This document shows, in pieces, positions 1 through 64,000 of a DNA stretch of 64,000 nt. The notes below the pieces were generated by a model. It made no database searches and was not told the origin of the DNA. It saw nothing but the letters and a program-made list of their open reading frames with translations. The translations under genes and the position numbers were made by a program. Source of the stretch: Hyphomicrobium sp. (GTDB taxonomy: Bacteria; Pseudomonadota; Alphaproteobacteria; Rhizobiales; Hyphomicrobiaceae); assembly GCA_022843145.1 (NCBI GenBank), contig JALHOF010000010.1:124001-188000 (forward strand), in the 5' to 3' direction. Each line of letters starts with the position of its first letter. The first letter of the stretch is position 1.

Positions 1-1656
1 GGCGGCGTCGATCCCGAGAGCTTCGTCCACTGCAAGTACATCGTCATCTGGGCGTGCAACTCGATCTCGACCAACCTGCACCACTGGCCGTTCGTTCTCG
101 AGGCGCAGAAGCGCGGCGCGAAGATCGTGGTCATCGACAGCTACCGCTCGCGGACCGCCAAGGCGGCCGACTGGCACATCTGTCCGAAGCCCGGCACCGA
201 CGGCGCACTCGCGTTGGGCGTCATCCGGTCGCTCGTCGAACAGGGGCTCGTCGATCAGGACTATGTGACGAAGCACACGGTCGGCTTCCCGGAGCTTGCC
301 GAGCGCGCCGACGATTTCACGCCCGAGTACGTCGAGAAGATAACCGGCGTGAAGGCGTCGGATGTGGCCAAGTTCGCGCGCGAATTCGCGACCTCGCAGC
401 CGTCCGCGATCCGCATCGGCGTCGCCATCGAACGCTCGGCCGGCGGCGCGCAGGCATCGCGCGCGATCTATGCGCTTCCGGCAATCGTCGGGTCGTGGCG
501 GCATGTCGGCGGTGGCATGTTGCAGCTGCCGCTGTGGGATTTCCCGATCGACTGGGTGAAGGCGGCGCGGCCCGACTGGATCAAGCCCGGCACGCGCGTG
601 GTCAACAATCTCAGGCTCGGACAGGCGCTCATCGGCGAGATGGCGCTCGACCCGCCGATCAAGAGCCTGTTCGTGTTCTGCACCAATCCGGTGATCCAGT
701 CGCCGGAGACCAACAAGATCGTCGAGGGCCTGAAGCGCGAGGACCTGTTCACGGTCGTCGCCGAGCACTTCCTGACCGACACCGCCAAGTATGCGGACAT
801 CGTGCTGCCCGCCGCGATGGCCGGCGAGGCCGAGGACATGATGTGGTCGTGGGGGCACTTCTACTTCACGTACAATCAGAAGGCGGTCGAACCGCCGGGC
901 GAGTGCGTGCCGACGTCGGGGCTGTGGCGCAGGCTCGCCAAGGAAATGGGCTTCGACGACCCGGTCTTCAAAATGACCGACAGCGAATTGTGTGCCGCCT
1001 ACATCAACTGGGACGACCCCAAGATGGGCGGCATCGATATGGAGTACTTCAAGAAGCACGGCTATTACCGGATCGACGTCGGCGGCGTCGACACGCGGAC
1101 ACCGCACGCGGAGGGCAAGTTCCCGACGCCCTCGGGCAAGGTCGAGATCATGCTGAAAGACGCGAAGAACTTCGTCGCCCCGCCGTTCCGCGCGATGTAC
1201 GAGGGCGAGCAGTCGGGCGAGCCGATCGATCCGCTGCCGGGATATGTCGCGCCGCGCGAGGCACCGGACACCAATCCCGAGCAGGCCAAGACGTATCCGC
1301 TCAACATCATCTCGCCGAAGAGCCACGCGTTTTTGAACTCGTGCTATGCGAACGAAAAGCACAAGATCAAGGCGCAGGGCGAGCAGTTCGTCATGATCTC
1401 GCCGGCCGACGCGGCGGAGCGCAACATCCGCGAGGGCGATCCAGTGCGCGTGCACAACGCGCGTGGCGCATTCGAGGGCGTGGCGCGGGTGACCGACGAC
1501 GTCAACCCCGGGATCGTCGTCGCCACCCTCGGTTATTGGCGCTCGCTCAACCGCTCTGACGGGTCGGTCAACTCGATCTCGTCGGACGCCTGGTCCGGCC
1601 TCGGCCGCGCGCCGACGTATTCGGACAATCTGGTGCAGGTGGTGCGCGTGAATTGA
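1..1656 (+). CDS. Molybdopterin oxidoreductase family protein (5' truncated by window edge)
   Basis: The frame is open from the first base and runs 551 codons to a TGA, so only the C-terminal part is visible. It has the look of the catalytic subunit of the DMSO-reductase superfamily: a central molybdopterin-binding Rossmann part (IVVIDSYRSRTA, then KPGTDGALALG, where the dinucleotide cofactor is held), a second half with LFVFCTNPVIQSPE, and a C-terminal molydop-binding beta-barrel (NIISPKSHAFLNS to the end). The usual N-terminal Fe4S4 cysteines and the Mo ligand residue would lie outside the window. The substrate cannot be told. A cytochrome c peroxidase gene follows 101 bp downstream on the same strand but after a hairpin repeat, so co-transcription is doubtful. 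Confidence 0.9.
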   Translation, partial: GGVDPESFVHCKYIVIWACNSISTNLHHWPFVLEAQKRGAKIVVIDSYRSRTAKAADWHICPKPGTDGALALGVIRSLVEQGLVDQDYVTKHTVGFPELAERADDFTPEYVEKITGVKASDVAKFAREFATSQPSAIRIGVAIERSAGGAQASRAIYALPAIVGSWRHVGGGMLQLPLWDFPIDWVKAARPDWIKPGTRVVNNLRLGQALIGEMALDPPIKSLFVFCTNPVIQSPETNKIVEGLKREDLFTVVAEHFLTDTAKYADIVLPAAMAGEAEDMMWSWGHFYFTYNQKAVEPPGECVPTSGLWRRLAKEMGFDDPVFKMTDSELCAAYINWDDPKMGGIDMEYFKKHGYYRIDVGGVDTRTPHAEGKFPTPSGKVEIMLKDAKNFVAPPFRAMYEGEQSGEPIDPLPGYVAPREAPDTNPEQAKTYPLNIISPKSHAFLNSCYANEKHKIKAQGEQFVMISPADAAERNIREGDPVRVHNARGAFEGVARVTDDVNPGIVVATLGYWRSLNRSDGSVNSISSDAWSGLGRAPTYSDNLVQVVRVN

Positions 1657-1684
1657 GGGATTGCGCGAGTTAGGGGACGTCCCT

Positions 1685-1714
1685 GGCGCTTCGGATGCCG
1701 ACAAGCATCCGTGC
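1685..1714. repeat. Solitary hairpin repeat, family of the 8-kb array
   Basis: Left arm GGCG-CTT-CGGATGC, loop CGACAA, right arm GCATCCG. The inner 7-bp stem is the same as in the units at 7972-8202, but loop and outer stem have drifted. It lies in the gap between the molybdoenzyme and peroxidase genes. Confidence 0.7.
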
Positions 1715-1757
1715 GGCCTCTCGCGCCTCGACACAAGGGCGGTTAGGATCTGTGACG

Positions 1758-2834
1758 ATGATCCGAACCGCCCTCACCCTCGCTGTTTCGCTGCTCGCCC
1801 TGCCCGCGACGACCGCGCACGCCGAAACGCCGACCGACCGCGCTGGCGCGTCGACCGCGCGCGCCGCGACGCCCGCGCAATCGCTCGACCTGATGGCCGT
1901 GTGGCGAACGCTTCTCGCGCGTCCCACGGGCATCCTGCCGCCCGCGCCGCCGGACAACCCGACCACCGCCGCAAAGGTCGCGCTCGGCCGCGATCTGTTT
2001 CGCGACGTGCGGCTGTCGGGTTCGGGCGACAGGGCCTGCGCGACCTGCCACCGCCCCGGCCACGCGTTCACCGACGGCCGCACGCGAGCCGCCGCGCGCG
2101 ACGGCGGCGATCTGGCCCGCAACACGCCCGCGCTGTTCGATCAGGCCTGGGGCAAGGCGCACTATTGGGATGGCCGTGCGGCGACACTCGAAGCGCAAGC
2201 CGGCGTGCCGATCACGCACCCGCGCGAACTCGGCGGCGACTGGAATGCGATCGTCTGGCGGCTCAGCTCCGACCCGGTCATGGCGCAGCGGTTCCACTGG
2301 GCGTTCGCCGCCGTCCCACCGCTACACGTGCCGCCGATCCAGCCGGCGACCATCGTCGCAGCACTCGCCGCCTATGAGCGCACGCTGACGTCGCCCGTGA
2401 CACGCTTCGACCGCTGGCTCGGCGGCGACGAGACCGCGCTCGATGCGACGGAGATCGCGGGCTTCAAGCTGTTCGCGGGGCGTGCGGGTTGCATCGGCTG
2501 CCACTCCGGGTGGCGCTTCACCGACGACCGTTTCCACGACATCGGCCTCGATACCGGAGATCCGGGACGCGGCGCGATCCCCGGCGGCGTTGCGGGGCTC
2601 AAGGCGTTCAAGACACCATCGCTGCGCGAGGTCCGCTGGACCGCGCCCTACATGCACGACGGATCCAAGCCGACGCTGGCCACCGTCATCGACCATTACG
2701 CCGGCGGCTTCGTCGCGCGGCCGGGGTTGTCGTCGAACATGATCCGCGGCCTGCAATTGACGGCGGAAGAGCGAGCGCTGCTGCAAGCGTTCCTCTTCAC
2801 CCTATCGAGCGACACGCTGCCGCCCGAGCAATAG
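1758..2834 (+). CDS. Dihaem cytochrome c peroxidase (CcpA/MauG superfamily)
   Basis: Predicted periplasmic enzyme of 358 residues that would reduce H2O2 with electrons from c-type cytochromes. Two haem-binding motifs are visible, CATCH at residues 94-98 and CIGCH at 245-249. The family signature APYMHDGSKPTL follows near the C-terminus. The ATG at 1758 is preferred over an upstream ATG (1695) because it begins a clean Sec signal peptide (MIRTALTLAVSLLALPATTAHA). The tryptophylquinone-forming MauG role has no support here, as no mau genes are near. Next gene is aceK, 43 bp downstream on the same strand. Confidence 0.9.
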   Translation: MIRTALTLAVSLLALPATTAHAETPTDRAGASTARAATPAQSLDLMAVWRTLLARPTGILPPAPPDNPTTAAKVALGRDLFRDVRLSGSGDRACATCHRPGHAFTDGRTRAAARDGGDLARNTPALFDQAWGKAHYWDGRAATLEAQAGVPITHPRELGGDWNAIVWRLSSDPVMAQRFHWAFAAVPPLHVPPIQPATIVAALAAYERTLTSPVTRFDRWLGGDETALDATEIAGFKLFAGRAGCIGCHSGWRFTDDRFHDIGLDTGDPGRGAIPGGVAGLKAFKTPSLREVRWTAPYMHDGSKPTLATVIDHYAGGFVARPGLSSNMIRGLQLTAEERALLQAFLFTLSSDTLPPEQ

Positions 2835-2877
2835 AGATCGGCTGAGCAACCAAAACCAAGAAACGGACCAGGATCCG

Positions 2878-4722
2878 ATGCAGGACATCCCGATGAACGA
2901 GCCGGCCTCACTCGCGCGAACCGCGGCGGCGATCAGCAACGCCGGGCTGCAGGAGTTGTTGACCGAGCGGGACCGGGGCGAACGCACGCGCATCGTCGCC
3001 GAGATCCTGATGGCGGTGTTCAACGACTATTACGCGCGCTCGCGGCGGATCCCTTTCCTCGCCAAGGAGGCGTTCGAAACGCGCAACTGGCCGGCCGTTC
3101 TCGATCTGTCGCGCGAGCGGCTGCTGCTCTACTCGCAATCGGTCTCGAAGGTCGGACCGGCGATCCGCGCCGGGTGCCCGGAGCTCACGACAGACGAGAG
3201 CTTCTGGAGCGACGTGGAAACGCACTATCTTGGAATGATCCGCGGCCGCTACGAAGCCGATCTCGCGTATGCGTTTCTGAACTCGATGCGGCGCAAGGTC
3301 TACGCCGACGAGTGGAAGCCGGTCGAATATTCGCACGGCCGCGCGGCCGCCCCGAGCGCGAGCCTGTCGGAACCGGTCGTGCGCATGTACCAGGCGACGG
3401 CGCCGATCCCGGCCGAAAGCGTGCGCCGCCTGCTCAAGATCCCGAAGTTCACCGTCGACTGGCGCGATCTCGATGGCGACGCCGTGCGGGTGGCGGAGGT
3501 CATCAGTGTTGCCATTGCGCGGACCGGCTTCGACGCGAGCGACGGGTCGCAGGTCAAGATCTTCATGGTCAATGCCGGCTTCTATCGCAACCGCGGAGCG
3601 TACCTCTTGGGGCGCATCGCGGTGCCGGGCTTCGGCATGCTGCCGCTGCTGGTCGCGCTGCTCAACGGCAAGGACGGCATCCATGTCGACGCGGTGCTGA
3701 CCGAGAGCGACGAACTGCAGTACGTGTTCTCCTCGACGCTGGCGAACTTCCACGTCACCAACCCGCACTATCACGAGCTGGCGCAGTTCCTGTTCAGCGT
3801 GATGCCGAAGCGCCCGCTCGGGCTGCACTATTCCACCATCGGCTTCAACCATGTCGGCAAGGTTGCGGTCATCAACGAGATGGCGCGCGAACAGACGCGA
3901 ACCGGAGAACGGCTCGACACGGCGGTCGGCTTCCGCGGCACGGTGGCGATCGGGTTCTCGATGCCGTCGTCGCGGTACGTCATGAAGATCATCCGGGACA
4001 AACCGACAGCGGGCTACAAGTGGGGTAGCTTCGCGGGTGTGAACGCGGTGATCGACAAGTACCGGCTCGTGCACGACATCAACCGCGCCGGCAGTATGCT
4101 CGACAACATCATCTATTATAACGTGCGGCTGAAGCGAGACTGGTTCGCGCCGGCGCTGCTCGAGGAACTCGTCGCAGAAGCGCCGTCGACGGTGACCGTG
4201 CAAGGCGACGGCGTGGTCTTCAAGCACATCATCACGCAGATGAAGCTGATCCCGCTGCCGGTTTTTCTCGAAACCGCGAGCCGCGCCGACGCAGAGGCGG
4301 CGGTGGTCAATCTCGGCACCTGCATCAAGAACAACGCCGCCGCCAACATCTTCAACAAGGATCTCGACGGCCGCAACTACGGCGTCAGCCGCATCCTGAA
4401 GGTGTATCTTTTCGACTACGATGCAGTGGAACCGTTGACCGACGTGAAGATCCGCACCAACTCGACCCGCATCGACGGCGAGGAGGACATTCCGGAGTGG
4501 TTCTTCGAGACGGGCACGATCTTCCTGCCCGAGGAGATGATGTCGGGCTTGCGCATCGACGACCGCGATCTCAGGCGGCTGCTCGCGGCGACCCATCCCG
4601 AATTGATGACGGTCGACTACTGGGAAGGGATGCAGCGCGCGCTGCTGGAGGGCAAGGTGCCGAAGGTGCGCGCGTACCCGGAAGCGCGGCGGCTGGTCCG
4701 GAGCAAGGTGACGAGCGGCTGA
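2878..4722 (+). CDS. aceK: Isocitrate dehydrogenase kinase/phosphatase
   Basis: 614 residues, the usual AceK length. This bifunctional cytosolic enzyme phosphorylates and dephosphorylates isocitrate dehydrogenase and so sets the split between the TCA cycle and the glyoxylate shunt. Recognisable AceK landmarks are YLLGRIAVPGFGMLPLL, the ATP-site stretch YVMKIIRDKP, NNAAANIFNKDLDGRNYGV (catalytic-loop Asp and following Asn) and VYLFDYDAVEPL (metal-binding Asp), with a typical DYWEGMQRALLEGKV tail. AGGA lies just upstream of the ATG at 2878; an in-frame ATG at 2893 is a possible alternative. No aceA or aceB is in the window, so the shunt genes must be elsewhere. Confidence 0.93.
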   Translation: MQDIPMNEPASLARTAAAISNAGLQELLTERDRGERTRIVAEILMAVFNDYYARSRRIPFLAKEAFETRNWPAVLDLSRERLLLYSQSVSKVGPAIRAGCPELTTDESFWSDVETHYLGMIRGRYEADLAYAFLNSMRRKVYADEWKPVEYSHGRAAAPSASLSEPVVRMYQATAPIPAESVRRLLKIPKFTVDWRDLDGDAVRVAEVISVAIARTGFDASDGSQVKIFMVNAGFYRNRGAYLLGRIAVPGFGMLPLLVALLNGKDGIHVDAVLTESDELQYVFSSTLANFHVTNPHYHELAQFLFSVMPKRPLGLHYSTIGFNHVGKVAVINEMAREQTRTGERLDTAVGFRGTVAIGFSMPSSRYVMKIIRDKPTAGYKWGSFAGVNAVIDKYRLVHDINRAGSMLDNIIYYNVRLKRDWFAPALLEELVAEAPSTVTVQGDGVVFKHIITQMKLIPLPVFLETASRADAEAAVVNLGTCIKNNAAANIFNKDLDGRNYGVSRILKVYLFDYDAVEPLTDVKIRTNSTRIDGEEDIPEWFFETGTIFLPEEMMSGLRIDDRDLRRLLAATHPELMTVDYWEGMQRALLEGKVPKVRAYPEARRLVRSKVTSG

Positions 4723-4743
4723 CGCACGCCGCAGCACGAACGC

Positions 4744-5094
4744 TCAACGCGCGGCGTCGTCGTCGTCGCCGAACGCGGACGGCGGCAGGCGGCTGAGATC
4801 GAAGGTGAGGGTGATCGTCGAGATCGGGAGCGGTTGCGCATGCCGGGGCGCCGGAGGCACGGCCTGAGACGCGGGCCGGTGCAGGATGGCGGCACGCCGG
4901 GCACCCTCTGCGGGCGGCGGCGCGGCGGCGGAGCTGCTGTCCGGGAGCAACATGATGACCGCCATGACGGCGGCGAGAAACCAGAGCGGCTTCAGCGTGA
5001 CGCGAAACGTCTCGACGATGATGGACCACGGCGACACAGCAAGCTCCCGACGAAGTCGTCCGGCCGCCGTCACCGGGACGGCGCATGCGGACAT
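4744..5094 (-). CDS. Small single-pass membrane protein, unknown function
   Basis: 116 residues, not recognised as a named family. An amphipathic, Arg-containing N-terminus is followed by one hydrophobic helix around residues 36-52 (PLWFLAAVMAVIMLLP). The rest is a low-complexity Ala/Pro-rich tail ending in acidic residues (GDDDDAAR). It is convergent with aceK, 21 bp beyond that gene's stop, and lies downstream of the dksA-like gene on the same strand. The reading frame is open and the membrane helix is plausible, but no homology supports it. Confidence 0.5.
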   Translation of the reverse strand: MSACAVPVTAAGRLRRELAVSPWSIIVETFRVTLKPLWFLAAVMAVIMLLPDSSSAAAPPPAEGARRAAILHRPASQAVPPAPRHAQPLPISTITLTFDLSRLPPSAFGDDDDAAR

Positions 5095-5225
5095 TGCCTG
5101 GAGAAAGTGTGCCGGAAAGCCGTTGACGAACGGCTAACGCGCGGCCCCTTTCGGAACATTCGCCGCCACGGTGACTGCCCGGTTACGCCGCGCGGAATGT
5201 GCGCGGGGTCCGAGAAGCCTGCGGG

Positions 5226-6113
5226 TTAATCCTCGCGGTAGACCTTCTCGCGCCGCTCGTGGCGTTCCTGAGCTTCGAGGGACAGGGTGGCGATGGGACG
5301 CGCGTCGAGGCGTTTGAGGCCGATGGGCTCGCCGGATTCCTCGCAATAGCCGTAGGTGCCGTCCTCGATGCGCGAAAGAGCGGCGTCGATCTTGGAGACG
5401 AGCTTGCGCTGGCGGTCGCGGGCGCGCAGTTCGAGCGCCCGGTCGGTCTCTGAGGTGGCGCGATCGGCGAGGTCGGCGTGCTGCGCCGATTCCTCGTGCA
5501 GGCCAGCCAGCGTTTCGCGGGTCTGACGGATGATGTCTTCCTTCCACGCCAGCAGCTTCTGCCGGAAGTAGAGCCGGTGCATGGCGCTCATGAACGGCTC
5601 GTTTTCAGACGGCTTGTAATCGGGCGGAAGCACGATTTCGGCAGGCTTGGCTCCGGCGGCCGACTTGGCGCCCTTGGCGGATTTTGGGTTTGCACTCGTC
5701 ACGGCCGTCCCCCTGGAAGTGTTCGTCGCTTGCGGTGACTTCGGCAATGTCGACCTAGCCTGCTCGCGTGGCGCTGATGCGGCTGCGGCACGCGGAGCGG
5801 TCGTGGCGGCTGGCTTCGTCGACTTGCCGGCTGACGGCTTGGATCCGGCCGCGCTGGATTTTGCAGCCGGCTTATCTGATGTACGCTGCGCCGCATCCTT
5901 CCGATGACCGACGCCGGCATGATCGCCGACCGGCTTGCGCGGCATCGACTTGACGATCGATTTTTTTGCCGATGCCGTAACCGGCCGTGTTTTCGATCCC
6001 GAGGACTTCGGCGCCGCCGCCTTTTTGGCGCTGGCCGGCGCGCGCGCGGCAGCCTTCGAGACCGGTTTCGACGTCCGGCTCGCGGAGCCCGCTTTTGCCT
6101 TTTGCCTGCTCAT
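5226..6113 (-). CDS. dksA: DksA/TraR-family RNA polymerase-binding regulator with Lys/Ala-rich N-terminal extension
   Basis: 295 residues. The last ~125 residues are a DksA domain: an acidic coiled coil (MHRLYFRQKLLAWKEDIIRQ onward), then GTYGYCEESGEPIGLKRLDARP and ATLSLEAQERHERREKVY. DksA binds the RNA polymerase secondary channel and modulates rRNA and amino-acid promoters with ppGpp. Only one of the four canonical zinc-finger cysteines is left, as in many alphaproteobacterial members. The first ~165 residues are low complexity and rich in Lys, Ala, Ser and Pro (KKAAAPK, KKSIVK, PAAKSSAA), like a histone H1 tail, about doubling the usual length. I chose the ATG at 6113; an in-frame ATG at 6218 would add a nondescript 35 residues. 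Confidence 0.85.
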   Translation of the reverse strand: MSRQKAKAGSASRTSKPVSKAAARAPASAKKAAAPKSSGSKTRPVTASAKKSIVKSMPRKPVGDHAGVGHRKDAAQRTSDKPAAKSSAAGSKPSAGKSTKPAATTAPRAAAASAPREQARSTLPKSPQATNTSRGTAVTSANPKSAKGAKSAAGAKPAEIVLPPDYKPSENEPFMSAMHRLYFRQKLLAWKEDIIRQTRETLAGLHEESAQHADLADRATSETDRALELRARDRQRKLVSKIDAALSRIEDGTYGYCEESGEPIGLKRLDARPIATLSLEAQERHERREKVYRED

Positions 6114-6399
6114 GACTGGTCTCGCCTGGTTGAACAAATAGCAAACGATTCGATGCGTCGCTGCAAGAATGCCACCCGTCGATGCGGACGTATGTAGGCT
6201 AGACCCCAACGGTGTCAAGGAATTGGCTCCGTTAGGATTTCCGCGTGCGCCGTGTTGCGGCCGGGAAAGCCCGAACAGGCTGGGGATGGCGTGAAGCCGG
6301 CACCCGCTCTGCGCGCATGCTCGGGATCATATTCTACTTAACCGTGTATTCAGCATTCTCTGGCAATTTGCAGATGCCGGCCGCGATTGGGCCGGACGG

Positions 6400-6683
6400 C
6401 GAAACTTGTGACCGATGTGCACGTAACTTTTGCGGAGATCTGAACGCTTTTCCCTGACCTCATCTCGCGCGGCCGGCCCCTCCCCCTCCCTCCGGTCGCG
6501 CGGATCCAGGACGATATCCAGATTGGTCCGCCGGCCACCGCTCCAATGGAGCGTCCGCCTAGCCGATGCCCCGTCCCTGGGCCGGCATGGAAGGTTGTGC
6601 GGATCACGGATCGTCCACGGGGCGCTCCCTCGCCCCGCCTCGCGCCACTCCACGTCCCCACCCCGTGGAGTGGCGCCCCTTTT
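6400..6683 (+). ncRNA. Candidate small RNA locus upstream of moxR
   Basis: The 700-bp stretch between the divergent dksA-like and moxR genes has no credible ORF, yet it carries a strong plus-strand terminator (6642-6683) with no plus-strand gene before it. Upstream of the terminator are a perfect hairpin CGCTCC-AAT-GGAGCG at 6539-6553, long-range pairing GGACGAT/ATCGTCC (about 6511/6611) and a pyrimidine-rich CCTCC-containing segment near 6480-6495 that could face Shine-Dalgarno sequences. It does not match 6S, SRP, RNase P or tmRNA landmarks that I know. The 5' end is a guess. Confidence 0.35.
6642..6683 (+). terminator. Strong rho-independent terminator without an upstream CDS
   Basis: Perfect 13-bp stem GCGCCACTCCACG/CGTGGAGTGGCGC around a 9-nt loop, followed by CCCTTTT. 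The T-tract polarity fits plus-strand transcription only. moxR begins 129 bp further on. Confidence 0.75.
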
Positions 6684-6811
6684 CCTCATCGATCCAGTCC
6701 GTGACGCACCGGTATCTTGCCCCTGTCCGGCTGGCCGCTTAGGTTCCGTGTCCGGCCTGCTCAGGGCCAGTACGGCGATGCAAACCCGTCGCCGGTTAAG
6801 AGGGACACGGC

Positions 6812-7660
6812 ATGAAGTTCACCGGCAGCAAGACCTATGTCGCGACCGACGATCTCAAGATCGCCGTCAACGCGGCGATCACGCTGTCGCGGCCGCTGCT
6901 TATCAAGGGCGAGCCGGGAACCGGTAAGTCCGTGCTGGCTCAGGAAGTCGCGCGCGCGCTCGGATCGCCGCTCATCGAATGGCACATCAAATCGACGACC
7001 CGCGCGCAGCAGGGGCTTTATGAGTACGATGCCGTCTCGCGGTTGCGTGACAGCCAGCTCGGCGATGCCCGCGTCAAGGACATCGCCAATTACATCAAGC
7101 GCGGCAAGCTGTGGGACGCGTTCACCCACCCCGCGCGCCCGGTGCTGCTGATCGACGAAATCGACAAGGCTGACATCGAGTTCCCGAACGACCTGCTGCT
7201 CGAACTCGATCGGATGGAATTCTTCGTCTACGAGACAGGTGAGACGATCAAGGCGACGAGCCGGCCGATCGTGATGATCACGTCGAACAACGAGAAGGAG
7301 CTGCCGGACGCGTTCCTGCGCCGCTGCTTTTTCCACTACATCAAGTTTCCCGAGGCCGAGACGATGCGCGCGATCGTCGACGTCCATTTCCCCGGAATCA
7401 AGGCGCGGCTCGTCAACGAAGCGTTGAGGATATTCTACGAAATCCGCGAGGTGCCGGGGCTGAAGAAGAAGCCTTCGACGTCGGAATTGCTCGACTGGCT
7501 GAAGCTCATTTTGAACGAGGACATCACGCCGGAGACGCTGAGGGAAACCGACCCCAGGAAGCTCGTGCCGCCGCTGGCCGGAGCACTTGTGAAGAACGAG
7601 CAGGACGCGCATTTGCTGGAGAGATTGGCGTTCATGGCGCGGCGCAAAAGCGCGGAGTGA
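6812..7660 (+). CDS. MoxR-family AAA+ ATPase
   Basis: 282 residues. Walker A GEPGTGKS is at residues 33-40, Walker B VLLIDEIDKAD around 111-121, sensor 1 IVMITSNNEKELPDAF and the arginine finger FLRRCFFH follow. MoxR ATPases act as chaperone-like remodellers, usually with a VWA-domain partner, in metal-centre insertion or envelope functions. AGAGGG sits before the ATG. The expected CoxE-like VWA gene is not next door; a good candidate is at 19478-20653, beyond two blocks of repeats. The precise client is unknown. Confidence 0.9.
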   Translation: MKFTGSKTYVATDDLKIAVNAAITLSRPLLIKGEPGTGKSVLAQEVARALGSPLIEWHIKSTTRAQQGLYEYDAVSRLRDSQLGDARVKDIANYIKRGKLWDAFTHPARPVLLIDEIDKADIEFPNDLLLELDRMEFFVYETGETIKATSRPIVMITSNNEKELPDAFLRRCFFHYIKFPEAETMRAIVDVHFPGIKARLVNEALRIFYEIREVPGLKKKPSTSELLDWLKLILNEDITPETLRETDPRKLVPPLAGALVKNEQDAHLLERLAFMARRKSAE

Positions 7661-7869
7661 CGGTCGCAAAAGCGGCGGCGAGACGGGCGCCGCGACGTGC
7701 GTTTTGAGTGACGCGACCACATGATCGAAGGCCGCTTTTGTGCGGCAATCTGGGCGGCAAGATGAACGCCCGATGAAGGTCCCCCTCAGGGAAAATTCAG
7801 CGGTTCGACCGTACTCTCTCAGCATGATCGGGGTCTGGATGACCCTTCGAGTTGCATAGGGAGAGTGAA

Positions 7870-7956
7870 ATGGTCGAGATCGTCCGGAGCGGCGCCATTC
7901 TGCTGATGGGCCTGACCGTGATCGGCGCTGGTGTCGTGGTCGTGTTCTATGGCTAA
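7870..7956 (+). CDS. Putative 28-residue single-pass membrane peptide
   Basis: ATG to TAA encodes MVEIVRSGAILLMGLTVIGA followed by GVVVVFYG: a short charged head and one continuous hydrophobic helix. A good ribosome binding site (GGGAG) precedes the ATG by 7 bases. It stands alone in the gap after moxR, 15 bp before the hairpin array, so it is either a free-standing small protein or chance. Nothing comparable is known to me, and only the RBS plus the membrane helix support it. Confidence 0.45.
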   Translation: MVEIVRSGAILLMGLTVIGAGVVVVFYG

Positions 7957-7971
7957 GAAGAGTTTTTGACC

Positions 7972-8202
7972 GGCGCTTCGGATGCCCACCCGCATCCGCG
8001 ACGTCCCTCTGGGCGCTTCGGATGCCCACCCGCATCCGCGCCGTACCTTTGGGCGCTTCGGATGCCCACCCGCATCCGCGCCGTACCTCTGGGCGCTTCG
8101 GATGCCCACCCGCATCCGCGCCGTACCTCTGGGCGCTTCGGATGCCCACCCGCATCCGCGCCGTCCCTCTGGGCGCTTCGGATGCCCACCCGCATCCGCG
8201 CG
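7972..8202. repeat. Tandem hairpin array, six 40-bp units
   Basis: Units begin at 7972, 8012, 8052, 8092, 8132 and 8172. Each has GGCG-CTT-CGGATGC, loop CCACCC, then GCATCCG-CGCC: a 7-bp inner stem, a 3-nt bulge and a 4-bp outer stem. An 11-nt linker (CCGTACCTCTG with small changes) completes the unit. All stems are identical while linkers vary at one to three positions. The array lies between moxR and ycjX. It is not CRISPR, as there are no unique spacers. Confidence 0.95.
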
Positions 8203-8257
8203 TGCTTCTAAAAATGTGCCCGACTGACACGTGTTCCGATCGCAATCGACACGCGTC

Positions 8258-8285
8258 CGGATCCACGACTGCGCGGGGATGACGG
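8258..8285. repeat. Degenerate half of a palindromic intergenic element
   Basis: TCCGGATCCACGACTGCGCG followed by GGGATGACGG resembles the right arm (GGATCC...GGATGAC) of the mobile-type palindrome seen complete at 19331-19420. No left arm is visible, so it is probably a remnant. Confidence 0.4.
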
Positions 8286-8427
8286 TGTGGCGGGACCTGA
8301 CGCGCCCGGCGCGGATGCGTTCAAGCCGAGCTTGGTGCCGCCAAGATGTCGGCAGAAACGCAAACCAAGACTCCACCTTGCAGCGGTCACGAAGTTCTCG
8401 CATGACAGGGGACCTGCGGAGGTTCCC

Positions 8428-9876
8428 TTGCGCTTTCCCGAATTGCCATCGACGGCCGCCGACGTGCTGAAAAGCGCCGGCGAGTACCTCAACGACCTGA
8501 TGACGCCTACCCTGCGCATCGGCGTGACGGGCCTCGCGCGGGCGGGCAAGACGGTGTTCATCACCGCGCTGATCCGCAATCTGGTCGGCGGCGGGCGGCT
8601 GCCGTTCTTCACACCCTACGCCGACGGTCGCATCGTGCGCGCTTATCTGGAGCCGCAGCCCGACGTCGCCGTGCCGCGCTTCGACTATGAGGCCCACGTC
8701 GCCGCACTCTCCGGCGATCCGCCGGAGTGGCCCGAAAGCACGCGCCGAATTTCGGAGCTCCGGATCACCATCGAATACCGCTCGGACCATGCTCTGAAAC
8801 GATCGCTCGGCAGCGGCAAGTTGCACGTCGATATCGTCGACTATCCGGGCGAGTGGCTGATCGACCTCGGCCTCATGGAGCGCACGTTCGAAACCTGGTC
8901 GGCGGAAGCGCTGGAACTCGCGGCGGAGCGTCCGAAGGCTGCGGCCGACTTCATGGCGTTCCACGCGGCCATGCCAGGCGACGACGCCGAGCAGATGGCG
9001 ATCAAGGGCGCAGCACTTTATACGCGCTATCTCGAAGCGTGCCGCCGTGGCGACGAAGGTGTCGCGACGATGGGACCTGGACGGTTCCTGACACCCGGCG
9101 ACTACGAGGGCTCGCCACTGGTCACGTTTTTCCCGCTCGGCACCGACAGCCAGGCAAGTCCGGCGCTGCGGCGGCTCCTGCGCGACCGCTATAACGGCTA
9201 CCGCGACAAGCTCGTGACGCCATTCTTCAAGTCTCATTTTGCACGCCTCGACCGGCAGATCGTGCTCGTCGACGCATTGGGCGCGATCAATCGAGGGCCC
9301 GCCGCGACCGCCGATCTCGAGCGCGCCATGTCGGACGTGCTCAGCGCATTCCGGCCCGGCACCAACTCGTGGCTCGACGCGATGCTCGGCCGCCGCCACA
9401 TCGACAAGCTGGCGTTCGCCGCGACCAAGGCCGATCATCTGCCCTCGTCGAGCCACGACCGTCTCGAGGCGATCCTGGCGCTGATCACGCAACGGGCGGC
9501 GGCACGCGCGACGGGAGCGGGCGCGGAAGTTCACGTCATGGCGCTGGCGGCGCTGCGCTCGACGCGCGAGGCGGAAGCGAAGGACGGCGACGACCGACTG
9601 CCGCTGATCGTCGGGACGCCGCTCGCGGGAGAGGCGCTCGGTCGGAAGCGTTTCGACGGCCGCACCGAGACAGCCGTGTTCCCCGGCGATCTTCCAGCCG
9701 ATCCCGCCGAGGCGCTGGTGGGTTTGACGCCCGACGCCGAAACCGCCGCGGTGCGCTTCCTACGCTTCAGACCGACGCGGCTCGCCGGCCCCGGCCCCGG
9801 CGGCGACACGCCCCCTGCCCCGCACATCCGGCTCGACCGGGCCCTCGACTTCCTGCTTTCGGATCGCTTGCAATGA
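8428..9876 (+). CDS. ycjX: YcjX-family P-loop GTPase-like stress protein (DUF463)
   Basis: 482 residues from a TTG start chosen because GGAGG stands 5 bases upstream; the open frame extends further back but without a comparable RBS. The P-loop GVTGLARAGKT is at residues 32-42 in the family context LRIGVTGLARAGKTVFITAL. DIVDYPGEWLIDLGLM and a second nucleotide-contact segment (AATKADHLPSS) follow. YcjX proteins are heat-shock/envelope-stress associated and are nearly always paired with YcjF. The ycjF start overlaps the stop here (ATGA), so the two are translationally coupled. Molecular role in the cell is not established for the family. Confidence 0.9.
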   Translation: MRFPELPSTAADVLKSAGEYLNDLMTPTLRIGVTGLARAGKTVFITALIRNLVGGGRLPFFTPYADGRIVRAYLEPQPDVAVPRFDYEAHVAALSGDPPEWPESTRRISELRITIEYRSDHALKRSLGSGKLHVDIVDYPGEWLIDLGLMERTFETWSAEALELAAERPKAAADFMAFHAAMPGDDAEQMAIKGAALYTRYLEACRRGDEGVATMGPGRFLTPGDYEGSPLVTFFPLGTDSQASPALRRLLRDRYNGYRDKLVTPFFKSHFARLDRQIVLVDALGAINRGPAATADLERAMSDVLSAFRPGTNSWLDAMLGRRHIDKLAFAATKADHLPSSSHDRLEAILALITQRAAARATGAGAEVHVMALAALRSTREAEAKDGDDRLPLIVGTPLAGEALGRKRFDGRTETAVFPGDLPADPAEALVGLTPDAETAAVRFLRFRPTRLAGPGPGGDTPPAPHIRLDRALDFLLSDRLQ

Positions 9877-11009
9877 ACAAGACCGACCAGCCGCGCCAGC
9901 CCCGGGTGTTCAGCCCGGACGATCCCAGCCTCATCCACACGGAACCGCTGCGCGAAGCCGCCAGCACGACCGCGCGCCCAGAAGATGCGCCGATCCTCGG
10001 ACGCGGCACGCGCCGCACATCCGGTCGCGGCGTACAGACCTCCGGCGCGGGCGACGGCGGTACGGCGGGCGCGGGACTGGCGACGGCGGCGGCGACGGCC
10101 AAGCGCGGCATTCGCTGGGGCGCGATGCTGATGAGCGCGCTCACGGGCCTTGCGATGCTGGCGGCGGGCGTCTGGTTTACACGCTTCGTGTCGGTGGCGG
10201 TGGCGCGCGACGACTGGGTCGGATGGACGGCGACGGCGCTCGTCACCATCGCGATGCTGGCGCTGGCGGCGATCCTGATCCGCGAGCTTGTGGGATTGTC
10301 GCGGCTTGGCCGGCTGGCGTCGTTGAGGCGGGACGCGGAGAAAGCACTCGCGTCGAAGGATGCCAAGGCCGAGCGCGCGGCGCTCGCTGCGTTGCAGCCG
10401 CTCTATGCCGGCCGGCCGGATTGCCGTTGGGCGCTGAGCCGGCTCGACGAGCACATGAGCGACGTGCGCGATCCCGGCGATCTCCTGAAACTCGCGGAGC
10501 GCGATCTGCTCGTGCCGCTCGACGTGGAGGCGCGGCGGTTGGTGATGGCGTCGGCAAAGCGTGTCGCCGTGGTGACGGCGATGAGCCCGATGATGTTCAT
10601 CGCGGTGGTGTTCGTACTGGTCGAGAACGTGCGGATGCTGGGCAAGGTGGCGGCGCTCTATGGCGGACGTCCTGGAACGGCGGGCGCGGTGCGGCTCGGG
10701 CGCATGGTGATCGCGCATCTGCTCGCGAGCGGCGGCGTGGCGCTGACGGAGGATCTGGTCGGGCAGTTCATCGGCCAGGACATGCTGCGGCGGCTGTCGC
10801 GGCGGCTCGGCGAGGGCGCGTTCAACGGAGCGCTGACGGCCCGCATCGGCGCGTCGGCCATCGGCATCATCCGGCCGCTGCCGTTCATCGAAGCGAGCCC
10901 GATCCGGGTGCGTGATCTCGTCGGCGAGCTTCTCAAGCGGACGCAGCCGGCGGCGGCTGGTCCCGAAGCGTCGCCGGCCACGAAGGACACGGCGAAGGGT
11001 GACGTCTAG
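9873..11009 (+). CDS. ycjF: YcjF-family inner-membrane protein (TIGR01620/DUF697)
   Basis: 378 residues. A ~75-residue low-complexity cytoplasmic N-terminus is followed by two membrane helices (about 83-105 and 118-138), a soluble helical stretch, and the hydrophobic DUF697 region with MSPMMFIAVVFVLVENVRML and IGASAIGIIRPLPF. It overlaps ycjX by four bases. YcjF is thought to work with YcjX at the membrane; the pair's substrate is unknown. It is convergent with opgH, 26 bp away. Confidence 0.88.
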   Translation: MNKTDQPRQPRVFSPDDPSLIHTEPLREAASTTARPEDAPILGRGTRRTSGRGVQTSGAGDGGTAGAGLATAAATAKRGIRWGAMLMSALTGLAMLAAGVWFTRFVSVAVARDDWVGWTATALVTIAMLALAAILIRELVGLSRLGRLASLRRDAEKALASKDAKAERAALAALQPLYAGRPDCRWALSRLDEHMSDVRDPGDLLKLAERDLLVPLDVEARRLVMASAKRVAVVTAMSPMMFIAVVFVLVENVRMLGKVAALYGGRPGTAGAVRLGRMVIAHLLASGGVALTEDLVGQFIGQDMLRRLSRRLGEGAFNGALTARIGASAIGIIRPLPFIEASPIRVRDLVGELLKRTQPAAAGPEASPATKDTAKGDV

Positions 11010-11035
11010 ACGGATGGACGGCTGATTGCCGGCGA

Positions 11036-13003
11036 TCAGGCGAAGGCGCGGACGCGCTCGGTCCAGCCGTCGGCGCGGGCATTGGCGCGGATGAGAATGG
11101 GCGGCGGATCTCGATCCTCCGGCGTCGAAAAGATCGCCGACGAGACGGGACCGGCCGGACGTGCGAGCAGCCAACTCAGCGGCCCCGAGAGGATCAGACC
11201 GGCGAGCACCGGCGCCATCCAGACAAGAAGCTCGGGATAGGCCTGATAGCAGATCAGCGCCATCGCCACGCCCAGCGCCATGTGCCGCCAGTGGAACTGG
11301 ATCGCCGCGCCGAGCGGAATGCCGCCGTCGTCGCCACGGCGCTGCGCCTTCCATCCGGCGTCGATGCCGAACAGGATCTGGAACACCGCGACGGTCTGGG
11401 TCGCCATCAGGATCGGCGCGATGAGCATCGAGAAGATCGTTTCGGTCAAGACGCCCGCGGTGGCGCGGACGGGGCCGCCGACTTCGCGCGCGGCGAGCGA
11501 GCGCTTCACTTCCAGCAGCAGCCCGAACGCCTTGGGCAGAAGCACCACCGCCATCGTCGCGAGGAAAAGTCGCAGCGCCGCACCGGGGTCGATCACCGGC
11601 CAGATCGGGAACAGCGACTTCGAATCCTGGAAGTAGCTCGGGATCATCTGCTGCCCCTGCAGCGCCAGAACCAGGCCGACGCCGAGCGACAGCGCCCAGA
11701 TCGCCGATACGAGATAGGCCGCCGCCCCCATGACCATGTGGACGCGGCCCATGGCGGTGACGCCACCGGCGGAAATAATGGCGAGATGCTGCAGGTTGCC
11801 CTGCGCCCAGCGACGGTCGCGGACCACGAGATCGATGAGGCTCGGCGGCATCCCCTCGTAGGACCCGGCGAGGCTCGGCGCCATGTGCACGCCCCATCCG
11901 GCGCGCTGCAGCAGAACGGCCTCGATGAAATCGTGGCTGAGGATGTGGCCACCGAAGGGCGGACGGCCGGGCCGCGTGGGCAAGCCCGCGGCAGAGGCGA
12001 AGGCGACCGTGCGGATGATGGCGTTGTGGCCCCAGTAGTTGCCCTGGTCGCGGTGCCAGAATGCGATGCCGGCGGCGACGGCGCGGCCATAGATGTTGCA
12101 GGCGAACTGCTGCAACTGCTGGAGCAGCGTGGTGCCGCCGACGAGGCGCGGCACGGTCTGGATCAGTCCGGCGTTCTTGTCACGCTCCATGCCGCGGGCG
12201 AGCCGCAGCATCGTTTCAGCGGACATCACGCTGTCGGCGTCGAGAATGATGAAGTTCTCATATGCGCCGCCGAAACGCTCGACCCAGTCCTTGATGTTGC
12301 CGGCCTTGCGCCCGGTGTTCTCGCGGCGGCGGCGGTAGTAGACGGGCATGATCGCGGCGAGATGCCGGGCGAGCGCGGCATAGACCCGCTCCTCGGCGGC
12401 CCCGGGATCATTGCCGCGCGTGTCCGAGAGGACGAAAATGTCGAACGCCGCCGCACGGCCGTACCCGTCCAGATCTTCGGCCATCGCCTCGATGGTGCCC
12501 GCGATCTGGGCGGGATCCTCGTGATAGACGGGGAACAGGAGAGCGGTGCGCGTCGCGAGCGGTCCCTCTGCGGCCGGCAGCGAGATGGTGTCGGCGCTGT
12601 CGCTGGTGAAGAGCGGCAGAAAGCCCATCGCGGCGCTGAGCGAACCGAGCGAAATCCAGCCGAAGGCGATGGTGGAGAGGACGAGGAAGATGAACTGGAT
12701 CGGCGTCATGCGCACGAACGCCAGCACGCTGTAGAGCTCGTAGGCGAACGCAGCGGTCAGCATCGCCGCGCCCGACATCACGGCCGCGCGGGCGACCCAG
12801 TAGCCCTGACGGGGACGCGGACGCGGCTGCTGCGGCACGCGCGCGTCGAAATCCTGCTCCGGCATGTCGAGCGGGGTCTCGGGCGGCAGCGATGCCGGAT
12901 CGCTCGCGTCCTTCCGAAGAACGGGCCCTGGCGTCACGGCCGCCGCTGCCGCCGCGGGCGGCGTTTCGGATTGTTCAGGTGCGCCGCGGATCAATTCGTT
13001 CAT
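11036..13003 (-). CDS. opgH: Glucans biosynthesis glucosyltransferase H
   Basis: 655 residues. Inner-membrane GT2 enzyme that polymerises UDP-glucose into the beta-glucan backbone of osmoregulated periplasmic glucans. Two N-terminal membrane helices precede the catalytic domain, which shows LLFPVYHEDPAQIAGTIEAM, KAGNIKDWVERFGG, the DxD-type FIILDADSVM, SHDFIEAVLLQRAGW and RDRRWAQGNLQHL (the Q/RxxRW-type motif). Several membrane helices and a cytosolic tail follow. The gene begins 11 bp after opgG, so the two form an operon. The ATG at 13003 has only a weak RBS, which suggests coupling to opgG translation. Confidence 0.95.
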   Translation of the reverse strand: MNELIRGAPEQSETPPAAAAAAVTPGPVLRKDASDPASLPPETPLDMPEQDFDARVPQQPRPRPRQGYWVARAAVMSGAAMLTAAFAYELYSVLAFVRMTPIQFIFLVLSTIAFGWISLGSLSAAMGFLPLFTSDSADTISLPAAEGPLATRTALLFPVYHEDPAQIAGTIEAMAEDLDGYGRAAAFDIFVLSDTRGNDPGAAEERVYAALARHLAAIMPVYYRRRRENTGRKAGNIKDWVERFGGAYENFIILDADSVMSAETMLRLARGMERDKNAGLIQTVPRLVGGTTLLQQLQQFACNIYGRAVAAGIAFWHRDQGNYWGHNAIIRTVAFASAAGLPTRPGRPPFGGHILSHDFIEAVLLQRAGWGVHMAPSLAGSYEGMPPSLIDLVVRDRRWAQGNLQHLAIISAGGVTAMGRVHMVMGAAAYLVSAIWALSLGVGLVLALQGQQMIPSYFQDSKSLFPIWPVIDPGAALRLFLATMAVVLLPKAFGLLLEVKRSLAAREVGGPVRATAGVLTETIFSMLIAPILMATQTVAVFQILFGIDAGWKAQRRGDDGGIPLGAAIQFHWRHMALGVAMALICYQAYPELLVWMAPVLAGLILSGPLSWLLARPAGPVSSAIFSTPEDRDPPPILIRANARADGWTERVRAFA

Positions 13004-13014
13004 GCGCTCGTCAC

Positions 13015-14631
13015 TCAAGCCTTCGTCCAGCGATAGAGCCAGCTCTCCGAGATGAGCTGCTCGCCCATCTTGAGCGCTAAACGCAATTCGCTCAACTCGA
13101 CGCCGCCGGTATTGAGCTCGAAGGAGACGCGCAGACCGGAAATTTCCGGGTTGCGCTGCACGACGACGTTGCCGATGCCGCCAGCGCTGGCGCTGAGATC
13201 GGCGAGCGGGAGATCGCGCATCTCCTTGACGGCGGGGCCGTCGAAATCGATGACGAACAGATAGACGCCCGACTTGCGGCTGGCACCGACGAACGTCTTC
13301 TGGACGCGTGCGCCAGGCCAGGAGACCGGGACCGCCTCGCCCCAATGTAGGCGGTAGGCGAAGGTGTGCGCGACGCCGGGCTCGAGCGGCTTTGCCGGCT
13401 TCCAGTAGGCGACGATGTTGTCGTGGATCTCCTCCTCGGCGGGGATCTCGATCAATTCGACATAGCCCTCGCCCCAGCCGCCCTTGGGCTCCACCCAGAC
13501 GGTCGGGCGCGTGCCGTACTTGGCTTCGAGGTCCTGGAAGCTCGCGAAGCTGCGGTCACGCTGGCTCAGGCCGAAGCCTTTCGGGTCGCGATCGACGAAG
13601 GCGCTGGTCTGCAGCTTCTTGGGGTTGGTCAAAGGCCGCCACAACCGTTCACCCTTGCCGTTGAGCAGGGCCAAGCCTTCGCTGTCGTGGACCTCGGGAC
13701 GGAAGTCGCCATTGATGCGGCGGTGGGCGGCGCCGTGGAGGTACATGCTGGTCAACGGTGCGATGCCGACGTGCGCGATCGCTTGACGGGGGAAGAGTGT
13801 CATCTCGATATCCATCACGGTCGCTGCACCGGGCTGGATCGTGAACTTGTAGGCCCCTGTCGCCGACGCGCTGTCGAGGAGCGCATGGACGACGATCGCC
13901 GGGGCGCCGGCCGCCGGCTTCTCGATCCAGAACGTGCGGAAGACCGGAAATTCCTCGCCGCCGGGACGCGCCGTGTTGATGGCGAGGCCGCGCGCGCTCA
14001 TGCCGTAGTGCTGACCGCGGCCGACCGAGCGGAAATAGGTGGCGCCCTGGAACACCGCATACTCGTCATAGTAGTCGGAGCGGTTGATGGGACCGTGGAT
14101 GCGGAAGCCGGAGAAGGCGAAGGGCGCGGCGTCGGGCGCCTTGGCTTCAGGGTTCTTGGTGATGAGCGGTCCGAGCGAGAACAGCCGGCCATCCGCCTTG
14201 AGCGAGCGGGCGCGGCCGCCCTCGACGGTGAAGATCTCCACCGGCATGTCATAGAGGAAGCCAAGCGGGAACATCTGGATCTCGAAGTCCAGCTTGTCCT
14301 GCCGCCACAAGGCCTGATCGACGCGGAAACGGATGTCGCGATACTGGTCGTAGGTCAGCTTGTTGAACGGCTCGGGCACGTCGACCGATGGCTTGGCGAA
14401 CGGCTTCTGCGCCAGTTTTTCAGCGAGCTTGCGGACGAGATCCTGCTGGAACGGCTCGCCGGCATCGGCGGGCGCGGCGGCTGGCGCCGGCGCGGGCACA
14501 CCCGGAGTCGGCGCGGCGCCCTGGGCAAAGGCGTTCCCCGTGCCGTCCACCAACCTTGCGGCAGCCGTCGCGAGCGCGAGAAGTCCCGCGTTCATCAGGA
14601 CCGCGCGGCGATCCATCAGACCTTTTGGCAT
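13015..14631 (-). CDS. opgG: Periplasmic glucan biosynthesis protein, OpgG/OpgD family
   Basis: 538 residues. The protein shapes or branches the glucan made by OpgH in the periplasm. The N-terminus MPKGLMDRRAVLMNAGLLAL has a twin-arginine-type signal (DRR followed by a hydrophobic stretch and NAFAQ), more like OpgD than the Sec-exported OpgG of E. coli. The mature part has the family features DQYRDIRFRVDQALWR, GRGQHYGMSARGLAINTARP and EDLEAKY-like FQDLEAKYGTRPTVWVEPKGGWGEG. The ATG at 14631 is used; the ATG at 14616 (MDRR) has an AAGG closer to it and is a fair alternative. Confidence 0.92.
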   Translation of the reverse strand: MPKGLMDRRAVLMNAGLLALATAAARLVDGTGNAFAQGAAPTPGVPAPAPAAAPADAGEPFQQDLVRKLAEKLAQKPFAKPSVDVPEPFNKLTYDQYRDIRFRVDQALWRQDKLDFEIQMFPLGFLYDMPVEIFTVEGGRARSLKADGRLFSLGPLITKNPEAKAPDAAPFAFSGFRIHGPINRSDYYDEYAVFQGATYFRSVGRGQHYGMSARGLAINTARPGGEEFPVFRTFWIEKPAAGAPAIVVHALLDSASATGAYKFTIQPGAATVMDIEMTLFPRQAIAHVGIAPLTSMYLHGAAHRRINGDFRPEVHDSEGLALLNGKGERLWRPLTNPKKLQTSAFVDRDPKGFGLSQRDRSFASFQDLEAKYGTRPTVWVEPKGGWGEGYVELIEIPAEEEIHDNIVAYWKPAKPLEPGVAHTFAYRLHWGEAVPVSWPGARVQKTFVGASRKSGVYLFVIDFDGPAVKEMRDLPLADLSASAGGIGNVVVQRNPEISGLRVSFELNTGGVELSELRLALKMGEQLISESWLYRWTKA

Positions 14632-14728
14632 GAAGTGATTTTCCGTCCGAAACTGAGCCGATCGTTCGCCGCTTGCCATCCCGGCACGCGACCGCTTCAT
14701 GTTCGACGGCGTACGCCCCCCGGCGCAG

Positions 14729-14761
14729 CGTCTCCCTGGCACCCTACGTCTCCCTGGCACC
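14729..14761. repeat. 15-bp direct repeat pair upstream of opgG
   Basis: CGTCTCCCTGGCACC occurs at 14729-14743 and 14747-14761, a period of 18 bp. On the opgG strand this reads GGTGCCAGGGAGACG twice, about 100 bp before the start codon. It could be an operator for a regulator or a simple duplication. Confidence 0.4.
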
Positions 14762-15157
14762 GTGATCTGGCGCCGTCCGCACTGACTATCCCGCAAACAC
14801 GACAGAGATCAGAAGCACTCAGATCAGACGTGACGCGCCTGCGGGACAACCATGCCGAGACGGCCGCCGCACGCAGACACTCCACTGTTGCCCGACTAGC
14901 ACGGAATTGTGGCAGGATTTCCACAATTGGCCTGTCGGGCGCTTACCGCAAAGCTGCCATGCCGCCGCCGCTTAGCTCTCGCACGGCCGCCACACCCGCA
15001 TGATAGCAAACGCGCCGCAGCGGGCGACCGCGTTGGAACTGACAATTGAGTGGCACGCAGGCGGCGGCGGCGTCTATGGTCGGGGTCGCTGGCCAGCATG
15101 GGGACGACGGCCGCCGGGTGGGATCGCGGGCGCGATCAGGGGACAGGATATCACACG

Positions 15158-15592
15158 ATGGAAGTCATACCCGAGAGCGCGCTCATCGAAGCGATCATGT
15201 CGACGCGCTCGCAGATCGACTTCCTCTGGCAGTTTTTCGTCACCGTCCACATTGCGGTCTTTGCGTTGCTGTTCATCTATGACGATGCCGTCGAGAGCAT
15301 GAACATCCCGGCGCGCGTGCTGTCGGTTCTGGGGATCGCGGCGTTCGATTGGATCAACGGCCAGGCCCTGACCAACGCCTACCTGCTGCTCGACGCGATG
15401 ATCGACCAGTACCGCTCGGTTTTTGGGCAGGTCGAACGCTTCCGGCCGGCGTTTTATCAGCGCTTCGTCATGGAGAGCTATGCGGATCGCCCGGAAATGG
15501 TGATGTTCACGCACGGCTTGGCGTTCGTCGTGGTGATCCTGGCCTTGTCGTCGCGCCGCTTCATCCAGTCGCGCCGCCGGACCTCGCACTGA
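15158..15592 (+). CDS. Conserved-looking small integral membrane protein, unknown function
   Basis: 144 residues with three hydrophobic segments: FLWQFFVTVHIAVFALLFIY (about 22-42), VLSVLGIAAFDWINGQALTN into AYLLL (about 54-78) and FTHGLAFVVVILAL (about 114-128). A charged C-terminus (SSRRFIQSRRRTSH) gives a positive-inside end. The ATG is preceded by AGGA at some distance. I do not recognise the family. It lies divergent to opgG and upstream of the first porin on the same strand, with a 318-bp gap. Confidence 0.65.
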   Translation: MEVIPESALIEAIMSTRSQIDFLWQFFVTVHIAVFALLFIYDDAVESMNIPARVLSVLGIAAFDWINGQALTNAYLLLDAMIDQYRSVFGQVERFRPAFYQRFVMESYADRPEMVMFTHGLAFVVVILALSSRRFIQSRRRTSH

Positions 15593-15910
15593 ACGCGCAT
15601 CGCGTTGATGTGACTGAGAAATTACAGCCCGTCATCGAGCGGCTGGAAAACATCATTTTATTCATATGCTTATGTTGACCGGGCATGGCGTGTCCTCAAC
15701 GACACAAGGCGATTCGATTCGGGAACTTTGGCCGTCAAGGCGATTTTCAAGCCGCCGCCGCCGTGTCTAGTATGCCCATCGAAACGGCACTTCGGAGGGG
15801 GACTCCAAACCGGTTTCAAGAAGCTTTCGAAGAGCAGAACCATCGCTTGGCGTCACTGACGGTCGCTACGGCCCATGCGTTTCTCGAAGTGTGTAGACGG
15901 GAGAAGAACA
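15593..15910 (+). other. Intergenic region before the first porin gene
   Basis: No credible ORF. It should hold the porin promoter and a leader. An AT-richer stretch (about 15640-15680) is the most promoter-like part, but I cannot assign -35/-10 boxes with confidence. Confidence 0.4.
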
Positions 15911-17188
15911 ATGCAGAAGTACAAGTACAGGCTGGGCGCCCTCGCGGCGGCGGGCCTTCTGGCAGGCGGTCTCTCCGTCGGCAGCGCGTCTGCGGCAGAT
16001 CTCGGGGGAGACTGCTGCGCCGATCTCGAAGAGCGCGTCGCTGAACTCGAGGCGACGACGGCCCGCAAGGGCAACCGCAAGGTCTCGCTGACGGTTTCCG
16101 GCTGGGTTGCCGAGCAGGTCATGTGGTGGGACGACGGAGTCGAGCAGAACGCCTACGTGACGGGCGTCGGCGCGACGCTGTCCTCGCACTTCAAGTTCAC
16201 CGGTGAAGCGAAAATCAACTCGGATGTCAGCGCCGGCTACGTGCTGCATCTCGAGGTCCGCACATCTGATCCGCTCGTTGGACAGACGCAGGCCACCGAC
16301 GAAGCCGGCAACGGCGTCGCTGTGTTCCAGTCGTTCTGGTACTTGAAGAGCAACACGCTCGGCAAGTTCAGCGTCGGACAGCAGTCGCACGCAGCCGACA
16401 ACACGGCCATCCTGGTCGACGGCTCGGGCTCGCTCGTGCAGGCCAACTGGGTGATGTTCGAAGGCCGCCAGTTCTTCACGCGCAACAATGGCGCGTTCAA
16501 TGGACGGCAGTGGTCGGACTACGGACATTGCTGGACAATCTCGGCCGGTATCGGCGGCGACTGTAACGGTAATACCAACAACGTCGTCCGCTACGACACG
16601 CCGTCCTTCGGCGGGTTCTCGGCATCGGCATCCTGGGGCGAAGACGACATGTGGGCGGTTGCCGCTCGCTATGCCGGCGAGTTCGTAGGGTTCAAGCTTG
16701 CCGCTGCGGCTGCCTACTCCGAGAGCAACGACATTTCGCTCTTCGCAGCCGGCATCCCCGGCCAGGACATCTCGTACTTCCAGGCTGGTGCGTACATCCA
16801 GCACGTTGCGACGGGCCTGTTCGTCTACGGCGCCTACGGTCGTGAAAATGTGGATGGAATCGTGCTGCCGGTCGGCATCGAGGACAATCCGGACCATTGG
16901 TACGTCAAGGCTGGTATCCGCCAGCGCTGGACGCCGCTTGGTCACACGGTTCTCTACGGTGAGTACGGCCGTCACAACGACCAGCTATCACCTGTAGCGA
17001 TTGGTGCTGGCGTGACGTCTGCCGAGCTCAACCGCTGGGGCGTGGGCGTCGTGCAGGAAATCGATGCGGCTGCCATGTCGGTCTGGCTGAAGTACCGCCA
17101 GTTCGAGGGTGAAGAGAACTTCGGCGCCGTCAGCGTCGACCTCGACAAGCTTCACATGGTCACCTTCGGCGCTCTGATCAGCTTCTAA
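15911..17188 (+). CDS. Outer-membrane porin (paralogue 1)
   Basis: 425 residues. A Sec signal peptide ending SASA is followed by ADLGGDCCADLEERVAELEA, a short coiled-coil-forming N-terminus with a Cys-Cys pair, then a beta-barrel rich in alternating strands (KVSLTVSGWVAEQVMWW, GKFSVGQQSHAADNTAIL) and a terminal aromatic strand ending in F (KLHMVTFGALISF), the BAM recognition type. It forms diffusion channels for small solutes. GGGAGA precedes the ATG. A second, closely similar porin follows on the same strand; each has its own terminator. Confidence 0.92.
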   Translation: MQKYKYRLGALAAAGLLAGGLSVGSASAADLGGDCCADLEERVAELEATTARKGNRKVSLTVSGWVAEQVMWWDDGVEQNAYVTGVGATLSSHFKFTGEAKINSDVSAGYVLHLEVRTSDPLVGQTQATDEAGNGVAVFQSFWYLKSNTLGKFSVGQQSHAADNTAILVDGSGSLVQANWVMFEGRQFFTRNNGAFNGRQWSDYGHCWTISAGIGGDCNGNTNNVVRYDTPSFGGFSASASWGEDDMWAVAARYAGEFVGFKLAAAAAYSESNDISLFAAGIPGQDISYFQAGAYIQHVATGLFVYGAYGRENVDGIVLPVGIEDNPDHWYVKAGIRQRWTPLGHTVLYGEYGRHNDQLSPVAIGAGVTSAELNRWGVGVVQEIDAAAMSVWLKYRQFEGEENFGAVSVDLDKLHMVTFGALISF

Positions 17189-17230
17189 TCCGCTGACCGC
17201 AGGCCAGCCGCGACGCGGCAGGTGTCAAAA

Positions 17231-17275
17231 AGTAGAAAGCCGCTCCAAGGTCCAAGACCTCGGGGCGGCTTTTTC
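17231..17275 (+). terminator. Rho-independent terminator after porin 1
   Basis: AAAGCCGCTCC and GGGGCGGCTTTTT form a stem of about 9-10 bp around an ACCTC-containing loop, ending in a run of five T. It sits 43 bp after the stop. Confidence 0.85.
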
Positions 17276-17792
17276 CGTTTCCGGGTCGACTGCATCGCAC
17301 CGCAGCCGTCATCGGCTCGTAGGCAGCATCGACTCGATCTTGGTCAACACGGTTGCTCAACAGGTGCGAGACTTCTTCCCGTCGCCTTGCCGCGATCGCA
17401 GCAGACATGGACTGGCAACAAATCCCGTTCCGCAACCACCGATCGGCGGACCATGGAGCGCACGCACTACCTGCGCGTGTTTCGCACGGTGTTCACTCGC
17501 GCGTTCAGTTCGCAAGTTGTCCACCTGTTTCCACAGGTTGTCCTTAGGGGTCTGTTCATAAATTTGGTAATCGGCCTCTGGCGTTGCCCATTTCGTGTCA
17601 TCGCCGCAACAGTGCGGTGCCTGAGTTGCTTGCAGCGCATTGCATCATTGAGAGGCAGGCCAGAATCACTGAATCTCCGGCCGAAGCGGCGAGTTTGAGG
17701 GGAAACTCACGTCGCCGATACTGCGGCTTTTGTCTCGCGTCTCTGTTTTGCGTCCGCCGTCAAGAATGCCAACGCAAGATTGGAGAAGGTCA
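17276..17792 (+). other. Long upstream region of the second porin, with a hairpin at 17523-17538
   Basis: 517 bp without a credible gene. It contains the perfect inverted repeat ACCTGT-TTCC-ACAGGT at 17523-17538, flanked by two TTGTCC copies (17517-17522 and 17539-17543 partly). An AT-rich patch (TTCATAAATTTGGTAAT) follows at about 17552-17568. These are reasonable places for promoter and operator, but no regulator can be named. Confidence 0.45.
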
Positions 17793-19073
17793 ATGAAGAG
17801 ACATAGCCTTAGCGCATTGGTCGCGGCGGGCCTGCTGGCTGGCGGGCTTTCCACGACCAGCGCGTCCGCTGCAGATCTCGGCGGCAATTGCTGCGCCGAT
17901 CTCGAAGAGCGGGTCGCAGAACTCGAAGCCACCGTCGCCCGCAAGGGCAACCGCAAAGTCTCGCTCACGATTTCCGGTTGGGTCGGCGAGCAGATCATGT
18001 GGTGGGACTCGGGTGACGAGAGCAACACGTACGTGACCGGCCTCGGCACGACGCTGTCGTCGCACTTCAAGTTCTCCGGCGAAGCCCAGATCCGTCCGGG
18101 CCTGACCGCTGGTTACCTGATGCAGATCGAAGTCGGCACGGCCGATCCGCTGGCCGGCGTCGACCAGACCACGGACGAGGGTCTCGCCACGGTTCGTCCC
18201 TTCCAGTCGTACTGGTACATCAAGGACGACAAGCTCGGTAAGCTCTCTGTCGGTCAGCTCTCGCCGGCTTCGGACAACACGGCCATCCTGACGGACGGTT
18301 CGGGTTCGCTCGTTCCCGCCAACTGGGTGCTGTTCGACAACCAGAACTTCTTCCTGTCGCTCAACGGCGTCCGTACCGGCGCTCGTTGGGGTAACGTCGC
18401 TTCGTGCCAGGCCGCCAATGGCGCTGGCGTCGCTGGTGACTGCGGCGGCTTCGCTGCCCCGGGCAACTACATCCGCTACGACTCGCCGACGTTCGCTGGC
18501 TTCTCGATGTCGGCCGACTGGGGTGAGGACGATGCCTGGGACGTCGCAGCTCGTTATGCTGGCGAATTCAACGGCATCAAGGTCGCACTGGCTGCTTCGT
18601 ACTTCGAGCAGAACGACACCAACCCGATCAACGTCGGCGGCGTCTCCAGCAGCTACTGGCAGGTCGGTGGTTACGTTCAGCACGTTCCGACCGGCTTGTT
18701 CATGCACGCCGCATACGGCCAGGATGACACCGATGCTCTCGGCGTCGTCACCGGCGATGTGTACTACCTGAAGGCTGGTATCCGTCAGCGTTGGTCGGCT
18801 CTCGGCCACACCGTGCTGTACGCCGAGTACGGCAACCGCAATGACATGTTCAACGCGGCTGCACTCGGACCTGAGGTCGTCGGCAGCGAGCTGAAGCAGT
18901 GGGGCCTTGGTGTCGTCCAGGAGATCGATGCTGCAGCGATGTCGATCTGGCTGGCCTACCGCAACTTCGAAGCCGAGATTGATTGCACGGCTCCGAGCGC
19001 GATCTGCCTCGCACCGACCACCACGTTCGACGAAATGCACGTCGTGAAGTTCGGCGCGCTCATCAACTTCTAA
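17793..19073 (+). CDS. Outer-membrane porin (paralogue 2)
   Basis: 426 residues. It shares with porin 1 the signal peptide pattern, the ADLGGNCCADLEERVAELEA start, the GWVGEQIMWW strand, the GKLSVGQLSPASDNTAIL segment and the C-terminal aromatic end (VVKFGALINF). Divergence is concentrated in stretches likely to be surface loops, such as around residues 200-225 and 390-410, where this copy has an added pair of cysteines (CTAPSAICLAP). GGAGAAGG precedes the ATG. The two genes look like a tandem duplication that then diversified in its loops. Confidence 0.92.
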   Translation: MKRHSLSALVAAGLLAGGLSTTSASAADLGGNCCADLEERVAELEATVARKGNRKVSLTISGWVGEQIMWWDSGDESNTYVTGLGTTLSSHFKFSGEAQIRPGLTAGYLMQIEVGTADPLAGVDQTTDEGLATVRPFQSYWYIKDDKLGKLSVGQLSPASDNTAILTDGSGSLVPANWVLFDNQNFFLSLNGVRTGARWGNVASCQAANGAGVAGDCGGFAAPGNYIRYDSPTFAGFSMSADWGEDDAWDVAARYAGEFNGIKVALAASYFEQNDTNPINVGGVSSSYWQVGGYVQHVPTGLFMHAAYGQDDTDALGVVTGDVYYLKAGIRQRWSALGHTVLYAEYGNRNDMFNAAALGPEVVGSELKQWGLGVVQEIDAAAMSIWLAYRNFEAEIDCTAPSAICLAPTTTFDEMHVVKFGALINF

Positions 19074-19102
19074 TCGAAGTCGAGACGCCTGACTGAATAA
19101 GG

Positions 19103-19134
19103 AAGCCGCCCGGCAACGGGCGGCTTTCTTTTTT
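19103..19134 (+). terminator. Rho-independent terminator after porin 2
   Basis: AAGCCGCCC-GGCAA-CGGGCGGCTT, a perfect 9-10-bp stem, followed by TCTTTTTT. It stops transcription 30 bp after the porin stop codon. Confidence 0.9.
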
Positions 19135-19136
19135 AG

Positions 19137-19316
19137 TTGCGCCTTCAGGTGCCGACGTGGCACCCGGCGCGGAGTTGCGCCTTCAGGTGCCAGCCCGCGT
19201 CGGGGCGTGCGCCGGAGCGGGAACGAAACAATCACCCGGCGCGGGGTTGCGCCTTCAGGTGCCAGCCCGCGTCGGGGCGTGCGCCGGAGCGGGAAAGAAA
19301 CATTCACCCGGCGCGC
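19137..19316. repeat. 72-bp direct repeats plus a short copy
   Basis: Two full units begin at 19175 and 19247 (TTGCGCCTTCAGGTGCC..., period 72) and differ at only a few bases. A shorter unit at 19137-19174 has the same ends but lacks about 34 internal bases. Each unit can close a stem GCGCC/GGCGC with an inner GGTG/CACC (GGTGCC/GGCACC in the short copy). The left arm GCGCCTTCAGG parallels the GGCGCTTCGG arm of the 8-kb array. Confidence 0.85.
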
Positions 19317-19330
19317 GCGCCCCCCGTGCT

Positions 19331-19420
19331 GTCATCCCGGCACTTGTTGCCGGGATCCAGCTTCGAATATGCTCCCTTGCTTTCGGCGGCTTGGATCCCG
19401 GGGACAAGCCCCAGGATGAC
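19331..19420. repeat. 90-bp palindromic intergenic element
   Basis: The ends GTCATCCCGG and CCAGGATGAC are imperfect inverted copies, and each arm also contains GGATCC with CCCGG/CCGGG pairs (left arm hairpin CCCGG-CACTTGTTG-CCGGG). It has the look of dispersed alphaproteobacterial intergenic palindromes. It lies directly after the 72-bp repeats and 58 bp before the VWA gene. Confidence 0.75.
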
Positions 19421-19477
19421 AAGGTATTCGCTTGGCGGCCGGCTGGCGCACGTCGATGCCGCGATGGAACCTCGCTC

Positions 19478-20653
19478 ATGTTCTCGTCTCTCTTCTACGA
19501 GCTGAAGGCCGCCAAGGTGCCGGTGACCTTGAAGGAGTATCTCTTGCTGATCGAGGCCGTGGGCGCGGATCTCGCAGGGCGGCGCGTCGAGGATTTCTAT
19601 CATTTGGCGCGCGCGTGCCTGGTGAAGGACGAGCGCCACCTCGATACGTTCGATCAGGTGTTCGGGCACGTCTTCAAGGGCCTCGACCTGATGGCCGGGG
19701 CGGCTGAGGCGCAGATCCCGGAGGAATGGCTTAAAGCGGTTTCAGAGCTCTATCTGACCGACGAGGAGAAGGCATCGATCGCGGCGGCGGGCGGCTGGGA
19801 CAAGATCATGGAGGAGTTGCAGAAGCGGCTTGCCGAACAGGAAGGCCGGCATCAGGGCGGCAACAAGTGGATCGGGACAGGCGGGACGTCACCCTATGGC
19901 GCGTACGGCTATAATCCCGCCGGCATCCGCATTGGCCAGAAGGAAAGCCGTCACCGCCGCGCGATCAAGGTCTGGGACAAACGTGAGTTCAAGGATCTCG
20001 CCGACGACGTCGAGATCGGGACACGCAATTTCAAGGTCGCGCTGAGGAAGCTGCGGCGTCTGGCGCGCGACGGCCGGCCGGAGGAGCTCGATCTCGACGA
20101 GACGATCCGCGGCACGGCGCACAAGGGGTTTCTCGACATTCATTTGCGCGCCGAGCGGCGGAACGCGGTGAAGGTGCTGATGTTCCTCGACGTCGGCGGA
20201 TCGATGGACTGGCACATCCGCGAGGCGCAGGAGTTGTTTTCGGCGGCGCGGGCCGAGTTCAAGCATCTCGACTATTTCTACTTCCACAACTGCCTTTATG
20301 AGCACGTGTGGAAGGACAACGTCCGGCGGCGCACGGACCGCACGCCGACGTGGGACGTGCTGCACACCTATCCCGCCGACACCAAGGTCATCTTTATCGG
20401 CGACGCATCCATGAGCCCCTACGAGATCACGGTGCCAGGCGGCTCGGTCGAGCATATGAACCCCGAGCCGGGCGCGGACTGGCTGAAGCGCGTGACGGGG
20501 GTCTACGAGAAGAGCGTCTGGCTCAATCCGCTGCCGCACGATCACTGGGAGTGGACCACCTCGATCGGGATGGTCGAGCGGCTGATGGGGGGACGCATGT
20601 TTCCGCTCACGCTCGACGGGCTCGATCGTGCAATCCGGACGTTGATGCGGTAG
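19478..20653 (+). CDS. VWA domain-containing protein, CoxE-like
   Basis: 391 residues. The N-terminal half is helical (MFSSLFYELKAAKVPVTLKEY, a hallmark of the CoxE-like family). A VWA-like core begins at KVLMFLDVGGSMDWHI, whose DxGxS metal-site motif here reads DVGGSMD. FIGDASMSPYEI and the C-terminal WLNPLPHDHWEWTTSIGMVE follow. Such proteins partner MoxR ATPases to remodel or metallate client enzymes. The likely partner is the MoxR at 6812-7660, displaced by 12 kb. The start is the ATG giving the family-typical MFSSLFYEL; no strong SD is seen. Confidence 0.88.
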   Translation: MFSSLFYELKAAKVPVTLKEYLLLIEAVGADLAGRRVEDFYHLARACLVKDERHLDTFDQVFGHVFKGLDLMAGAAEAQIPEEWLKAVSELYLTDEEKASIAAAGGWDKIMEELQKRLAEQEGRHQGGNKWIGTGGTSPYGAYGYNPAGIRIGQKESRHRRAIKVWDKREFKDLADDVEIGTRNFKVALRKLRRLARDGRPEELDLDETIRGTAHKGFLDIHLRAERRNAVKVLMFLDVGGSMDWHIREAQELFSAARAEFKHLDYFYFHNCLYEHVWKDNVRRRTDRTPTWDVLHTYPADTKVIFIGDASMSPYEITVPGGSVEHMNPEPGADWLKRVTGVYEKSVWLNPLPHDHWEWTTSIGMVERLMGGRMFPLTLDGLDRAIRTLMR

Positions 20654-20667
20654 AGGAGCGCGCCGGC

Positions 20668-21276
20668 TTAAAGTGCGGCGGTCGCCGGTTCATGAGGGAG
20701 TTCGCCGCCGGTGTCGACTTCGAGTTCGTGCAGGATCGTGTCGCGCAGTGCTGCGAGCCGACGAACCGCGACGTCGAGCGCGTCGGCAAGCCGCAACGCG
20801 CGCTGCGACTCGACGGCCTGCTGGTGGCTCAGCGCGTAGATGGCGGCGGCGCTGCGGGCGATCGCGGCGCAGCCTTCGGGGTCGATGTCGCGCGCCTGCA
20901 GCGACCATGCCGCCTCGTGCATATCCTCGGCGGCCTTCAAGATTCCCGATACTGCCGACGGCGACGCGGGCCCCGCCTCATCGGCGGGACGATGAGTGGC
21001 CGCGGGCCGGGCCATCAACTCGTCGCGCGTGGTCGTCACGAACGCGGTCAAATCCTCGATTTCCGATTTGAGCTGCCCGAGCAGCGCCGGCGGCTGGCGG
21101 ATCGACGATTGCAGCCGGCCGATCGCTTCCTCCAGCATCGCACCGTCGAGTCGGCGGGCGCGGCGGCCATGCTCGGCGAGGAACCAGCGACCGCGCGCGG
21201 TTTCAAGCAACGCGCTCTCGATGGCGCGGTACTCTCTGTCGGTGTCGAAGGTGGCGGCGAAGGTCGACTGTTGCAT
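20668..21276 (-). CDS. Conserved hypothetical protein with ARGRWFLAEH motif
   Basis: 202 residues, soluble and mostly helical. The N-terminal TDREYRAIESALLETARGRW then FLAEHGRRARR is a pattern I associate with uncharacterised alphaproteobacterial proteins; no function is known to me. Helices after residue 60 could form a bundle. A disordered Ala/Pro segment around 95-115 splits the protein. It is tail-to-tail with the VWA gene (14 bp) and divergent from the MFS gene. The start at 21276 was chosen because upstream residues look non-coding. Confidence 0.65.
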   Translation of the reverse strand: MQQSTFAATFDTDREYRAIESALLETARGRWFLAEHGRRARRLDGAMLEEAIGRLQSSIRQPPALLGQLKSEIEDLTAFVTTTRDELMARPAATHRPADEAGPASPSAVSGILKAAEDMHEAAWSLQARDIDPEGCAAIARSAAAIYALSHQQAVESQRALRLADALDVAVRRLAALRDTILHELEVDTGGELPHEPATAAL

Positions 21277-21290
21277 GGGCTCGATCGGAG

Positions 21291-21299
21291 TTATCCACA
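21291..21299 (+). promoter_or_regulatory. Perfect DnaA-box consensus in a divergent promoter region
   Basis: TTATCCACA matches the strict DnaA box. It lies 14 bp from the start of the 20668 gene and 72 bp before the MFS start. Only one box is present, so a replication origin is not suggested; DnaA-linked control or chance are both possible. Confidence 0.35.
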
Positions 21300-21371
21300 G
21301 ACCGGAAAAAGCAATACGCGATTCGTCCGCTTCGGCGTGTCTACTTCTCGAAGCGAAGCGTAAGGCGGACA

Positions 21372-22685
21372 ATGACGATCAGCGAGCGTGACATCGAAGC
21401 TGCACAAACGGGACCGCATCCGGCCACGCGTCCGGATGCGGAGGCGCGAGCGTTCGGCGCGCGGGTCGGGTTCTTCTATGCCGCGCTGTTCTTGATCTAT
21501 GGGATCCATCTCCCCTACCTGCCGGTGTGGCTCGACTGGCGCGGGTTGACGGCGCAGCAGATCGGCCTCGTAACGGCCGCGCCGTTTTTCGTGCGACTGG
21601 TCGTTACGCCGGTGGTCGCCATCTATGCCGACCAATACGGCGCGCATCGCAGCTTCGTCATCGCGCTGGCGTGGTCGAGTCTCGCGGCTTCGGCGGCACT
21701 GGCGTTCGCGCCCGGCTTCTGGAGCATCCTGGCGGTCGCTGTGGCGCTGTCGCTGGCCATCACCACGATCATGCCGCTGGTCGAAACCGTGGCGGTATCG
21801 GGCGTGCGGAACGGCGGGCTCGACTACGGGCGGATGCGGCTGTGGGGCTCGGTGGCGTTCGTCGTCGCGACGTTTGCGGGCGGCGCGGTCATCGCGCGCG
21901 CGGGCGCGGGGTCGGGCGTGTGGATGATCGTCGCGGGCGCCGCGATGACCGCGCTGGCATCGCATCTCCTGCCGCATCCCCGCCTCGCGACCGGCGCGGT
22001 GAAAGGCCCCGCACGCATGCCGAGGCTCGACGAGGCGAAGCGCTTGCTGGTCTCGCCGGTGTTCCTGCTGTTCCTGCTCGCGGCCGGCGCGATCCAGGGC
22101 GCGCACGCCACGTTCTACACGTTCGGAGCGCTTAACTGGGGCAACCAGGGCATCTCGCCGACGATGATCGGCGTCTTGTGGACCATCGGCATCGTCGCGG
22201 AAATCGCGCTGTTCGCGTGGTCGGGTCTCGTCATGCAGCGCATGTGGGCGACAACCTTGCTGATCGCGGGCGGCATGGCCGCAGTTCTGCGGTGGGCAAT
22301 GATGACGTTCGAGCCGAGCCTTGTAGTCCTCATTCCGTTGCAGGTGTTGCACGGGGCGACCTACGGCGCGGCGCATCTCGGTGCCATCCATTTCCTCTCG
22401 CGCGCCATCCCCGACGCCACGGCGGGAACGGCACAGGCGCTCTATGCGACCGTGGCGGCGGGAATAGCGATGGGCGCGGCGACGCTGCTGAGCGGGCATC
22501 TCTACGCAACCTATGGCGGTGGCGGCGCCTATGCGGGCATGACGCTCGTCGCAGCGATAGGTCTTGCGGCGGCGGTCGCGGTGCGGCGGCTTTGGGACGG
22601 CGAACGGCTAGGAGGCGGCGAGCGAACCGCAGCAGCGGCGAGCGACCTCTCGAGCCGTGCGCGGCTATCCCCAGAGGAGGGGTGA
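21372..22685 (+). CDS. MFS transporter (PPP/MFS_1_like type)
   Basis: 437 residues with twelve predicted helices, beginning GFFYAALFLIYGIHLPYLPVWLDWRGLTAQQIGLV, the typical opening of the phenylpropionate permease-like MFS group. The inter-domain loop (about residues 210-225) is basic, and the second half has GNQGISPTMIGVLWTIGIVAE and HGATYGAAHLGAIHFL. It should move a small organic solute across the inner membrane with protons; the substrate is not predictable. Its 3' end overlaps the convergent epimerase gene by 21 bp. Confidence 0.85.
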   Translation: MTISERDIEAAQTGPHPATRPDAEARAFGARVGFFYAALFLIYGIHLPYLPVWLDWRGLTAQQIGLVTAAPFFVRLVVTPVVAIYADQYGAHRSFVIALAWSSLAASAALAFAPGFWSILAVAVALSLAITTIMPLVETVAVSGVRNGGLDYGRMRLWGSVAFVVATFAGGAVIARAGAGSGVWMIVAGAAMTALASHLLPHPRLATGAVKGPARMPRLDEAKRLLVSPVFLLFLLAAGAIQGAHATFYTFGALNWGNQGISPTMIGVLWTIGIVAEIALFAWSGLVMQRMWATTLLIAGGMAAVLRWAMMTFEPSLVVLIPLQVLHGATYGAAHLGAIHFLSRAIPDATAGTAQALYATVAAGIAMGAATLLSGHLYATYGGGGAYAGMTLVAAIGLAAAVAVRRLWDGERLGGGERTAAAASDLSSRARLSPEEG

Positions 22686-23660
22686 CGGCGGGGTGACGAT
22701 GCCGTCGCGGATTTCGATGCCGTGCGGACGATCGCGGGCCAGCAGCAACGGGCCGTCGAGATCGACCCAATCGGCGCCCTGCGCCAGGATCATCGCGGGC
22801 GCCATCGCCAGGGATGTCGCGACCATGCAGCCGGCCATGATGCGGAGTCCGCGCGCGCGGGCGGCGGCGGCCATCACCAGCGCTTCGGTCAAGCCGCCGG
22901 CCTTGTCGAGCTTGATGTTGACGGCGTCGTAGCGCCCGATGAGGCCGGCGAGATCGGCGGTCGTGTGCGCGCTCTCGTCGGCGCAAATGGGCACGGCGCG
23001 CTGGATGGTGGCGAGTGCCTCGTCGTCACCGGCGGGGAGCGGCTGTTCGACGAGCTCAAAGCCGGCGTCTCGCGCGGCGGCGAGGAGTGGCGCGAGCATG
23101 GCGGGCGTCCACGCCTCGTTGGCGTCGGCAACGAGGCGCGCGTCGGGACGCGCCGCACGCACCGCCGCCATGCGCGCGGCATCGCCCTCGCCTCCAAGCT
23201 TCAATTTCAGGAGCCGCAGGTGCGGAACGGAGCGTGCCTTCGCGGCCATGTCGGCCGGTGTGCCGAGGCTCAGCGTGAAGCAGGTTTCGACAGGCCGCAG
23301 AGCGGGAAAACCGGCAAGATCGCACGCGGCCCGCCCACTTTCTTTCGCCTCGAGATCCCACAGCGCGCAATCGAGCGCGTTGCGAGCGGCGCCAGCGGAA
23401 AGGATCGATGCGAGGCGCGTGCGGTCCGAGACCGGTTGTGCGTCCCGGATCGCGGCGAGCACGCTGTCGACGGTCTCGCCATAGCGGGCATAGGGAATCG
23501 CTTCGCCGCGTCCGCTGTGCTTGCCTCGCAAGACGGTTGCGACGACGACGTGCGCTTCTGTCTTGGTCCCGCGCGAGATCACGAACGGCTCGGCCAGCCG
23601 CCAGCGCTCGGCGGCGGCTTCGAGGCGAAGGTCGGATGCGGTAGGGACGCTGCCGGTCAT
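22665..23660 (-). CDS. Enolase-superfamily dipeptide/amino-acid epimerase (L-Ala-D/L-Glu epimerase or DgcA-like)
   Basis: 331 residues. The muconate-lactonising subgroup residues are visible: the LKLKLG KxK motif (K152, K154), metal ligands D179 (VADANEAW), E205 (LVEQPLP) and D228 (CADES), and the opposite base lysine at K250 (NIKLDKAGG). The enzyme would racemise the alpha carbon of a dipeptide or N-acyl-glutamate, tied to recycling of murein peptides. Rhizobial DgcA often sits with DgcN; none is seen here, so the substrate is open. The ATG at 23660 is chosen since residues further upstream are low complexity. Confidence 0.87.
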   Translation of the reverse strand: MTGSVPTASDLRLEAAAERWRLAEPFVISRGTKTEAHVVVATVLRGKHSGRGEAIPYARYGETVDSVLAAIRDAQPVSDRTRLASILSAGAARNALDCALWDLEAKESGRAACDLAGFPALRPVETCFTLSLGTPADMAAKARSVPHLRLLKLKLGGEGDAARMAAVRAARPDARLVADANEAWTPAMLAPLLAAARDAGFELVEQPLPAGDDEALATIQRAVPICADESAHTTADLAGLIGRYDAVNIKLDKAGGLTEALVMAAAARARGLRIMAGCMVATSLAMAPAMILAQGADWVDLDGPLLLARDRPHGIEIRDGIVTPPSPLLWG

Positions 23661-23706
23661 GAACGCGCGCCGCGGTTTGGCTCGAACGGAGGAAACGCCG
23701 CAAGCC

Positions 23707-26700
23707 TCAGACGAGACGTCCGCTGGCGTGAGCAAGGAAGAGGTAGACGCGGCCGGTCTCGGAGACGAGGTGTCCGTGAGCGAGGCGTCCGCTGGGGTCG
23801 CGGTTCTCGGAATCGCGCAGGATGCGCTCGAACTCACCCAAGTACCGCGCCACGGTCTGCTGCAGCTCCGGGTCGACCTTGTAGCGGCGGGTCAGCTCGT
23901 CGAACACCGTGCGGCCCTCGGCCGAGTAGATGCTGCGAACCATGATGCCGCGCTGGCCGGCGCGGAAGCGCGACCAGATCGCCGACGCGGTCGAACCGTC
24001 GATGGCCCGCGCCATGACATCGACGTTCAGAGTAAAGGCGCCCGACGCGCTGCCGGGTCCCGGATTTGCTGCCGGGGGCGGTGCCGCGTGGGCGCCGCCG
24101 TGCTCCTCGTCGAGCGAGGCGCGCGCGAGAAGATCGCCAAGCGACCAGCCTTCACGGGTTTCCATGCGCTGGCCGGCCGGCGGCGCTCCTGGAGGCGGGG
24201 GTGGCAACAGTCCAGCGGGACGATAGGGGTCTGGTCCGGGCGGCGGGCTCGAATGCAGCGGTGTGCGTGCGCGTCCCGAAAGTTCCTGCGCCAGAGTTTG
24301 CGAGAGCGATTGCGGGATGGCGCCGGGTGCGCCGCCGCCGTGCGCCGCGGGTGGCGACACGTCGCGAAGCTGAGCGTTGCGCGTGGTCAGGGTGGACAGC
24401 TGTTCAAGCGCCTTCAACTGGTCTTGAAGGGCGCGGCGCATGGCCTCGGCGCTGTCGCGCGTGGCGTTGGGCAATTGGTCGATCTGCTGGCGCAACCGCG
24501 CCTGCTCGGCCGCGAGTTCGGCGGCCGTGCGGGCGGCATGCTGGCGCATTTCCTCGGACGTTTCGTCGAAGCGGGTGGTCAGCGTTCCAAGTTGGCGGGT
24601 GACCTCACCGGAGACGTTGGAGAACCGGCGGCGCAGATCTTCGATGGCGCGCTCGCTCTCCGCGTCGGCCTCGGCTTTCATCTTGCCGAGATCTTCGAGC
24701 GCCAGACGCTTGCGGCTTTCCGTGCCCGAGCGCAGCTCGTCGGTCAGCGCACGCGCGCGCAGCTCGGCGTCCGACATCGTGCCCTCGATCGACACGGAAT
24801 AATCGTCGAGCACCTTGCCGAACTCGTTGGCCTTGCCGGACAAGCGGTCGAGCGTTTGCGTGAGGTCCTGGTGACGGCTCTGCAGCGTCTGGTCGATCTT
24901 GTAATTGGCCGTTTCGAGCGAGTTGGCCGCGCGCATGATGGTCTGGCCCTGGTTCTCGAACCGGGTCGTGACGTTGCTGATCTGGCTGAGGAGATTTTCG
25001 GACACGTTGCGAAGCATGTCGGACTGACCGGCGAGACCTTCGATTGCCTTGAGCGACTGGCGGGTGATGTTCTCGCTCGACCGGCGCACGGCCGTGATGC
25101 CGCGCAGCAGGCTCTCGTCGATGTCCGTCGTCTGCTTGCCGATCGTCTCGCTGAAGTTGCGTGCGTGCGAATCGAGCGCGGCGGTGAGCGCGTGCGCGCG
25201 TTCGGTGACGGCGCTGTCGATCGAGTGGACCGAGCGCGCCATCGTTTCGTCGATGAGCCGCAAACGGTTGTCGAAGGCGCCGTCGAGGGCGCGGGTCCGC
25301 TCGACGAGTTGCATGTCGAGCGCTTGAGCGCGGGTGGCGAGCGTCGTGTCCAGGGCGCGCGCATACTCCTCGAACACCGTCTCGAGCGATTCCGTGCGCG
25401 CCGAGAGTGCGGTGGCGAGCGCGCCGGTGTAGCCTTCCAGCAGCTGCTGCATCTGGTCGGTACGGTCGCCCAGCGCCGAGCCGAGTGCGGCGGTGTACTG
25501 TTCGAGGACTTCTTGCAGGTGCGTCGTTCGCTCGCCGAGCTGCCCTTCGAGGCGGCCGGTGGACCGGTCGATCGCGGTTTCGAGCGAGGTCAAATTCTCG
25601 CCCGCACCCTGGATGATATGGGCGAGCTTCAACTGCTGGTTCGAGAGCTTCTCGATGATCGCCGGGACTTCGGTGCCGAGCGCACGCAGTGTCTCGCCGA
25701 CATGGTCGCCGGTGCTGGCCAGCGCGTGCCGCTCGCCCGCCAGTTCCTGGATCAGGCTGCGGATCTTGCGCTCGTTGTCTTCGTAGGAACGTTCGAGCGC
25801 CGCGACCTCGTTGTGAACGAGCGCCTCGAGTTCACCCGCGCGGCCCAGCGCGCGGCTGACCGCGTCGTTCATGAACGAGACTTGCCGCCGGACGGCTTGC
25901 CCGAGCGAGGCGACCGACTGCTCGGCCATCTTGTCGGGTTCGGCGAGGCGAACCGCAACTTCGGTCATGGTCGACGAGCGCAGCCGCAGTTCTTCGGCCC
26001 GCCATGCCAAGAGCGCCAGGAACCACAGCACCGCGATCGGCACCACGATGGCAGCGAACACCAGGAACGTCGTCGGCCGCGCGAGCATCTCGACAAACCC
26101 GGCGCCCTTCGCCATTTCGGGCGAGAACTGCAGCCATACGAATGCGAGCCCGAACACGGCCCAGGCGACCGACGCCATCGCGGCGTAGCGGAACGGAGCC
26201 TGCGATGGCTTCTCGTTCAACGCATAGATAAGGCCGCCGATGGACGGCGCGTCGTCATTGGCGGCAATGCGATTGCGGACCGGACCCGCCGAGCGGCGGC
26301 GGGCGACACGGCGCATCTGGATGTCGTCGTCGCCGTCGTCCTCGTCGTCTCCCGCTTGGTGGGAGTCTTCGACGGGTGCTGCGGGTGGTGGTGGCGCCAT
26401 CGCCTGGATCGGACGCACGCCCTGCGGCGCGGCGGGCGGCCGCGTCGCGGAACGTATCATCGGCGGAGGTGGCGTAGCGGCAGGTTTCGCGGATGCACTC
26501 GCCACGCCGGGGGACGGCGGGGGTGGAGGCGGCGGCGCGGACTGCTGCGCGGGAAGCGGAATAAACTGGGGACCGGGCGGCGGCGGCGGCGGCAAGGCGT
26601 TGGCGCGGCTCGGGATCGGTGGCGGACCGCCGGCGGATTGCGGCGCGTCGACGGGCTCCGGGGGCGCTGGCTGCTGCCCTGCCCCGGTTTGCGCGTCGAT

Positions 26701-26724
26701 CTTCTTGTGCTGGTCCTGCGCCAT
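23707..26724 (-). CDS. Giant coiled-coil membrane protein, GPR/RgsE-like polarity factor candidate
   Basis: 1005 residues. Architecture: Pro-rich N-terminus (1-120), an acidic-then-basic patch (127-155), two membrane helices (about 181-199 and 218-240), then some 530 residues of almost continuous helix with repeated ERT/LD/ALG.R heptad-like units (GERTTHLQEVLEQYTAALG, GDRTDQMQQLLEGYTGALA). A Pro-rich spacer and a compact C-terminal domain (about 865-1005) containing YSAEGRTVFDELTRRYKVDP end it. This plan matches the growth-pole-ring/RgsE proteins that organise polar growth in Hyphomicrobiales, although those can be twice as long. That assignment is inference. It is divergent from an Hpt gene. 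Confidence 0.8.
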   Translation of the reverse strand: MAQDQHKKIDAQTGAGQQPAPPEPVDAPQSAGGPPPIPSRANALPPPPPPGPQFIPLPAQQSAPPPPPPPSPGVASASAKPAATPPPPMIRSATRPPAAPQGVRPIQAMAPPPPAAPVEDSHQAGDDEDDGDDDIQMRRVARRRSAGPVRNRIAANDDAPSIGGLIYALNEKPSQAPFRYAAMASVAWAVFGLAFVWLQFSPEMAKGAGFVEMLARPTTFLVFAAIVVPIAVLWFLALLAWRAEELRLRSSTMTEVAVRLAEPDKMAEQSVASLGQAVRRQVSFMNDAVSRALGRAGELEALVHNEVAALERSYEDNERKIRSLIQELAGERHALASTGDHVGETLRALGTEVPAIIEKLSNQQLKLAHIIQGAGENLTSLETAIDRSTGRLEGQLGERTTHLQEVLEQYTAALGSALGDRTDQMQQLLEGYTGALATALSARTESLETVFEEYARALDTTLATRAQALDMQLVERTRALDGAFDNRLRLIDETMARSVHSIDSAVTERAHALTAALDSHARNFSETIGKQTTDIDESLLRGITAVRRSSENITRQSLKAIEGLAGQSDMLRNVSENLLSQISNVTTRFENQGQTIMRAANSLETANYKIDQTLQSRHQDLTQTLDRLSGKANEFGKVLDDYSVSIEGTMSDAELRARALTDELRSGTESRKRLALEDLGKMKAEADAESERAIEDLRRRFSNVSGEVTRQLGTLTTRFDETSEEMRQHAARTAAELAAEQARLRQQIDQLPNATRDSAEAMRRALQDQLKALEQLSTLTTRNAQLRDVSPPAAHGGGAPGAIPQSLSQTLAQELSGRARTPLHSSPPPGPDPYRPAGLLPPPPPGAPPAGQRMETREGWSLGDLLARASLDEEHGGAHAAPPPAANPGPGSASGAFTLNVDVMARAIDGSTASAIWSRFRAGQRGIMVRSIYSAEGRTVFDELTRRYKVDPELQQTVARYLGEFERILRDSENRDPSGRLAHGHLVSETGRVYLFLAHASGRLV

Positions 26725-27187
26725 CCCCGCCCGTCTGCCCCGCGCGCCATCCCCTGGTCACGCCTGCACGTCTCACTCACCGCCAGACAGCTTCGAGTCA
26801 TACCGCAAATCGAAACAAAACCTCAAACGGCATTTGCGAAATTAACCTTTGGCCCGATAGGTTTGCGGTGACAACTCCGATCAGCCGCACGGTCCGGACA
26901 GCCAGTCATGCCCGCGCGTCCGGCCGCGACTCGATCGTCCCCCATCCCCGGGTAGGTCCGCTTTGGGGCGAAACCAAGGTTCGCGGTGCGGTGGTGCACT
27001 GACAATCATTGAAATTCAGTTGCCGGATTGCGTCGAATGCCCAGGCCCGGCTTTACGCAGGCTTATCGTCGCCGTGAGATCATTTGCCGTGATCGAACAG
27101 ATCGCGCGGCGATACTCCCCGCGTCAGCCGTTGCCTCCGGGCTTCGCCTGCCGAATGGACCGCCCGCGGGAGCTCAAGGAGCGTGGC
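26725..27187. other. Divergent intergenic region between the coiled-coil and Hpt genes
   Basis: 463 bp without a convincing gene. An AT-rich island at about 26805-26870 (AAACAAAACCTCAAACGGCA) is the likely promoter zone of the coiled-coil gene. I see no clear operator. Confidence 0.4.
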
Positions 27188-27598
27188 ATGGACGGCAGCG
27201 GCGGCGCGAGCACCCATTTCGAGACGGCTTTCGCGGGCGTGAGCCCCGACTGCTGTGTGAAGCCGATCGATCGCAAGCACCTGGCCCGGTACACCCTCGG
27301 CAATATGGCGCTGGAAGAAGAAATTCTGGGGCTATTTCTGGAGCAGCTTCCGAAGACCATCGCGGCGCTGCGCACGGCTGCCTCAGATCGCGACTGGACC
27401 GTGGCCGCCCATACGCTGAAGGGGTCGAGCCGCTGCGTCGGCGCCTGGCGCCTGGCGCGGACGGGCGAGCAGGCCGAACGCCTGGGTGGGATCGCGAACC
27501 GCCGTGCCTGCCTCGAGGCGGTGCTGCGCATCGAAGCCGCCGCCGAGGAAGCCCGTGCGTTCATTGCCGAGATCACCGCCTGTCCGGCCGCGAACTGA
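27188..27598 (+). CDS. Hpt domain phosphotransfer protein
   Basis: 136 residues, a single four-helix histidine phosphotransfer domain. The phospho-accepting His is H75 in AAHTLKGSSRCVGAWRLA. AAGGAG stands 6 bases before the ATG at 27188; further upstream starts have nothing similar. Such proteins carry phosphate between hybrid kinases and response regulators. The neighbour on the other side of the promoter region is the polarity-type protein, so a role in a polarity or cell-cycle phosphorelay is possible, but no kinase is in the window. Confidence 0.87.
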   Translation: MDGSGGASTHFETAFAGVSPDCCVKPIDRKHLARYTLGNMALEEEILGLFLEQLPKTIAALRTAASDRDWTVAAHTLKGSSRCVGAWRLARTGEQAERLGGIANRRACLEAVLRIEAAAEEARAFIAEITACPAAN

Positions 27599-27837
27599 TC
27601 CAGCACTCAAATCATCGCCCTCGCCCGCCATCAAACTTTGGCAGGGCGACCGGCCGGCCGACGTCAGCGAGCCATGGAGCGTCATCGCCGCGTCTTGAAC
27701 TTACGAGGGCCAGCCGCTAAGACGCGAAAAACGCGAGCGCAGATCTTCCTACCCTGCCGATCGTGTTCGGAGCACGCGACGGCAGGCATAAAGCTTGCCG
27801 CGCGCCGCAATCAGCAGACGGAGCGGCACGACAGTCC

Positions 27838-28158
27838 ATGGCAAAGATCACGTTCATTCAGCCTGACGGTTCTCAGCAGACCGTCGAGGCCAAGACCGGC
27901 ATGACGGTAATGGAAGCCGCCAAACTCAACGACATCGCCGGTATCGAGGCCGAATGCGGCGGCGCATGCGCCTGCGCCACGTGCCACGTCTACGTCGATG
28001 CCGCCTGGCGTGAAAAGACCGGCAAGCCGGCCGAGATGGAAGAAGATATGCTCGATTTCGCGTTCGACGTGCGCGACGAAAGCCGGCTGAGCTGTCAGAT
28101 CAAGGTATCGGACGCCATCGACGGGCTCGTATTGCGCGTGCCGTCGAAGCAGTTCTGA
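27838..28158 (+). CDS. 2Fe-2S ferredoxin, adrenodoxin/FdxB type
   Basis: 106 residues. Cluster ligands C40, C46, C49 and C86 appear as [15 protein letters not shown] and LSCQIKV, with an extra Cys at 44. The sequence has the vertebrate/bacterial adrenodoxin-like fold pattern ([20 protein letters not shown]). It is a soluble one-electron carrier. A ferredoxin-NADP reductase gene follows 74 bp downstream, so the two probably make an electron-delivery chain, perhaps to a P450, Rieske oxygenase or Fe-S assembly enzyme encoded elsewhere. Confidence 0.93.
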
Positions 28159-28220
28159 CGCGGCCGCGTCATCCGGGGCAAAGAGAACTTCACGGTCAAC
28201 GGACCGCGCGACAACCATGA

Positions 28221-30597
<2,377 letters not shown>

Positions 30598-30659
30598 GGA
30601 GCAATATCAGCAAGCGGCGTGCCACGCGGACGCGGCATTCATGGTTAACACCGAGGGTG

Positions 30660-31025
30660 TCAGATATGGGCGATCTCGAACACGATCAGCAACAGCAGCG
30701 CCGCGACGAGCAGCCACAGGATCGACTGGCCGCGACGGGTCTGCACGCCCTTGCTCAACACCATGTGCGAAATCAACATGGCGACGGCGGCGACATTGAC
30801 GAGAAAGCAGCCGGCGAGACCGAGCCCGCGCGAGGCGCCTCCAAAGCGGCCCTCGAGATAGGTGGCTGCAGCAAGACCGATCAACACGGCACCGAGCAGA
30901 CGCGGCCAGAACCCGCTGTCAGTGCCCGGCAAGCCGAAAAGGCGGATTGCCGTCAACGGCGTCAGGACCAACACGAGGCCGCCGGAGAACTTCAACAGCG
31001 TCTCGATCCAGAGCAGCTGTTGCAC
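30660..31025 (-). CDS. Four-helix integral membrane protein, unknown function
   Basis: 121 residues with four hydrophobic segments (FSGGLVLVLTPLTAIRLFGL, LLGAVLIGLAAATYLEG, LGLAGCFLVNVAAVAMLISHM, ILWLLVAALLLLIVFEIAHI). It resembles small uncharacterised proteins of Hyphomicrobiales, but I cannot name a family. It stands 53 bp downstream of the lipoprotein gene on the same strand and 62 bp before the acetyltransferase, so all three may be co-transcribed. Confidence 0.7.
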   Translation of the reverse strand: MQQLLWIETLLKFSGGLVLVLTPLTAIRLFGLPGTDSGFWPRLLGAVLIGLAAATYLEGRFGGASRGLGLAGCFLVNVAAVAMLISHMVLSKGVQTRRGQSILWLLVAALLLLIVFEIAHI

Positions 31026-31078
31026 GCGGAACGTCCTTCAAAGGTACGGCGGCGGGCACGCTGCCGCGCTGCTTGCGG

Positions 31079-31600
31079 TCAGTTGGCCGATTTCGACGCC
31101 GCGGTGCGGCTCTCGTCATTCGGCGACTGGCCGCCGAAGCTGAAGAGGCCATCGTCTTCCTTCGCGAAGCTGCGCGGTCGGCTGGGGGTGAAGTCACCGG
31201 CGAGATGCCGGTTGAGATCGCCACGGATGTAGGCGATGCGGTCGTCGGAGCAGTAGTCCTCGGACTTGGCGATCGCCTTCGCGACGGTCGCCTGCGCGCG
31301 GTCGAACAACGCGCCGGCCTTGGCGACCTCGTCGGTCGGTGTTCCAGCTTGCACTTCAGCGGCGGCAAAGCCGGCCCGTAGACGGGCGGCGTCGAAATTG
31401 AAGCCGCACTTCTGCGCGCGTGCAGTGACGGCGCCTGCCGAGAACGCGCGCGCGGTCGGGTCGTTGCGCGGGGCAGGCGGCGCGGCAGCGGGCTTGTCGC
31501 CGCCACCGAAGAGGGATCCGGTGGTCAAAGCGTTCGAGCCGCAACCGGCAACGGTTGCGGACAGCGCGAGCAGCAACAGGACTGTAGGTCGAGACGTCAT
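31079..31600 (-). CDS. Putative lipoprotein
   Basis: 173 residues. A lipoprotein signal (VLLLLALSATVAGC) puts the acylated cysteine at residue 20. A short Ala/Pro linker is followed by a helical domain with two cysteines (AQKCGFNFDAARLRAGF, SEDYCSDDRIAYIRGDL). The C-terminus is Ser/Arg rich. It is probably in the envelope; I do not know the family. Start at 31600 is fixed by the lipobox distance. Confidence 0.75.
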   Translation of the reverse strand: MTSRPTVLLLLALSATVAGCGSNALTTGSLFGGGDKPAAAPPAPRNDPTARAFSAGAVTARAQKCGFNFDAARLRAGFAAAEVQAGTPTDEVAKAGALFDRAQATVAKAIAKSEDYCSDDRIAYIRGDLNRHLAGDFTPSRPRSFAKEDDGLFSFGGQSPNDESRTAASKSAN

Positions 31601-31824
31601 GGGCCAGCCACTCCGATTCGCATCGATCAGCCGAGCGTTCCCGCAACCAGCGCCGGGGTCAATGACGATCCTGCCTTGTTCCTTACATTGACGGCGGAAA
31701 AATGTGCAGATGGTTTGTTTTGCGCAGATTGCCGGCCGACAAGCCGGGGTGCGGTCTGGTGGCCGCCGAGTTCTGCCGTGTCCCGCACGCCGCCCCGCAA
31801 CACGGTTCAGCCGCCCAAATTGAA

Positions 31825-31871
31825 ACTGGCCCCGGCTGAACACCTCAATCGAGGTGCGCGGCGGGGCCAGT
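31825..31871 (-). terminator. Nested inverted repeat after the FadL-type gene, putative terminator
   Basis: Outer arms ACTGGCCCCG (31825-31834) and CGGGGCCAGT (31862-31871) enclose a second perfect hairpin CACCTC-AATC-GAGGTG (31841-31856). On the minus strand it is followed by TTTCAATTT, a weak T-tract. It lies 36 bp beyond the stop of the outer-membrane transporter. Confidence 0.6.
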
Positions 31872-31906
31872 TCAAGCAAGCATCGAGTGGCTAAGCGTAG
31901 AATGGA

Positions 31907-33220
31907 TTAGAATTTCGACTTGAGGCCGACCGAGAGGATGTCGACGCTCGATTCCGCGCGCGCCGTCGAGAACAGCGCCGGGTTGCCGTCGGCCGTCGTG
32001 CGACGGATATCGGCTTCCTCGACGAAGACGTGGCTGTAGGCGAAGTCGAACGTCATCTTGTCGGACCACTTGTAGCTGGCACCGATGGACGCCCAGATGC
32101 GATCGGCGTCGGGGAGCTGGAACAGCCGCTGCTCCGGCTCGCTGATCGGTGAGATCTCGTAGGCGCCGCCGAGGCGAACTGTCAGCTTCTCGTTGACGTC
32201 ATACTCGCCGCCCAGCGAGAAGAACCAACCGTTGTCCCACTGCAGATCGATTGTCACAGGCCCGGCTGGTCCGGGCAATGGAGCGCCGTTGGCGGCGATC
32301 GTCACCGGGATGTTGCCGGCGCGGTTCCACTGCATCCACTCCACGGTCGCGGCGAGGCGCATCACCGGCGAGAGATCTTGCATAATCGACAGCGTGACCT
32401 TGTCGGGTGTGTCGATGTTCGCTTCGATCGGAAGGCCCGGGGGTGCGTTGGACGCTTGCGCCTCACCATCGAGCTGGTGCGTGATGGCCGAGCGCCAGCC
32501 GAGACCGACCGACGTGCTGGGCGACGGACGCCAGTTCACGCCCAGCACCCAACCGAGATCGACGCTGTCGCCTTGAAGCTGCGAGCGGACGCCGGTGCCG
32601 GGATTGCGGGTCTGGAACCGCTGCAGGTCGAGGTACTGGATTTGGATGCCTGCGCCGATCGACAAGCCGGGCATGATCTCGTGCGAGATCGTGGGCGTGG
32701 CGTTGACGCTGAACAGCTTCGCGCCCGTGTTGTAGACCTGACCGGCCCAAAGCTTGTTATCGGGCTGCGTCGCAAGACCGAACTGCGAGTTGATCGAAAG
32801 TGCGAACACCGTCGACGGGCTGATGCGCGCGGCCATGTAGCTGGCCGGCACGACCGCATCGCGGCCAATCTCGACGCTGCAATCCTGCACGGCGCAAGAA
32901 GCTTGACCGCCCAGCGCCGGAGCGAGGTTGGTCATCGTCGTCTTGGATGAAGGCAGGATGAGCGCGTAGTTGCTTTCGAACGTGAGCCCAGCGCCGACGT
33001 AGTTCGATGCGGCCGGGTTCCAGAACATGCTCGACAGGCTTTTGCCACCCGCGGCCGCACCAGCGAACGACATGCCCTGGAAGTGTGTCGACTGTTCGCG
33101 GACTTCGAAGCCACCCGCCAGCGAGGCTGTCGCCGTGGCCAGCATGGCCACGCCAGCGATCGAACCCAGCAGTGCCGTTTTATAGTGCGTCGCGGTGAAG
33201 CTCACATGACCGAAGCGCAT
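31907..33220 (-). CDS. OmpP1/FadL/TodX-family outer-membrane transporter
   Basis: 437 residues. A signal peptide (ALLGSIAGVAMLATATASLA) precedes GGFEVREQSTHFQGMSFAGAAAG, the FadL-type N-terminal hatch start, and a 14-strand-type barrel ending SVDILSVGLKSKF with terminal Phe. The sequence MFWNPAASNYV is the usual NPA motif of the family. It would admit long-chain fatty acids or other hydrophobic compounds. GAGGGGGA precedes the ATG. A cysteine pair in one loop (ASCAVQDCS) may form a disulfide. Confidence 0.92.
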   Translation of the reverse strand: MRFGHVSFTATHYKTALLGSIAGVAMLATATASLAGGFEVREQSTHFQGMSFAGAAAGGKSLSSMFWNPAASNYVGAGLTFESNYALILPSSKTTMTNLAPALGGQASCAVQDCSVEIGRDAVVPASYMAARISPSTVFALSINSQFGLATQPDNKLWAGQVYNTGAKLFSVNATPTISHEIMPGLSIGAGIQIQYLDLQRFQTRNPGTGVRSQLQGDSVDLGWVLGVNWRPSPSTSVGLGWRSAITHQLDGEAQASNAPPGLPIEANIDTPDKVTLSIMQDLSPVMRLAATVEWMQWNRAGNIPVTIAANGAPLPGPAGPVTIDLQWDNGWFFSLGGEYDVNEKLTVRLGGAYEISPISEPEQRLFQLPDADRIWASIGASYKWSDKMTFDFAYSHVFVEEADIRRTTADGNPALFSTARAESSVDILSVGLKSKF

Positions 33221-33469
33221 TGCCGTCCCCCTCGTTCCCGCATTCCGACCGTGAACCGGTCTCGTCGTCGATGCGCAGCGATGCGCCATATTGTTGACGC
33301 ACTCTAGGGTCGTCGCGGGTTGCATCTCAATCGCAATCCACCAATTGATCCGTGTGCAGTGACTTGTTTTTGAGCGCTCTGTGCTTTTGCCGCCACGGAG
33401 TCGCACATCTCGAGTATCCGAGCGGAAACGACGCACACCACGTGAAACCGGGAAATTGGCAAGGTGCGG

Positions 33470-33508
33470 AAAAAGAAAACCGGCCCGGGCGGACCCGGAC
33501 CGGTTCTT
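33470..33508 (-). terminator. Putative rho-independent terminator
   Basis: AACCGG and CCGGTT arms with further CCGGG/CCCGG pairing. On the minus strand the stem is followed by TTTTCTTTTT. It could end the transcript of the 33818-34309 gene after reading through the three hairpin repeats. The 33221-33817 gap holds no credible gene. Confidence 0.7.
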
Positions 33509-33710
33509 CAGCCAGTCAAACCGCGCCACAGGGATAACCCTCGGCGCTCGTCTGACCCTCCCCCCGGAGGCTCGTGGCCGGCAGCGTCGCGCCGGCTGAT
33601 CTGATGCCCGGATACTTGCCGAGGACGGCGCGAAGAGCAACCCACCGTCGCCCCAAGCTGAGGCGAATCACACACGGCGATACCGGTGGGCAACAGTGGG
33701 GTTTTTGGTG

Positions 33711-33819
33711 GGCGCTTCGGTTGCCCACCAGCAACCGCGCTCTTGTCTGGCGCTTCGGTTGCCCACCAGCAACCGCGCTCTACTCAGTGGCGCTTCGGTT
33801 GCCCGCCAGCAACCGCGCT
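33711..33819. repeat. Three hairpin repeats, sister family of the 8-kb array
   Basis: Units start at 33711, 33749 and 33789. Each reads GGCG-CTT-CGGTTGC, loop CCACCA or CCGCCA, GCAACCG-CGCT. Compared with the 8-kb array, one inner base pair has swapped from A-T to T-A on both arms, keeping the stem. The last unit runs into the stop codon of the gene at 33818-34309. Confidence 0.92.
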
Positions 33820-34309
33820 AGCACTTGTCGAGGCCGATGGCGATGCGTGAGATCTCGAAACCGCGCGGGGCAATCGTGATGGACTGCTTGCAATCGGTCA
33901 TGGCAACGCGCATCGCCGCCGAAAAATTATCGCCTTGGATCGAGAGGTTGAAGCCGCCGCTGGTCAGCCGTCCCGACACCGACCCCTGCGCCGCATACGT
34001 CCGCTCCTCCCACTTGCCCGACACTTCATCGCCTTTCACGTCGAGATTGGCGACGGCGTCGATGCGGAAGCTTTGGCTGGCGCAACGCAGGTTCTGTATG
34101 AGTTCCGCGCCGTCCTGCTTGATGAAATATGTGGCGACGCATTTGACCTGTTCGGCGGCGCCGCTGGCCATTGTAATCGAACCCCAACCCGACCAGCGTC
34201 CACTAAACCCATCGATCGATTGAGCCGACAGAGCAGGCGACGCAGGGCCACCCGCAGGCAAAACCGCCAGCAGCAGCGCAAGCGCCGCGCTCCTCGTCAT
34301 CGCGCTCAT
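33818..34309 (-). CDS. Secreted protein of unknown function
   Basis: 163 residues. A signal peptide (ALALLLAVLPAGGPASPALS) precedes a compact, probably beta-rich domain: GFSGRWSGWGSITMASGAAE then VKCVATYF. LRCASQSFRIDAVANLD and SGKWEERTYAAQGSVSGRL follow. GGAG 7 bases upstream supports the ATG at 34309. Four cysteines in the mature part suggest disulfides. It looks like uncharacterised alphaproteobacterial exported proteins; no function can be given. The stop codon abuts the last hairpin repeat. Confidence 0.75.
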   Translation of the reverse strand: MSAMTRSAALALLLAVLPAGGPASPALSAQSIDGFSGRWSGWGSITMASGAAEQVKCVATYFIKQDGAELIQNLRCASQSFRIDAVANLDVKGDEVSGKWEERTYAAQGSVSGRLTSGGFNLSIQGDNFSAAMRVAMTDCKQSITIAPRGFEISRIAIGLDKC

Positions 34310-34399
34310 GTGCGTCTCCATTCCGAATGCCACGCAGTGCGGTACGCGCACATCTTCCGCTGCGGGCGGTAGGTCGTCTATCTCAGCTAGGCGAGAATA

Positions 34400-34413
34400 T
34401 GTGTGGCCACACA
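34400..34413. promoter_or_regulatory. Perfect 14-bp palindrome TGTGTGGCCACACA
   Basis: The palindrome lies 90 bp upstream of the secreted-protein gene (minus strand) and downstream of thiD. A dimeric regulator site is plausible; no regulator is nearby. Confidence 0.4.
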
Positions 34414-34528
34414 ATGGCTTCCAAGGCCACGCTGCAACTATCCCGTCATCGCGCTGTGGAACTGTGGCCGGTGGGCACCGCGCAACGATATGTGGAACGG
34501 TGTTCACGCCGGTGAACGCCACCTGCGC

Positions 34529-35365
34529 TCAAATCGCCGACGGGGTGCGACGGATGGCATAGAGGTGATCCACGGGACCGTTTCCATGGCCGACTTGCAA
34601 CGCCGCGCCGTGCCGCAAGGCTTGCCAGACGAACGCCTTGGCGCGGCGCACCGCTTCGTCGAGCGGCTGGCCGAGTGCGAGGAAAGCCGCGACCGCCGCC
34701 GATAGCGTGCAGCCGGTGCCGTGGGTGTTGCGCGTGTCGATGCGCGGCGCGGACAGGTGCAACGGGGGCGATGCCGCCGACACCAGCACGTCGACCACAT
34801 CGTCACCCTCGCCGTGACCGCCTTTGACCAGAACGGACTTCGGACCCATCGCCAGGATCGACAGACCTTGCGCCTCGACTTCGGCAACCGAGCGCGCGCG
34901 CGGCAGGCCGGTCAGCCTTGCGGCTTCGTCGAGATTGGGCGTGACGACGGCAGCGAGCGGCAGCATCAAGCGGCGCACGGCATCGATGGCGTCAGGCGCA
35001 AGCAGCGGATCTCCGGAGGTCGCGACCATCACGGGATCGACGACGAGCGGGCAGAGTTTGTGCCGCGCAATCGCGGCTGCCACAGCCTCGACGGTGGCGC
35101 GGTCGCCGAGCATCCCCGTCTTGATGGCACGGATGTCGAGATCGGCAGCGACGGCCGCGACCTGCTGGGCGATGAAGTCGCCCGGTATCGCGAAAACGCC
35201 TGAAACGCCTTGCGTGTTCTGCGCGGTCAGCGCGGTCAGCACCGACGCGCCGTAGATTCCGAGCGCAGTGAACGTTTTGAGATCGGCCTGGATGCCAGCG
35301 CCGCCCGAGCTGTCCGACCCTGCTATAGTCAGGGCCGTCCTGACGCGTTCGGTTGGCCTTGCCAT
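34529..35365 (-). CDS. thiD: Hydroxymethylpyrimidine/phosphomethylpyrimidine kinase
   Basis: 278 residues. Phosphorylates HMP and HMP-P with ATP in the thiamine pyrimidine branch. Signature segments are AGSDSSGGAGIQADLKTF at the substrate site, VVDPVMVATSGDPLL, VTPNLDEAARLTG and the anion-hole region DTRNTHGTGCTLSAAVAA with its catalytic Asp-equivalent region. The gene follows ccdA by 3 bp on the same strand. No other thi genes or TPP riboswitch are visible. Confidence 0.95.
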   Translation of the reverse strand: MARPTERVRTALTIAGSDSSGGAGIQADLKTFTALGIYGASVLTALTAQNTQGVSGVFAIPGDFIAQQVAAVAADLDIRAIKTGMLGDRATVEAVAAAIARHKLCPLVVDPVMVATSGDPLLAPDAIDAVRRLMLPLAAVVTPNLDEAARLTGLPRARSVAEVEAQGLSILAMGPKSVLVKGGHGEGDDVVDVLVSAASPPLHLSAPRIDTRNTHGTGCTLSAAVAAFLALGQPLDEAVRRAKAFVWQALRHGAALQVGHGNGPVDHLYAIRRTPSAI

Positions 35366-35368
35366 GAG

Positions 35369-36166
35369 CTACTGGCCCGCACCCTTCTTCATGATGTCGG
35401 TCTGCAGGCCCTTCGGCGTGAATTGCTCCTCCAACATGCCGAGCCACGGGAAGGTCTCGATCATCCACTGCCCGAGCCAGTTCATCGAACCGGTCAGGAA
35501 CATGATGCCGGTGATGACGAGAATAGCGCCCATCACCTTCTCCATCGTGCCCAAGTGCCGCTTGAACTTCGACATGAACGACATGAACGGGCGAATGGCG
35601 ACGGCGGCGAGGATGAACGGGATGCCGAGCCCGAGCGAATAGGCGAGCAACAGCGACACGCCGATGGTCAGGCTCGCTTCGTTGGCGGCGACCGCCAGCA
35701 CGGTGGCGAGGATCGGGCCGACGCACGGCGTCCAGCCAAACGCGAAGGCGAGGCCGATCAGGTAGGCGCCGAGGAAGCTCGCCTGCGGCATCTCGCCATG
35801 ATAGCGGGCCTCGGAATAGAGCAGCGGAATCTTCAGGATGCCCAGGAAGTGCAGGCCGAACAGGATGATCACGAGGCCCGCCGCCATCGACAGCTCGGAC
35901 TTGTAGGTCTGGATCATCTGCCCGAACATCGACGCACCCGCGCCGAGCCCGACGAACACGGTGGTGAACCCGAGCACGAAGAACAGCGACGCCACGACGA
36001 CGCGCCGCCAGACCTTGTTCTCGACGCCGCCGTCGGCGAGTTGGTCGATGGTCGTGCCGCCGAGATAGCCCAGGTACGGAGGAACCAGAGGCAACACGCA
36101 TGGGCTGAGGAAGCTGACGAGCCCCGCGACCATCACACCGGCATACATCGAGAAATCAGCGAGCAT
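35369..36166 (-). CDS. ccdA: CcdA/DsbD-family cytochrome c biogenesis protein
   Basis: 265 residues with six predicted membrane helices. The redox pair of the family is C23 (FLSPCVLPLVPPYLGYL) and C148 (FGWTPCVGPIL). CcdA moves reducing equivalents from thioredoxin across the inner membrane to keep apocytochrome c or other periplasmic thiols reduced. AGGGA precedes the ATG at 36166. It is coupled by position to thiD, which is a common arrangement in alphaproteobacteria but without a clear biochemical link. Confidence 0.93.
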   Translation of the reverse strand: MLADFSMYAGVMVAGLVSFLSPCVLPLVPPYLGYLGGTTIDQLADGGVENKVWRRVVVASLFFVLGFTTVFVGLGAGASMFGQMIQTYKSELSMAAGLVIILFGLHFLGILKIPLLYSEARYHGEMPQASFLGAYLIGLAFAFGWTPCVGPILATVLAVAANEASLTIGVSLLLAYSLGLGIPFILAAVAIRPFMSFMSKFKRHLGTMEKVMGAILVITGIMFLTGSMNWLGQWMIETFPWLGMLEEQFTPKGLQTDIMKKGAGQ

Positions 36167-36333
36167 CGCGTCGTCCCTATCGTCGCCGCCACCGCGGCGG
36201 CCGGCGTTCATCCATCTTGATGCCTGAATATGTAGCACCGATCCGCCATATTCGCGCGCGGCAAGTCAACTCGGTGTGGTGTGGCGAGGTCCTCCCAGCT
36301 GTCATACCGGCATTAGGCGCGTAAGGTGGCACT

Positions 36334-38187
36334 TCAACCACCTGCCCGTTTCGGCTCTTTCCCGGCCTTGCCGCTGCCCGCCGCTTCCGCCGCAACTTTC
36401 GCCTGCTCGGCGGCGTCCTCCTCGAACAGCTTTTTCAACGTCGCCGGATCACTCCGCGCCTTGTCTTGCAGCTTCTCGACGTCGGAGTAATGCTTGTAGT
36501 CCTCGATCAAGCGGCGCTCGTCGTGGGCGCGGAAGGTCTTGACGAGGCGATCGGCCTCCTTCTCGGTGTGACCGAGGATCTTCAACAGCCGCCGCGTGAT
36601 TTCGAGCGCCGAAAGGAACGTCTCGCGCTCGATGATGGTGACGCCTAAGTCAAGCAGCCGGTGGGCGTGGTTGCGGTTGCGCGCCCGCGCCAGCACGGGA
36701 AGCTTGGGATAGGTTTCCTTGACCAGCGCAGCGGTGCGCATGGAGGCCTCGATATCGTCGATCGCGATGACGATGGCGCGGGCCTTGTCGGCTTGGGCAG
36801 CGTCGAGAATTTCGGCGCGGCTGGCATCGCCGAAGAAGGCTTTCGCACCGAAGCCTTTGACGAGTTCAACCTGCTCGGCGCTGATGTCGAGCGCGGTGAA
36901 CGCGATGCCTTTTCCGCGCAGGACGCGGGCGACGATCTGCCCGAAGCGGCCGAAGCCAGCGATGATGACGTGGCCTTCCACGTCGGGCGGAGTGTCGTAG
37001 CGCGGTACCACCGCCAGCGGCGCGGGGGCGAGCCGTTCATCGAGCGCCAGCAGCAACGGCGTCGCGGCCATCGACAGCGTGATGACGACCGCCAGAAGAT
37101 CGGCTTCGCCGCGCGCGAGGATCGCCGAGCCCGCCGCCACCGTCAAAAGCAGGAAGCCGAACTCTCCCCCCTGGCTGAGGACGAGGCCCAGCCGCCGCGC
37201 GGCTCCCGCTTCGAGCCCCTCGCCGCGACCGAGCCGCGCCAGGACCGCGGTCTTGATGAGCACGAGACCGCCGGTGAGCGCGAGGACCAGCAGTGGCTTT
37301 TCGACGATCAGCGCCAGATTGAGCGACATCCCGATGGCGGTGAAGAACAGCCCCAGGAGCAGCCCCTCGAAAGGTTTGAGGTCCGCCTCCAACTGATGGC
37401 GGTACGAGCTTTCCGACAGGAGCGCGCCGGCCAGGAATGCGCCGAGCGAAGCCGAGACGCCGGCCTGCTGCATGACGAGACTGGTGCCGACCACCGTCAG
37501 CAGGGCCGCGGCGGTCATGGCGTCGCGGATCTTGGTGCGGGCGATCCAACGGAAGACATGATCCAGGACGAAATGGCCGATGAGCACGACCGCGCCGATG
37601 ACGGCCAACGCCTGGATTGCGGTGCCGATGTCCATGCCCTTGGCCGCTCCGGCGCCTGCCGCCGTAATGGCGAACAGCGGCGCGAGCGCAATGAGCGGAA
37701 TAGCGGCGAGGTCCTGGAACAGCAGAACCGCGAAGGCGAGCCGGCCGTGGCGCGCGGACAGCTCGCCGTTCTCCTCCAAGACTTGTAGCGCGAACGCCGT
37801 CGACGACAGCGCCAATACGAAGCCGGTGAACACCGCAGCGCGCCATTCGAGCCCGAACAGGATGGCGATGAACCCAAGTGCGAGGCCTGTGATGCCGACC
37901 TGCAGCCCGCCGAGCCCGAAAATGGCGCTGCGCATGGCCCAGAGGCGCTTGGGCCGCAGCTCGAGCCCGATCAGGAACAGGAGTAGAACGACGCCGAACT
38001 CGGCGAAATGCAGGATCTCGCTCGCCTGATACGAGCTGAACAGGCGCGAGGCGCCGTAGGGACCCAGGAGAACGCCCGCGACGAGGTATCCGAGCACGCG
38101 GCCAATGCCGAGCCATTGCGCCAGGGGGGCTGCGATGGCGAGGGCGGCGAGAAGGGCCGTGATGTCGAGGAGAGTCACATTGGCCAC
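36334..38187 (-). CDS. Monovalent cation:proton antiporter-2 (KefB/KefC type)
   Basis: 617 residues. A CPA2 membrane domain of about 12 helices (LGYLVAGVLLGPYGASRLF, EFGVVLLLFLIGLELRP, LLFQDLAAIPLIAL) is followed by a RCK/TrkA-N domain starting EGHVIIAGFGRFGQIVARVL, with FFGDASRAEILDAA. It would exchange K+ for protons, gated by nucleotide or glutathione adducts. The C-terminal ~70 residues are charged and Lys/Ala-rich. No KefF/KefG partner is nearby, so glutathione control is uncertain. Confidence 0.93.
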   Translation of the reverse strand: MANVTLLDITALLAALAIAAPLAQWLGIGRVLGYLVAGVLLGPYGASRLFSSYQASEILHFAEFGVVLLLFLIGLELRPKRLWAMRSAIFGLGGLQVGITGLALGFIAILFGLEWRAAVFTGFVLALSSTAFALQVLEENGELSARHGRLAFAVLLFQDLAAIPLIALAPLFAITAAGAGAAKGMDIGTAIQALAVIGAVVLIGHFVLDHVFRWIARTKIRDAMTAAALLTVVGTSLVMQQAGVSASLGAFLAGALLSESSYRHQLEADLKPFEGLLLGLFFTAIGMSLNLALIVEKPLLVLALTGGLVLIKTAVLARLGRGEGLEAGAARRLGLVLSQGGEFGFLLLTVAAGSAILARGEADLLAVVITLSMAATPLLLALDERLAPAPLAVVPRYDTPPDVEGHVIIAGFGRFGQIVARVLRGKGIAFTALDISAEQVELVKGFGAKAFFGDASRAEILDAAQADKARAIVIAIDDIEASMRTAALVKETYPKLPVLARARNRNHAHRLLDLGVTIIERETFLSALEITRRLLKILGHTEKEADRLVKTFRAHDERRLIEDYKHYSDVEKLQDKARSDPATLKKLFEEDAAEQAKVAAEAAGSGKAGKEPKRAGG

Positions 38188-38360
38188 GTGCCGAAGGTCC
38201 TGTTCTGCTATGTTCGGCGGATGGGAGCCGCCCCTTGCGCCCGACCGGCCCGAGGGCGTCCAGGAAGCACTGTCCCATTACACGGGACACGCCCTCCCGT
38301 TGCGCTCCAAAGTCGCCGAAAGCCCGATCGAATATGGAACTTACACAAAAAATCGCCGTG

Positions 38361-38389
38361 CAATCCAATTCCGAAGCCCCCCCGTATGA
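38361..38389 (+). promoter_or_regulatory. Possible RpoE-type promoter of the sigma factor gene
   Basis: CAATCC, an 18-nt spacer and TATGA. The spacing and three-base ATCC core equal those of the strong candidate at 44625-44653. The implied start point leaves a ~15-nt leader with GAGGG before the ATG at 38414. Weak on its own; autoregulation is usual for RpoE-ChrR. Confidence 0.35.
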
Positions 38390-38413
38390 TTTCCAAACGG
38401 GTGAGGGCCGCGC

Positions 38414-39019
38414 ATGGTGCAGCTTGCAAGCTACTCGGGTGTTCCAGTCTCGGTGTGTGCGCACACCATGACGCGCAGCGCTTCGATGAATGAACTCCTG
38501 CAACGCGTCGCCTCTGGCGGCGACGCGGAGGCGTATCGGAAGCTGTTCCAGTCGTATGCGCCGCGCGTCAAGTCATACATGATCCGACAAGGCGCAGATG
38601 CAGGGACCGCGGAAGAGCTTGCCCAGGAAACGCTGCTGACGGTGTGGCGCAAGGCGGCGCTCTACTCGGGCGAAAAGGGTAGTGCGACGACGTGGATCTT
38701 CACCATCGCGCGTAATCTGCGTATCGACCGGCTGCGGCGCGAGGTGCCGTGGCAGGAATTGCCCGATGGACACGATGAGGAAGCCTCGACGGATGTCCCG
38801 CCCGACGAGCAACTGTCGGACAAGGAACGAAGTGCCCGCGTTCAAGCTGCATTGGCGGAGCTGCCGCCGGACCAGCACGAGGTCGTAGTGCTGTCGTACA
38901 TCGAAGGTCTGTCCCACAGCGAAATCGCCGAGAAGTTGGGTGTACCGCTCGGTACCGTGAAATCCCGCATGCGCCTTGCCTATCAGAAGGTGCGCGAGTC
39001 CGTCGAGGATCTGGCATAA
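38414..39019 (+). CDS. rpoE: ECF sigma factor, RpoE of the RpoE-ChrR type
   Basis: 201 residues. Region 2 (LFQSYAPRVKSYMIRQ, AEELAQETLLTVWRKA, TTWIFTIARNLRIDRLR) and region 4 (LPPDQHEVVVLSYIEGLSHSEIAEKLGVPLGTVKSRMRLAYQKVR) are complete, with no extra domains. The partner downstream is a ChrR-type anti-sigma, starting one base after the stop, so this is the singlet-oxygen-responsive ECF group. GAGGG six bases before the ATG at 38414 favours this start; the ATG at 38468 would remove 18 residues and fits homologue lengths. Confidence 0.93.
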   Translation: MVQLASYSGVPVSVCAHTMTRSASMNELLQRVASGGDAEAYRKLFQSYAPRVKSYMIRQGADAGTAEELAQETLLTVWRKAALYSGEKGSATTWIFTIARNLRIDRLRREVPWQELPDGHDEEASTDVPPDEQLSDKERSARVQAALAELPPDQHEVVVLSYIEGLSHSEIAEKLGVPLGTVKSRMRLAYQKVRESVEDLA

Positions 39020-39020
39020 C

Positions 39021-39677
39021 ATGACGATCAAATTCCACCCCGATTCCGCAACGCTGATGAGCTTCGCTTCCGGCAGTCTGGGCGAGGCACTCAGCGCCGT
39101 CGTCGCCGCGCACGTCGAGATGTGTCCGCGCTGTGCGGCAGAGGCACGGCGCATGGAGCGCATCGGCGCGGCGATGTTCGAGCAGCTCGCGCCGACGCCG
39201 ATGTCGAGCGCGGCCGAGCCTACCGCGGCACTCCAGACGATGACCAAGGAGCGGCCCGCCCGCGCAGCCAACCGCGACGAGGACACTGACGCCGACATGC
39301 CGCGAACGCTGCGGAAGATCGCGGGCCCGGAACTCGACCGCGTGCCGTGGCGCCGGATCGGCATCGGCGTCTGGCATTATCCGCTGCCGCTCTCGCCGGG
39401 CGCCAAGGGAGATCTGCGGCTTCTCAAGGTCGCACCGGGCCAGGCGATGCCGGAACACGGACACGGCGGCGCCGAACTCACGTTGCTGCTGCGCGGCAGC
39501 TATCGCGACGAAATCGGGACGTTCCAGACGGGCGATCTCGCCGATCTCGACGACGACGTCGAACACCGCCCGGTGGCCGATCTCCAAGACGGTTGCATCT
39601 GTCTGATCGCCAGCGAAGAGAAGGCGAAGTTCCGCGGCCTCATGGCGCGGCTTTTCCAGCCACTGACTGGGTTCTGA
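39021..39677 (+). CDS. chrR: ChrR-family zinc-binding anti-sigma factor
   Basis: 218 residues. The N-terminal anti-sigma domain has H6, H31, C35 and C38 (AHVEMCPRCA), the very positions of the zinc ligands in Rhodobacter sphaeroides ChrR. The C-terminal cupin has H146, H148, E152 (PEHGHGGAELTLLL) and H182 (VEHRP), matching the second metal site with a constant +5 offset. The protein would hold RpoE in the cytosol and release it on singlet oxygen or organic peroxide. It begins 1 bp after rpoE. Confidence 0.95.
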   Translation: MTIKFHPDSATLMSFASGSLGEALSAVVAAHVEMCPRCAAEARRMERIGAAMFEQLAPTPMSSAAEPTAALQTMTKERPARAANRDEDTDADMPRTLRKIAGPELDRVPWRRIGIGVWHYPLPLSPGAKGDLRLLKVAPGQAMPEHGHGGAELTLLLRGSYRDEIGTFQTGDLADLDDDVEHRPVADLQDGCICLIASEEKAKFRGLMARLFQPLTGF

Positions 39678-39700
39678 CGTCCCCGGCCCTGAAAGGACGC

Positions 39701-40474
39701 ATGAAACCTTCCGTTCCCTGGTCGTCCGTTTGGATCACTGGCGCGAGTTCCGGCATCGGCCGTGACGTTGCCGTGAAACTCGCGGGCCGAGGCGCGCGCG
39801 TGACGGTTTCGGCGCGGTCGGCCGATGCGCTTTCCATGCTCGCCGCGCAGCAGTCGCGGATCACGGCCGCGCCGCTCGACGTGACCGACCGGGCTGCGAC
39901 GGGCCTGGTTGTCGCCGGCATCGAAAGTGCGCAAGGCCCGCTCGACCTCGTGATCCTGAATGCGGGTGTCTGGCAGCCGATGGGCGCGTCAGGCTTCGAT
40001 GCTTCCAAATCCGCGCAGTCGATGGCGGTCAACTATATCGGGATCGCCAACGCGCTCGAACACGTCATCCCGTTGATGGTTGCGCGCGGCCGCGGGCATA
40101 TTGCTTTGACTGCTTCCGTCGCCGGATACCGGGGACTGCCGCAGGCGTCCGCGTATGCGCCGAGCAAGGCTGCGGTAATCAGCCTAGCCGAGACGCTGAA
40201 GCCGGACCTCGCGCGCAAAGGCGTGACCGTGAGCGTGATCAATCCGGGCTTCGTCGACACCCCGATGACCGAAGTCAACCATTTCCCGATGCCGTTCCTG
40301 ATGCCGGCGGACAAGGCCGCCGATGCGATCATTGCCGGCCTCGAGAAGGGCAAGTTCGACATCGTATTTCCGTGGCAGATGGCGGCGCTGATGAAGTTCG
40401 CGCGCGTGCTGCCGTATCCAGCCTACTTCTGGTTCGCGCGGACGTTCATGACGCCGAAAAAGCCGCAGGGCTGA
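39701..40474 (+). CDS. Short-chain dehydrogenase/reductase (classical SDR)
   Basis: 257 residues. Cofactor motif TGASSGIG at the N-terminus, NAG in LVILNAGVW, catalytic Ser in ALTASVAGYRG and YxxxK as YAPSKAA. The motif R-S-A-R at the first turn suggests NADP(H). It follows chrR by 23 bp with AAAGGA before its ATG, so it is likely the third gene of the rpoE operon. An SDR is a frequent companion in these stress loci; the substrate is unknown, perhaps a fatty aldehyde or ketone. The C-terminus has a hydrophobic anchor-like stretch. Confidence 0.9.
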   Translation: MKPSVPWSSVWITGASSGIGRDVAVKLAGRGARVTVSARSADALSMLAAQQSRITAAPLDVTDRAATGLVVAGIESAQGPLDLVILNAGVWQPMGASGFDASKSAQSMAVNYIGIANALEHVIPLMVARGRGHIALTASVAGYRGLPQASAYAPSKAAVISLAETLKPDLARKGVTVSVINPGFVDTPMTEVNHFPMPFLMPADKAADAIIAGLEKGKFDIVFPWQMAALMKFARVLPYPAYFWFARTFMTPKKPQG

Positions 40475-40486
40475 ACAGCGCGCCCG

Positions 40487-41032
40487 TCACGCGGCGCGGC
40501 GTTCAGAGCCGGCAAGGTCCGCGCCCGCAGCTTTGCCAGGACGCCGCTCGAACAGCATCGTCAGTTCGCCGAGCCGGACGCCGAACTTGCTGACCGTCGC
40601 ACGGTTGATGATGCGATCACCGTCGATCGGATAGAAGCGGTCGTCGAAATCCACGACGACGGAACGGCCCTTGATGGCGAGGCGGAACTGATAGCGCATC
40701 CGGGCACCACCGGCCTCGGCGCGGCCCTCGGCCTGACCGATGACATCGGTGGCCGTGGCATGGAACGCGCCACCTTCGCCGCGCTCGAATTTCCATTGCC
40801 GCTGTTCGACAGCGCCATCGTCGAAACGAAACTCCTCGTCGATCACGAAATGTGACCCGTCGCGGCGTCCAGCGAGATCGGCGACGAACCGGCGGCGCAC
40901 GCGGCCCGCACGATCCTCGAACACGCCCCAGGCGCGGACCGAGCCGTCGAGGTAGGCGATGAGATCGAATGCACCGTCGTTGTTACGCAGAACGGCGGGC
41001 GTGGAATTGGACTCATGCGGCGGGGAGGTCAT
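40487..41032 (-). CDS. DUF3833 family protein
   Basis: 181 residues. Lipocalin-like beta strands (FDLIAYLDGSVRAWGVFEDRAG, WKFERGEGGAFHATATDVIGQAEG, MRYQFRLAIKGRSVVVDFDDRFYPID) fit the DUF3833 family that accompanies CFA-synthase operons. No signal peptide is visible, unusual for a family often exported. The start ATG overlaps the stop of the CFA-like gene (ATGA), and it is the last gene of the four-gene operon. Function is not known; lipid binding is possible. Confidence 0.85.
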   Translation of the reverse strand: MTSPPHESNSTPAVLRNNDGAFDLIAYLDGSVRAWGVFEDRAGRVRRRFVADLAGRRDGSHFVIDEEFRFDDGAVEQRQWKFERGEGGAFHATATDVIGQAEGRAEAGGARMRYQFRLAIKGRSVVVDFDDRFYPIDGDRIINRATVSKFGVRLGELTMLFERRPGKAAGADLAGSERRAA

Positions 41033-42306
41033 GGTCGAGCTCCTTGTTCGAGCGGACGCTCCAGACGGAAAAGCCCAACGTCGATCGCGCCGCGCTCGAA
41101 CCCGACTTCGCAGTACGTCAGATAGTAGAGCCACATTTTGCGGAAGCGCTCGTCGAAGCCCAGCGCTGCGATCTCGGGCCAAGCGCGCTCGAACCGGGCG
41201 CGCCATTCGCGCAGCGTGATGGCGTAGCTTGCCGCGAACGTCTCGACCGGCACGAAGGCAAGCCCGGCGGCGGCGGCCTCGCGGCGCATCGTCTCGACCG
41301 TCGGCAGCATCCCGCCAGGGAAGATGTAGGCCTGGATGAAGTCAGGCTTGCGGCGATAGCGCGCGAACCGCGCCTCGTCGATGGTGATGGCTTGGATCAC
41401 GGCGCTGCCGCCCGGCCTGAGCCGATCATGGAGGGTGGAGAAGTAGCGCGGCCAATGCTCTTCACCCACGGCCTCGATCATCTCGATCGATACGATATGG
41501 TCGAACGTGCCCTTTGCGTCGCGATAGTCCTCGATACGCAACGACGTGCGGTCGGCAAGACCAGCCGCGGCGAGACGGTCGCGCGAATAGTCGTACTGCG
41601 CGCGCGACAGCGTGAGGCCAGTGACGGCATGACCCGCTCGCGCGGCGGCTTCGGCAAAACTGCCCCAGCCAAATCCGATCTCGAGAATCGACGACGCGGA
41701 CCGCGGGCCGCCCGTCTCAGGCGCGAGAGCGTGGAGAACGGCATCGATCTTCGCCGCCTGCGCGGCTTCGAGCGTCATGGCAGGATCGCGGTAGAGCGCG
41801 CTTGAATAGGTCATGCTGGCGTCGAGCCAGTGGCGGTAGAATTCGTTGCCGAGATCGTAGTGGGCGGAAATGTTGCGGCGGCTGCCGGCCTTCGAATTCG
41901 CGCGGAGCCTGTGGGCGATGCGGTCGGGCATGCGGACGCCGAAGAGACCGCGGCCAGCGCTGTCTAGATGCGGGCGGTTGTCGAGGAAGAAGCGGAACAG
42001 CTCGCCCAGGTCCCGCGTCTCGAACTCGCCGCGCATGTAGCTTTCACCGAGGCCGATCGAGCCGCGCCGGACCGCGCGCCAGAACGGCGCGAACGAGTGC
42101 AGCGTGAGTGACGCCTCGATCCCGTCGGATGCGCCCAGAACCTGTGAGCGACCCGATGGCAATTGCAGCCTGACGCGGCCTCGCGGCGTGCGTGCCAGCA
42201 TCCGCGCAGCGGCCTTGAGGATGAGAGCGTCTCCCGCCCGGCCGAGCGTGCTCACGAACGGCACGGGACGCCGCACAGATCCGGCGACGGCGCAGTCGTC
42301 AGCCAT
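41029..42306 (-). CDS. Cyclopropane-fatty-acyl-phospholipid synthase family methyltransferase
   Basis: 425 residues from the ATG at 42306. The N-terminal lipid-binding domain leads into RNISAHYDLGNEFYRHWLD, SMTYSSALY, and the SAM site ILEIGFGWGSFAEAAARAGH, then YRDAKGTFDHIVSIEMIEAVGEEHW and FIQAYIFPGGMLPT, all family hallmarks. It methylates unsaturated phospholipid acyl chains. In R. sphaeroides, homologues in the RpoE regulon are linked to furan- or cyclopropane-fatty acids. A GTG start at 42411 overlapping DUF1365 is possible; the choice is uncertain. Confidence 0.92.
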   Translation of the reverse strand: MADDCAVAGSVRRPVPFVSTLGRAGDALILKAAARMLARTPRGRVRLQLPSGRSQVLGASDGIEASLTLHSFAPFWRAVRRGSIGLGESYMRGEFETRDLGELFRFFLDNRPHLDSAGRGLFGVRMPDRIAHRLRANSKAGSRRNISAHYDLGNEFYRHWLDASMTYSSALYRDPAMTLEAAQAAKIDAVLHALAPETGGPRSASSILEIGFGWGSFAEAAARAGHAVTGLTLSRAQYDYSRDRLAAAGLADRTSLRIEDYRDAKGTFDHIVSIEMIEAVGEEHWPRYFSTLHDRLRPGGSAVIQAITIDEARFARYRRKPDFIQAYIFPGGMLPTVETMRREAAAAGLAFVPVETFAASYAITLREWRARFERAWPEIAALGFDERFRKMWLYYLTYCEVGFERGAIDVGLFRLERPLEQGARP

Positions 42307-42385
42307 GCCTTCGCGCCTCGCCATGTCGTGTGCTGTCAGGTTATGGCCCGTCACTGCCCACTCGCTTGCTGGAATGCCAAACAGA

Positions 42386-43231
42386 TCATCGTGCAGGCAC
42401 CTCGCCAGCACCGTCCCCCGCAGGACCCTTACCCGTCCGGGCCTTGCTCACTGAGTAACGAGCCGAGCGGTGCCTTCGGACCACTGGAATCCCCTTCCAC
42501 CAGAGTTTCGCAGCTTCGATGTGGATCGCAGCGATGACTTTGAGCGTCAGCAAGGGATACGTCAGAGCGAACCACGCGAGTTGCCGGTCGGTCAGCGGAA
42601 CGCGGTGGCCCTTGAACATGGTCTTGAGCAGCGGGCCATCGTCGTCGCGGAGGGTAACCGCCACGACGAGATCGCCGGCTGGCGCGGTGACGCGGAAGGC
42701 GTAGTTTCCCGTGCCGGCGGTGAAGGGTGAAACAGCCATCTCCTTGGTGCAGGCCTGTGCATGAACCTCGGCGGCGGGATCGGCGATCGGAACGACGTAG
42801 CTCTTGCGCTCGCCGAAGGTGTTGTTGACCTCATAAATCGTCGCCACGAGGCGATCCGACCCGTCATAGGCGTAGATCACGCTCAGCGGGTTGAAGACGT
42901 AACCGAGCACGCGGGGATAGCAGAGCATCAAGATTCGGCCGCCAGCGACGGAGACACCGCAGCGCGCGAGTGCGGCGCGATAATGCGCGGAGGCTGATGT
43001 GCCGTCGCCTGGACCGTGGTCGCGGTCGTGGAAGCTGTAGAGGTTCCAGCGGTTCCACGAGAACAACCAGAGCCGCCCATCGAGATCGTGCAACCGGTCG
43101 AGATCGACCAGCATCGAGAAGACGCCGTAGGACAGCGCGTGCGGCTTCGGACGCAAGCGCTTGTGTGAGACGGTGCCGGGATAGAGCGCGCCAGACGCGT
43201 CTCCGGTCGTGGCGGCATGATGACCGGTCAT
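42386..43231 (-). CDS. DUF1365 family protein
   Basis: 281 residues. Family markers: ALYPGTVSHKRLRPKPHALSY, FSMLVDLDRL, CYPRVLGYVFNPLSVIYAYDGSDRLVATIYEVNNTFGERKSYVVP and FRVTAPAGDLVVAVTL. The gene is overlapped at its start by the FAD-oxidoreductase gene (ATGA) and lies before the CFA-like gene. It always travels with these two families, so it presumably handles a lipid step, but the chemistry is not established. The ATG is set by the overlap. Confidence 0.9.
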   Translation of the reverse strand: MTGHHAATTGDASGALYPGTVSHKRLRPKPHALSYGVFSMLVDLDRLHDLDGRLWLFSWNRWNLYSFHDRDHGPGDGTSASAHYRAALARCGVSVAGGRILMLCYPRVLGYVFNPLSVIYAYDGSDRLVATIYEVNNTFGERKSYVVPIADPAAEVHAQACTKEMAVSPFTAGTGNYAFRVTAPAGDLVVAVTLRDDDGPLLKTMFKGHRVPLTDRQLAWFALTYPLLTLKVIAAIHIEAAKLWWKGIPVVRRHRSARYSVSKARTGKGPAGDGAGEVPAR

Positions 43232-44598
43232 GCCGCAGCCTCGGCCGGATCGGCCATGCGGGGCGCGCTCGACGTTGTGATCCGGCTGGATTGGCCTGCG
43301 ACCGACCACGGACGGCGCACGCCCCCGCCGCCGGCAGCGGCTCCATGGCCAGATGCGCTCATGTCCTCGGCAGCGGCAAGTCCCGCCTGCAAACCGTCCT
43401 CGTGAAAGCCCCAACCGAAATAGCTGCCCGCGAACCAAACGTTGCCGCGGCCTTGCAGCGACCACAGCCGCGACTGCGCTGCGATGGCCGCACCGTCATA
43501 CATCGGGTGGCGATACGCGAAACTCGCGATCGTCTGGGACGCGGGGATCTCGGTCGCGGGATTGAGCGTGACGAAGTGATCGGACCGCGTTGTCAAAGGC
43601 TGCAGGCGGTTCATCCAGTAACTCACCGTCAACTCGCCGTCGGGGCCGCCCATGTAGTTCCAGCTCGACCACAACCGCCTGCGGCGCGGCATCTGACGGA
43701 GATCGCGATGGAGGACCGCGAGGTTATCTGAGTAACGAAACGCGCCGAGCACCGTGCGTTCCGTGGCATCCGGATTGCCCAAGAGCGCAAGCGCATCGTC
43801 GGCATGGCACGCGATCAGGCAGCGGTCGAACCGCTCGATCGCGCCGCTTTCGCGCGTGATAACCACATCGCCACCGCCGCGCGCGACCGACACGACGGCG
43901 TCGCCGCTGATCGTCTTGCCCCGATAGCCGGCCATCAGCCGCGCCACGTATTCGCGGCTGCCGCCGTCGACCGTGCGCCACTCGGGCCGGTTGCGAACCT
44001 GCAGCAGCCCATGATTGGCGAAGAAGCGCGCGAACGCGGCGGCGGGGAAATCGAGAATACCGCGCGACGGCGTCGACCAGATCGCGGCCCCCATCGGCAG
44101 GATGTGACGCTCGACGAAGTCGCGGCTGTAGCTGTGCGAGTTGAGCCATTCGCCGAGCGAGACGCCCGCGTCCGCATCGCGAGGCGTCTCGGCGAGAAGC
44201 GCCGGCGCCTCGCGAAAGAAACGCAGGATGTCGGCGGCCATGCGCCAATGACCGGGGCGCAGGAGATTGGACGGCTGGCCAAACAGTCCTTGCGCGCCGG
44301 TGCCGGAATACTCGTAGCCGCCGCCGTCGAGCGACACGGCGAAGCTCATGTCGGTCCGCGCCGTAGGAACGGCGAGATGCTCGAAGAGCGCAATCAGATT
44401 GGGATAGCAGGCGGTGTTGTAGACGATGAACCCGGTGTCGACAGGGCCGCTGCCGCCCTCCGGCCACGTGACCTCGGACGTGTTGCTGTGACCGCCGAGA
44501 CGGGGCTCACGCTCGAACAGCGTCACGTCGTGCGCCCGGGACAAGAGCCACGCCGCGCCGAGCCCCGAGATGCCCGCTCCGACCACCGCTATGCGCAC
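43228..44598 (-). CDS. FAD-dependent oxidoreductase, flavin amine oxidase-like
   Basis: 456 residues. FAD fold VRIAVVGAGISGLGAAWLLS, then FEREPRLGGHSNT, and the C-terminal FAGSYFGWGFHEDGLQAGLAAAE. It belongs to the group found with CFA synthase, DUF1365 and DUF3833 in many bacteria, and may desaturate or oxidise fatty chains. GTG start at 44598, preceded by GGGGAGG. It is the first gene of the minus-strand operon, 26 bp behind the predicted RpoE promoter. The last ~35 residues are low-complexity. Confidence 0.9.
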   Translation of the reverse strand: MRIAVVGAGISGLGAAWLLSRAHDVTLFEREPRLGGHSNTSEVTWPEGGSGPVDTGFIVYNTACYPNLIALFEHLAVPTARTDMSFAVSLDGGGYEYSGTGAQGLFGQPSNLLRPGHWRMAADILRFFREAPALLAETPRDADAGVSLGEWLNSHSYSRDFVERHILPMGAAIWSTPSRGILDFPAAAFARFFANHGLLQVRNRPEWRTVDGGSREYVARLMAGYRGKTISGDAVVSVARGGGDVVITRESGAIERFDRCLIACHADDALALLGNPDATERTVLGAFRYSDNLAVLHRDLRQMPRRRRLWSSWNYMGGPDGELTVSYWMNRLQPLTTRSDHFVTLNPATEIPASQTIASFAYRHPMYDGAAIAAQSRLWSLQGRGNVWFAGSYFGWGFHEDGLQAGLAAAEDMSASGHGAAAGGGGVRRPWSVAGQSSRITTSSAPRMADPAEAAA

Positions 44599-44624
44599 GC
44601 GACCTCCCCTCGTCTGACGGTTAA

Positions 44625-44653
44625 GTCTACGCCTCAAAGCGCCACACGGATCA
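44625..44653 (-). promoter_or_regulatory. RpoE-type promoter of the CFA operon
   Basis: On the minus strand: TGATCC, 18 nt, TAGAC. TGATCC is the -35 element of RpoE (ChrR-controlled) promoters in Rhodobacter, and the spacing and TA-start of the -10 fit. The GTG start lies 26 bases after the -10 end, with an ideal RBS in between. Confidence 0.75.
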
Positions 44654-44873
44654 GATCGGACGGCCCAATTGGCGCGGCGGCGGCGGCAACGAATCGTCAA
44701 CAGGCGTTACCAGCGCGCTAATCTTAAGGCCGCGTTAACCAGTCCTGCGGCATTCTTACTGCATCGGCCATCGCGCTCTCTCCCAATCCCGCAAGCGATC
44801 GCGGCGGCAGAAAAGAACGAAGCAAAAGCTGACCTACCCACCACACCGTCAAGTTTGGACAAGAGGTCGTACG

Positions 44874-45104
44874 ATGTCTGTTGAACTCGTTTTGCGTGCC
44901 ATCACACATCTCACTCTCTTTACAACCATGTGCCTGCTCGGCACCGGCACAATCGTCGCCGGCGTCAATGCAGCCAACCTCCGCACTCAGCCACTGTGCA
45001 GCCACGGCGGTTGCGCCGTGGTCCATGCACACGACTACAACGGCCTCAACAGCCCCGAGCACATCCGGGCCGTCTCCGCCGTGTTGTGGAAGTCGAAGGC
45101 CTGA
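44874..45104 (+). CDS. Small exported or membrane protein, unknown function
   Basis: 76 residues. A hydrophobic N-terminal helix (LRAITHLTLFTTMCLLGTGT then IVAGV) could be a signal or anchor, followed by a His/Cys-containing tail (RTQPLCSHGGCAVVHAHDY, a CxxxxC pair with histidines). GAGG precedes the ATG. The metal-type cluster of Cys and His is noteworthy but unproven. No family recognised; it may be a chance ORF. Confidence 0.5.
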   Translation: MSVELVLRAITHLTLFTTMCLLGTGTIVAGVNAANLRTQPLCSHGGCAVVHAHDYNGLNSPEHIRAVSAVLWKSKA

Positions 45105-45284
45105 CGCCCGTCGCATGCGTTGCGACGTCGGCGTGAAACTGGGGTCGGGCGGCCGTGACCCGCACCGTGACGCCCGATCCCGATAAGCCGAAACCCGGCC
45201 TCATGAGCACCGGGACCAGCACCGCGAACTGAACCACAGCCACGGAGGTCCGTTCGACCTGTCACCGACATGTGCCGACGTCAA

Positions 45285-45315
45285 CGAGGAGCGCGCGGAG
45301 CCCGCTCCTCTTTTG
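45285..45315 (+). terminator. Probable terminator after the small exported-protein gene
   Basis: AGGAGCG and CGCTCCT arms around GCGGAGCC, followed by CTTTT. Plus-strand polarity, 180 bp after the small gene and just before the end of the convergent kdsA. Confidence 0.6.
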
Positions 45316-45329
45316 CGTCGAGTGGCCGG

Positions 45330-46187
45330 TCAGCGCGCGGTGATGCGCTTTGCGACCACGTCGATGGCTTGCAGATCGGCCATCAACGCCTCGAACTGCG
45401 ACAGCGGCATCATGTTGGGACCGTCGGACGGGGCATTGTCGGGGTCCTGGTGGGTTTCGATGAAGAGACCCGCGACGCCGACTGCCACGGCAGCCCGCGC
45501 CAGCACCGGCACGTAACGCCTGTCGCCACCCGAGGATGTCCCCTGCCCGCCCGGCTGCTGCACCGAATGCGTGGCGTCGAAGATCACCGGACAGCCCGTC
45601 TCGGCCATGATCGGCAGCGAGCGCATATCGACAACGAGCGTGTTGTAGCCAAAGCTCGCGCCGCGCTCGGTCAACAAGATGTTGGGATTGCCAGAGCCGG
45701 CGATCTTGGCGACCGCGTTCTTCATGTCCCACGGCGCGAGGAACTGGCCCTTCTTGATCTTGATCACCTTGCCGGTTGCGGCGGCGGCGATCAGCAGGTC
45801 TGTCTGCCGACACAGAAAAGCGGGGATCTGCAGCACGTCCACGGCTTCGGCGACGGCGGCGCATTGGCTCGCCTCGTGCACGTCGGTGACGACCGGAAGG
45901 CCGAGACTTTCGCGGATCTCGGCAAACACCGGCAGCGCGCCCTGTAGTCCGATGCCGCGCTTGCCGCCGAGCGATGTGCGGTTGGCTTTATCGAAGCTCG
46001 ACTTGTACACGAGCCCGAGCCCGAGCCGGCCGCATATCTCCTTGAGGGCGGACGCCATTTCGAGGGCGTGCTGCCGGCTCTCCATCTGGCAGGGGCCGGC
46101 AAAGACGACGATCGGCAGATCGTTGCCGAGCGTCAGAGGTCCGATTTGAACGTGAGCGCGCGGCTTGAGGGACTCGATTTTTGTCAT
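45330..46187 (-). CDS. kdsA: 3-deoxy-8-phosphooctulonate (KDO-8-P) synthase
   Basis: 285 residues. Condenses phosphoenolpyruvate with arabinose 5-phosphate to give KDO-8-P for lipopolysaccharide cores. Landmarks: [12 protein letters not shown] (PEP site), [60 protein letters not shown] and [23 protein letters not shown] tRNA-Asp gene lies just upstream on the same strand. Cytosolic; no other kds genes are in the window. Confidence 0.96.
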
Positions 46188-46306
46188 GCGCGCTTATAGC
46201 ACCGGGCACGACGCCGTCGCTAGACGGAGGCTTTTTGCCTCACGTTCCGACGAGCCCCGGAGGGGCGGTGCCGCAGTTCGGTGAGGGAAGGACGACTGGG
46301 AATGGA

Positions 46307-46383
46307 TGGCGCGAGAGACGGGACTTGAACCCGCGGCCTCCGCCGTGACAGGGCGGCGCTCTAACCAACTGAGCTACTCCCGC
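46307..46383 (-). tRNA. tRNA-Asp (anticodon GTC)
   Basis: 77 nt on the minus strand, starting GCGGGAGTAGCTCAGTTGGT. The acceptor stem GCGGGAG pairs with CTCTCGC (one G-U), and the anticodon stem CCGCC/GGCGG frames a CTGTCAC loop. The T-arm contains GGTTCAAGTC. The discriminator G and an encoded CCA fit tRNA-Asp. Confidence 0.97.
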
Positions 46384-46609
46384 AATCCATTCGTTCGCGT
46401 CGAGCCCACGCAAAGCGCGGGCGCGCGGTCGAGACCGAAGCAATTACGTGGTGACCCTCGCGAAGTCAAGGGCGGGCTCATGTAAAAAAGGATGCCCGGC
46501 ACAAGCCGCTCTCAGCCGCCCGCAAAACCAGCGAAGCGCCGCCGCCGTAGTCTTTTCGAGCCCGTGCGACCCGGTCGCAAGCGGGCCCATCGTTTCGAGC
46601 GGGGATCAA

Positions 46610-47020
46610 ATGAGCGCACGCCGACTTTTGGCCGTCTTGGCCGTTGCTCTCGCAGGAGCGGGGCAAATCACCAGTCCCGCGGCGGCCGGCCCCGATACGG
46701 CCGAAACGACCTCGACCATGTCGCCGAAACTGGCCGGCGCGCGCTATGGGCAGGCCCTCGGGTCGTCGTTGGTGTGCCCGTACATTCATTTGATGCCCGC
46801 CGCCGAAGACCTGATGCGACGCTACAGCGGGGCTGACCTCGACACCTTCAAGGACCAGGCGCAACAGATCGCCATCGTTTGGAAAAAGACGCTGGGCTGC
46901 GATCCCATGGCCGACATCAACCGTTGCCGCGTGCTCAGCGAGAAGAGTTGTAGCGAAGCGATCAAGGAAATCGGACCCGCCGGCACGGCGGCAAAAGGAT
47001 TGATCGAGTTCCGCAAGTAA
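46610..47020 (+). CDS. Small secreted cysteine-containing protein, unknown function
   Basis: 136 residues with a Sec signal peptide (RLLAVLAVALAGAGQITSPAAA). The mature part has four cysteines (SLVCPYIHL, LGCDPMADI, NRCRVLSEKSC) and helical character. GGGGA precedes the ATG at 46610. It resembles the many small exported Hyphomicrobiales proteins without known function. It is convergent with the methyltransferase-like gene, 46 bp apart. Confidence 0.7.
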   Translation: MSARRLLAVLAVALAGAGQITSPAAAGPDTAETTSTMSPKLAGARYGQALGSSLVCPYIHLMPAAEDLMRRYSGADLDTFKDQAQQIAIVWKKTLGCDPMADINRCRVLSEKSCSEAIKEIGPAGTAAKGLIEFRK

Positions 47021-47066
47021 GAGGCAGCCGCCGGAAACCCCCACCGCACCGTTGAACCAGCCGGCG

Positions 47067-47570
47067 TCAGAAGTTGAACAGCCACCGCGGCGTCTTGGCC
47101 TTGTAGTCGAGATAGATCTGCCCGAACGACTGCTCGAGCACGCGCTCCTCGCGGGCAATGACGAACCAAGTCATCGAGACGAGATAAATCAGGATCGCGG
47201 TGGCCGACGCCACCAGAGAATAGTAGGCCAGCGACGCCAGCGGGATGAGGAAGGCGACGTAGATCGGATTGCGTGAGCGGCTGAACCAGCCCGAGGTGAC
47301 GAGATGTTGCGGCTGGCCAAACGTTTTGGCGAGGAGCGACAGCCGCATGTGCCGCTGGATCACGAGCACGAGGACGAAGAAGAGGGCGACAGAAGCCGCA
47401 ACCAGCAGCAGGCCAAAACCGCCGGTCTTGAGTTCGGTGCCAAAGCCGAATGGGCGCGCCATTTCGGCGCCCCCGATGAAGCACGCCCAACTGACCCAGC
47501 TCGACCGATCAATCGAAGCCAAGGGCAATCTGGTCGCCCAACGTCCCTTTTGTGTTTCGCTGAAGTCCAT
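47067..47570 (-). CDS. Isoprenylcysteine carboxylmethyltransferase-like membrane methyltransferase
   Basis: 167 residues with about four membrane helices (FGLLLVAASVALFFVLVLVI, YVAFLIPLASLAYYSL, AILIYLVSMTWFVIA). The C-terminal pattern SGWFSRSRNPIYVAFL, then REERVLEQSFGQIYLDYKAKTPRWLF, is the ICMT/PEMT family signature (NP..., EE, F..Y..Y...PR). The substrate is unknown in bacteria; lipids or isoprenoid-like compounds are likely. AGGG near the ATG at 47570 supports the start; a GTG/ATG further upstream is weaker. Confidence 0.82.
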   Translation of the reverse strand: MDFSETQKGRWATRLPLASIDRSSWVSWACFIGGAEMARPFGFGTELKTGGFGLLLVAASVALFFVLVLVIQRHMRLSLLAKTFGQPQHLVTSGWFSRSRNPIYVAFLIPLASLAYYSLVASATAILIYLVSMTWFVIAREERVLEQSFGQIYLDYKAKTPRWLFNF

Positions 47571-47985
47571 GATCCCTCGAAAATTCAACGACGAATAGAC
47601 CGGAAATTCCTTAAGCACCGTTGAAAGCTGGTGGGCCATTGCCAGCGAAATAAAACGTGTGTTTGAGTTGGCAGCCGGTCGTGAGCGGGCGATTGTTCAA
47701 GCGCTGATAGTTTGTACTGCGCGTAGTTAACGTCGCGTAAAATCGGGATGTTGGCGTCACGTCGAGTGCAACCCTTGATGGCGCCAAAAAATCAATCCGA
47801 GATTGCAGTGACGATTAAGGCGCACGTCACGTCCGGAGCACAGCCGAGGCTTAGTCTATCCACGAATGTCGACGGAACGTTGCACCGTTCGGCTTGCGCG
47901 CATGCCCGGCGAGCAGCCAAATGGGCGCGTTGCGACTCAAATCAACAAGACGCCGCTCAACACGTCATTGTCAGGGGAACGTTTC
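47571..47985. other. Divergent intergenic region
   Basis: 415 bp between the methyltransferase-like and polysaccharide deacetylase genes. It is AT-richer than its surroundings near 47690-47750, the likely promoter zone. No credible gene or clear terminator is seen. Confidence 0.4.
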
Positions 47986-48849
47986 ATGCGCGCCAGGATC
48001 GCCAGCGGAGTGCTCGCCGCCGCCATCGCATTGCTGCCGGGACTTAAGCCAGCGGACGCAGCGAGCTGCCGACCCGATGCGCTCGGCGTCGCCCGAACCG
48101 TCGAGATCGACACCACCGGAGGGCCTGGGTTCGGCTTCGAGCATTACAAGGCGCACGATTTCCTAGCCATGAAGGAAGTGGTGTTGACGTTCGACGACGG
48201 ACCTCTGCCGAGCCATACCCGTACAATTCTGAAGGCGCTCGCCGACCACTGCACCAAGGCGACGTTCTTTCCAGTCGGCAAGCTGTCGGTCGGCTATCCG
48301 GAAGTGTTGCGCGAGGTCGCCGCGGGTGGCCATACCATCGGCGCGCACACGTTCTCGCATATCGATCTCGGCAAGGCCGCACCCGACAAGGCAAAGGACG
48401 AGATAGAACGCGGCTTCAGCGCCGTTCGCCGTGGCGCAGGCACCGCGACCGCGCCGTTCTTCCGCTATCCGTTCCTCCGCGACAGCAAGGACAGCATCGC
48501 CCATCTCGGCGGGCGCAACATCGCCATCTTCTCGACCGATATCGACAGCTTCGATTTCAAGGTTCAGGCGCCTGAGAACATCGTCAAGACGGTGATGAGC
48601 AAGCTCGAAAAACGCGGCAAGGGCATCGTGCTGATGCACGACATCCAACCGTCGACGGCCAAGGCGTTGCCGATGCTACTGACGGAGCTGAAGGCGAAGG
48701 GTTATAAGGTCGTGCATATGCGGCCGAAGGACGCCGTCAAGACGCTCGCGGAATTCGATGCGCTGATCGAAAAGGACGTGAAGGGCCTTCCGTCCGCCGG
48801 ATCGGAGAAGCCGACCGCCAGCGTCGTCAAGACGATTCCCAACAATTGA
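47986..48849 (+). CDS. Polysaccharide deacetylase (NodB homology domain)
   Basis: 287 residues with a signal peptide (MRARIASGVLAAAIALLPGL). NodB motif 1 is VLTFDDGP (residues 67-73), motif 2 HTFSH (121-125), motif 3 FFRYPFLRD and a C-terminal GKGIVLMHD, so the metal triad Asp-His-His is complete. A carbohydrate esterase family 4 enzyme, acting in the periplasm on N-acetylated glycans such as peptidoglycan. AGGGGA precedes the ATG. The DUF1134 gene follows by 26 bp and both look like envelope-maintenance genes. Confidence 0.92.
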   Translation: MRARIASGVLAAAIALLPGLKPADAASCRPDALGVARTVEIDTTGGPGFGFEHYKAHDFLAMKEVVLTFDDGPLPSHTRTILKALADHCTKATFFPVGKLSVGYPEVLREVAAGGHTIGAHTFSHIDLGKAAPDKAKDEIERGFSAVRRGAGTATAPFFRYPFLRDSKDSIAHLGGRNIAIFSTDIDSFDFKVQAPENIVKTVMSKLEKRGKGIVLMHDIQPSTAKALPMLLTELKAKGYKVVHMRPKDAVKTLAEFDALIEKDVKGLPSAGSEKPTASVVKTIPNN

Positions 48850-48875
48850 GGAGCCGGCGGGGCCGGCGCGCAGAG

Positions 48876-50135
48876 ATGTTCATGACCCGCACCACGCCGG
48901 CAGCCGCCGCACACCCTCGTTCATCGCGCCATCTCTCATCGCGTCTGGCTCTAGCGGCAGGACAAGCGCGGTGGCCGATATCGTTCGTCATGGCGTTGGC
49001 CGCAGTCACCGCTTTTTTGCTGTCCGCTCCGACGGCTTCCGCCGCCGCTTGCACGGCCGACGACTTCGCCTCGGCCGTCGACGACGCGGGCGCGAAACTG
49101 CGCGCATTCAACGCCGATGCGAGCCCGAAACTGCAGGCGGCCCTGCAGAAGCTCAAGTCGCGCAAGGGTTGGACCGGTGAGGACGCCGACGACAAGGCGC
49201 TCGACCTCATCCAGGACAAGAAGATGCAGTCGCTCGACCAGCAAGCCGACGAGCTCTTGGTCAATATCGACAGTCTCGGACGACCGCCGGAATCATCGCA
49301 GCTCGACTGCTCGAAGCTCGACGAGTTGCGGGCCGCGGGCGTCGAATTGCTCGCGGTCATGCGCGCAAAGTCGAGCCATACGTTGGCCAAGATCGACGCT
49401 GAACTCGGCGACGCGGCCGCGCGCGCGGCGACGGCGCCGACGGCAACGGGCACACCAGCATTGAAGCCGACAATTCCGGCGGCGAAGCCGACAATTCCCG
49501 CGGCGAAGCCACCGGCCGCGCCGCCGAAGACCGCGACACTGCCGGTCCCGCCGCCGCCCGCCGCGCCGAAATCGGACGCTTGGTCACCGGTGACCGAGAC
49601 GTCTCCGCGTCCTGACGCTCTGCCCGCGCCGATCCCGCCCGGAGTGCAGGAGGACGGCTATTCGATCGATGAGATCCGCGAGGCGACGCGCGGATTCTTC
49701 GGCACGATCTCGACCGAACTCGCCAGCGTGATCGAGCACGCTTTTTCCAAATCGGGCCGGCCGTCGGCCTACATTCTCGGACAGGAAGGTGGCGGCGCAT
49801 TCCTCGCCGGGTTGCGCTATGGCAACGGCACGCTCTACCCGCGCCGGGGGAGCGCACGGCCGGTCTACTGGCATGGACCATCGGTCGGGTACGATTTCGG
49901 CGCGGCCGGATCGCGGACACTGTTCCTGATCTACGGGCTCGACGATCCGGATGCGATCCATCGCCGGTTCGCGGGCGTCGACGGATCGGCCTATCTCGTC
50001 GGCGGCGTCGGGGTGACGTATCTGCGCGGCGGCAACGTCGTGCTCGCGCCGATCCGCACGGGGCTTGGATTGCGGCTCGGCGCAAGCGTCGGCTACCTGC
50101 GCTTCACACCGCGCGCGACGTGGAACCCGTTCTGA
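48876..50135 (+). CDS. DUF1134 (EipA-like) envelope protein with an added N-terminal module
   Basis: 419 residues. A long signal sequence ends at SAA. It is followed by a helical module (about 55-170, CTADDFASAVDDAGAKLRAF, two Cys) and a Pro/Ala linker with tandem KPTIPAAKPTIPAAKP. The DUF1134 domain (about 258-419) begins EDGYSIDEIREATRGFFGTI and ends YLRGGNVVLAPIRTGLGLRLG. DUF1134 is the domain of the Brucella envelope-integrity protein EipA, needed for resistance to envelope stress. The extension makes this about twice the plain family length. Starts at 48876 or 48882 are equally likely. Confidence 0.87.
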   Translation: MFMTRTTPAAAAHPRSSRHLSSRLALAAGQARWPISFVMALAAVTAFLLSAPTASAAACTADDFASAVDDAGAKLRAFNADASPKLQAALQKLKSRKGWTGEDADDKALDLIQDKKMQSLDQQADELLVNIDSLGRPPESSQLDCSKLDELRAAGVELLAVMRAKSSHTLAKIDAELGDAAARAATAPTATGTPALKPTIPAAKPTIPAAKPPAAPPKTATLPVPPPPAAPKSDAWSPVTETSPRPDALPAPIPPGVQEDGYSIDEIREATRGFFGTISTELASVIEHAFSKSGRPSAYILGQEGGGAFLAGLRYGNGTLYPRRGSARPVYWHGPSVGYDFGAAGSRTLFLIYGLDDPDAIHRRFAGVDGSAYLVGGVGVTYLRGGNVVLAPIRTGLGLRLGASVGYLRFTPRATWNPF

Positions 50136-50139
50136 ACGC

Positions 50140-53100
50140 CTACTCCGCCGGTTGCGGCTGCGGCGCGGGGCCGTCCAGGGGCTGCGCTCCGGTGGTGCTG
50201 CGCGGCGCGGTCAACTTGCGGATCACGGCATAGAAGACCGGCGTGAACAAGAGCCCGAACAGCGTCACGCCGATCATGCCCCAGAACACGCCCGTGCCGA
50301 GCGCGATCCGCATCTCCGCGCCCGCGCCCGACGCGATGTAGAGCGGCACGACGCCGAGCGTGAATGCGAGGGACGTCATCAGGATCGGGCGCAGACGAAG
50401 CTGCGAGGCCTCGACGGCGGCCGTGACGATGTCGCGCCCCTGTTCCTCGAGCTGGCGGGCGAACTCGACAATCAGAATGGCGTTCTTGGCTGCCAAGCCG
50501 ATCAAGACGATGAAGCCGATCTGCGTCAGGATGTTGATGTCCTGCCCGTGCAAGGCGACGCCGAACAGCGCCGACAGAAGGCACATGGGGACGATAAGCA
50601 TGATGGCGAGGGGCAGCGACCAGCTCTCGTACTGAGCGGCGAGCGCGAGGAACACGAACAATACCGACAAGAGGAAAACATAGTAGCCCGTGCGCCCGGC
50701 CTTCTTCTCCTGGTAGGAGAGATCGGTCCACTCGTAGCTGACGCCGTCGGGCAATTGTCGTGCGGCGAGCGAGGCCATGAGATCGAGCGCCGTGCCGGAG
50801 CTGATGCCCGGCGCGGTGGAGCCGCTGATCTCGACGGTCGGGAACAGGTTGTAGCGCGGCACGCGGTCGGGGCCTGCGATTTCCTTGAAGGTCACGAGAC
50901 TGCCGAGCGGCACCATCGCGCCCTCGGTCGAGCGCACGCGAATGCGCGAGACGTTGGCGGGATCGATGCGGAACGCGCTGTCGGCCTGCGCGGTGACGCG
51001 GTAGGTGCGGCCGAACATATTGAAGTCGTTGACGTAGGCCGAGCCCATGTAGACCCGCAGCGCTTCGAACACCGCCGTCAGCGGCACTTTCAGCATCTGC
51101 GCCTTGTCGCGATCGACGTCGAGGTAGAGCTGCGGGGTCTGCGTCGCGAACGTCGTGAAGGCGTTGGTGATGCCGGGCGTGCGGTTGGCGGCGGCGATAA
51201 ATTCGCGGGCAACCCGCTCGAGTTCGATCGGGCCCAGGTTGCCGCGATCCTGCAATCGCATGGCAAACCCGGTCGAGCCGCCAACGCCGCGCACGGGCGG
51301 CGGGATGAACACGAACACGTTGGCTTCCTGCAACGTCGAAAACTTGACGCGCAAGTCCTGCGCGATCTTTTCGGCGGTCAGCCCGGCCTTCTGCCGCTTG
51401 CCGGCCTCGTCGAGGATGGCGAACAGCGCTCCGGCGTTCGTGGCGTTGGTGAAAGTCGCGCCAGAGCGGCCGGAGTAGCTCGAGGTATGCACGATGCCGG
51501 GTGTCTTCAGCAGCACCTGGTCGATGCGGCGCACGATGTCGTCGGTCCGCTGCAGCGAAGCGCCGGCCGGAAGCTGAGCGGAAATGATGAGCACGCCGCG
51601 GTCCATCTTCGGGATGAAGCCCGCGGGCGTCGCCATGACGAGCCAGACCGCCGCGCCGATCAGCACGGCATAGACCGCGAGCACGAGGCCGCTCGTCGCG
51701 ATCAGCCGTCGCACGAGCCGGCCATAGCCGCGCTCCAAGGCGTCGAACCCGCGATTGAACCCGCCGAGCAGCGCCCGCACCGGCCGCATCAGGATGTTGC
51801 CCTTGCCGTGCGGCTCTTCATGGCGGCTGAGCAGCAGTGACGCCAGCGCCGGACTGAGCGTCAGCGACACGAACGCGGAAATGATCGTCGCCGTGGCGAC
51901 GGTGATCGCAAATTGCCGGTAGAACTGCCCGGTGATACCGCCGACAAACGCGGTCGGGATGAACACGGCCGACAGCACCAAGGCGATCGCGATCAGCGCG
52001 GTGCCGACTTCGTCCATCGTGCTGCGCGCCGCCTCGAGGGGCTGCATCCCCTCGTCGAGTTTGCGTTCGACGTTCTCGACCACGACGATGGCGTCGTCGA
52101 CGACGATGCCGACCGCGAGCACGAGGCCGAACAGCGTCAGCATGTTGATCGAGAACCCGAACGCCTGCATGACGGCGAATGTGCCGATCAGCGAGACCGG
52201 AATGGCGACCAGCGGAATGATGGCGGCGCGCCACGCCTGCAGGAAGATCAGGATCACGACCACGACCAGCGCGACGGCTTCGAGGATGGTCAGATAGAGT
52301 TCGCTGATCGAGACTTCGATGAACTCGGTCGGGTTATAGATGATGCGGTACTCGAGGCCCTTCGGGAACGCTTTCGAAAGCCGGACCATCTCGGCCTTGA
52401 CCATGTTGGTGGTCTCGATCGCGTTCGAGCCCGGCTGCTGGGTGATGATCATCACGGTCGCCGGCACGCCGTCCTGATAGCCGTAGGTCGAGTAGTTGAG
52501 CGCGCCGAGTTCGGTGCGGGCCACGTCCTCGAGCTTGACGACGCGGCCGTTCTCGCCCGCCTTGATGACGATCTTGCCGAAGTCCTTGGGATCGGTCAGG
52601 CGACCCTTCAGCTGCATCTGAACCTGGAAAGCGCCCATGTCTTGGACGGGAGGCTGGCCGAGCGCGCCGCCGGCAACCTGCACGTTCTGCGATCTCAGCG
52701 CCGCCATTACCTCGTCGGCGGTCAGGCTCAGGCTCGCGATGCGCTCGGGGTCGAGCCAGACGCGCATCGAGTATTCACGCGAGCCGAAGAAGCTGACCGC
52801 GCCGACACCTTTGATGCGCGCCAGCTCGTCGCGCACGTTGAGCAGCGCGTAGTTCGACGTGTAGACGCCGTCATAGGTATTGTCGGGAGAGACGAGATGG
52901 ACGACGAGCAGCAGGTCGGGCGAATTCTTGCGCACCGTCACGCCCGACCGGCGCACCTCCTCGGGCAATCTCGGTTCGGCGGAGGCGACGCGGTTCTGCA
53001 CCAGCACCTGCGCCTTGTCGACGTCGGTGCCGATGTCGAAGGTCACGCTGAGTGACAATGCGCCGTCGTCGGTCGACTGCGAGTACATGTAGATCATGCC

Positions 53101-53325
53101 CTCGACGCCGTTGATCTCCTGCTCGATGACGGCGGCGACGGTATCTGCGACGGTCTGCGCGCTGGCGCCGGGGTAGGTCGCCGATACCGAGATGGTCGGG
53201 GGCACGATCTCGGGGAATTGCGCGACCGGCAGCGAGACATACGAGATCGCGCCGATGATCACGACGAACAGCGACACCACGGCAGCGAAGATCGGCCGGA
53301 CGATGAAGAAGTGACTGAGGCGCAT
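50140..53325 (-). CDS. RND multidrug efflux transporter, HAE1/AcrB family
   Basis: 1061 residues. N-terminal helix MRLSHFFIVRPIFAAVVSLF, a periplasmic docking domain, and the proton-relay aspartates in GIVVDDAIVVVENVER. TMAT-type VGGITGQFYRQFAITVATAT and the C-terminal QIGFIVLIGLAAKNAILIVEFARQ confirm the HAE1 subgroup. It pumps hydrophobic antibiotics and detergents from the periplasm with the adaptor encoded just upstream. No outer-membrane channel gene is present, so a shared TolC is probably used. Confidence 0.96.
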   Translation of the reverse strand: MRLSHFFIVRPIFAAVVSLFVVIIGAISYVSLPVAQFPEIVPPTISVSATYPGASAQTVADTVAAVIEQEINGVEGMIYMYSQSTDDGALSLSVTFDIGTDVDKAQVLVQNRVASAEPRLPEEVRRSGVTVRKNSPDLLLVVHLVSPDNTYDGVYTSNYALLNVRDELARIKGVGAVSFFGSREYSMRVWLDPERIASLSLTADEVMAALRSQNVQVAGGALGQPPVQDMGAFQVQMQLKGRLTDPKDFGKIVIKAGENGRVVKLEDVARTELGALNYSTYGYQDGVPATVMIITQQPGSNAIETTNMVKAEMVRLSKAFPKGLEYRIIYNPTEFIEVSISELYLTILEAVALVVVVILIFLQAWRAAIIPLVAIPVSLIGTFAVMQAFGFSINMLTLFGLVLAVGIVVDDAIVVVENVERKLDEGMQPLEAARSTMDEVGTALIAIALVLSAVFIPTAFVGGITGQFYRQFAITVATATIISAFVSLTLSPALASLLLSRHEEPHGKGNILMRPVRALLGGFNRGFDALERGYGRLVRRLIATSGLVLAVYAVLIGAAVWLVMATPAGFIPKMDRGVLIISAQLPAGASLQRTDDIVRRIDQVLLKTPGIVHTSSYSGRSGATFTNATNAGALFAILDEAGKRQKAGLTAEKIAQDLRVKFSTLQEANVFVFIPPPVRGVGGSTGFAMRLQDRGNLGPIELERVAREFIAAANRTPGITNAFTTFATQTPQLYLDVDRDKAQMLKVPLTAVFEALRVYMGSAYVNDFNMFGRTYRVTAQADSAFRIDPANVSRIRVRSTEGAMVPLGSLVTFKEIAGPDRVPRYNLFPTVEISGSTAPGISSGTALDLMASLAARQLPDGVSYEWTDLSYQEKKAGRTGYYVFLLSVLFVFLALAAQYESWSLPLAIMLIVPMCLLSALFGVALHGQDINILTQIGFIVLIGLAAKNAILIVEFARQLEEQGRDIVTAAVEASQLRLRPILMTSLAFTLGVVPLYIASGAGAEMRIALGTGVFWGMIGVTLFGLLFTPVFYAVIRKLTAPRSTTGAQPLDGPAPQPQPAE

Positions 53326-53408
53326 ATCTCAGGTCCTTAGGTCGCTTGCTGCGTACTCTTACCGATAGCCGCGGCCACCCAGGGGCAGCGAAACGGCCGG
53401 CGATCGCG

Positions 53409-54680
53409 TCAACGCTGGCTGGTCGGCGAGGGCGCGGCGGCGGCGCCTGACACCTTGATCGGCTCGCGCGTAATCGCGAGCTTCTGGCCGGGCCGGACTT
53501 TCTGCGTCCCACGGACGACGATCCAGTCGTCCGATGAGATGCCCTCGCGCATGATGCGCAAGCCGTCCGCGATCGGACCGAGCGTCACGCCGCGGCGCTG
53601 CGCGGTGCCGTCCTCGGAGACGACATAGACATAGCGGCTGGTCTGGTCGGTGCCGATCGCCTCGTCCGGAAGCAGCAGCGCCGGCTTTTCTCCAGCAGCC
53701 GACACGCGCACCCGGCCGAACATACCGGGTGAAAACAAGCCGATCGGGTTTTCGATGATGGCGCGGGCGCGGAGGGTCGCGGTGCCACTGTCGAGACGGT
53801 TGTCAACGAAGTCCAGTTTGCCCGAGTGCGGGAAGCCGGTCTCGTCGGGGAGTGCGACGCCGACCAGTAGGCCTTCGAGCCGATCGCCGCCACTTGCGCT
53901 GCGCGCGGCCGACTGGCGGCGGTATTTGAGCGCATTGGCTTCGCTGACGTCGAAATAGATCTGGATCGGGTTCTGGCTGACAATGCTGCTGAGTGCGGGC
54001 GAGCCGCTCGTGACGCCGCTCGAGACCCAGTTGCCGACGGTCACCACGCTGCGACCGAGGCGGCCGGCGACGGGGGCCGAGACCCGCGTGTAGCTCAGAT
54101 CGAGCTCAGCCGACTTGAGCCGCGCTTCCACGACCTTCACTTGGGCTTCGGCGTCGCGGACGAGGCTTTCGCGGTCGTCGAACGTCTTTTCCGAAATCAC
54201 CTTGCGATCGAGAAGCGGCCTGCCGCGATCGACATCGAGGCGCGCGTTGGCGACCTTGACTTGGGCCTGCTCGAGTTCAGCGCGGGTCAGGGCGACGGCG
54301 CGCTCGAACGGTCGCGGATCGATGGTGTAGAGGAGATCGCCCTTCTTCACATCCTGGCCGTCCCGGACGTGAACCTCGGTGAGGTAGCCGCTGACGCGGG
54401 CGCGCAATTCGACGGTTTCGACCGCTTCGAAGCGTCCGACGTATTCATCCCACTCGACGATGGGCCGGCGCATCGGCTGGCTCGCGGTGACTTCCGGCGG
54501 CTTTCCGGGGCCGCCGCCGCCCGCCTGCGGCGCGCCCCCTTGGCCGCGCGCTTTCTCCGCACCGCCGGTCAGCAACGCGGTCAATGCGGCGGGCAGCTTA
54601 CCCTGGGTATATTGCCAGTAGCCGACGGCGGCGGCTGCGGCTGCGGTCAGTAACAGGAGTGCGAGCGTTCTCGTGCGCAT
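53409..54680 (-). CDS. RND efflux periplasmic adaptor subunit (MFP)
   Basis: 423 residues. N-terminal membrane anchor (TLALLLLTAAAAAAVGYW). The barrel-sandwich starts at VELRARVSGYLTEVHVRDGQDVKKGDLLYTIDPR, followed by a helical hairpin (ALTRAELEQAQVKVANARLDVDRG). ELDLSYTRVSAPVAGRLGRSVVTVGNWVSSG and the C-terminal membrane-proximal domain complete it. The Gly/Pro-rich stretch at 45-65 is disordered. It couples the RND pump encoded 84 bp downstream to an outer-membrane channel. No local TetR-family repressor is visible. Confidence 0.95.
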   Translation of the reverse strand: MRTRTLALLLLTAAAAAAVGYWQYTQGKLPAALTALLTGGAEKARGQGGAPQAGGGGPGKPPEVTASQPMRRPIVEWDEYVGRFEAVETVELRARVSGYLTEVHVRDGQDVKKGDLLYTIDPRPFERAVALTRAELEQAQVKVANARLDVDRGRPLLDRKVISEKTFDDRESLVRDAEAQVKVVEARLKSAELDLSYTRVSAPVAGRLGRSVVTVGNWVSSGVTSGSPALSSIVSQNPIQIYFDVSEANALKYRRQSAARSASGGDRLEGLLVGVALPDETGFPHSGKLDFVDNRLDSGTATLRARAIIENPIGLFSPGMFGRVRVSAAGEKPALLLPDEAIGTDQTSRYVYVVSEDGTAQRRGVTLGPIADGLRIMREGISSDDWIVVRGTQKVRPGQKLAITREPIKVSGAAAAPSPTSQR

Positions 54681-54702
54681 ACTTGGTCCTTCACAGCGTC
54701 AC

Positions 54703-54720
54703 GGCCGCCCTGAGGCGGCC
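54703..54720. promoter_or_regulatory. Perfect inverted repeat upstream of the efflux operon
   Basis: GGCCGCC-CTGA-GGCGGCC, 23 bp before the adaptor start. A repressor site or a transcription attenuator is possible; no T-tract follows on either strand. Confidence 0.4.
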
Positions 54721-54832
54721 GGCCAGCTTTGGAGATGCGGTTGGGCGACCAATATTCAATAGCCGCCCCGATCCGATTTGGACCACGCACGCCCCGCAGT
54801 GTTGAACACATGCTCGTGAGGACGATACCTGA

Positions 54833-55813
54833 TCAGTCGTAGTAGCTGCGCGGCCCGGCATAGCCGCGATACGGACGCGCCGGCCGGTAGTAGCCCGGAG
54901 CCTGATCACCCGGATAGACGTAACGGGGTGCAGGCCCGCCGTATCCGCCATTATAGCCGCCGTTGCCGTAGCCACTATAACTATATCTCTGGCGTCCGGA
55001 ATACCGGCCCGGTGCATAGTACGGTGGCAGTTCACGCACACCTCGCCCACCGGCAACCTCGTCCGCCGGACGTTTGCGCCGCGACGCCACGGGCGTGCTG
55101 TCCTTGGCGACGCCGTGCACCTTGATGCGGGTCATGCCCTTCCCGTGCGTGGAGACGAGCTTATAGAAGGTCGCGGCGTTGGCCGGAGCGAGACGGATGC
55201 AGCCGTGCGAGGCCGGACGGCCCAGCATACCCGTCGATTGAGTTGCATGGACGGCGATGCCGCGGTTGAAGAACACCGAATGTGGCATCGGCGCATCGTC
55301 GTACTGCTTGGAATACCACATCTTCGCCATCCAGCTCGGCCGGAAAGTGCCGGTCGGCGTGCGGTAGCCCTCGCGCCCCGACGAAATCGACCACGTGTAC
55401 TTTGCCTTGCCGTTTTCAGAGACGCTCATCCGCTGGTTGGTCAGGTCGATGGCGACCAGCAGCGTCGGTGCCGGCGGCGGCGGCGGCGCCGTAACGACCG
55501 CGGATCCCGCGGCGGCGGCAGCGGGCGCGGAATCCGTGGCGGTCGCAGCGGCGGCTGCGGCGGCGGCTCCCGCGGTGGAGGTGGCTGGTCCCGTATCCGG
55601 CTTCAGCGCGTTGCCCGATGGCGTTTGTGCCGCGTCACGGTTGAGAATGGACGGCGCTTTGGCCGGTGTGGATGCCGGGACGTGAGCCGGCTTCTCCGCC
55701 TCTTCGACGGCGGTGGCTATGGCGGCCGTTCCGGTCTGGGACGGTTCGGCGTGAACGGCACCGATCCCAAGGCCCGTGGCCAAGAGAACGGCGCGGACGA
55801 GTGACACCCTCAT
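54833..55813 (-). CDS. L,D-transpeptidase (YkuD family)
   Basis: 326 residues. Signal peptide (RAVLLATGLGIGAVHA), a long Ala/Pro-rich spacer (about 25-115), the YkuD domain (about 118-225) with HATQSTGMLGRPASHGCIRL (H203, catalytic C205), then a basic Gly/Tyr/Arg-rich tail (YYAPGRYSGRQRYSYSGYGN). The enzyme makes 3-3 peptidoglycan cross-links or attaches proteins to it. The unusual GY-rich tail could anchor it to the wall. GAGGAG before the ATG at 55813 settles the start. Confidence 0.93.
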   Translation of the reverse strand: MRVSLVRAVLLATGLGIGAVHAEPSQTGTAAIATAVEEAEKPAHVPASTPAKAPSILNRDAAQTPSGNALKPDTGPATSTAGAAAAAAAATATDSAPAAAAAGSAVVTAPPPPPAPTLLVAIDLTNQRMSVSENGKAKYTWSISSGREGYRTPTGTFRPSWMAKMWYSKQYDDAPMPHSVFFNRGIAVHATQSTGMLGRPASHGCIRLAPANAATFYKLVSTHGKGMTRIKVHGVAKDSTPVASRRKRPADEVAGGRGVRELPPYYAPGRYSGRQRYSYSGYGNGGYNGGYGGPAPRYVYPGDQAPGYYRPARPYRGYAGPRSYYD

Positions 55814-55940
55814 TGAAACTCCTCGACGCAACACTGATCGGACAAGAGACCGATCTATACCCCCGCCATGGATGCTGAACCCTTAACGCCGACGCCAAAA
55901 TGACCGTTCATTGCGGCACAGGCACGGCGCAGGGAACACC

Positions 55941-57395
55941 TCACGCGATCTTGACCGTCTTCAGTGCGGCGAACGCGGCGAGAGCACGCTCGCGCGCCGC
56001 CGCATGATCGACGATCGGCATGGGGTAGGTACGCCCGAGCTCGATGCCGGTTTCACGCAATAACAATGCGGGCGTGGTCCACGGCTCGTGGATGAGCGGC
56101 GCGGGCAGGCTCGCGAGTTCCGGCACCCAGCGCCGCACATACGCGCCGTCGGGATCGAACTTGATGCCCTGGGTGATGGGATTGAAGATGCGAAAATAGG
56201 GCGCGGCATCGGCGCCGGAGCCGGCCACCCACTGCCAGCTCGCGGCGTTGCTGGCGAGATCGGCGTCGACGAGCGTATCCCAGAACCAGCGCTCTCCCTC
56301 ATGCCAATGGATCATCAGATCCTTGATCAGAAACGAAGCCGTGATCATGCGGACGCGATTGTGCATCCAGCCGGTGGTCCACAGCTCGCGCATCCCCGCG
56401 TCGACGATCGGATAGCCGGTCAGCCCGCGCTGCCAAGCCCGCAGGGCAGACGCATCCTCGCCCCACGCGAAATGCTTGAACTCGGGGCGGAAGGGCGCGC
56501 TCGGCAGATCCGGCCAGTGAAACAGCAGGTGATAGGAAAACTCCCGCCAGACGAGTTCCTTCAGAAAGGTCTCGAGGCCCTTCTCGGCGTGCGGACGGCC
56601 CGCCGCGGCGGCGCGGGCGCGATGCCAGCACAGCGCCGGTGAGATCTCGCCGAAATGCAGATGCGGCGACAGTCGCGACGTGCCGACGATATCGGGGCGG
56701 TTGCGATCGGCGGCGTACTCGTCGAGCGCGGTATCGAGGAATGTATCGAGCCGCTCGACCGCACCCGCTTCACCGGGCCGCCAGGCGGCCGAGAACCCCT
56801 TCGACCAATCCGGCTTCTGAGGGTGCAGGCTCCAGTCCGCGAGGCGGTCGCTTTTCGGCGCCTTTTTTACGAACGCGATGTCCACTGGAACCGGCGATGG
56901 CCGGCGCGGCTCACCCAGCGCCACGAGCGCACGCCACATCGGCGTGTAGACTTTGAATGGCTCACCGGCCTTGGTGCGCAACTCCTCCGGCTCGCGCAGC
57001 AGCGCGCCGCCGAACCGCCGGAATGCCACGCCCGCGTCCATCAGCGCGGCGTGCACGCCGTCCTCGAGCCGCCGCGCCCACGGCTCATAGGCGCGCGTCG
57101 CGTAGACCGCGCCAGCGCCCGTCTCTGCGGCGAGTTGGAGAAGCGTCGCGCGCGTGTCGCCGCGACGGAGAACGAGTTTGCCGCCGCGCGCCGCGATCTG
57201 TTCCGAGAGATCGGCGAGGCTCTTGTCCAGCCACCAGCGCGAGGCACCGCCCATGCCCCACTCACCCGCGACCGCATCGTCGAGCACATAGACCGGCAGT
57301 ACCGGCCCGCCAGATGCGGCCGCCGCCTCGAGTGCGCGATTGTCGGTCAGGCGCAAATCCTGGCGCAGCCAGAGGATGATCGGCTTCACAGTCAC
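55941..57395 (-). CDS. phrB: Deoxyribodipyrimidine photolyase (cryptochrome/photolyase family)
   Basis: 484 residues. FAD-dependent, light-driven repair of pyrimidine dimers. Antenna domain LWLRQDLRLTDNRALEAA, then SRLSPHLHFGEISPALCW, KELVWREFSYHLLFHWPDLP, GLTGYPIVDAGMRELWTTGWMHNRVRMITASFLIKDLMIHW and SNAASWQWVAGSGADAAPYFRIFNP, all conserved. GTG at 57395 is chosen since GGAG stands 5 bases upstream; an ATG at 57425 would sit inside the predicted -10 region. Photolyase is often in the RpoE-ChrR regulon. Confidence 0.95.
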   Translation of the reverse strand: MTVKPIILWLRQDLRLTDNRALEAAAASGGPVLPVYVLDDAVAGEWGMGGASRWWLDKSLADLSEQIAARGGKLVLRRGDTRATLLQLAAETGAGAVYATRAYEPWARRLEDGVHAALMDAGVAFRRFGGALLREPEELRTKAGEPFKVYTPMWRALVALGEPRRPSPVPVDIAFVKKAPKSDRLADWSLHPQKPDWSKGFSAAWRPGEAGAVERLDTFLDTALDEYAADRNRPDIVGTSRLSPHLHFGEISPALCWHRARAAAAGRPHAEKGLETFLKELVWREFSYHLLFHWPDLPSAPFRPEFKHFAWGEDASALRAWQRGLTGYPIVDAGMRELWTTGWMHNRVRMITASFLIKDLMIHWHEGERWFWDTLVDADLASNAASWQWVAGSGADAAPYFRIFNPITQGIKFDPDGAYVRRWVPELASLPAPLIHEPWTTPALLLRETGIELGRTYPMPIVDHAAARERALAAFAALKTVKIA

Positions 57396-57423
57396 GGGCA
57401 CTCCAATGCGGCGGGGATGATCC

Positions 57424-57452
57424 ATTAACGACGCGCACGGCTGTGTGGTTCA
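57424..57452 (-). promoter_or_regulatory. Weak RpoE-like promoter candidate of the photolyase gene
   Basis: On the minus strand TGAACC, 18 nt, TTAAT: one mismatch to TGATCC at -35 and a poor -10. The position, about 30 bp before the preferred GTG start, is reasonable. Without transcript data it should be read as suggestive only. Confidence 0.3.
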
Positions 57453-57476
57453 CCCGTGACGGGCCGACGCGCCGCG

Positions 57477-59225
57477 TCAGAATTTGAACAGCAGATCGAA
57501 CAGCGTCTTTGGCTTCTGCTGCTGCCGTGGCGGCGGCGGACGGCGGCTGCCGCCACCACCCTGCGCCGGGACGCCGTATTGGTCGGACCACGGCGCCCAG
57601 CCCGGCGCGCCCTCGCTCGAAGTGTAGCGACGCTGCGGTTGGGCGGCACCGGCGACAGGCTGATCCTTGGGCTTCACGTTGCGCAGCACGAACTCATCCG
57701 TGACGCCATCGAGGCTGGCAATCGTCAGCTTGCCCTCGTCCCACGTCCACGTGGCGATTTTTGTGCCCTGTTTCTGCGGCTCGATGCCGACGACGGTGCC
57801 CGCGACGAGATCGACGATCGCGGCCATCTCGATTTCTTCCGCGCCCTTCGCCCCGCTGATCGCGCCGCCGTGAAAGCGCAGCACACCGATGCCCTTGAGC
57901 GGCGGCTTCTTCAATTCCCACTCGAGCAATCGTGGCGTGCCCTCGCCCGCCATTTCCAACGGCACGCGCAGCTTCGGATATTCATTCGATACCGCGAAAA
58001 AGCGTGCGCCGCGCGATACCACGCGCCATTCGCCAGTGCCGGCGCCCGGAAGCTCCTGATCGTCTCGGCTTTCGAACGTCGCGCCGAGCCGCTCCAAGCC
58101 GACGCGGGCCTGGCGCAGCGACGGCTTCAACGCGAGCGCCTTCTTCATGTCCTCGATGGCCTGCTCGGTCTGCCCGGCCGCTTCCTCGAGTTCGCCCTTG
58201 ACCCAGAAGGCCTCGGGCAGGCCGGGATCGAGCTTGAGCGCGGTTTCGACGTCCTTGGAGCCGACCTCGATCTGTCCGCCGAGCTTGTAGACGTGAGCGC
58301 GGTAGGCGAATGCTGTCGCTGAGCGCGGGTCCAGTTCGATGGCCTTGTTGAGGTCGGCGAAGGCGTCGTCGGTGGCGTCGGCGATGCCGTGAGCGAGCCC
58401 ACGCGACTGATACCCGATGGGCGACCTCGGATCGATCTCGATGGCGCGTGCGAAATCCTTGATCGCGGACGCGGCGTTGTCGAACGCGAGGTAGGCGTGC
58501 CCGCGAAGCACGAAGCTCTCGAAATTGTTGGGATCGAAAACGATGGCGCGCGAATAGTCTTCGATGGCGTCTTCGAGCTGCCCGGCTTCGACCTTGGCCT
58601 CGGCGCGGCTTCTGTAAGCAGGGGCGAAACGCGCATCGGCGGCGGCGGCGCGGGTGAAATCGCGCGCGGCGGCATGCGGACGCCCCTCGGCGAGATGCAC
58701 GCGGCCACGGCCGGCGAGTGGCGCCGGGCTCTGCGGCGACAGCTTGATCGCGCGCGTGAAATCCGCGAGCGCTTCACGATGATTGTTGAGTTTCAGGTGC
58801 GTCGCCGCGCGGTTGTTGTAGGCGGCGACATAACCCGGCGCGAGCACGATCGCGCGATCGAAATCCTTGAGTGCCTCCTTGGGCAGGTTCAATGCGAGCA
58901 GCAGGTTGCCGCGATTGTTGTAGAGCGCCGCATATTCCGGGAACAACTGCGCCGCGCGATTGAAATCCTCGATGGCGAGACGAGTCTGTCCGAGGCGGAC
59001 GTTGGCCACGGCGCGGTCATTGAGGATCACGGCGCGGCGGTCATTGGAAAGCGACGTGTCTCTTAGCGCCTCGGTATAGCTCGCGACGGCCTGGGCCGTG
59101 TTGCCGCGTGTCATCGCCGCCGCCGCGTCCTCGATGCGCGATTGCGCTTCCGGCGTGATCGCGCCGGCGGGCACCGCGACGGAGCCGGCGAGGACGAGAA
59201 CCACGAGGTGGAGAGTTCTGCGCAT
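57477..59225 (-). CDS. TPR-repeat protein with C-terminal beta domain
   Basis: 582 residues with a signal peptide (HLVVLVLAGSVAVPAGA). About ten TPR-like units fill residues 25-375 (AVASYTEALRD, AIEDFNRAAQLFPEYAALYN, ALKDFDRAIVLAPGYVAAYN and on). A ~150-residue beta-rich domain (EWRVVSRGARFFAVSNEYPKL onwards) and a Gly/Arg/Pro tail follow. TPRs bind partner proteins, here most likely in the periplasm. The family is unnamed to me. GGAGG lies 3 bases before the ATG. It is the gene upstream of photolyase on the same strand, 24-80 bp apart. Confidence 0.88.
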   Translation of the reverse strand: MRRTLHLVVLVLAGSVAVPAGAITPEAQSRIEDAAAAMTRGNTAQAVASYTEALRDTSLSNDRRAVILNDRAVANVRLGQTRLAIEDFNRAAQLFPEYAALYNNRGNLLLALNLPKEALKDFDRAIVLAPGYVAAYNNRAATHLKLNNHREALADFTRAIKLSPQSPAPLAGRGRVHLAEGRPHAAARDFTRAAAADARFAPAYRSRAEAKVEAGQLEDAIEDYSRAIVFDPNNFESFVLRGHAYLAFDNAASAIKDFARAIEIDPRSPIGYQSRGLAHGIADATDDAFADLNKAIELDPRSATAFAYRAHVYKLGGQIEVGSKDVETALKLDPGLPEAFWVKGELEEAAGQTEQAIEDMKKALALKPSLRQARVGLERLGATFESRDDQELPGAGTGEWRVVSRGARFFAVSNEYPKLRVPLEMAGEGTPRLLEWELKKPPLKGIGVLRFHGGAISGAKGAEEIEMAAIVDLVAGTVVGIEPQKQGTKIATWTWDEGKLTIASLDGVTDEFVLRNVKPKDQPVAGAAQPQRRYTSSEGAPGWAPWSDQYGVPAQGGGGSRRPPPPRQQQKPKTLFDLLFKF

Positions 59226-59390
59226 GAGCCTCCGGGCGCGCCTGACGTTCTGGTCGTGCCGCAGGTCCGGCACGGTCGGCGGTCGCGCGTCGCGAACAAT
59301 GGCGCACCATGGTTCGAATCTGCCCGCGCGGTCAAATCCTGCGGCGTCACTTTCGCGTGCAAATGTGTCAGCGACCGGGATGGCTCGCAC

Positions 59391-59406
59391 TTGACGTTAA
59401 CGTCAA
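59391..59406. promoter_or_regulatory. Perfect 16-bp palindrome TTGACGTTAACGTCAA
   Basis: It lies in the 244-bp divergent promoter region between the TPR and thioesterase genes, 64 bp before the latter's start. Its form suits a dimeric DNA-binding protein; no regulator gene is adjacent. Confidence 0.45.
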
Positions 59407-59469
59407 CTGCGATGTATTCCCTTCCATGCGCTCTCGCGAACTGATGGGTGACGAAACAGGAGATCGGCG

Positions 59470-60030
59470 ATGAACTTGTGGTTCCGGATGCTGTGGTACA
59501 CGCTTACTGCGTGGCGGCTTCCGTCGCTCGCGCTGCCCGCCGATCCCTCGCGATTGGCGTTCCGCGTCTGGCCGAGCGATCTCGACACGTCGCTGCATAT
59601 GAACAACGGCCGCTATCTGACGCTGATGGACCTCGGTCGGCTCGACATCATGGTGTCGAGCGGCCTGTGGCGTGCGGTCCTCCGCCACGGATGGACGCCG
59701 ATCGCCAGCGCCATCAAGATCCGCTTCCGGCGCGAACTGAAAACATTCCAGAAGTTCCGCCTCGAGACGCGGCTTGTGGCCTGGGACCGCGTCAACGTCA
59801 TCATGGAGCAGACGTTCGTCATCGACGGCGGCGAGCGAGACGGCCAGATCGCGGCGCAGGCGCTGTTCAAGGGCGGCATCTACGACAGGAAGCAGAAGAA
59901 GTTCGTCGAGATCAGCCGCCTGATGGCCGAGATCGGTGTTTCGGCCGAGAGCCCGCCGCTGACCCCGGAGGTCGAAGCGTTTCTCGCCGCCGACGATGAA
60001 TTGAAACGCGCGGGCCAACGAGCCGCCTGA
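59470..60030 (+). CDS. Acyl-CoA thioesterase, 4HBT hot-dog family
   Basis: 186 residues. Hot-dog fold with the hallmark LDTSLHMNNGRYLTLMDLGR near residues 38-57 and FRRELKTFQKFRLETRLVAWD. The order N...D of the family's catalytic region is present. A short hydrophobic N-terminal helix (LWFRMLWYTLTAWRL) suggests membrane contact, as in THEM6-type proteins. AGGAGA precedes the ATG. Substrate unknown; it probably hydrolyses acyl-CoA or -ACP. Confidence 0.87.
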   Translation: MNLWFRMLWYTLTAWRLPSLALPADPSRLAFRVWPSDLDTSLHMNNGRYLTLMDLGRLDIMVSSGLWRAVLRHGWTPIASAIKIRFRRELKTFQKFRLETRLVAWDRVNVIMEQTFVIDGGERDGQIAAQALFKGGIYDRKQKKFVEISRLMAEIGVSAESPPLTPEVEAFLAADDELKRAGQRAA

Positions 60031-60193
60031 ACGAAACATCATTTTCTAATTGCGCGATTCTGGCGATGCTTTCGAACTTATTTTCCATTTAATAGCTATT
60101 TTTACCGCAAATTTCGCGCCGCAACCAGGACAGCCGACCGCAAATGGCGTAGTCTTCTGTTGACCGCGATCCCCTTCCCGCAGGAGCCCGACG

Positions 60194-60529
60194 ATGACCG
60201 CGACGGCACGCAAACTGCCTGAGTCGACACTGCTCGACGACGATGGCCTCGTCGCCGATTTCTCGTTGTGGACCGAAGATCTCGCTCATCAGCTCGCGCG
60301 GGAGGAGGCCATCGGGCCGCTCGGCGAGCGCCATTGGCGCATCATCCGCGCCCTCCGCGCCGAATACGAGCAGCTTGCCGCCGTCTCGTCGATCCGCAAC
60401 GTCTGCCAGCAGGCCGGAATAGATCGCGGCGAGGTCAACGAACTATTTGGATACTGCCTCGTAGCCTGGCGGGTTTCAGGATTGCCCAACCCGGGCGAGG
60501 AAGCGCGGTCGTATCTCGGCGGGATGTAG
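60194..60529 (+). CDS. DsrC/TusE-family protein lacking both redox cysteines
   Basis: 111 residues. The family fold is readable from LDDDGLVADFSLWTEDLAHQLAREE through ERHWRIIRALRAEYEQ to the C-terminal arm GLPNPGEEARSYL. DsrC and TusE normally carry CysB (before the ..AGLPKP segment) and the penultimate CysA. Here they correspond to Trp92 and a Glu near 102, so neither is present; the two remaining cysteines (71, 88) are elsewhere. Persulfide transfer is therefore unlikely, and a structural or regulatory (RspA-like) role is more plausible. The start is ATG at 60194 with AGGAG. Confidence 0.87.
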   Translation: MTATARKLPESTLLDDDGLVADFSLWTEDLAHQLAREEAIGPLGERHWRIIRALRAEYEQLAAVSSIRNVCQQAGIDRGEVNELFGYCLVAWRVSGLPNPGEEARSYLGGM

Positions 60530-60538
60530 GGCTGCGGC

Positions 60539-62137
60539 TCACACCCTCGGCTGCGTGTAGAGCTCCGACAGCACCTTCGGCAGTAGCTCGGGAAGATCCT
60601 CGGCGATGAGGCCGGGGCCGAACAGGTTGGCGCATTCGCCGTGCAGCCACACCGCCGCGCACGCGGCCTCAAAGGCGGCCATGCCCTGCGCCAATAGACC
60701 TGTGACGAACCCTGCCAGCACGTCGCCCGTGCCTGCGGTGGCGAGCCACGGCGGGGCGTTGTCGTTGATGGCGGCGCGCCCGTTCGGCGCGGCAATCACG
60801 GTATCGCCGCCTTTCAGGATCACCACGGCGCCCGAGAGATCGGCCGCATGGCGCGCGCGGTCGAGCTTCGAGCCTGATACGTCACCGAACAGCCGCTTGA
60901 ACTCGCCCTCGTGCGGGGTCAGGACAACAGGTGCGGTACGGCCCTTGATCGCGGCGTAGAGGTCCACCGACGACGACCCCGCCGATTCGCTACGCGCGAC
61001 GAACCCGAACCCGGATTTCGCCGACGCCGCCGCATCCTGACTCGCAAACGACGTCAACGCGTCGGCATCGAGCACCACGGCGGCGTTAGACGCCAAGGCA
61101 GCCAGCACGTCGGCGGCTGTATCCTGGCCCACCCCCGCACCTGGCCCGATCAGCACGGCGTTGCGGCGCGCGTCGGACAGGAACTCCGCGAGCCCCTCGG
61201 CTCCCTCGACCTTGCGCACCATGATGGCGTTGGTATGCATGGCGTTGATTGCGGTCGCCGCCGGTCCGCCGACGAGCGTCACCAGTCCCGCGCCGACCCT
61301 GATCGCTCCGCGCGCGGCCAGCCGCGCCGCCCCCGACGTCTCGCCCGAGCCCGAGACGACGACGGCATGGCCGCGCGCATACTTGTGCCCGTCGAGGCGC
61401 GGCCACGGATAGGCATTGTGCCAACGTCCGGGCGCGTTGGCCGAGGTGAGCACATCGAAGCCGCCGGCTCCATCTTCTGCACCTTCCGGGTGCTCTGAAA
61501 CGAGGCCAAATACCGCGTCCGGAATGCCGATATCCGCGACCACCACCTCGCCGCACAGCGCGCGTCCGGGAAGCAGCAGGTGACCGGGCTTGCGACGGAA
61601 GAAGGTGACGGTGCGCGTTGCCTGGACGACCGCACCGCTGGCCACACCAGTCGTGCCATCGAGGCCACTCGGCACATCGACTGAAAGTACCGGCTTGCCA
61701 CTTGCGTTGATGCGTTCGACGAGCGATGCCACCTCGCCCGCGATATGTCGCGACAGGCCGGCGCCGTACAGCGCATCGACAACGAGCGCTGCGCCGGTGC
61801 ACAACTCATCCGGCCAGTTCTCGGTCATGCCGCCAGTCCACCGCGACGCCATCGCGGCTGCATCCCCCTTCAACTCCGTCAGCGGCACGAGACACGCCAC
61901 GCGCACCTCGAACCCGCGCTCCTTCAAGTGCCGCGCCGCGACGAAGCCGTCGCCGCCGTTGTTGCCGGGGCCGCACAGCACGAGGATGCGCGCGCCGGGC
62001 GCGACCATCTTCGCCGCTTCATCTGAGACCGCTCGGCCGGCGTTCTCCATAAAGGTGAGCGACGGCACGCCCAAGGCCACCGCGCGCTGGTCGGCTTCGG
62101 CCATTTCGGCGCTTGTCAACAATTCGAAACCGGTCAT
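60539..62137 (-). CDS. nnr: Bifunctional NAD(P)H-hydrate epimerase / ADP-dependent NAD(P)H-hydrate dehydratase
   Basis: 532 residues. N-terminal epimerase (NnrE/Yje[49 protein letters not shown]) fused to a C-terminal ADP-dependent dehydratase (Nnr[48 protein letters not shown]). The pair repairs hydrated NADHX and NADPHX. The ATG at 62137 is chosen over the upstream 62182 frame since it starts [20 protein letters not shown]. Convergent with the DsrC-like gene, 9 bp. Confidence 0.95.
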
Positions 62138-62823
<686 letters not shown>

Positions 62824-62913
62824 CTGCTCGCAGCTTACTGATTTTCGTCACCGGCGCCGCAACACTAGCGGCCATCCATCCAACTTGAAATTGCTCGCAA
62901 CAGGGGAGTGGCA

Positions 62914-64000
62914 ATGAAGACCGTCAACGATGTCCTGCAGACCATCAAGGACAAGGATGTGAAGTTCGTGGACCTCCGGTTCACCGACAGCAAGGGCAAG
63001 ATGCAGCACGTCACCGCCGACGTGTCGTGCGTCGACGCCGACATGTTCACCGACGGCTACGCGTTCGACGGTTCGTCGATCGCCGGCTGGAAGGGCATCG
63101 AAGCCTCCGACATGCTGCTGGCGCCGGATCCGTCCTCGGCCCACATCGATCCGTTCTTTGCCCAGACCACGCTGGCCGTGTTCTGCGACGTCATCGAGCC
63201 GTCGACCGGCCAGCCCTACGAGCGCGATCCGCGTTCGATGGCCAAGAAGGCGCTGAGTTATATGTCGTCGCTCGGTATCGGCGACACCGTCTACTTCGGT
63301 CCGGAAGCCGAGTTCTTCATCTTCGACGACGTCAAGTTCACGTCGGACATGTACCAGGTCGGCTTCAAGGTCGACTCGTCCGAACTGCCGTCGAACTCGA
63401 ACACCGACTACGAGATGGGCAACCTCGCCCATCGTCCGCGCGTGAAGGGTGGCTACTTCCCGGTGCCGCCGATCGACAGCTGCCAGGACATCCGTTCGGA
63501 AATGCTGTCGGTGCTGACCGAAATGGGCGTCGCCGTCGAAAAGCACCACCACGAGGTGGCCTCCGCCCAGCACGAGCTCGGCGTCAAGTTCGGCCCGATG
63601 GTGCAGATGGCCGACCACATGCAGGTCTACAAATACGTCGTGCACAACGTCTGCCAGGCTTACGGCAAGACGGCGACGTTCATGCCCAAGCCCATCTTCG
63701 GTGACAACGGCTCGGGCATGCACGTCCATATGTCGATCTGGAAGGGCGGCCAGCCGATGTTCGCCGGCAACAAGTACGCCGACCTCTCGGAAATGTGCCT
63801 CTACTACATCGGCGGCATCCTCAAGCACGCCAAGGCGCTCAACGCCTTCACCAACCCGCTGACGAACTCCTATAAGCGGCTGGTCCCGGGCTATGAGGCT
63901 CCCGTGCTGCTCGCCTACTCGGCGCGCAACCGCTCGGCCTCGTGCCGTATCCCGATCGCGTCGAACCCGAAGGCAAAGCGCATCGAAATCCGCTTCCCCG
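62914..64000 (+). CDS. glnA: Glutamine synthetase type I (3' truncated by window edge)
   Basis: 362 residues are visible of a usual ~470. Opens [20 protein letters not shown], with the latch [12 protein letters not shown] at 51-62, metal and glutamate residues in [28 protein letters not shown] and [18 protein letters not shown], and ATP-site [15 protein letters not shown]. Makes glutamine from glutamate, ammonia and ATP. The adenylylation Tyr (about 397) would be beyond the window. GGGGAG 6 bases upstream fixes the start. Confidence 0.98.

Follow-up and report, generated by a model that had tools for sequence, protein, structure and literature searches.

In Rhodobacter sphaeroides, the furan fatty acid 9M5-FuFA is made by UfaM (RSP2144), UfaD (RSP1091) and the DUF1365 protein UfaO (RSP1090), RSP1087-1089 being dispensable for this product, and RPA2571, RPA2570 and RPA2569 were reported to have the same role in R. 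palustris (PMC7380195). Turnover of the R. sphaeroides ChrR under singlet oxygen requires RSP_1090 (PMC3818230), for which the synthesis of furan lipids was suggested to supply a messenger (PMC6852236). A further RpoE target of the same bacterium is the photolyase PhrA (PMC7074977). The ChIP-seq consensus of the P. syringae RpoE homologue, TGATCC-N16-CGTA, was described as closely like the motifs of Rhodobacter and Caulobacter (PMC5507510). Concerning the accessory genes, the conservation of RSP_1089, 1088 and 1087 was stated to be restricted to Rhodobacteraceae (PMC3818230), and RSP1087 was counted in a wider core (PMC5507510, citing a core-regulon study of 2008).

The window, i.e., the whole stretch of 64,000 nucleotides analysed here, encodes an ECF sigma factor similar to RpoE and a ChrR in which every metal ligand is present, and it carries ECF11-type sites and a ufaD-ufaO-ufaM-DUF3833 operon. 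On this sequence-level basis it is highly probable that the window contains an entire photooxidative-stress module of the ECF11 (RpoE-ChrR) kind, including its furan fatty acid operon. Related bacteria are known to have this system, of which the window is a well-preserved new example.

Genes of the module and their counterparts in described systems

For a direct comparison, named genomes were searched with the R. sphaeroides RpoE stretch and the best 80 loci were kept. The best among the 80 loci listed, which did not include R. sphaeroides 2.4.1, was that of Luteovulum azotoformans (L137; now Cereibacter azotoformans), with an RpoE 94% identical to the R. sphaeroides query. In this locus, rpoE-chrR is divergent from genes for an FAD protein, DUF1365, a further protein, DUF3833 and an SDR, and the interval separating rpoE from the FAD gene carries one perfect motif per strand. 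The features of the two operons in the window are listed below, with identities to the L137 genes of the same kind.

38361..38386, plus strand: probable rpoE promoter, CAATCC (38361-38366)-N16-CGTA (38383-38386); 8/10 bases, 27 bases before the first ATG
38414..39019, plus strand: rpoE, ECF sigma factor; start also possible at ATG 38468 or 38486
39021..39677, plus strand: chrR, zinc-binding anti-sigma factor; TIGR02451 at 169.7 bits (cut-off 124.5), 2z2s_B at E 4.1e-39
39701..40474, plus strand: SDR oxidoreductase, RSP1087-type; PF00106; 35-36% identity; top match of the L137 operon SDR in the window's genome
40487..41032, minus strand: DUF3833 gene; PF12915, 155.2 bits; 40% identity
41029..42324, minus strand: ufaM-like, CMAS-family methyltransferase with the Ser/Gln signature; PF02353; 48% identity to the sole full-length homologue in the L137 genome
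42386..43231, minus strand: ufaO-like, DUF1365; PF07103, 246.7 bits; 36% identity
43228..44598, minus strand: ufaD-like, amine-oxidase-type FAD oxidoreductase, GTG start; PF01593; 43% identity to the same-position gene
44628..44653, minus strand: ECF11-type promoter of the ufa operon, TGATCC-N16-CGTA; 10/10 bases of the PMC5507510 motif

Ranking first of 24, the nearest solved relative of the sigma factor is 2q1z_A (E 2.2e-34), which belongs to the RpoE-ChrR structure of R. sphaeroides. In ChrR, the zinc ligands of the anti-sigma domain (H6, H31, C35, C38) and the cupin ligands (H146, H148, E152, H182) are all present, the latter corresponding to positions 141, 143, 147 and 177 among the ChrR metal ligands listed in PMC6852236. 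The SDR of the L137 operon matched the window SDR at 142 bits, the next match in the window's genome reaching 64.7. The four minus-strand genes had been described, in a sequence-only reading of this DNA, as each overlapping by four bases or lying close together; the order holds and the FAD/DUF1365 and CFA/DUF3833 pairs share an ATGA, but there is no such overlap between the DUF1365 and CFA genes, which are separated by 61 or 31 bases or overlap by 26, depending on whether the uncertain ufaM start is ATG 42324, GTG 42354 or GTG 42411.

Compared via C. azotoformans, the window shares with the R. sphaeroides RpoE-ChrR system (RSP1091-1087, RSP2144) the sigma factor, the ChrR ligands, the motif and the UfaD, UfaO, UfaM, DUF3833 and SDR kinds of protein; unlike in R. 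sphaeroides, ufaM lies inside the operon, the SDR gene lies behind chrR, no gene occupies the RSP1089 position, and the two operons run towards each other rather than apart. The ufaD-ufaO-ufaM order is shared with R. palustris RPA2571-2570-2569 (PMC7380195), which differs in that R. palustris also forms a dimethyl furan fatty acid via FufM (RPA0924), whereas the window's genome has one full-length CMAS protein, further CMAS matches being partial and below 35 bits. DUF1365 is likewise represented by one protein in this genome. The P. syringae PSPTO_1043 ECF regulon resembles the window in TGATCC-N16-CGTA and in core-regulon orthologues, but its core genes outside the sigma operon are mostly found in one phrB-led locus (PMC5507510), whereas the window photolyases lie apart from the ufa operon. 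In Halomonas sp. YLGW01, ufaM is likewise consecutive with ufaD and ufaO, but RpoE control is not described in the consulted part of PMC12089945. From the low identity to the named Rhodobacterales loci we infer that the window's family is distant from Rhodobacteraceae; if it indeed lies outside them, the SDR and DUF3833 genes of this family would speak for the wider-core view.

Solved sequence relatives of UfaO were not found up to E 1. Its AlphaFold model (mean pLDDT 82.2) is a beta barrel, for which Foldseek returned a single match at E <0.001 (3bdr, a fatty-acid-binding-protein-like barrel) and VIA-align ranked the OlmO spirocyclase first (Z 7.5), ahead of a designed barrel and of nitrobindins, with every Z under 8. 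The likeness to these folds is weak, and a calycin-like barrel is suggested by this model as a lead only. Upstream of the ufa operon lies kdsA (KDO-8-phosphate synthase, 45330-46187), also on the stretch in eight relatives; it is a conserved neighbour of the ufa operon whose function shows no evident connection to it.

Promoter of the ufa operon and its conservation in the family

The minus strand reads TGATCC-N18-TAGAC at 44653-44625, 26 bp before the first gene, exactly as the sequence-only reading had it. Within this stretch the full motif consists of TGATCC at 44653-44648 and CGTA at 44631-44628, 29 bases from the GTG of the FAD gene (44598-44596), which is preceded by a GGGGAGG stretch. 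What stood of the earlier promoter match was the site, its position and the conservation of the full motif, but not the loose TGATCC...TA string, which is at chance level: TGATCC-N17..19-TA was rejected as evidence, with one occurrence in the window against 1.29 expected and at least one in 76 of 100 shuffles. The genome scan for further loose sites that had been suggested was run and turned out uninformative, since its 132 hits (68 forward, 64 reverse) are likewise at chance level.

Simulation with an order-1 Markov model puts the expected number of perfect TGATCC-N16-CGTA sites at 0.07 in 64 kb, and five were found in the 3.93 Mb genome against about four by chance, so that the genome count alone is neither proof nor enrichment. 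Besides the ufa site, one of the five belongs to a DPRP-type photolyase, one lies 123 bases 5' of a 140-aa open frame, and the remaining two are inside longer open stretches. Deriving a regulon from one genome was also rejected, since most of the 220 sites that have no more than one mismatch are background; a reversed-pattern control (16 and 57 sites) was set aside because the pattern contains CTAG or a similar word, which may by itself make it scarce. The non-random part of the promoter evidence is the position of the site together with its conservation 5' of the same gene in relatives.

PF07103 (DUF1365) was present in 51 of the 103 genomes of the window's family. Stretches were taken from 48 of the 50 other genomes, G029 and G088 being omitted for broken or partial matches, which gave 49 loci with the window; these relatives share kinship and are not independent in any of the following counts. 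A first scan scored 47 upstream regions of the FAD gene, after exclusion of L062 (cut off) and L106 (gene absent), and found the motif at 10/10 bases in 14, at 9/10 in 20, at 8/10 in nine, at 7/10 in two (L090, L095) and at 6/10 in two (L069, L102), these last four matching poorly despite the presence of the operon. In a tighter scan from -200 to +40, with spacers from N12 to N20 as control and the window counted in every n, the 46 ufaD upstream regions gave 14 perfect sites at N16, with 33 regions at 9/10 or better and 40 at 8/10 or better, compared with 0-1, 0-1 and 4-11, respectively, at N12-N15 and N17-N20. The rpoE upstream regions, scorable in 30 of the 49 loci, behaved similarly: six perfect, 20 at least 9/10 and 27 at least 8/10 at N16, against none, 0-2 and 2-7 at the other spacers. 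In the gene interiors, from +300 to +540, the N16 sites all stayed below 9/10. On the opposite strand of the same stretches, such sites occurred in 10/46 (ufaD) and 11/30 (rpoE) regions, a raised count that we take to be the neighbour's promoter in divergent loci. Since the 16-base spacers vary widely between most loci, the two boxes stand out as a footprint.

The idea that the motif is fortuitous and that another promoter drives the ufa operon draws on the near-chance number of perfect sites in the genome; the spacer-specific conservation among relatives argues against it, as does the lack of sigma-70-type sites in 38200-45400 (none found, 0.8 expected) in a scan that covered this promoter type alone, and we regard it as extremely unlikely. 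A single weak terminator-like sequence was seen in this region. RpoE control of the ufa operon is thus very likely on sequence grounds, and motif conservation, synteny and orthology give good support both to joint control and to the connection with the singlet-oxygen core of Rhodobacter, as had been read from the window.

Two additions go beyond that earlier reading, namely the rpoE promoter and the photolyase genes. The rpoE site is weak, its 8/10 bases being reached by 20 of 200 shuffles, and is probably genuine in view of its position and the relatives. The photolyase gene of the window, about 11 kb away, is likely to be a further RpoE target, judging from the following site:

55941..57395, minus strand: phr, DNA photolyase, PF00875; probable GTG start at 57395
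57427..57452, minus strand: probable further target site TGAACC-N16-CGTT; 8/10 bases, 31 bases 5' of the phr GTG

Among 31 photolyase upstream regions (the window and the 30 best-scoring relatives that came back as loci, of 74 genomes with a match), six had a site of at least 9/10 and 18 of at least 8/10 at N16, against 0-1 and 2-7 at other spacers. The DPRP-type photolyase gene elsewhere in the genome has its perfect site 61 bases upstream. This site is poorly conserved in relatives overall: nine of 30 loci, the window's genome included, reached at least 9/10 (none at other spacers), six of the nine being near-identical and from one clade, and the two same-genus loci showed 8/10. For rpoH, with three matches in the window's genome and one above the cut-off, no site of at least 9/10 that would point to an RpoHII-type cascade was found by the two best matches, on either strand of loci of roughly 3.7 kb.

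UfaM and the product of the operon

We aligned 50 UfaM-type sequences (the window, 48 from the family and one from C. azotoformans; label given at 38% identity or more, one 104-aa fragment left out) with the aligned stretches of three solved CFA synthases and with ten distant second copies. Where E. coli Cfa has His266, Gln is present in 50/50 UfaM-type sequences and His in 3/3 CFA synthases and 10/10 second copies. At Cys139, a catalytic position like Ile268, Ser is found in 50/50 UfaM-type sequences and Cys in 3/3 CFA synthases, the second copies having four Ser and six Cys. Glu239 and Ile268 are kept in 50/50 UfaM-type sequences and Tyr317 in 48/50, with a gap in two. Since Glu239, His266 and Tyr317 are the bicarbonate ligands of CFA synthase (PMC11387697), the window protein, which keeps Glu and Tyr and has Gln for His266, lacks the complete set. 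It also scores below three NCBIfam CFA cut-offs (224.9 of 600, 217.8 of 400 and 200.4 of 650 bits).

The sequence-only reading had RpoE driving a cyclopropane fatty acid operon that alters the membrane fatty acids. It is true that the methyltransferase is of the CMAS family, that its best solved relatives are CFA synthases and that cyclic fatty acids were seen in E. coli with ufaM as with cfa, E. coli having its own cfa (PMC12089945). The Gln and Ser substitutions, the scores below the cut-offs and the location of the gene next to ones of the UfaD and UfaO types, arranged as in the proven pathway, argue against this; the 'CFA' label for the operon was given up in favour of the UfaD-UfaO-UfaM furan pathway, and cyclopropane synthesis appears very unlikely. 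It might also be that RpoE control is right but that the product is a different modified lipid, or that the genes cover only part of the furan pathway, as the identity to characterised enzymes is moderate, the furan chemistry is a prediction and a role has yet to be assigned to DUF3833. The pathway enzymes are present as a full set of three, however, and 18 UfaO positions are identical in 124/124 aligned sequences from the window's family and Rhodobacterales loci, which leaves this possibility with little likelihood.

A statement on the Ser/Gln difference of UfaM was not found in the consulted parts of PMC11387697 and PMC12089945 or in a limited literature search, and no priority is claimed. 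With Ser for Cys139 and Gln for His266, annotation gains a two-residue signature by which UfaM may be told apart from cyclopropane synthases.

The SAM-binding motif of the window UfaM is EIGFGWG; its Phe stands at a position that is Cys in 49 of the 50 UfaM-type sequences. A second CMAS-family gene lies near the ufa operon in ten loci (L063, L064, L066, L070, L082, L084, L088, L092, L096 and L097), five of them divergent, five without rpoE nearby and none convergent; these copies are 24-31% identical to the window UfaM, keep His266 and have Phe for Ile268. They might represent FufM-type dimethyl-furan methylases.

Operon layout and proposed mechanism

The ufa operon does converge on rpoE-chrR-SDR, as had been described, the stop codons of the SDR and DUF3833 genes being 12 bases apart. 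The compact face-to-face block is present in the window but is not special to it, as 19 of the 49 family loci are convergent, 13 are divergent and 17 have no rpoE/chrR in the stretch taken, several of these being short contigs. An SDR gene (>45% identity) follows chrR in 18/19 convergent and 0/13 divergent loci. In 17 of these 18, the SDR stop lies 4-144 bases from the last found stop of the facing operon, overlaps being counted as distances; the exception is L107, with stops 690 bases apart and rpoE and ufaM split between frames. This same-genus locus (G091) shows the frame splits in tblastn, and its genome is 76% complete, so that sequencing error is as likely as decay. DUF3833, found by tblastn in 9/19 convergent loci, is accordingly an optional member.

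By analogy with R. sphaeroides and R. palustris, ChrR would hold RpoE inactive until singlet oxygen triggers its destruction, and the freed RpoE would transcribe its own operon and the ufa operon. UfaM would then methylate a cis-vaccenoyl phospholipid, UfaD would desaturate the methylated product, and UfaO would insert oxygen derived from O2, closing the furan ring; the furan fatty acid in the membrane would scavenge singlet oxygen. The need for RSP_1090 and the messenger proposal in R. sphaeroides make the same positive loop likely in the window's organism, i.e., the furan synthesis genes would be needed for ChrR turnover. DUF3833 and the SDR would be co-regulated accessories with no assigned role. 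Counted against the furan module reading were the near-chance number of perfect sites, the 8/10 rpoE site, the four operon loci at 6-7/10, the moderate enzyme identity (36-48% to Cereibacter), the 17/49 loci without rpoE/chrR and the lack of an rpoH site of at least 9/10. The tail-to-tail layout could itself be regulatory, in that the two RpoE-driven transcripts would run into each other across the adjoining or overlapping stop codons, with the one weak terminator-like sequence in the scanned region, and strong RpoE activation would give antisense RNA or colliding polymerases that damp both operons. We consider this very improbable; if true, the positive loop linking ChrR turnover to furan lipid would carry its own brake.

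The likely misreading as a cyclopropane fatty acid operon is thus corrected, one more bacterial family is added to those with the furan fatty acid pathway, and the DUF3833 gene and the RSP1087-type SDR travel with the module in a family seemingly distant from the compared Rhodobacterales loci.
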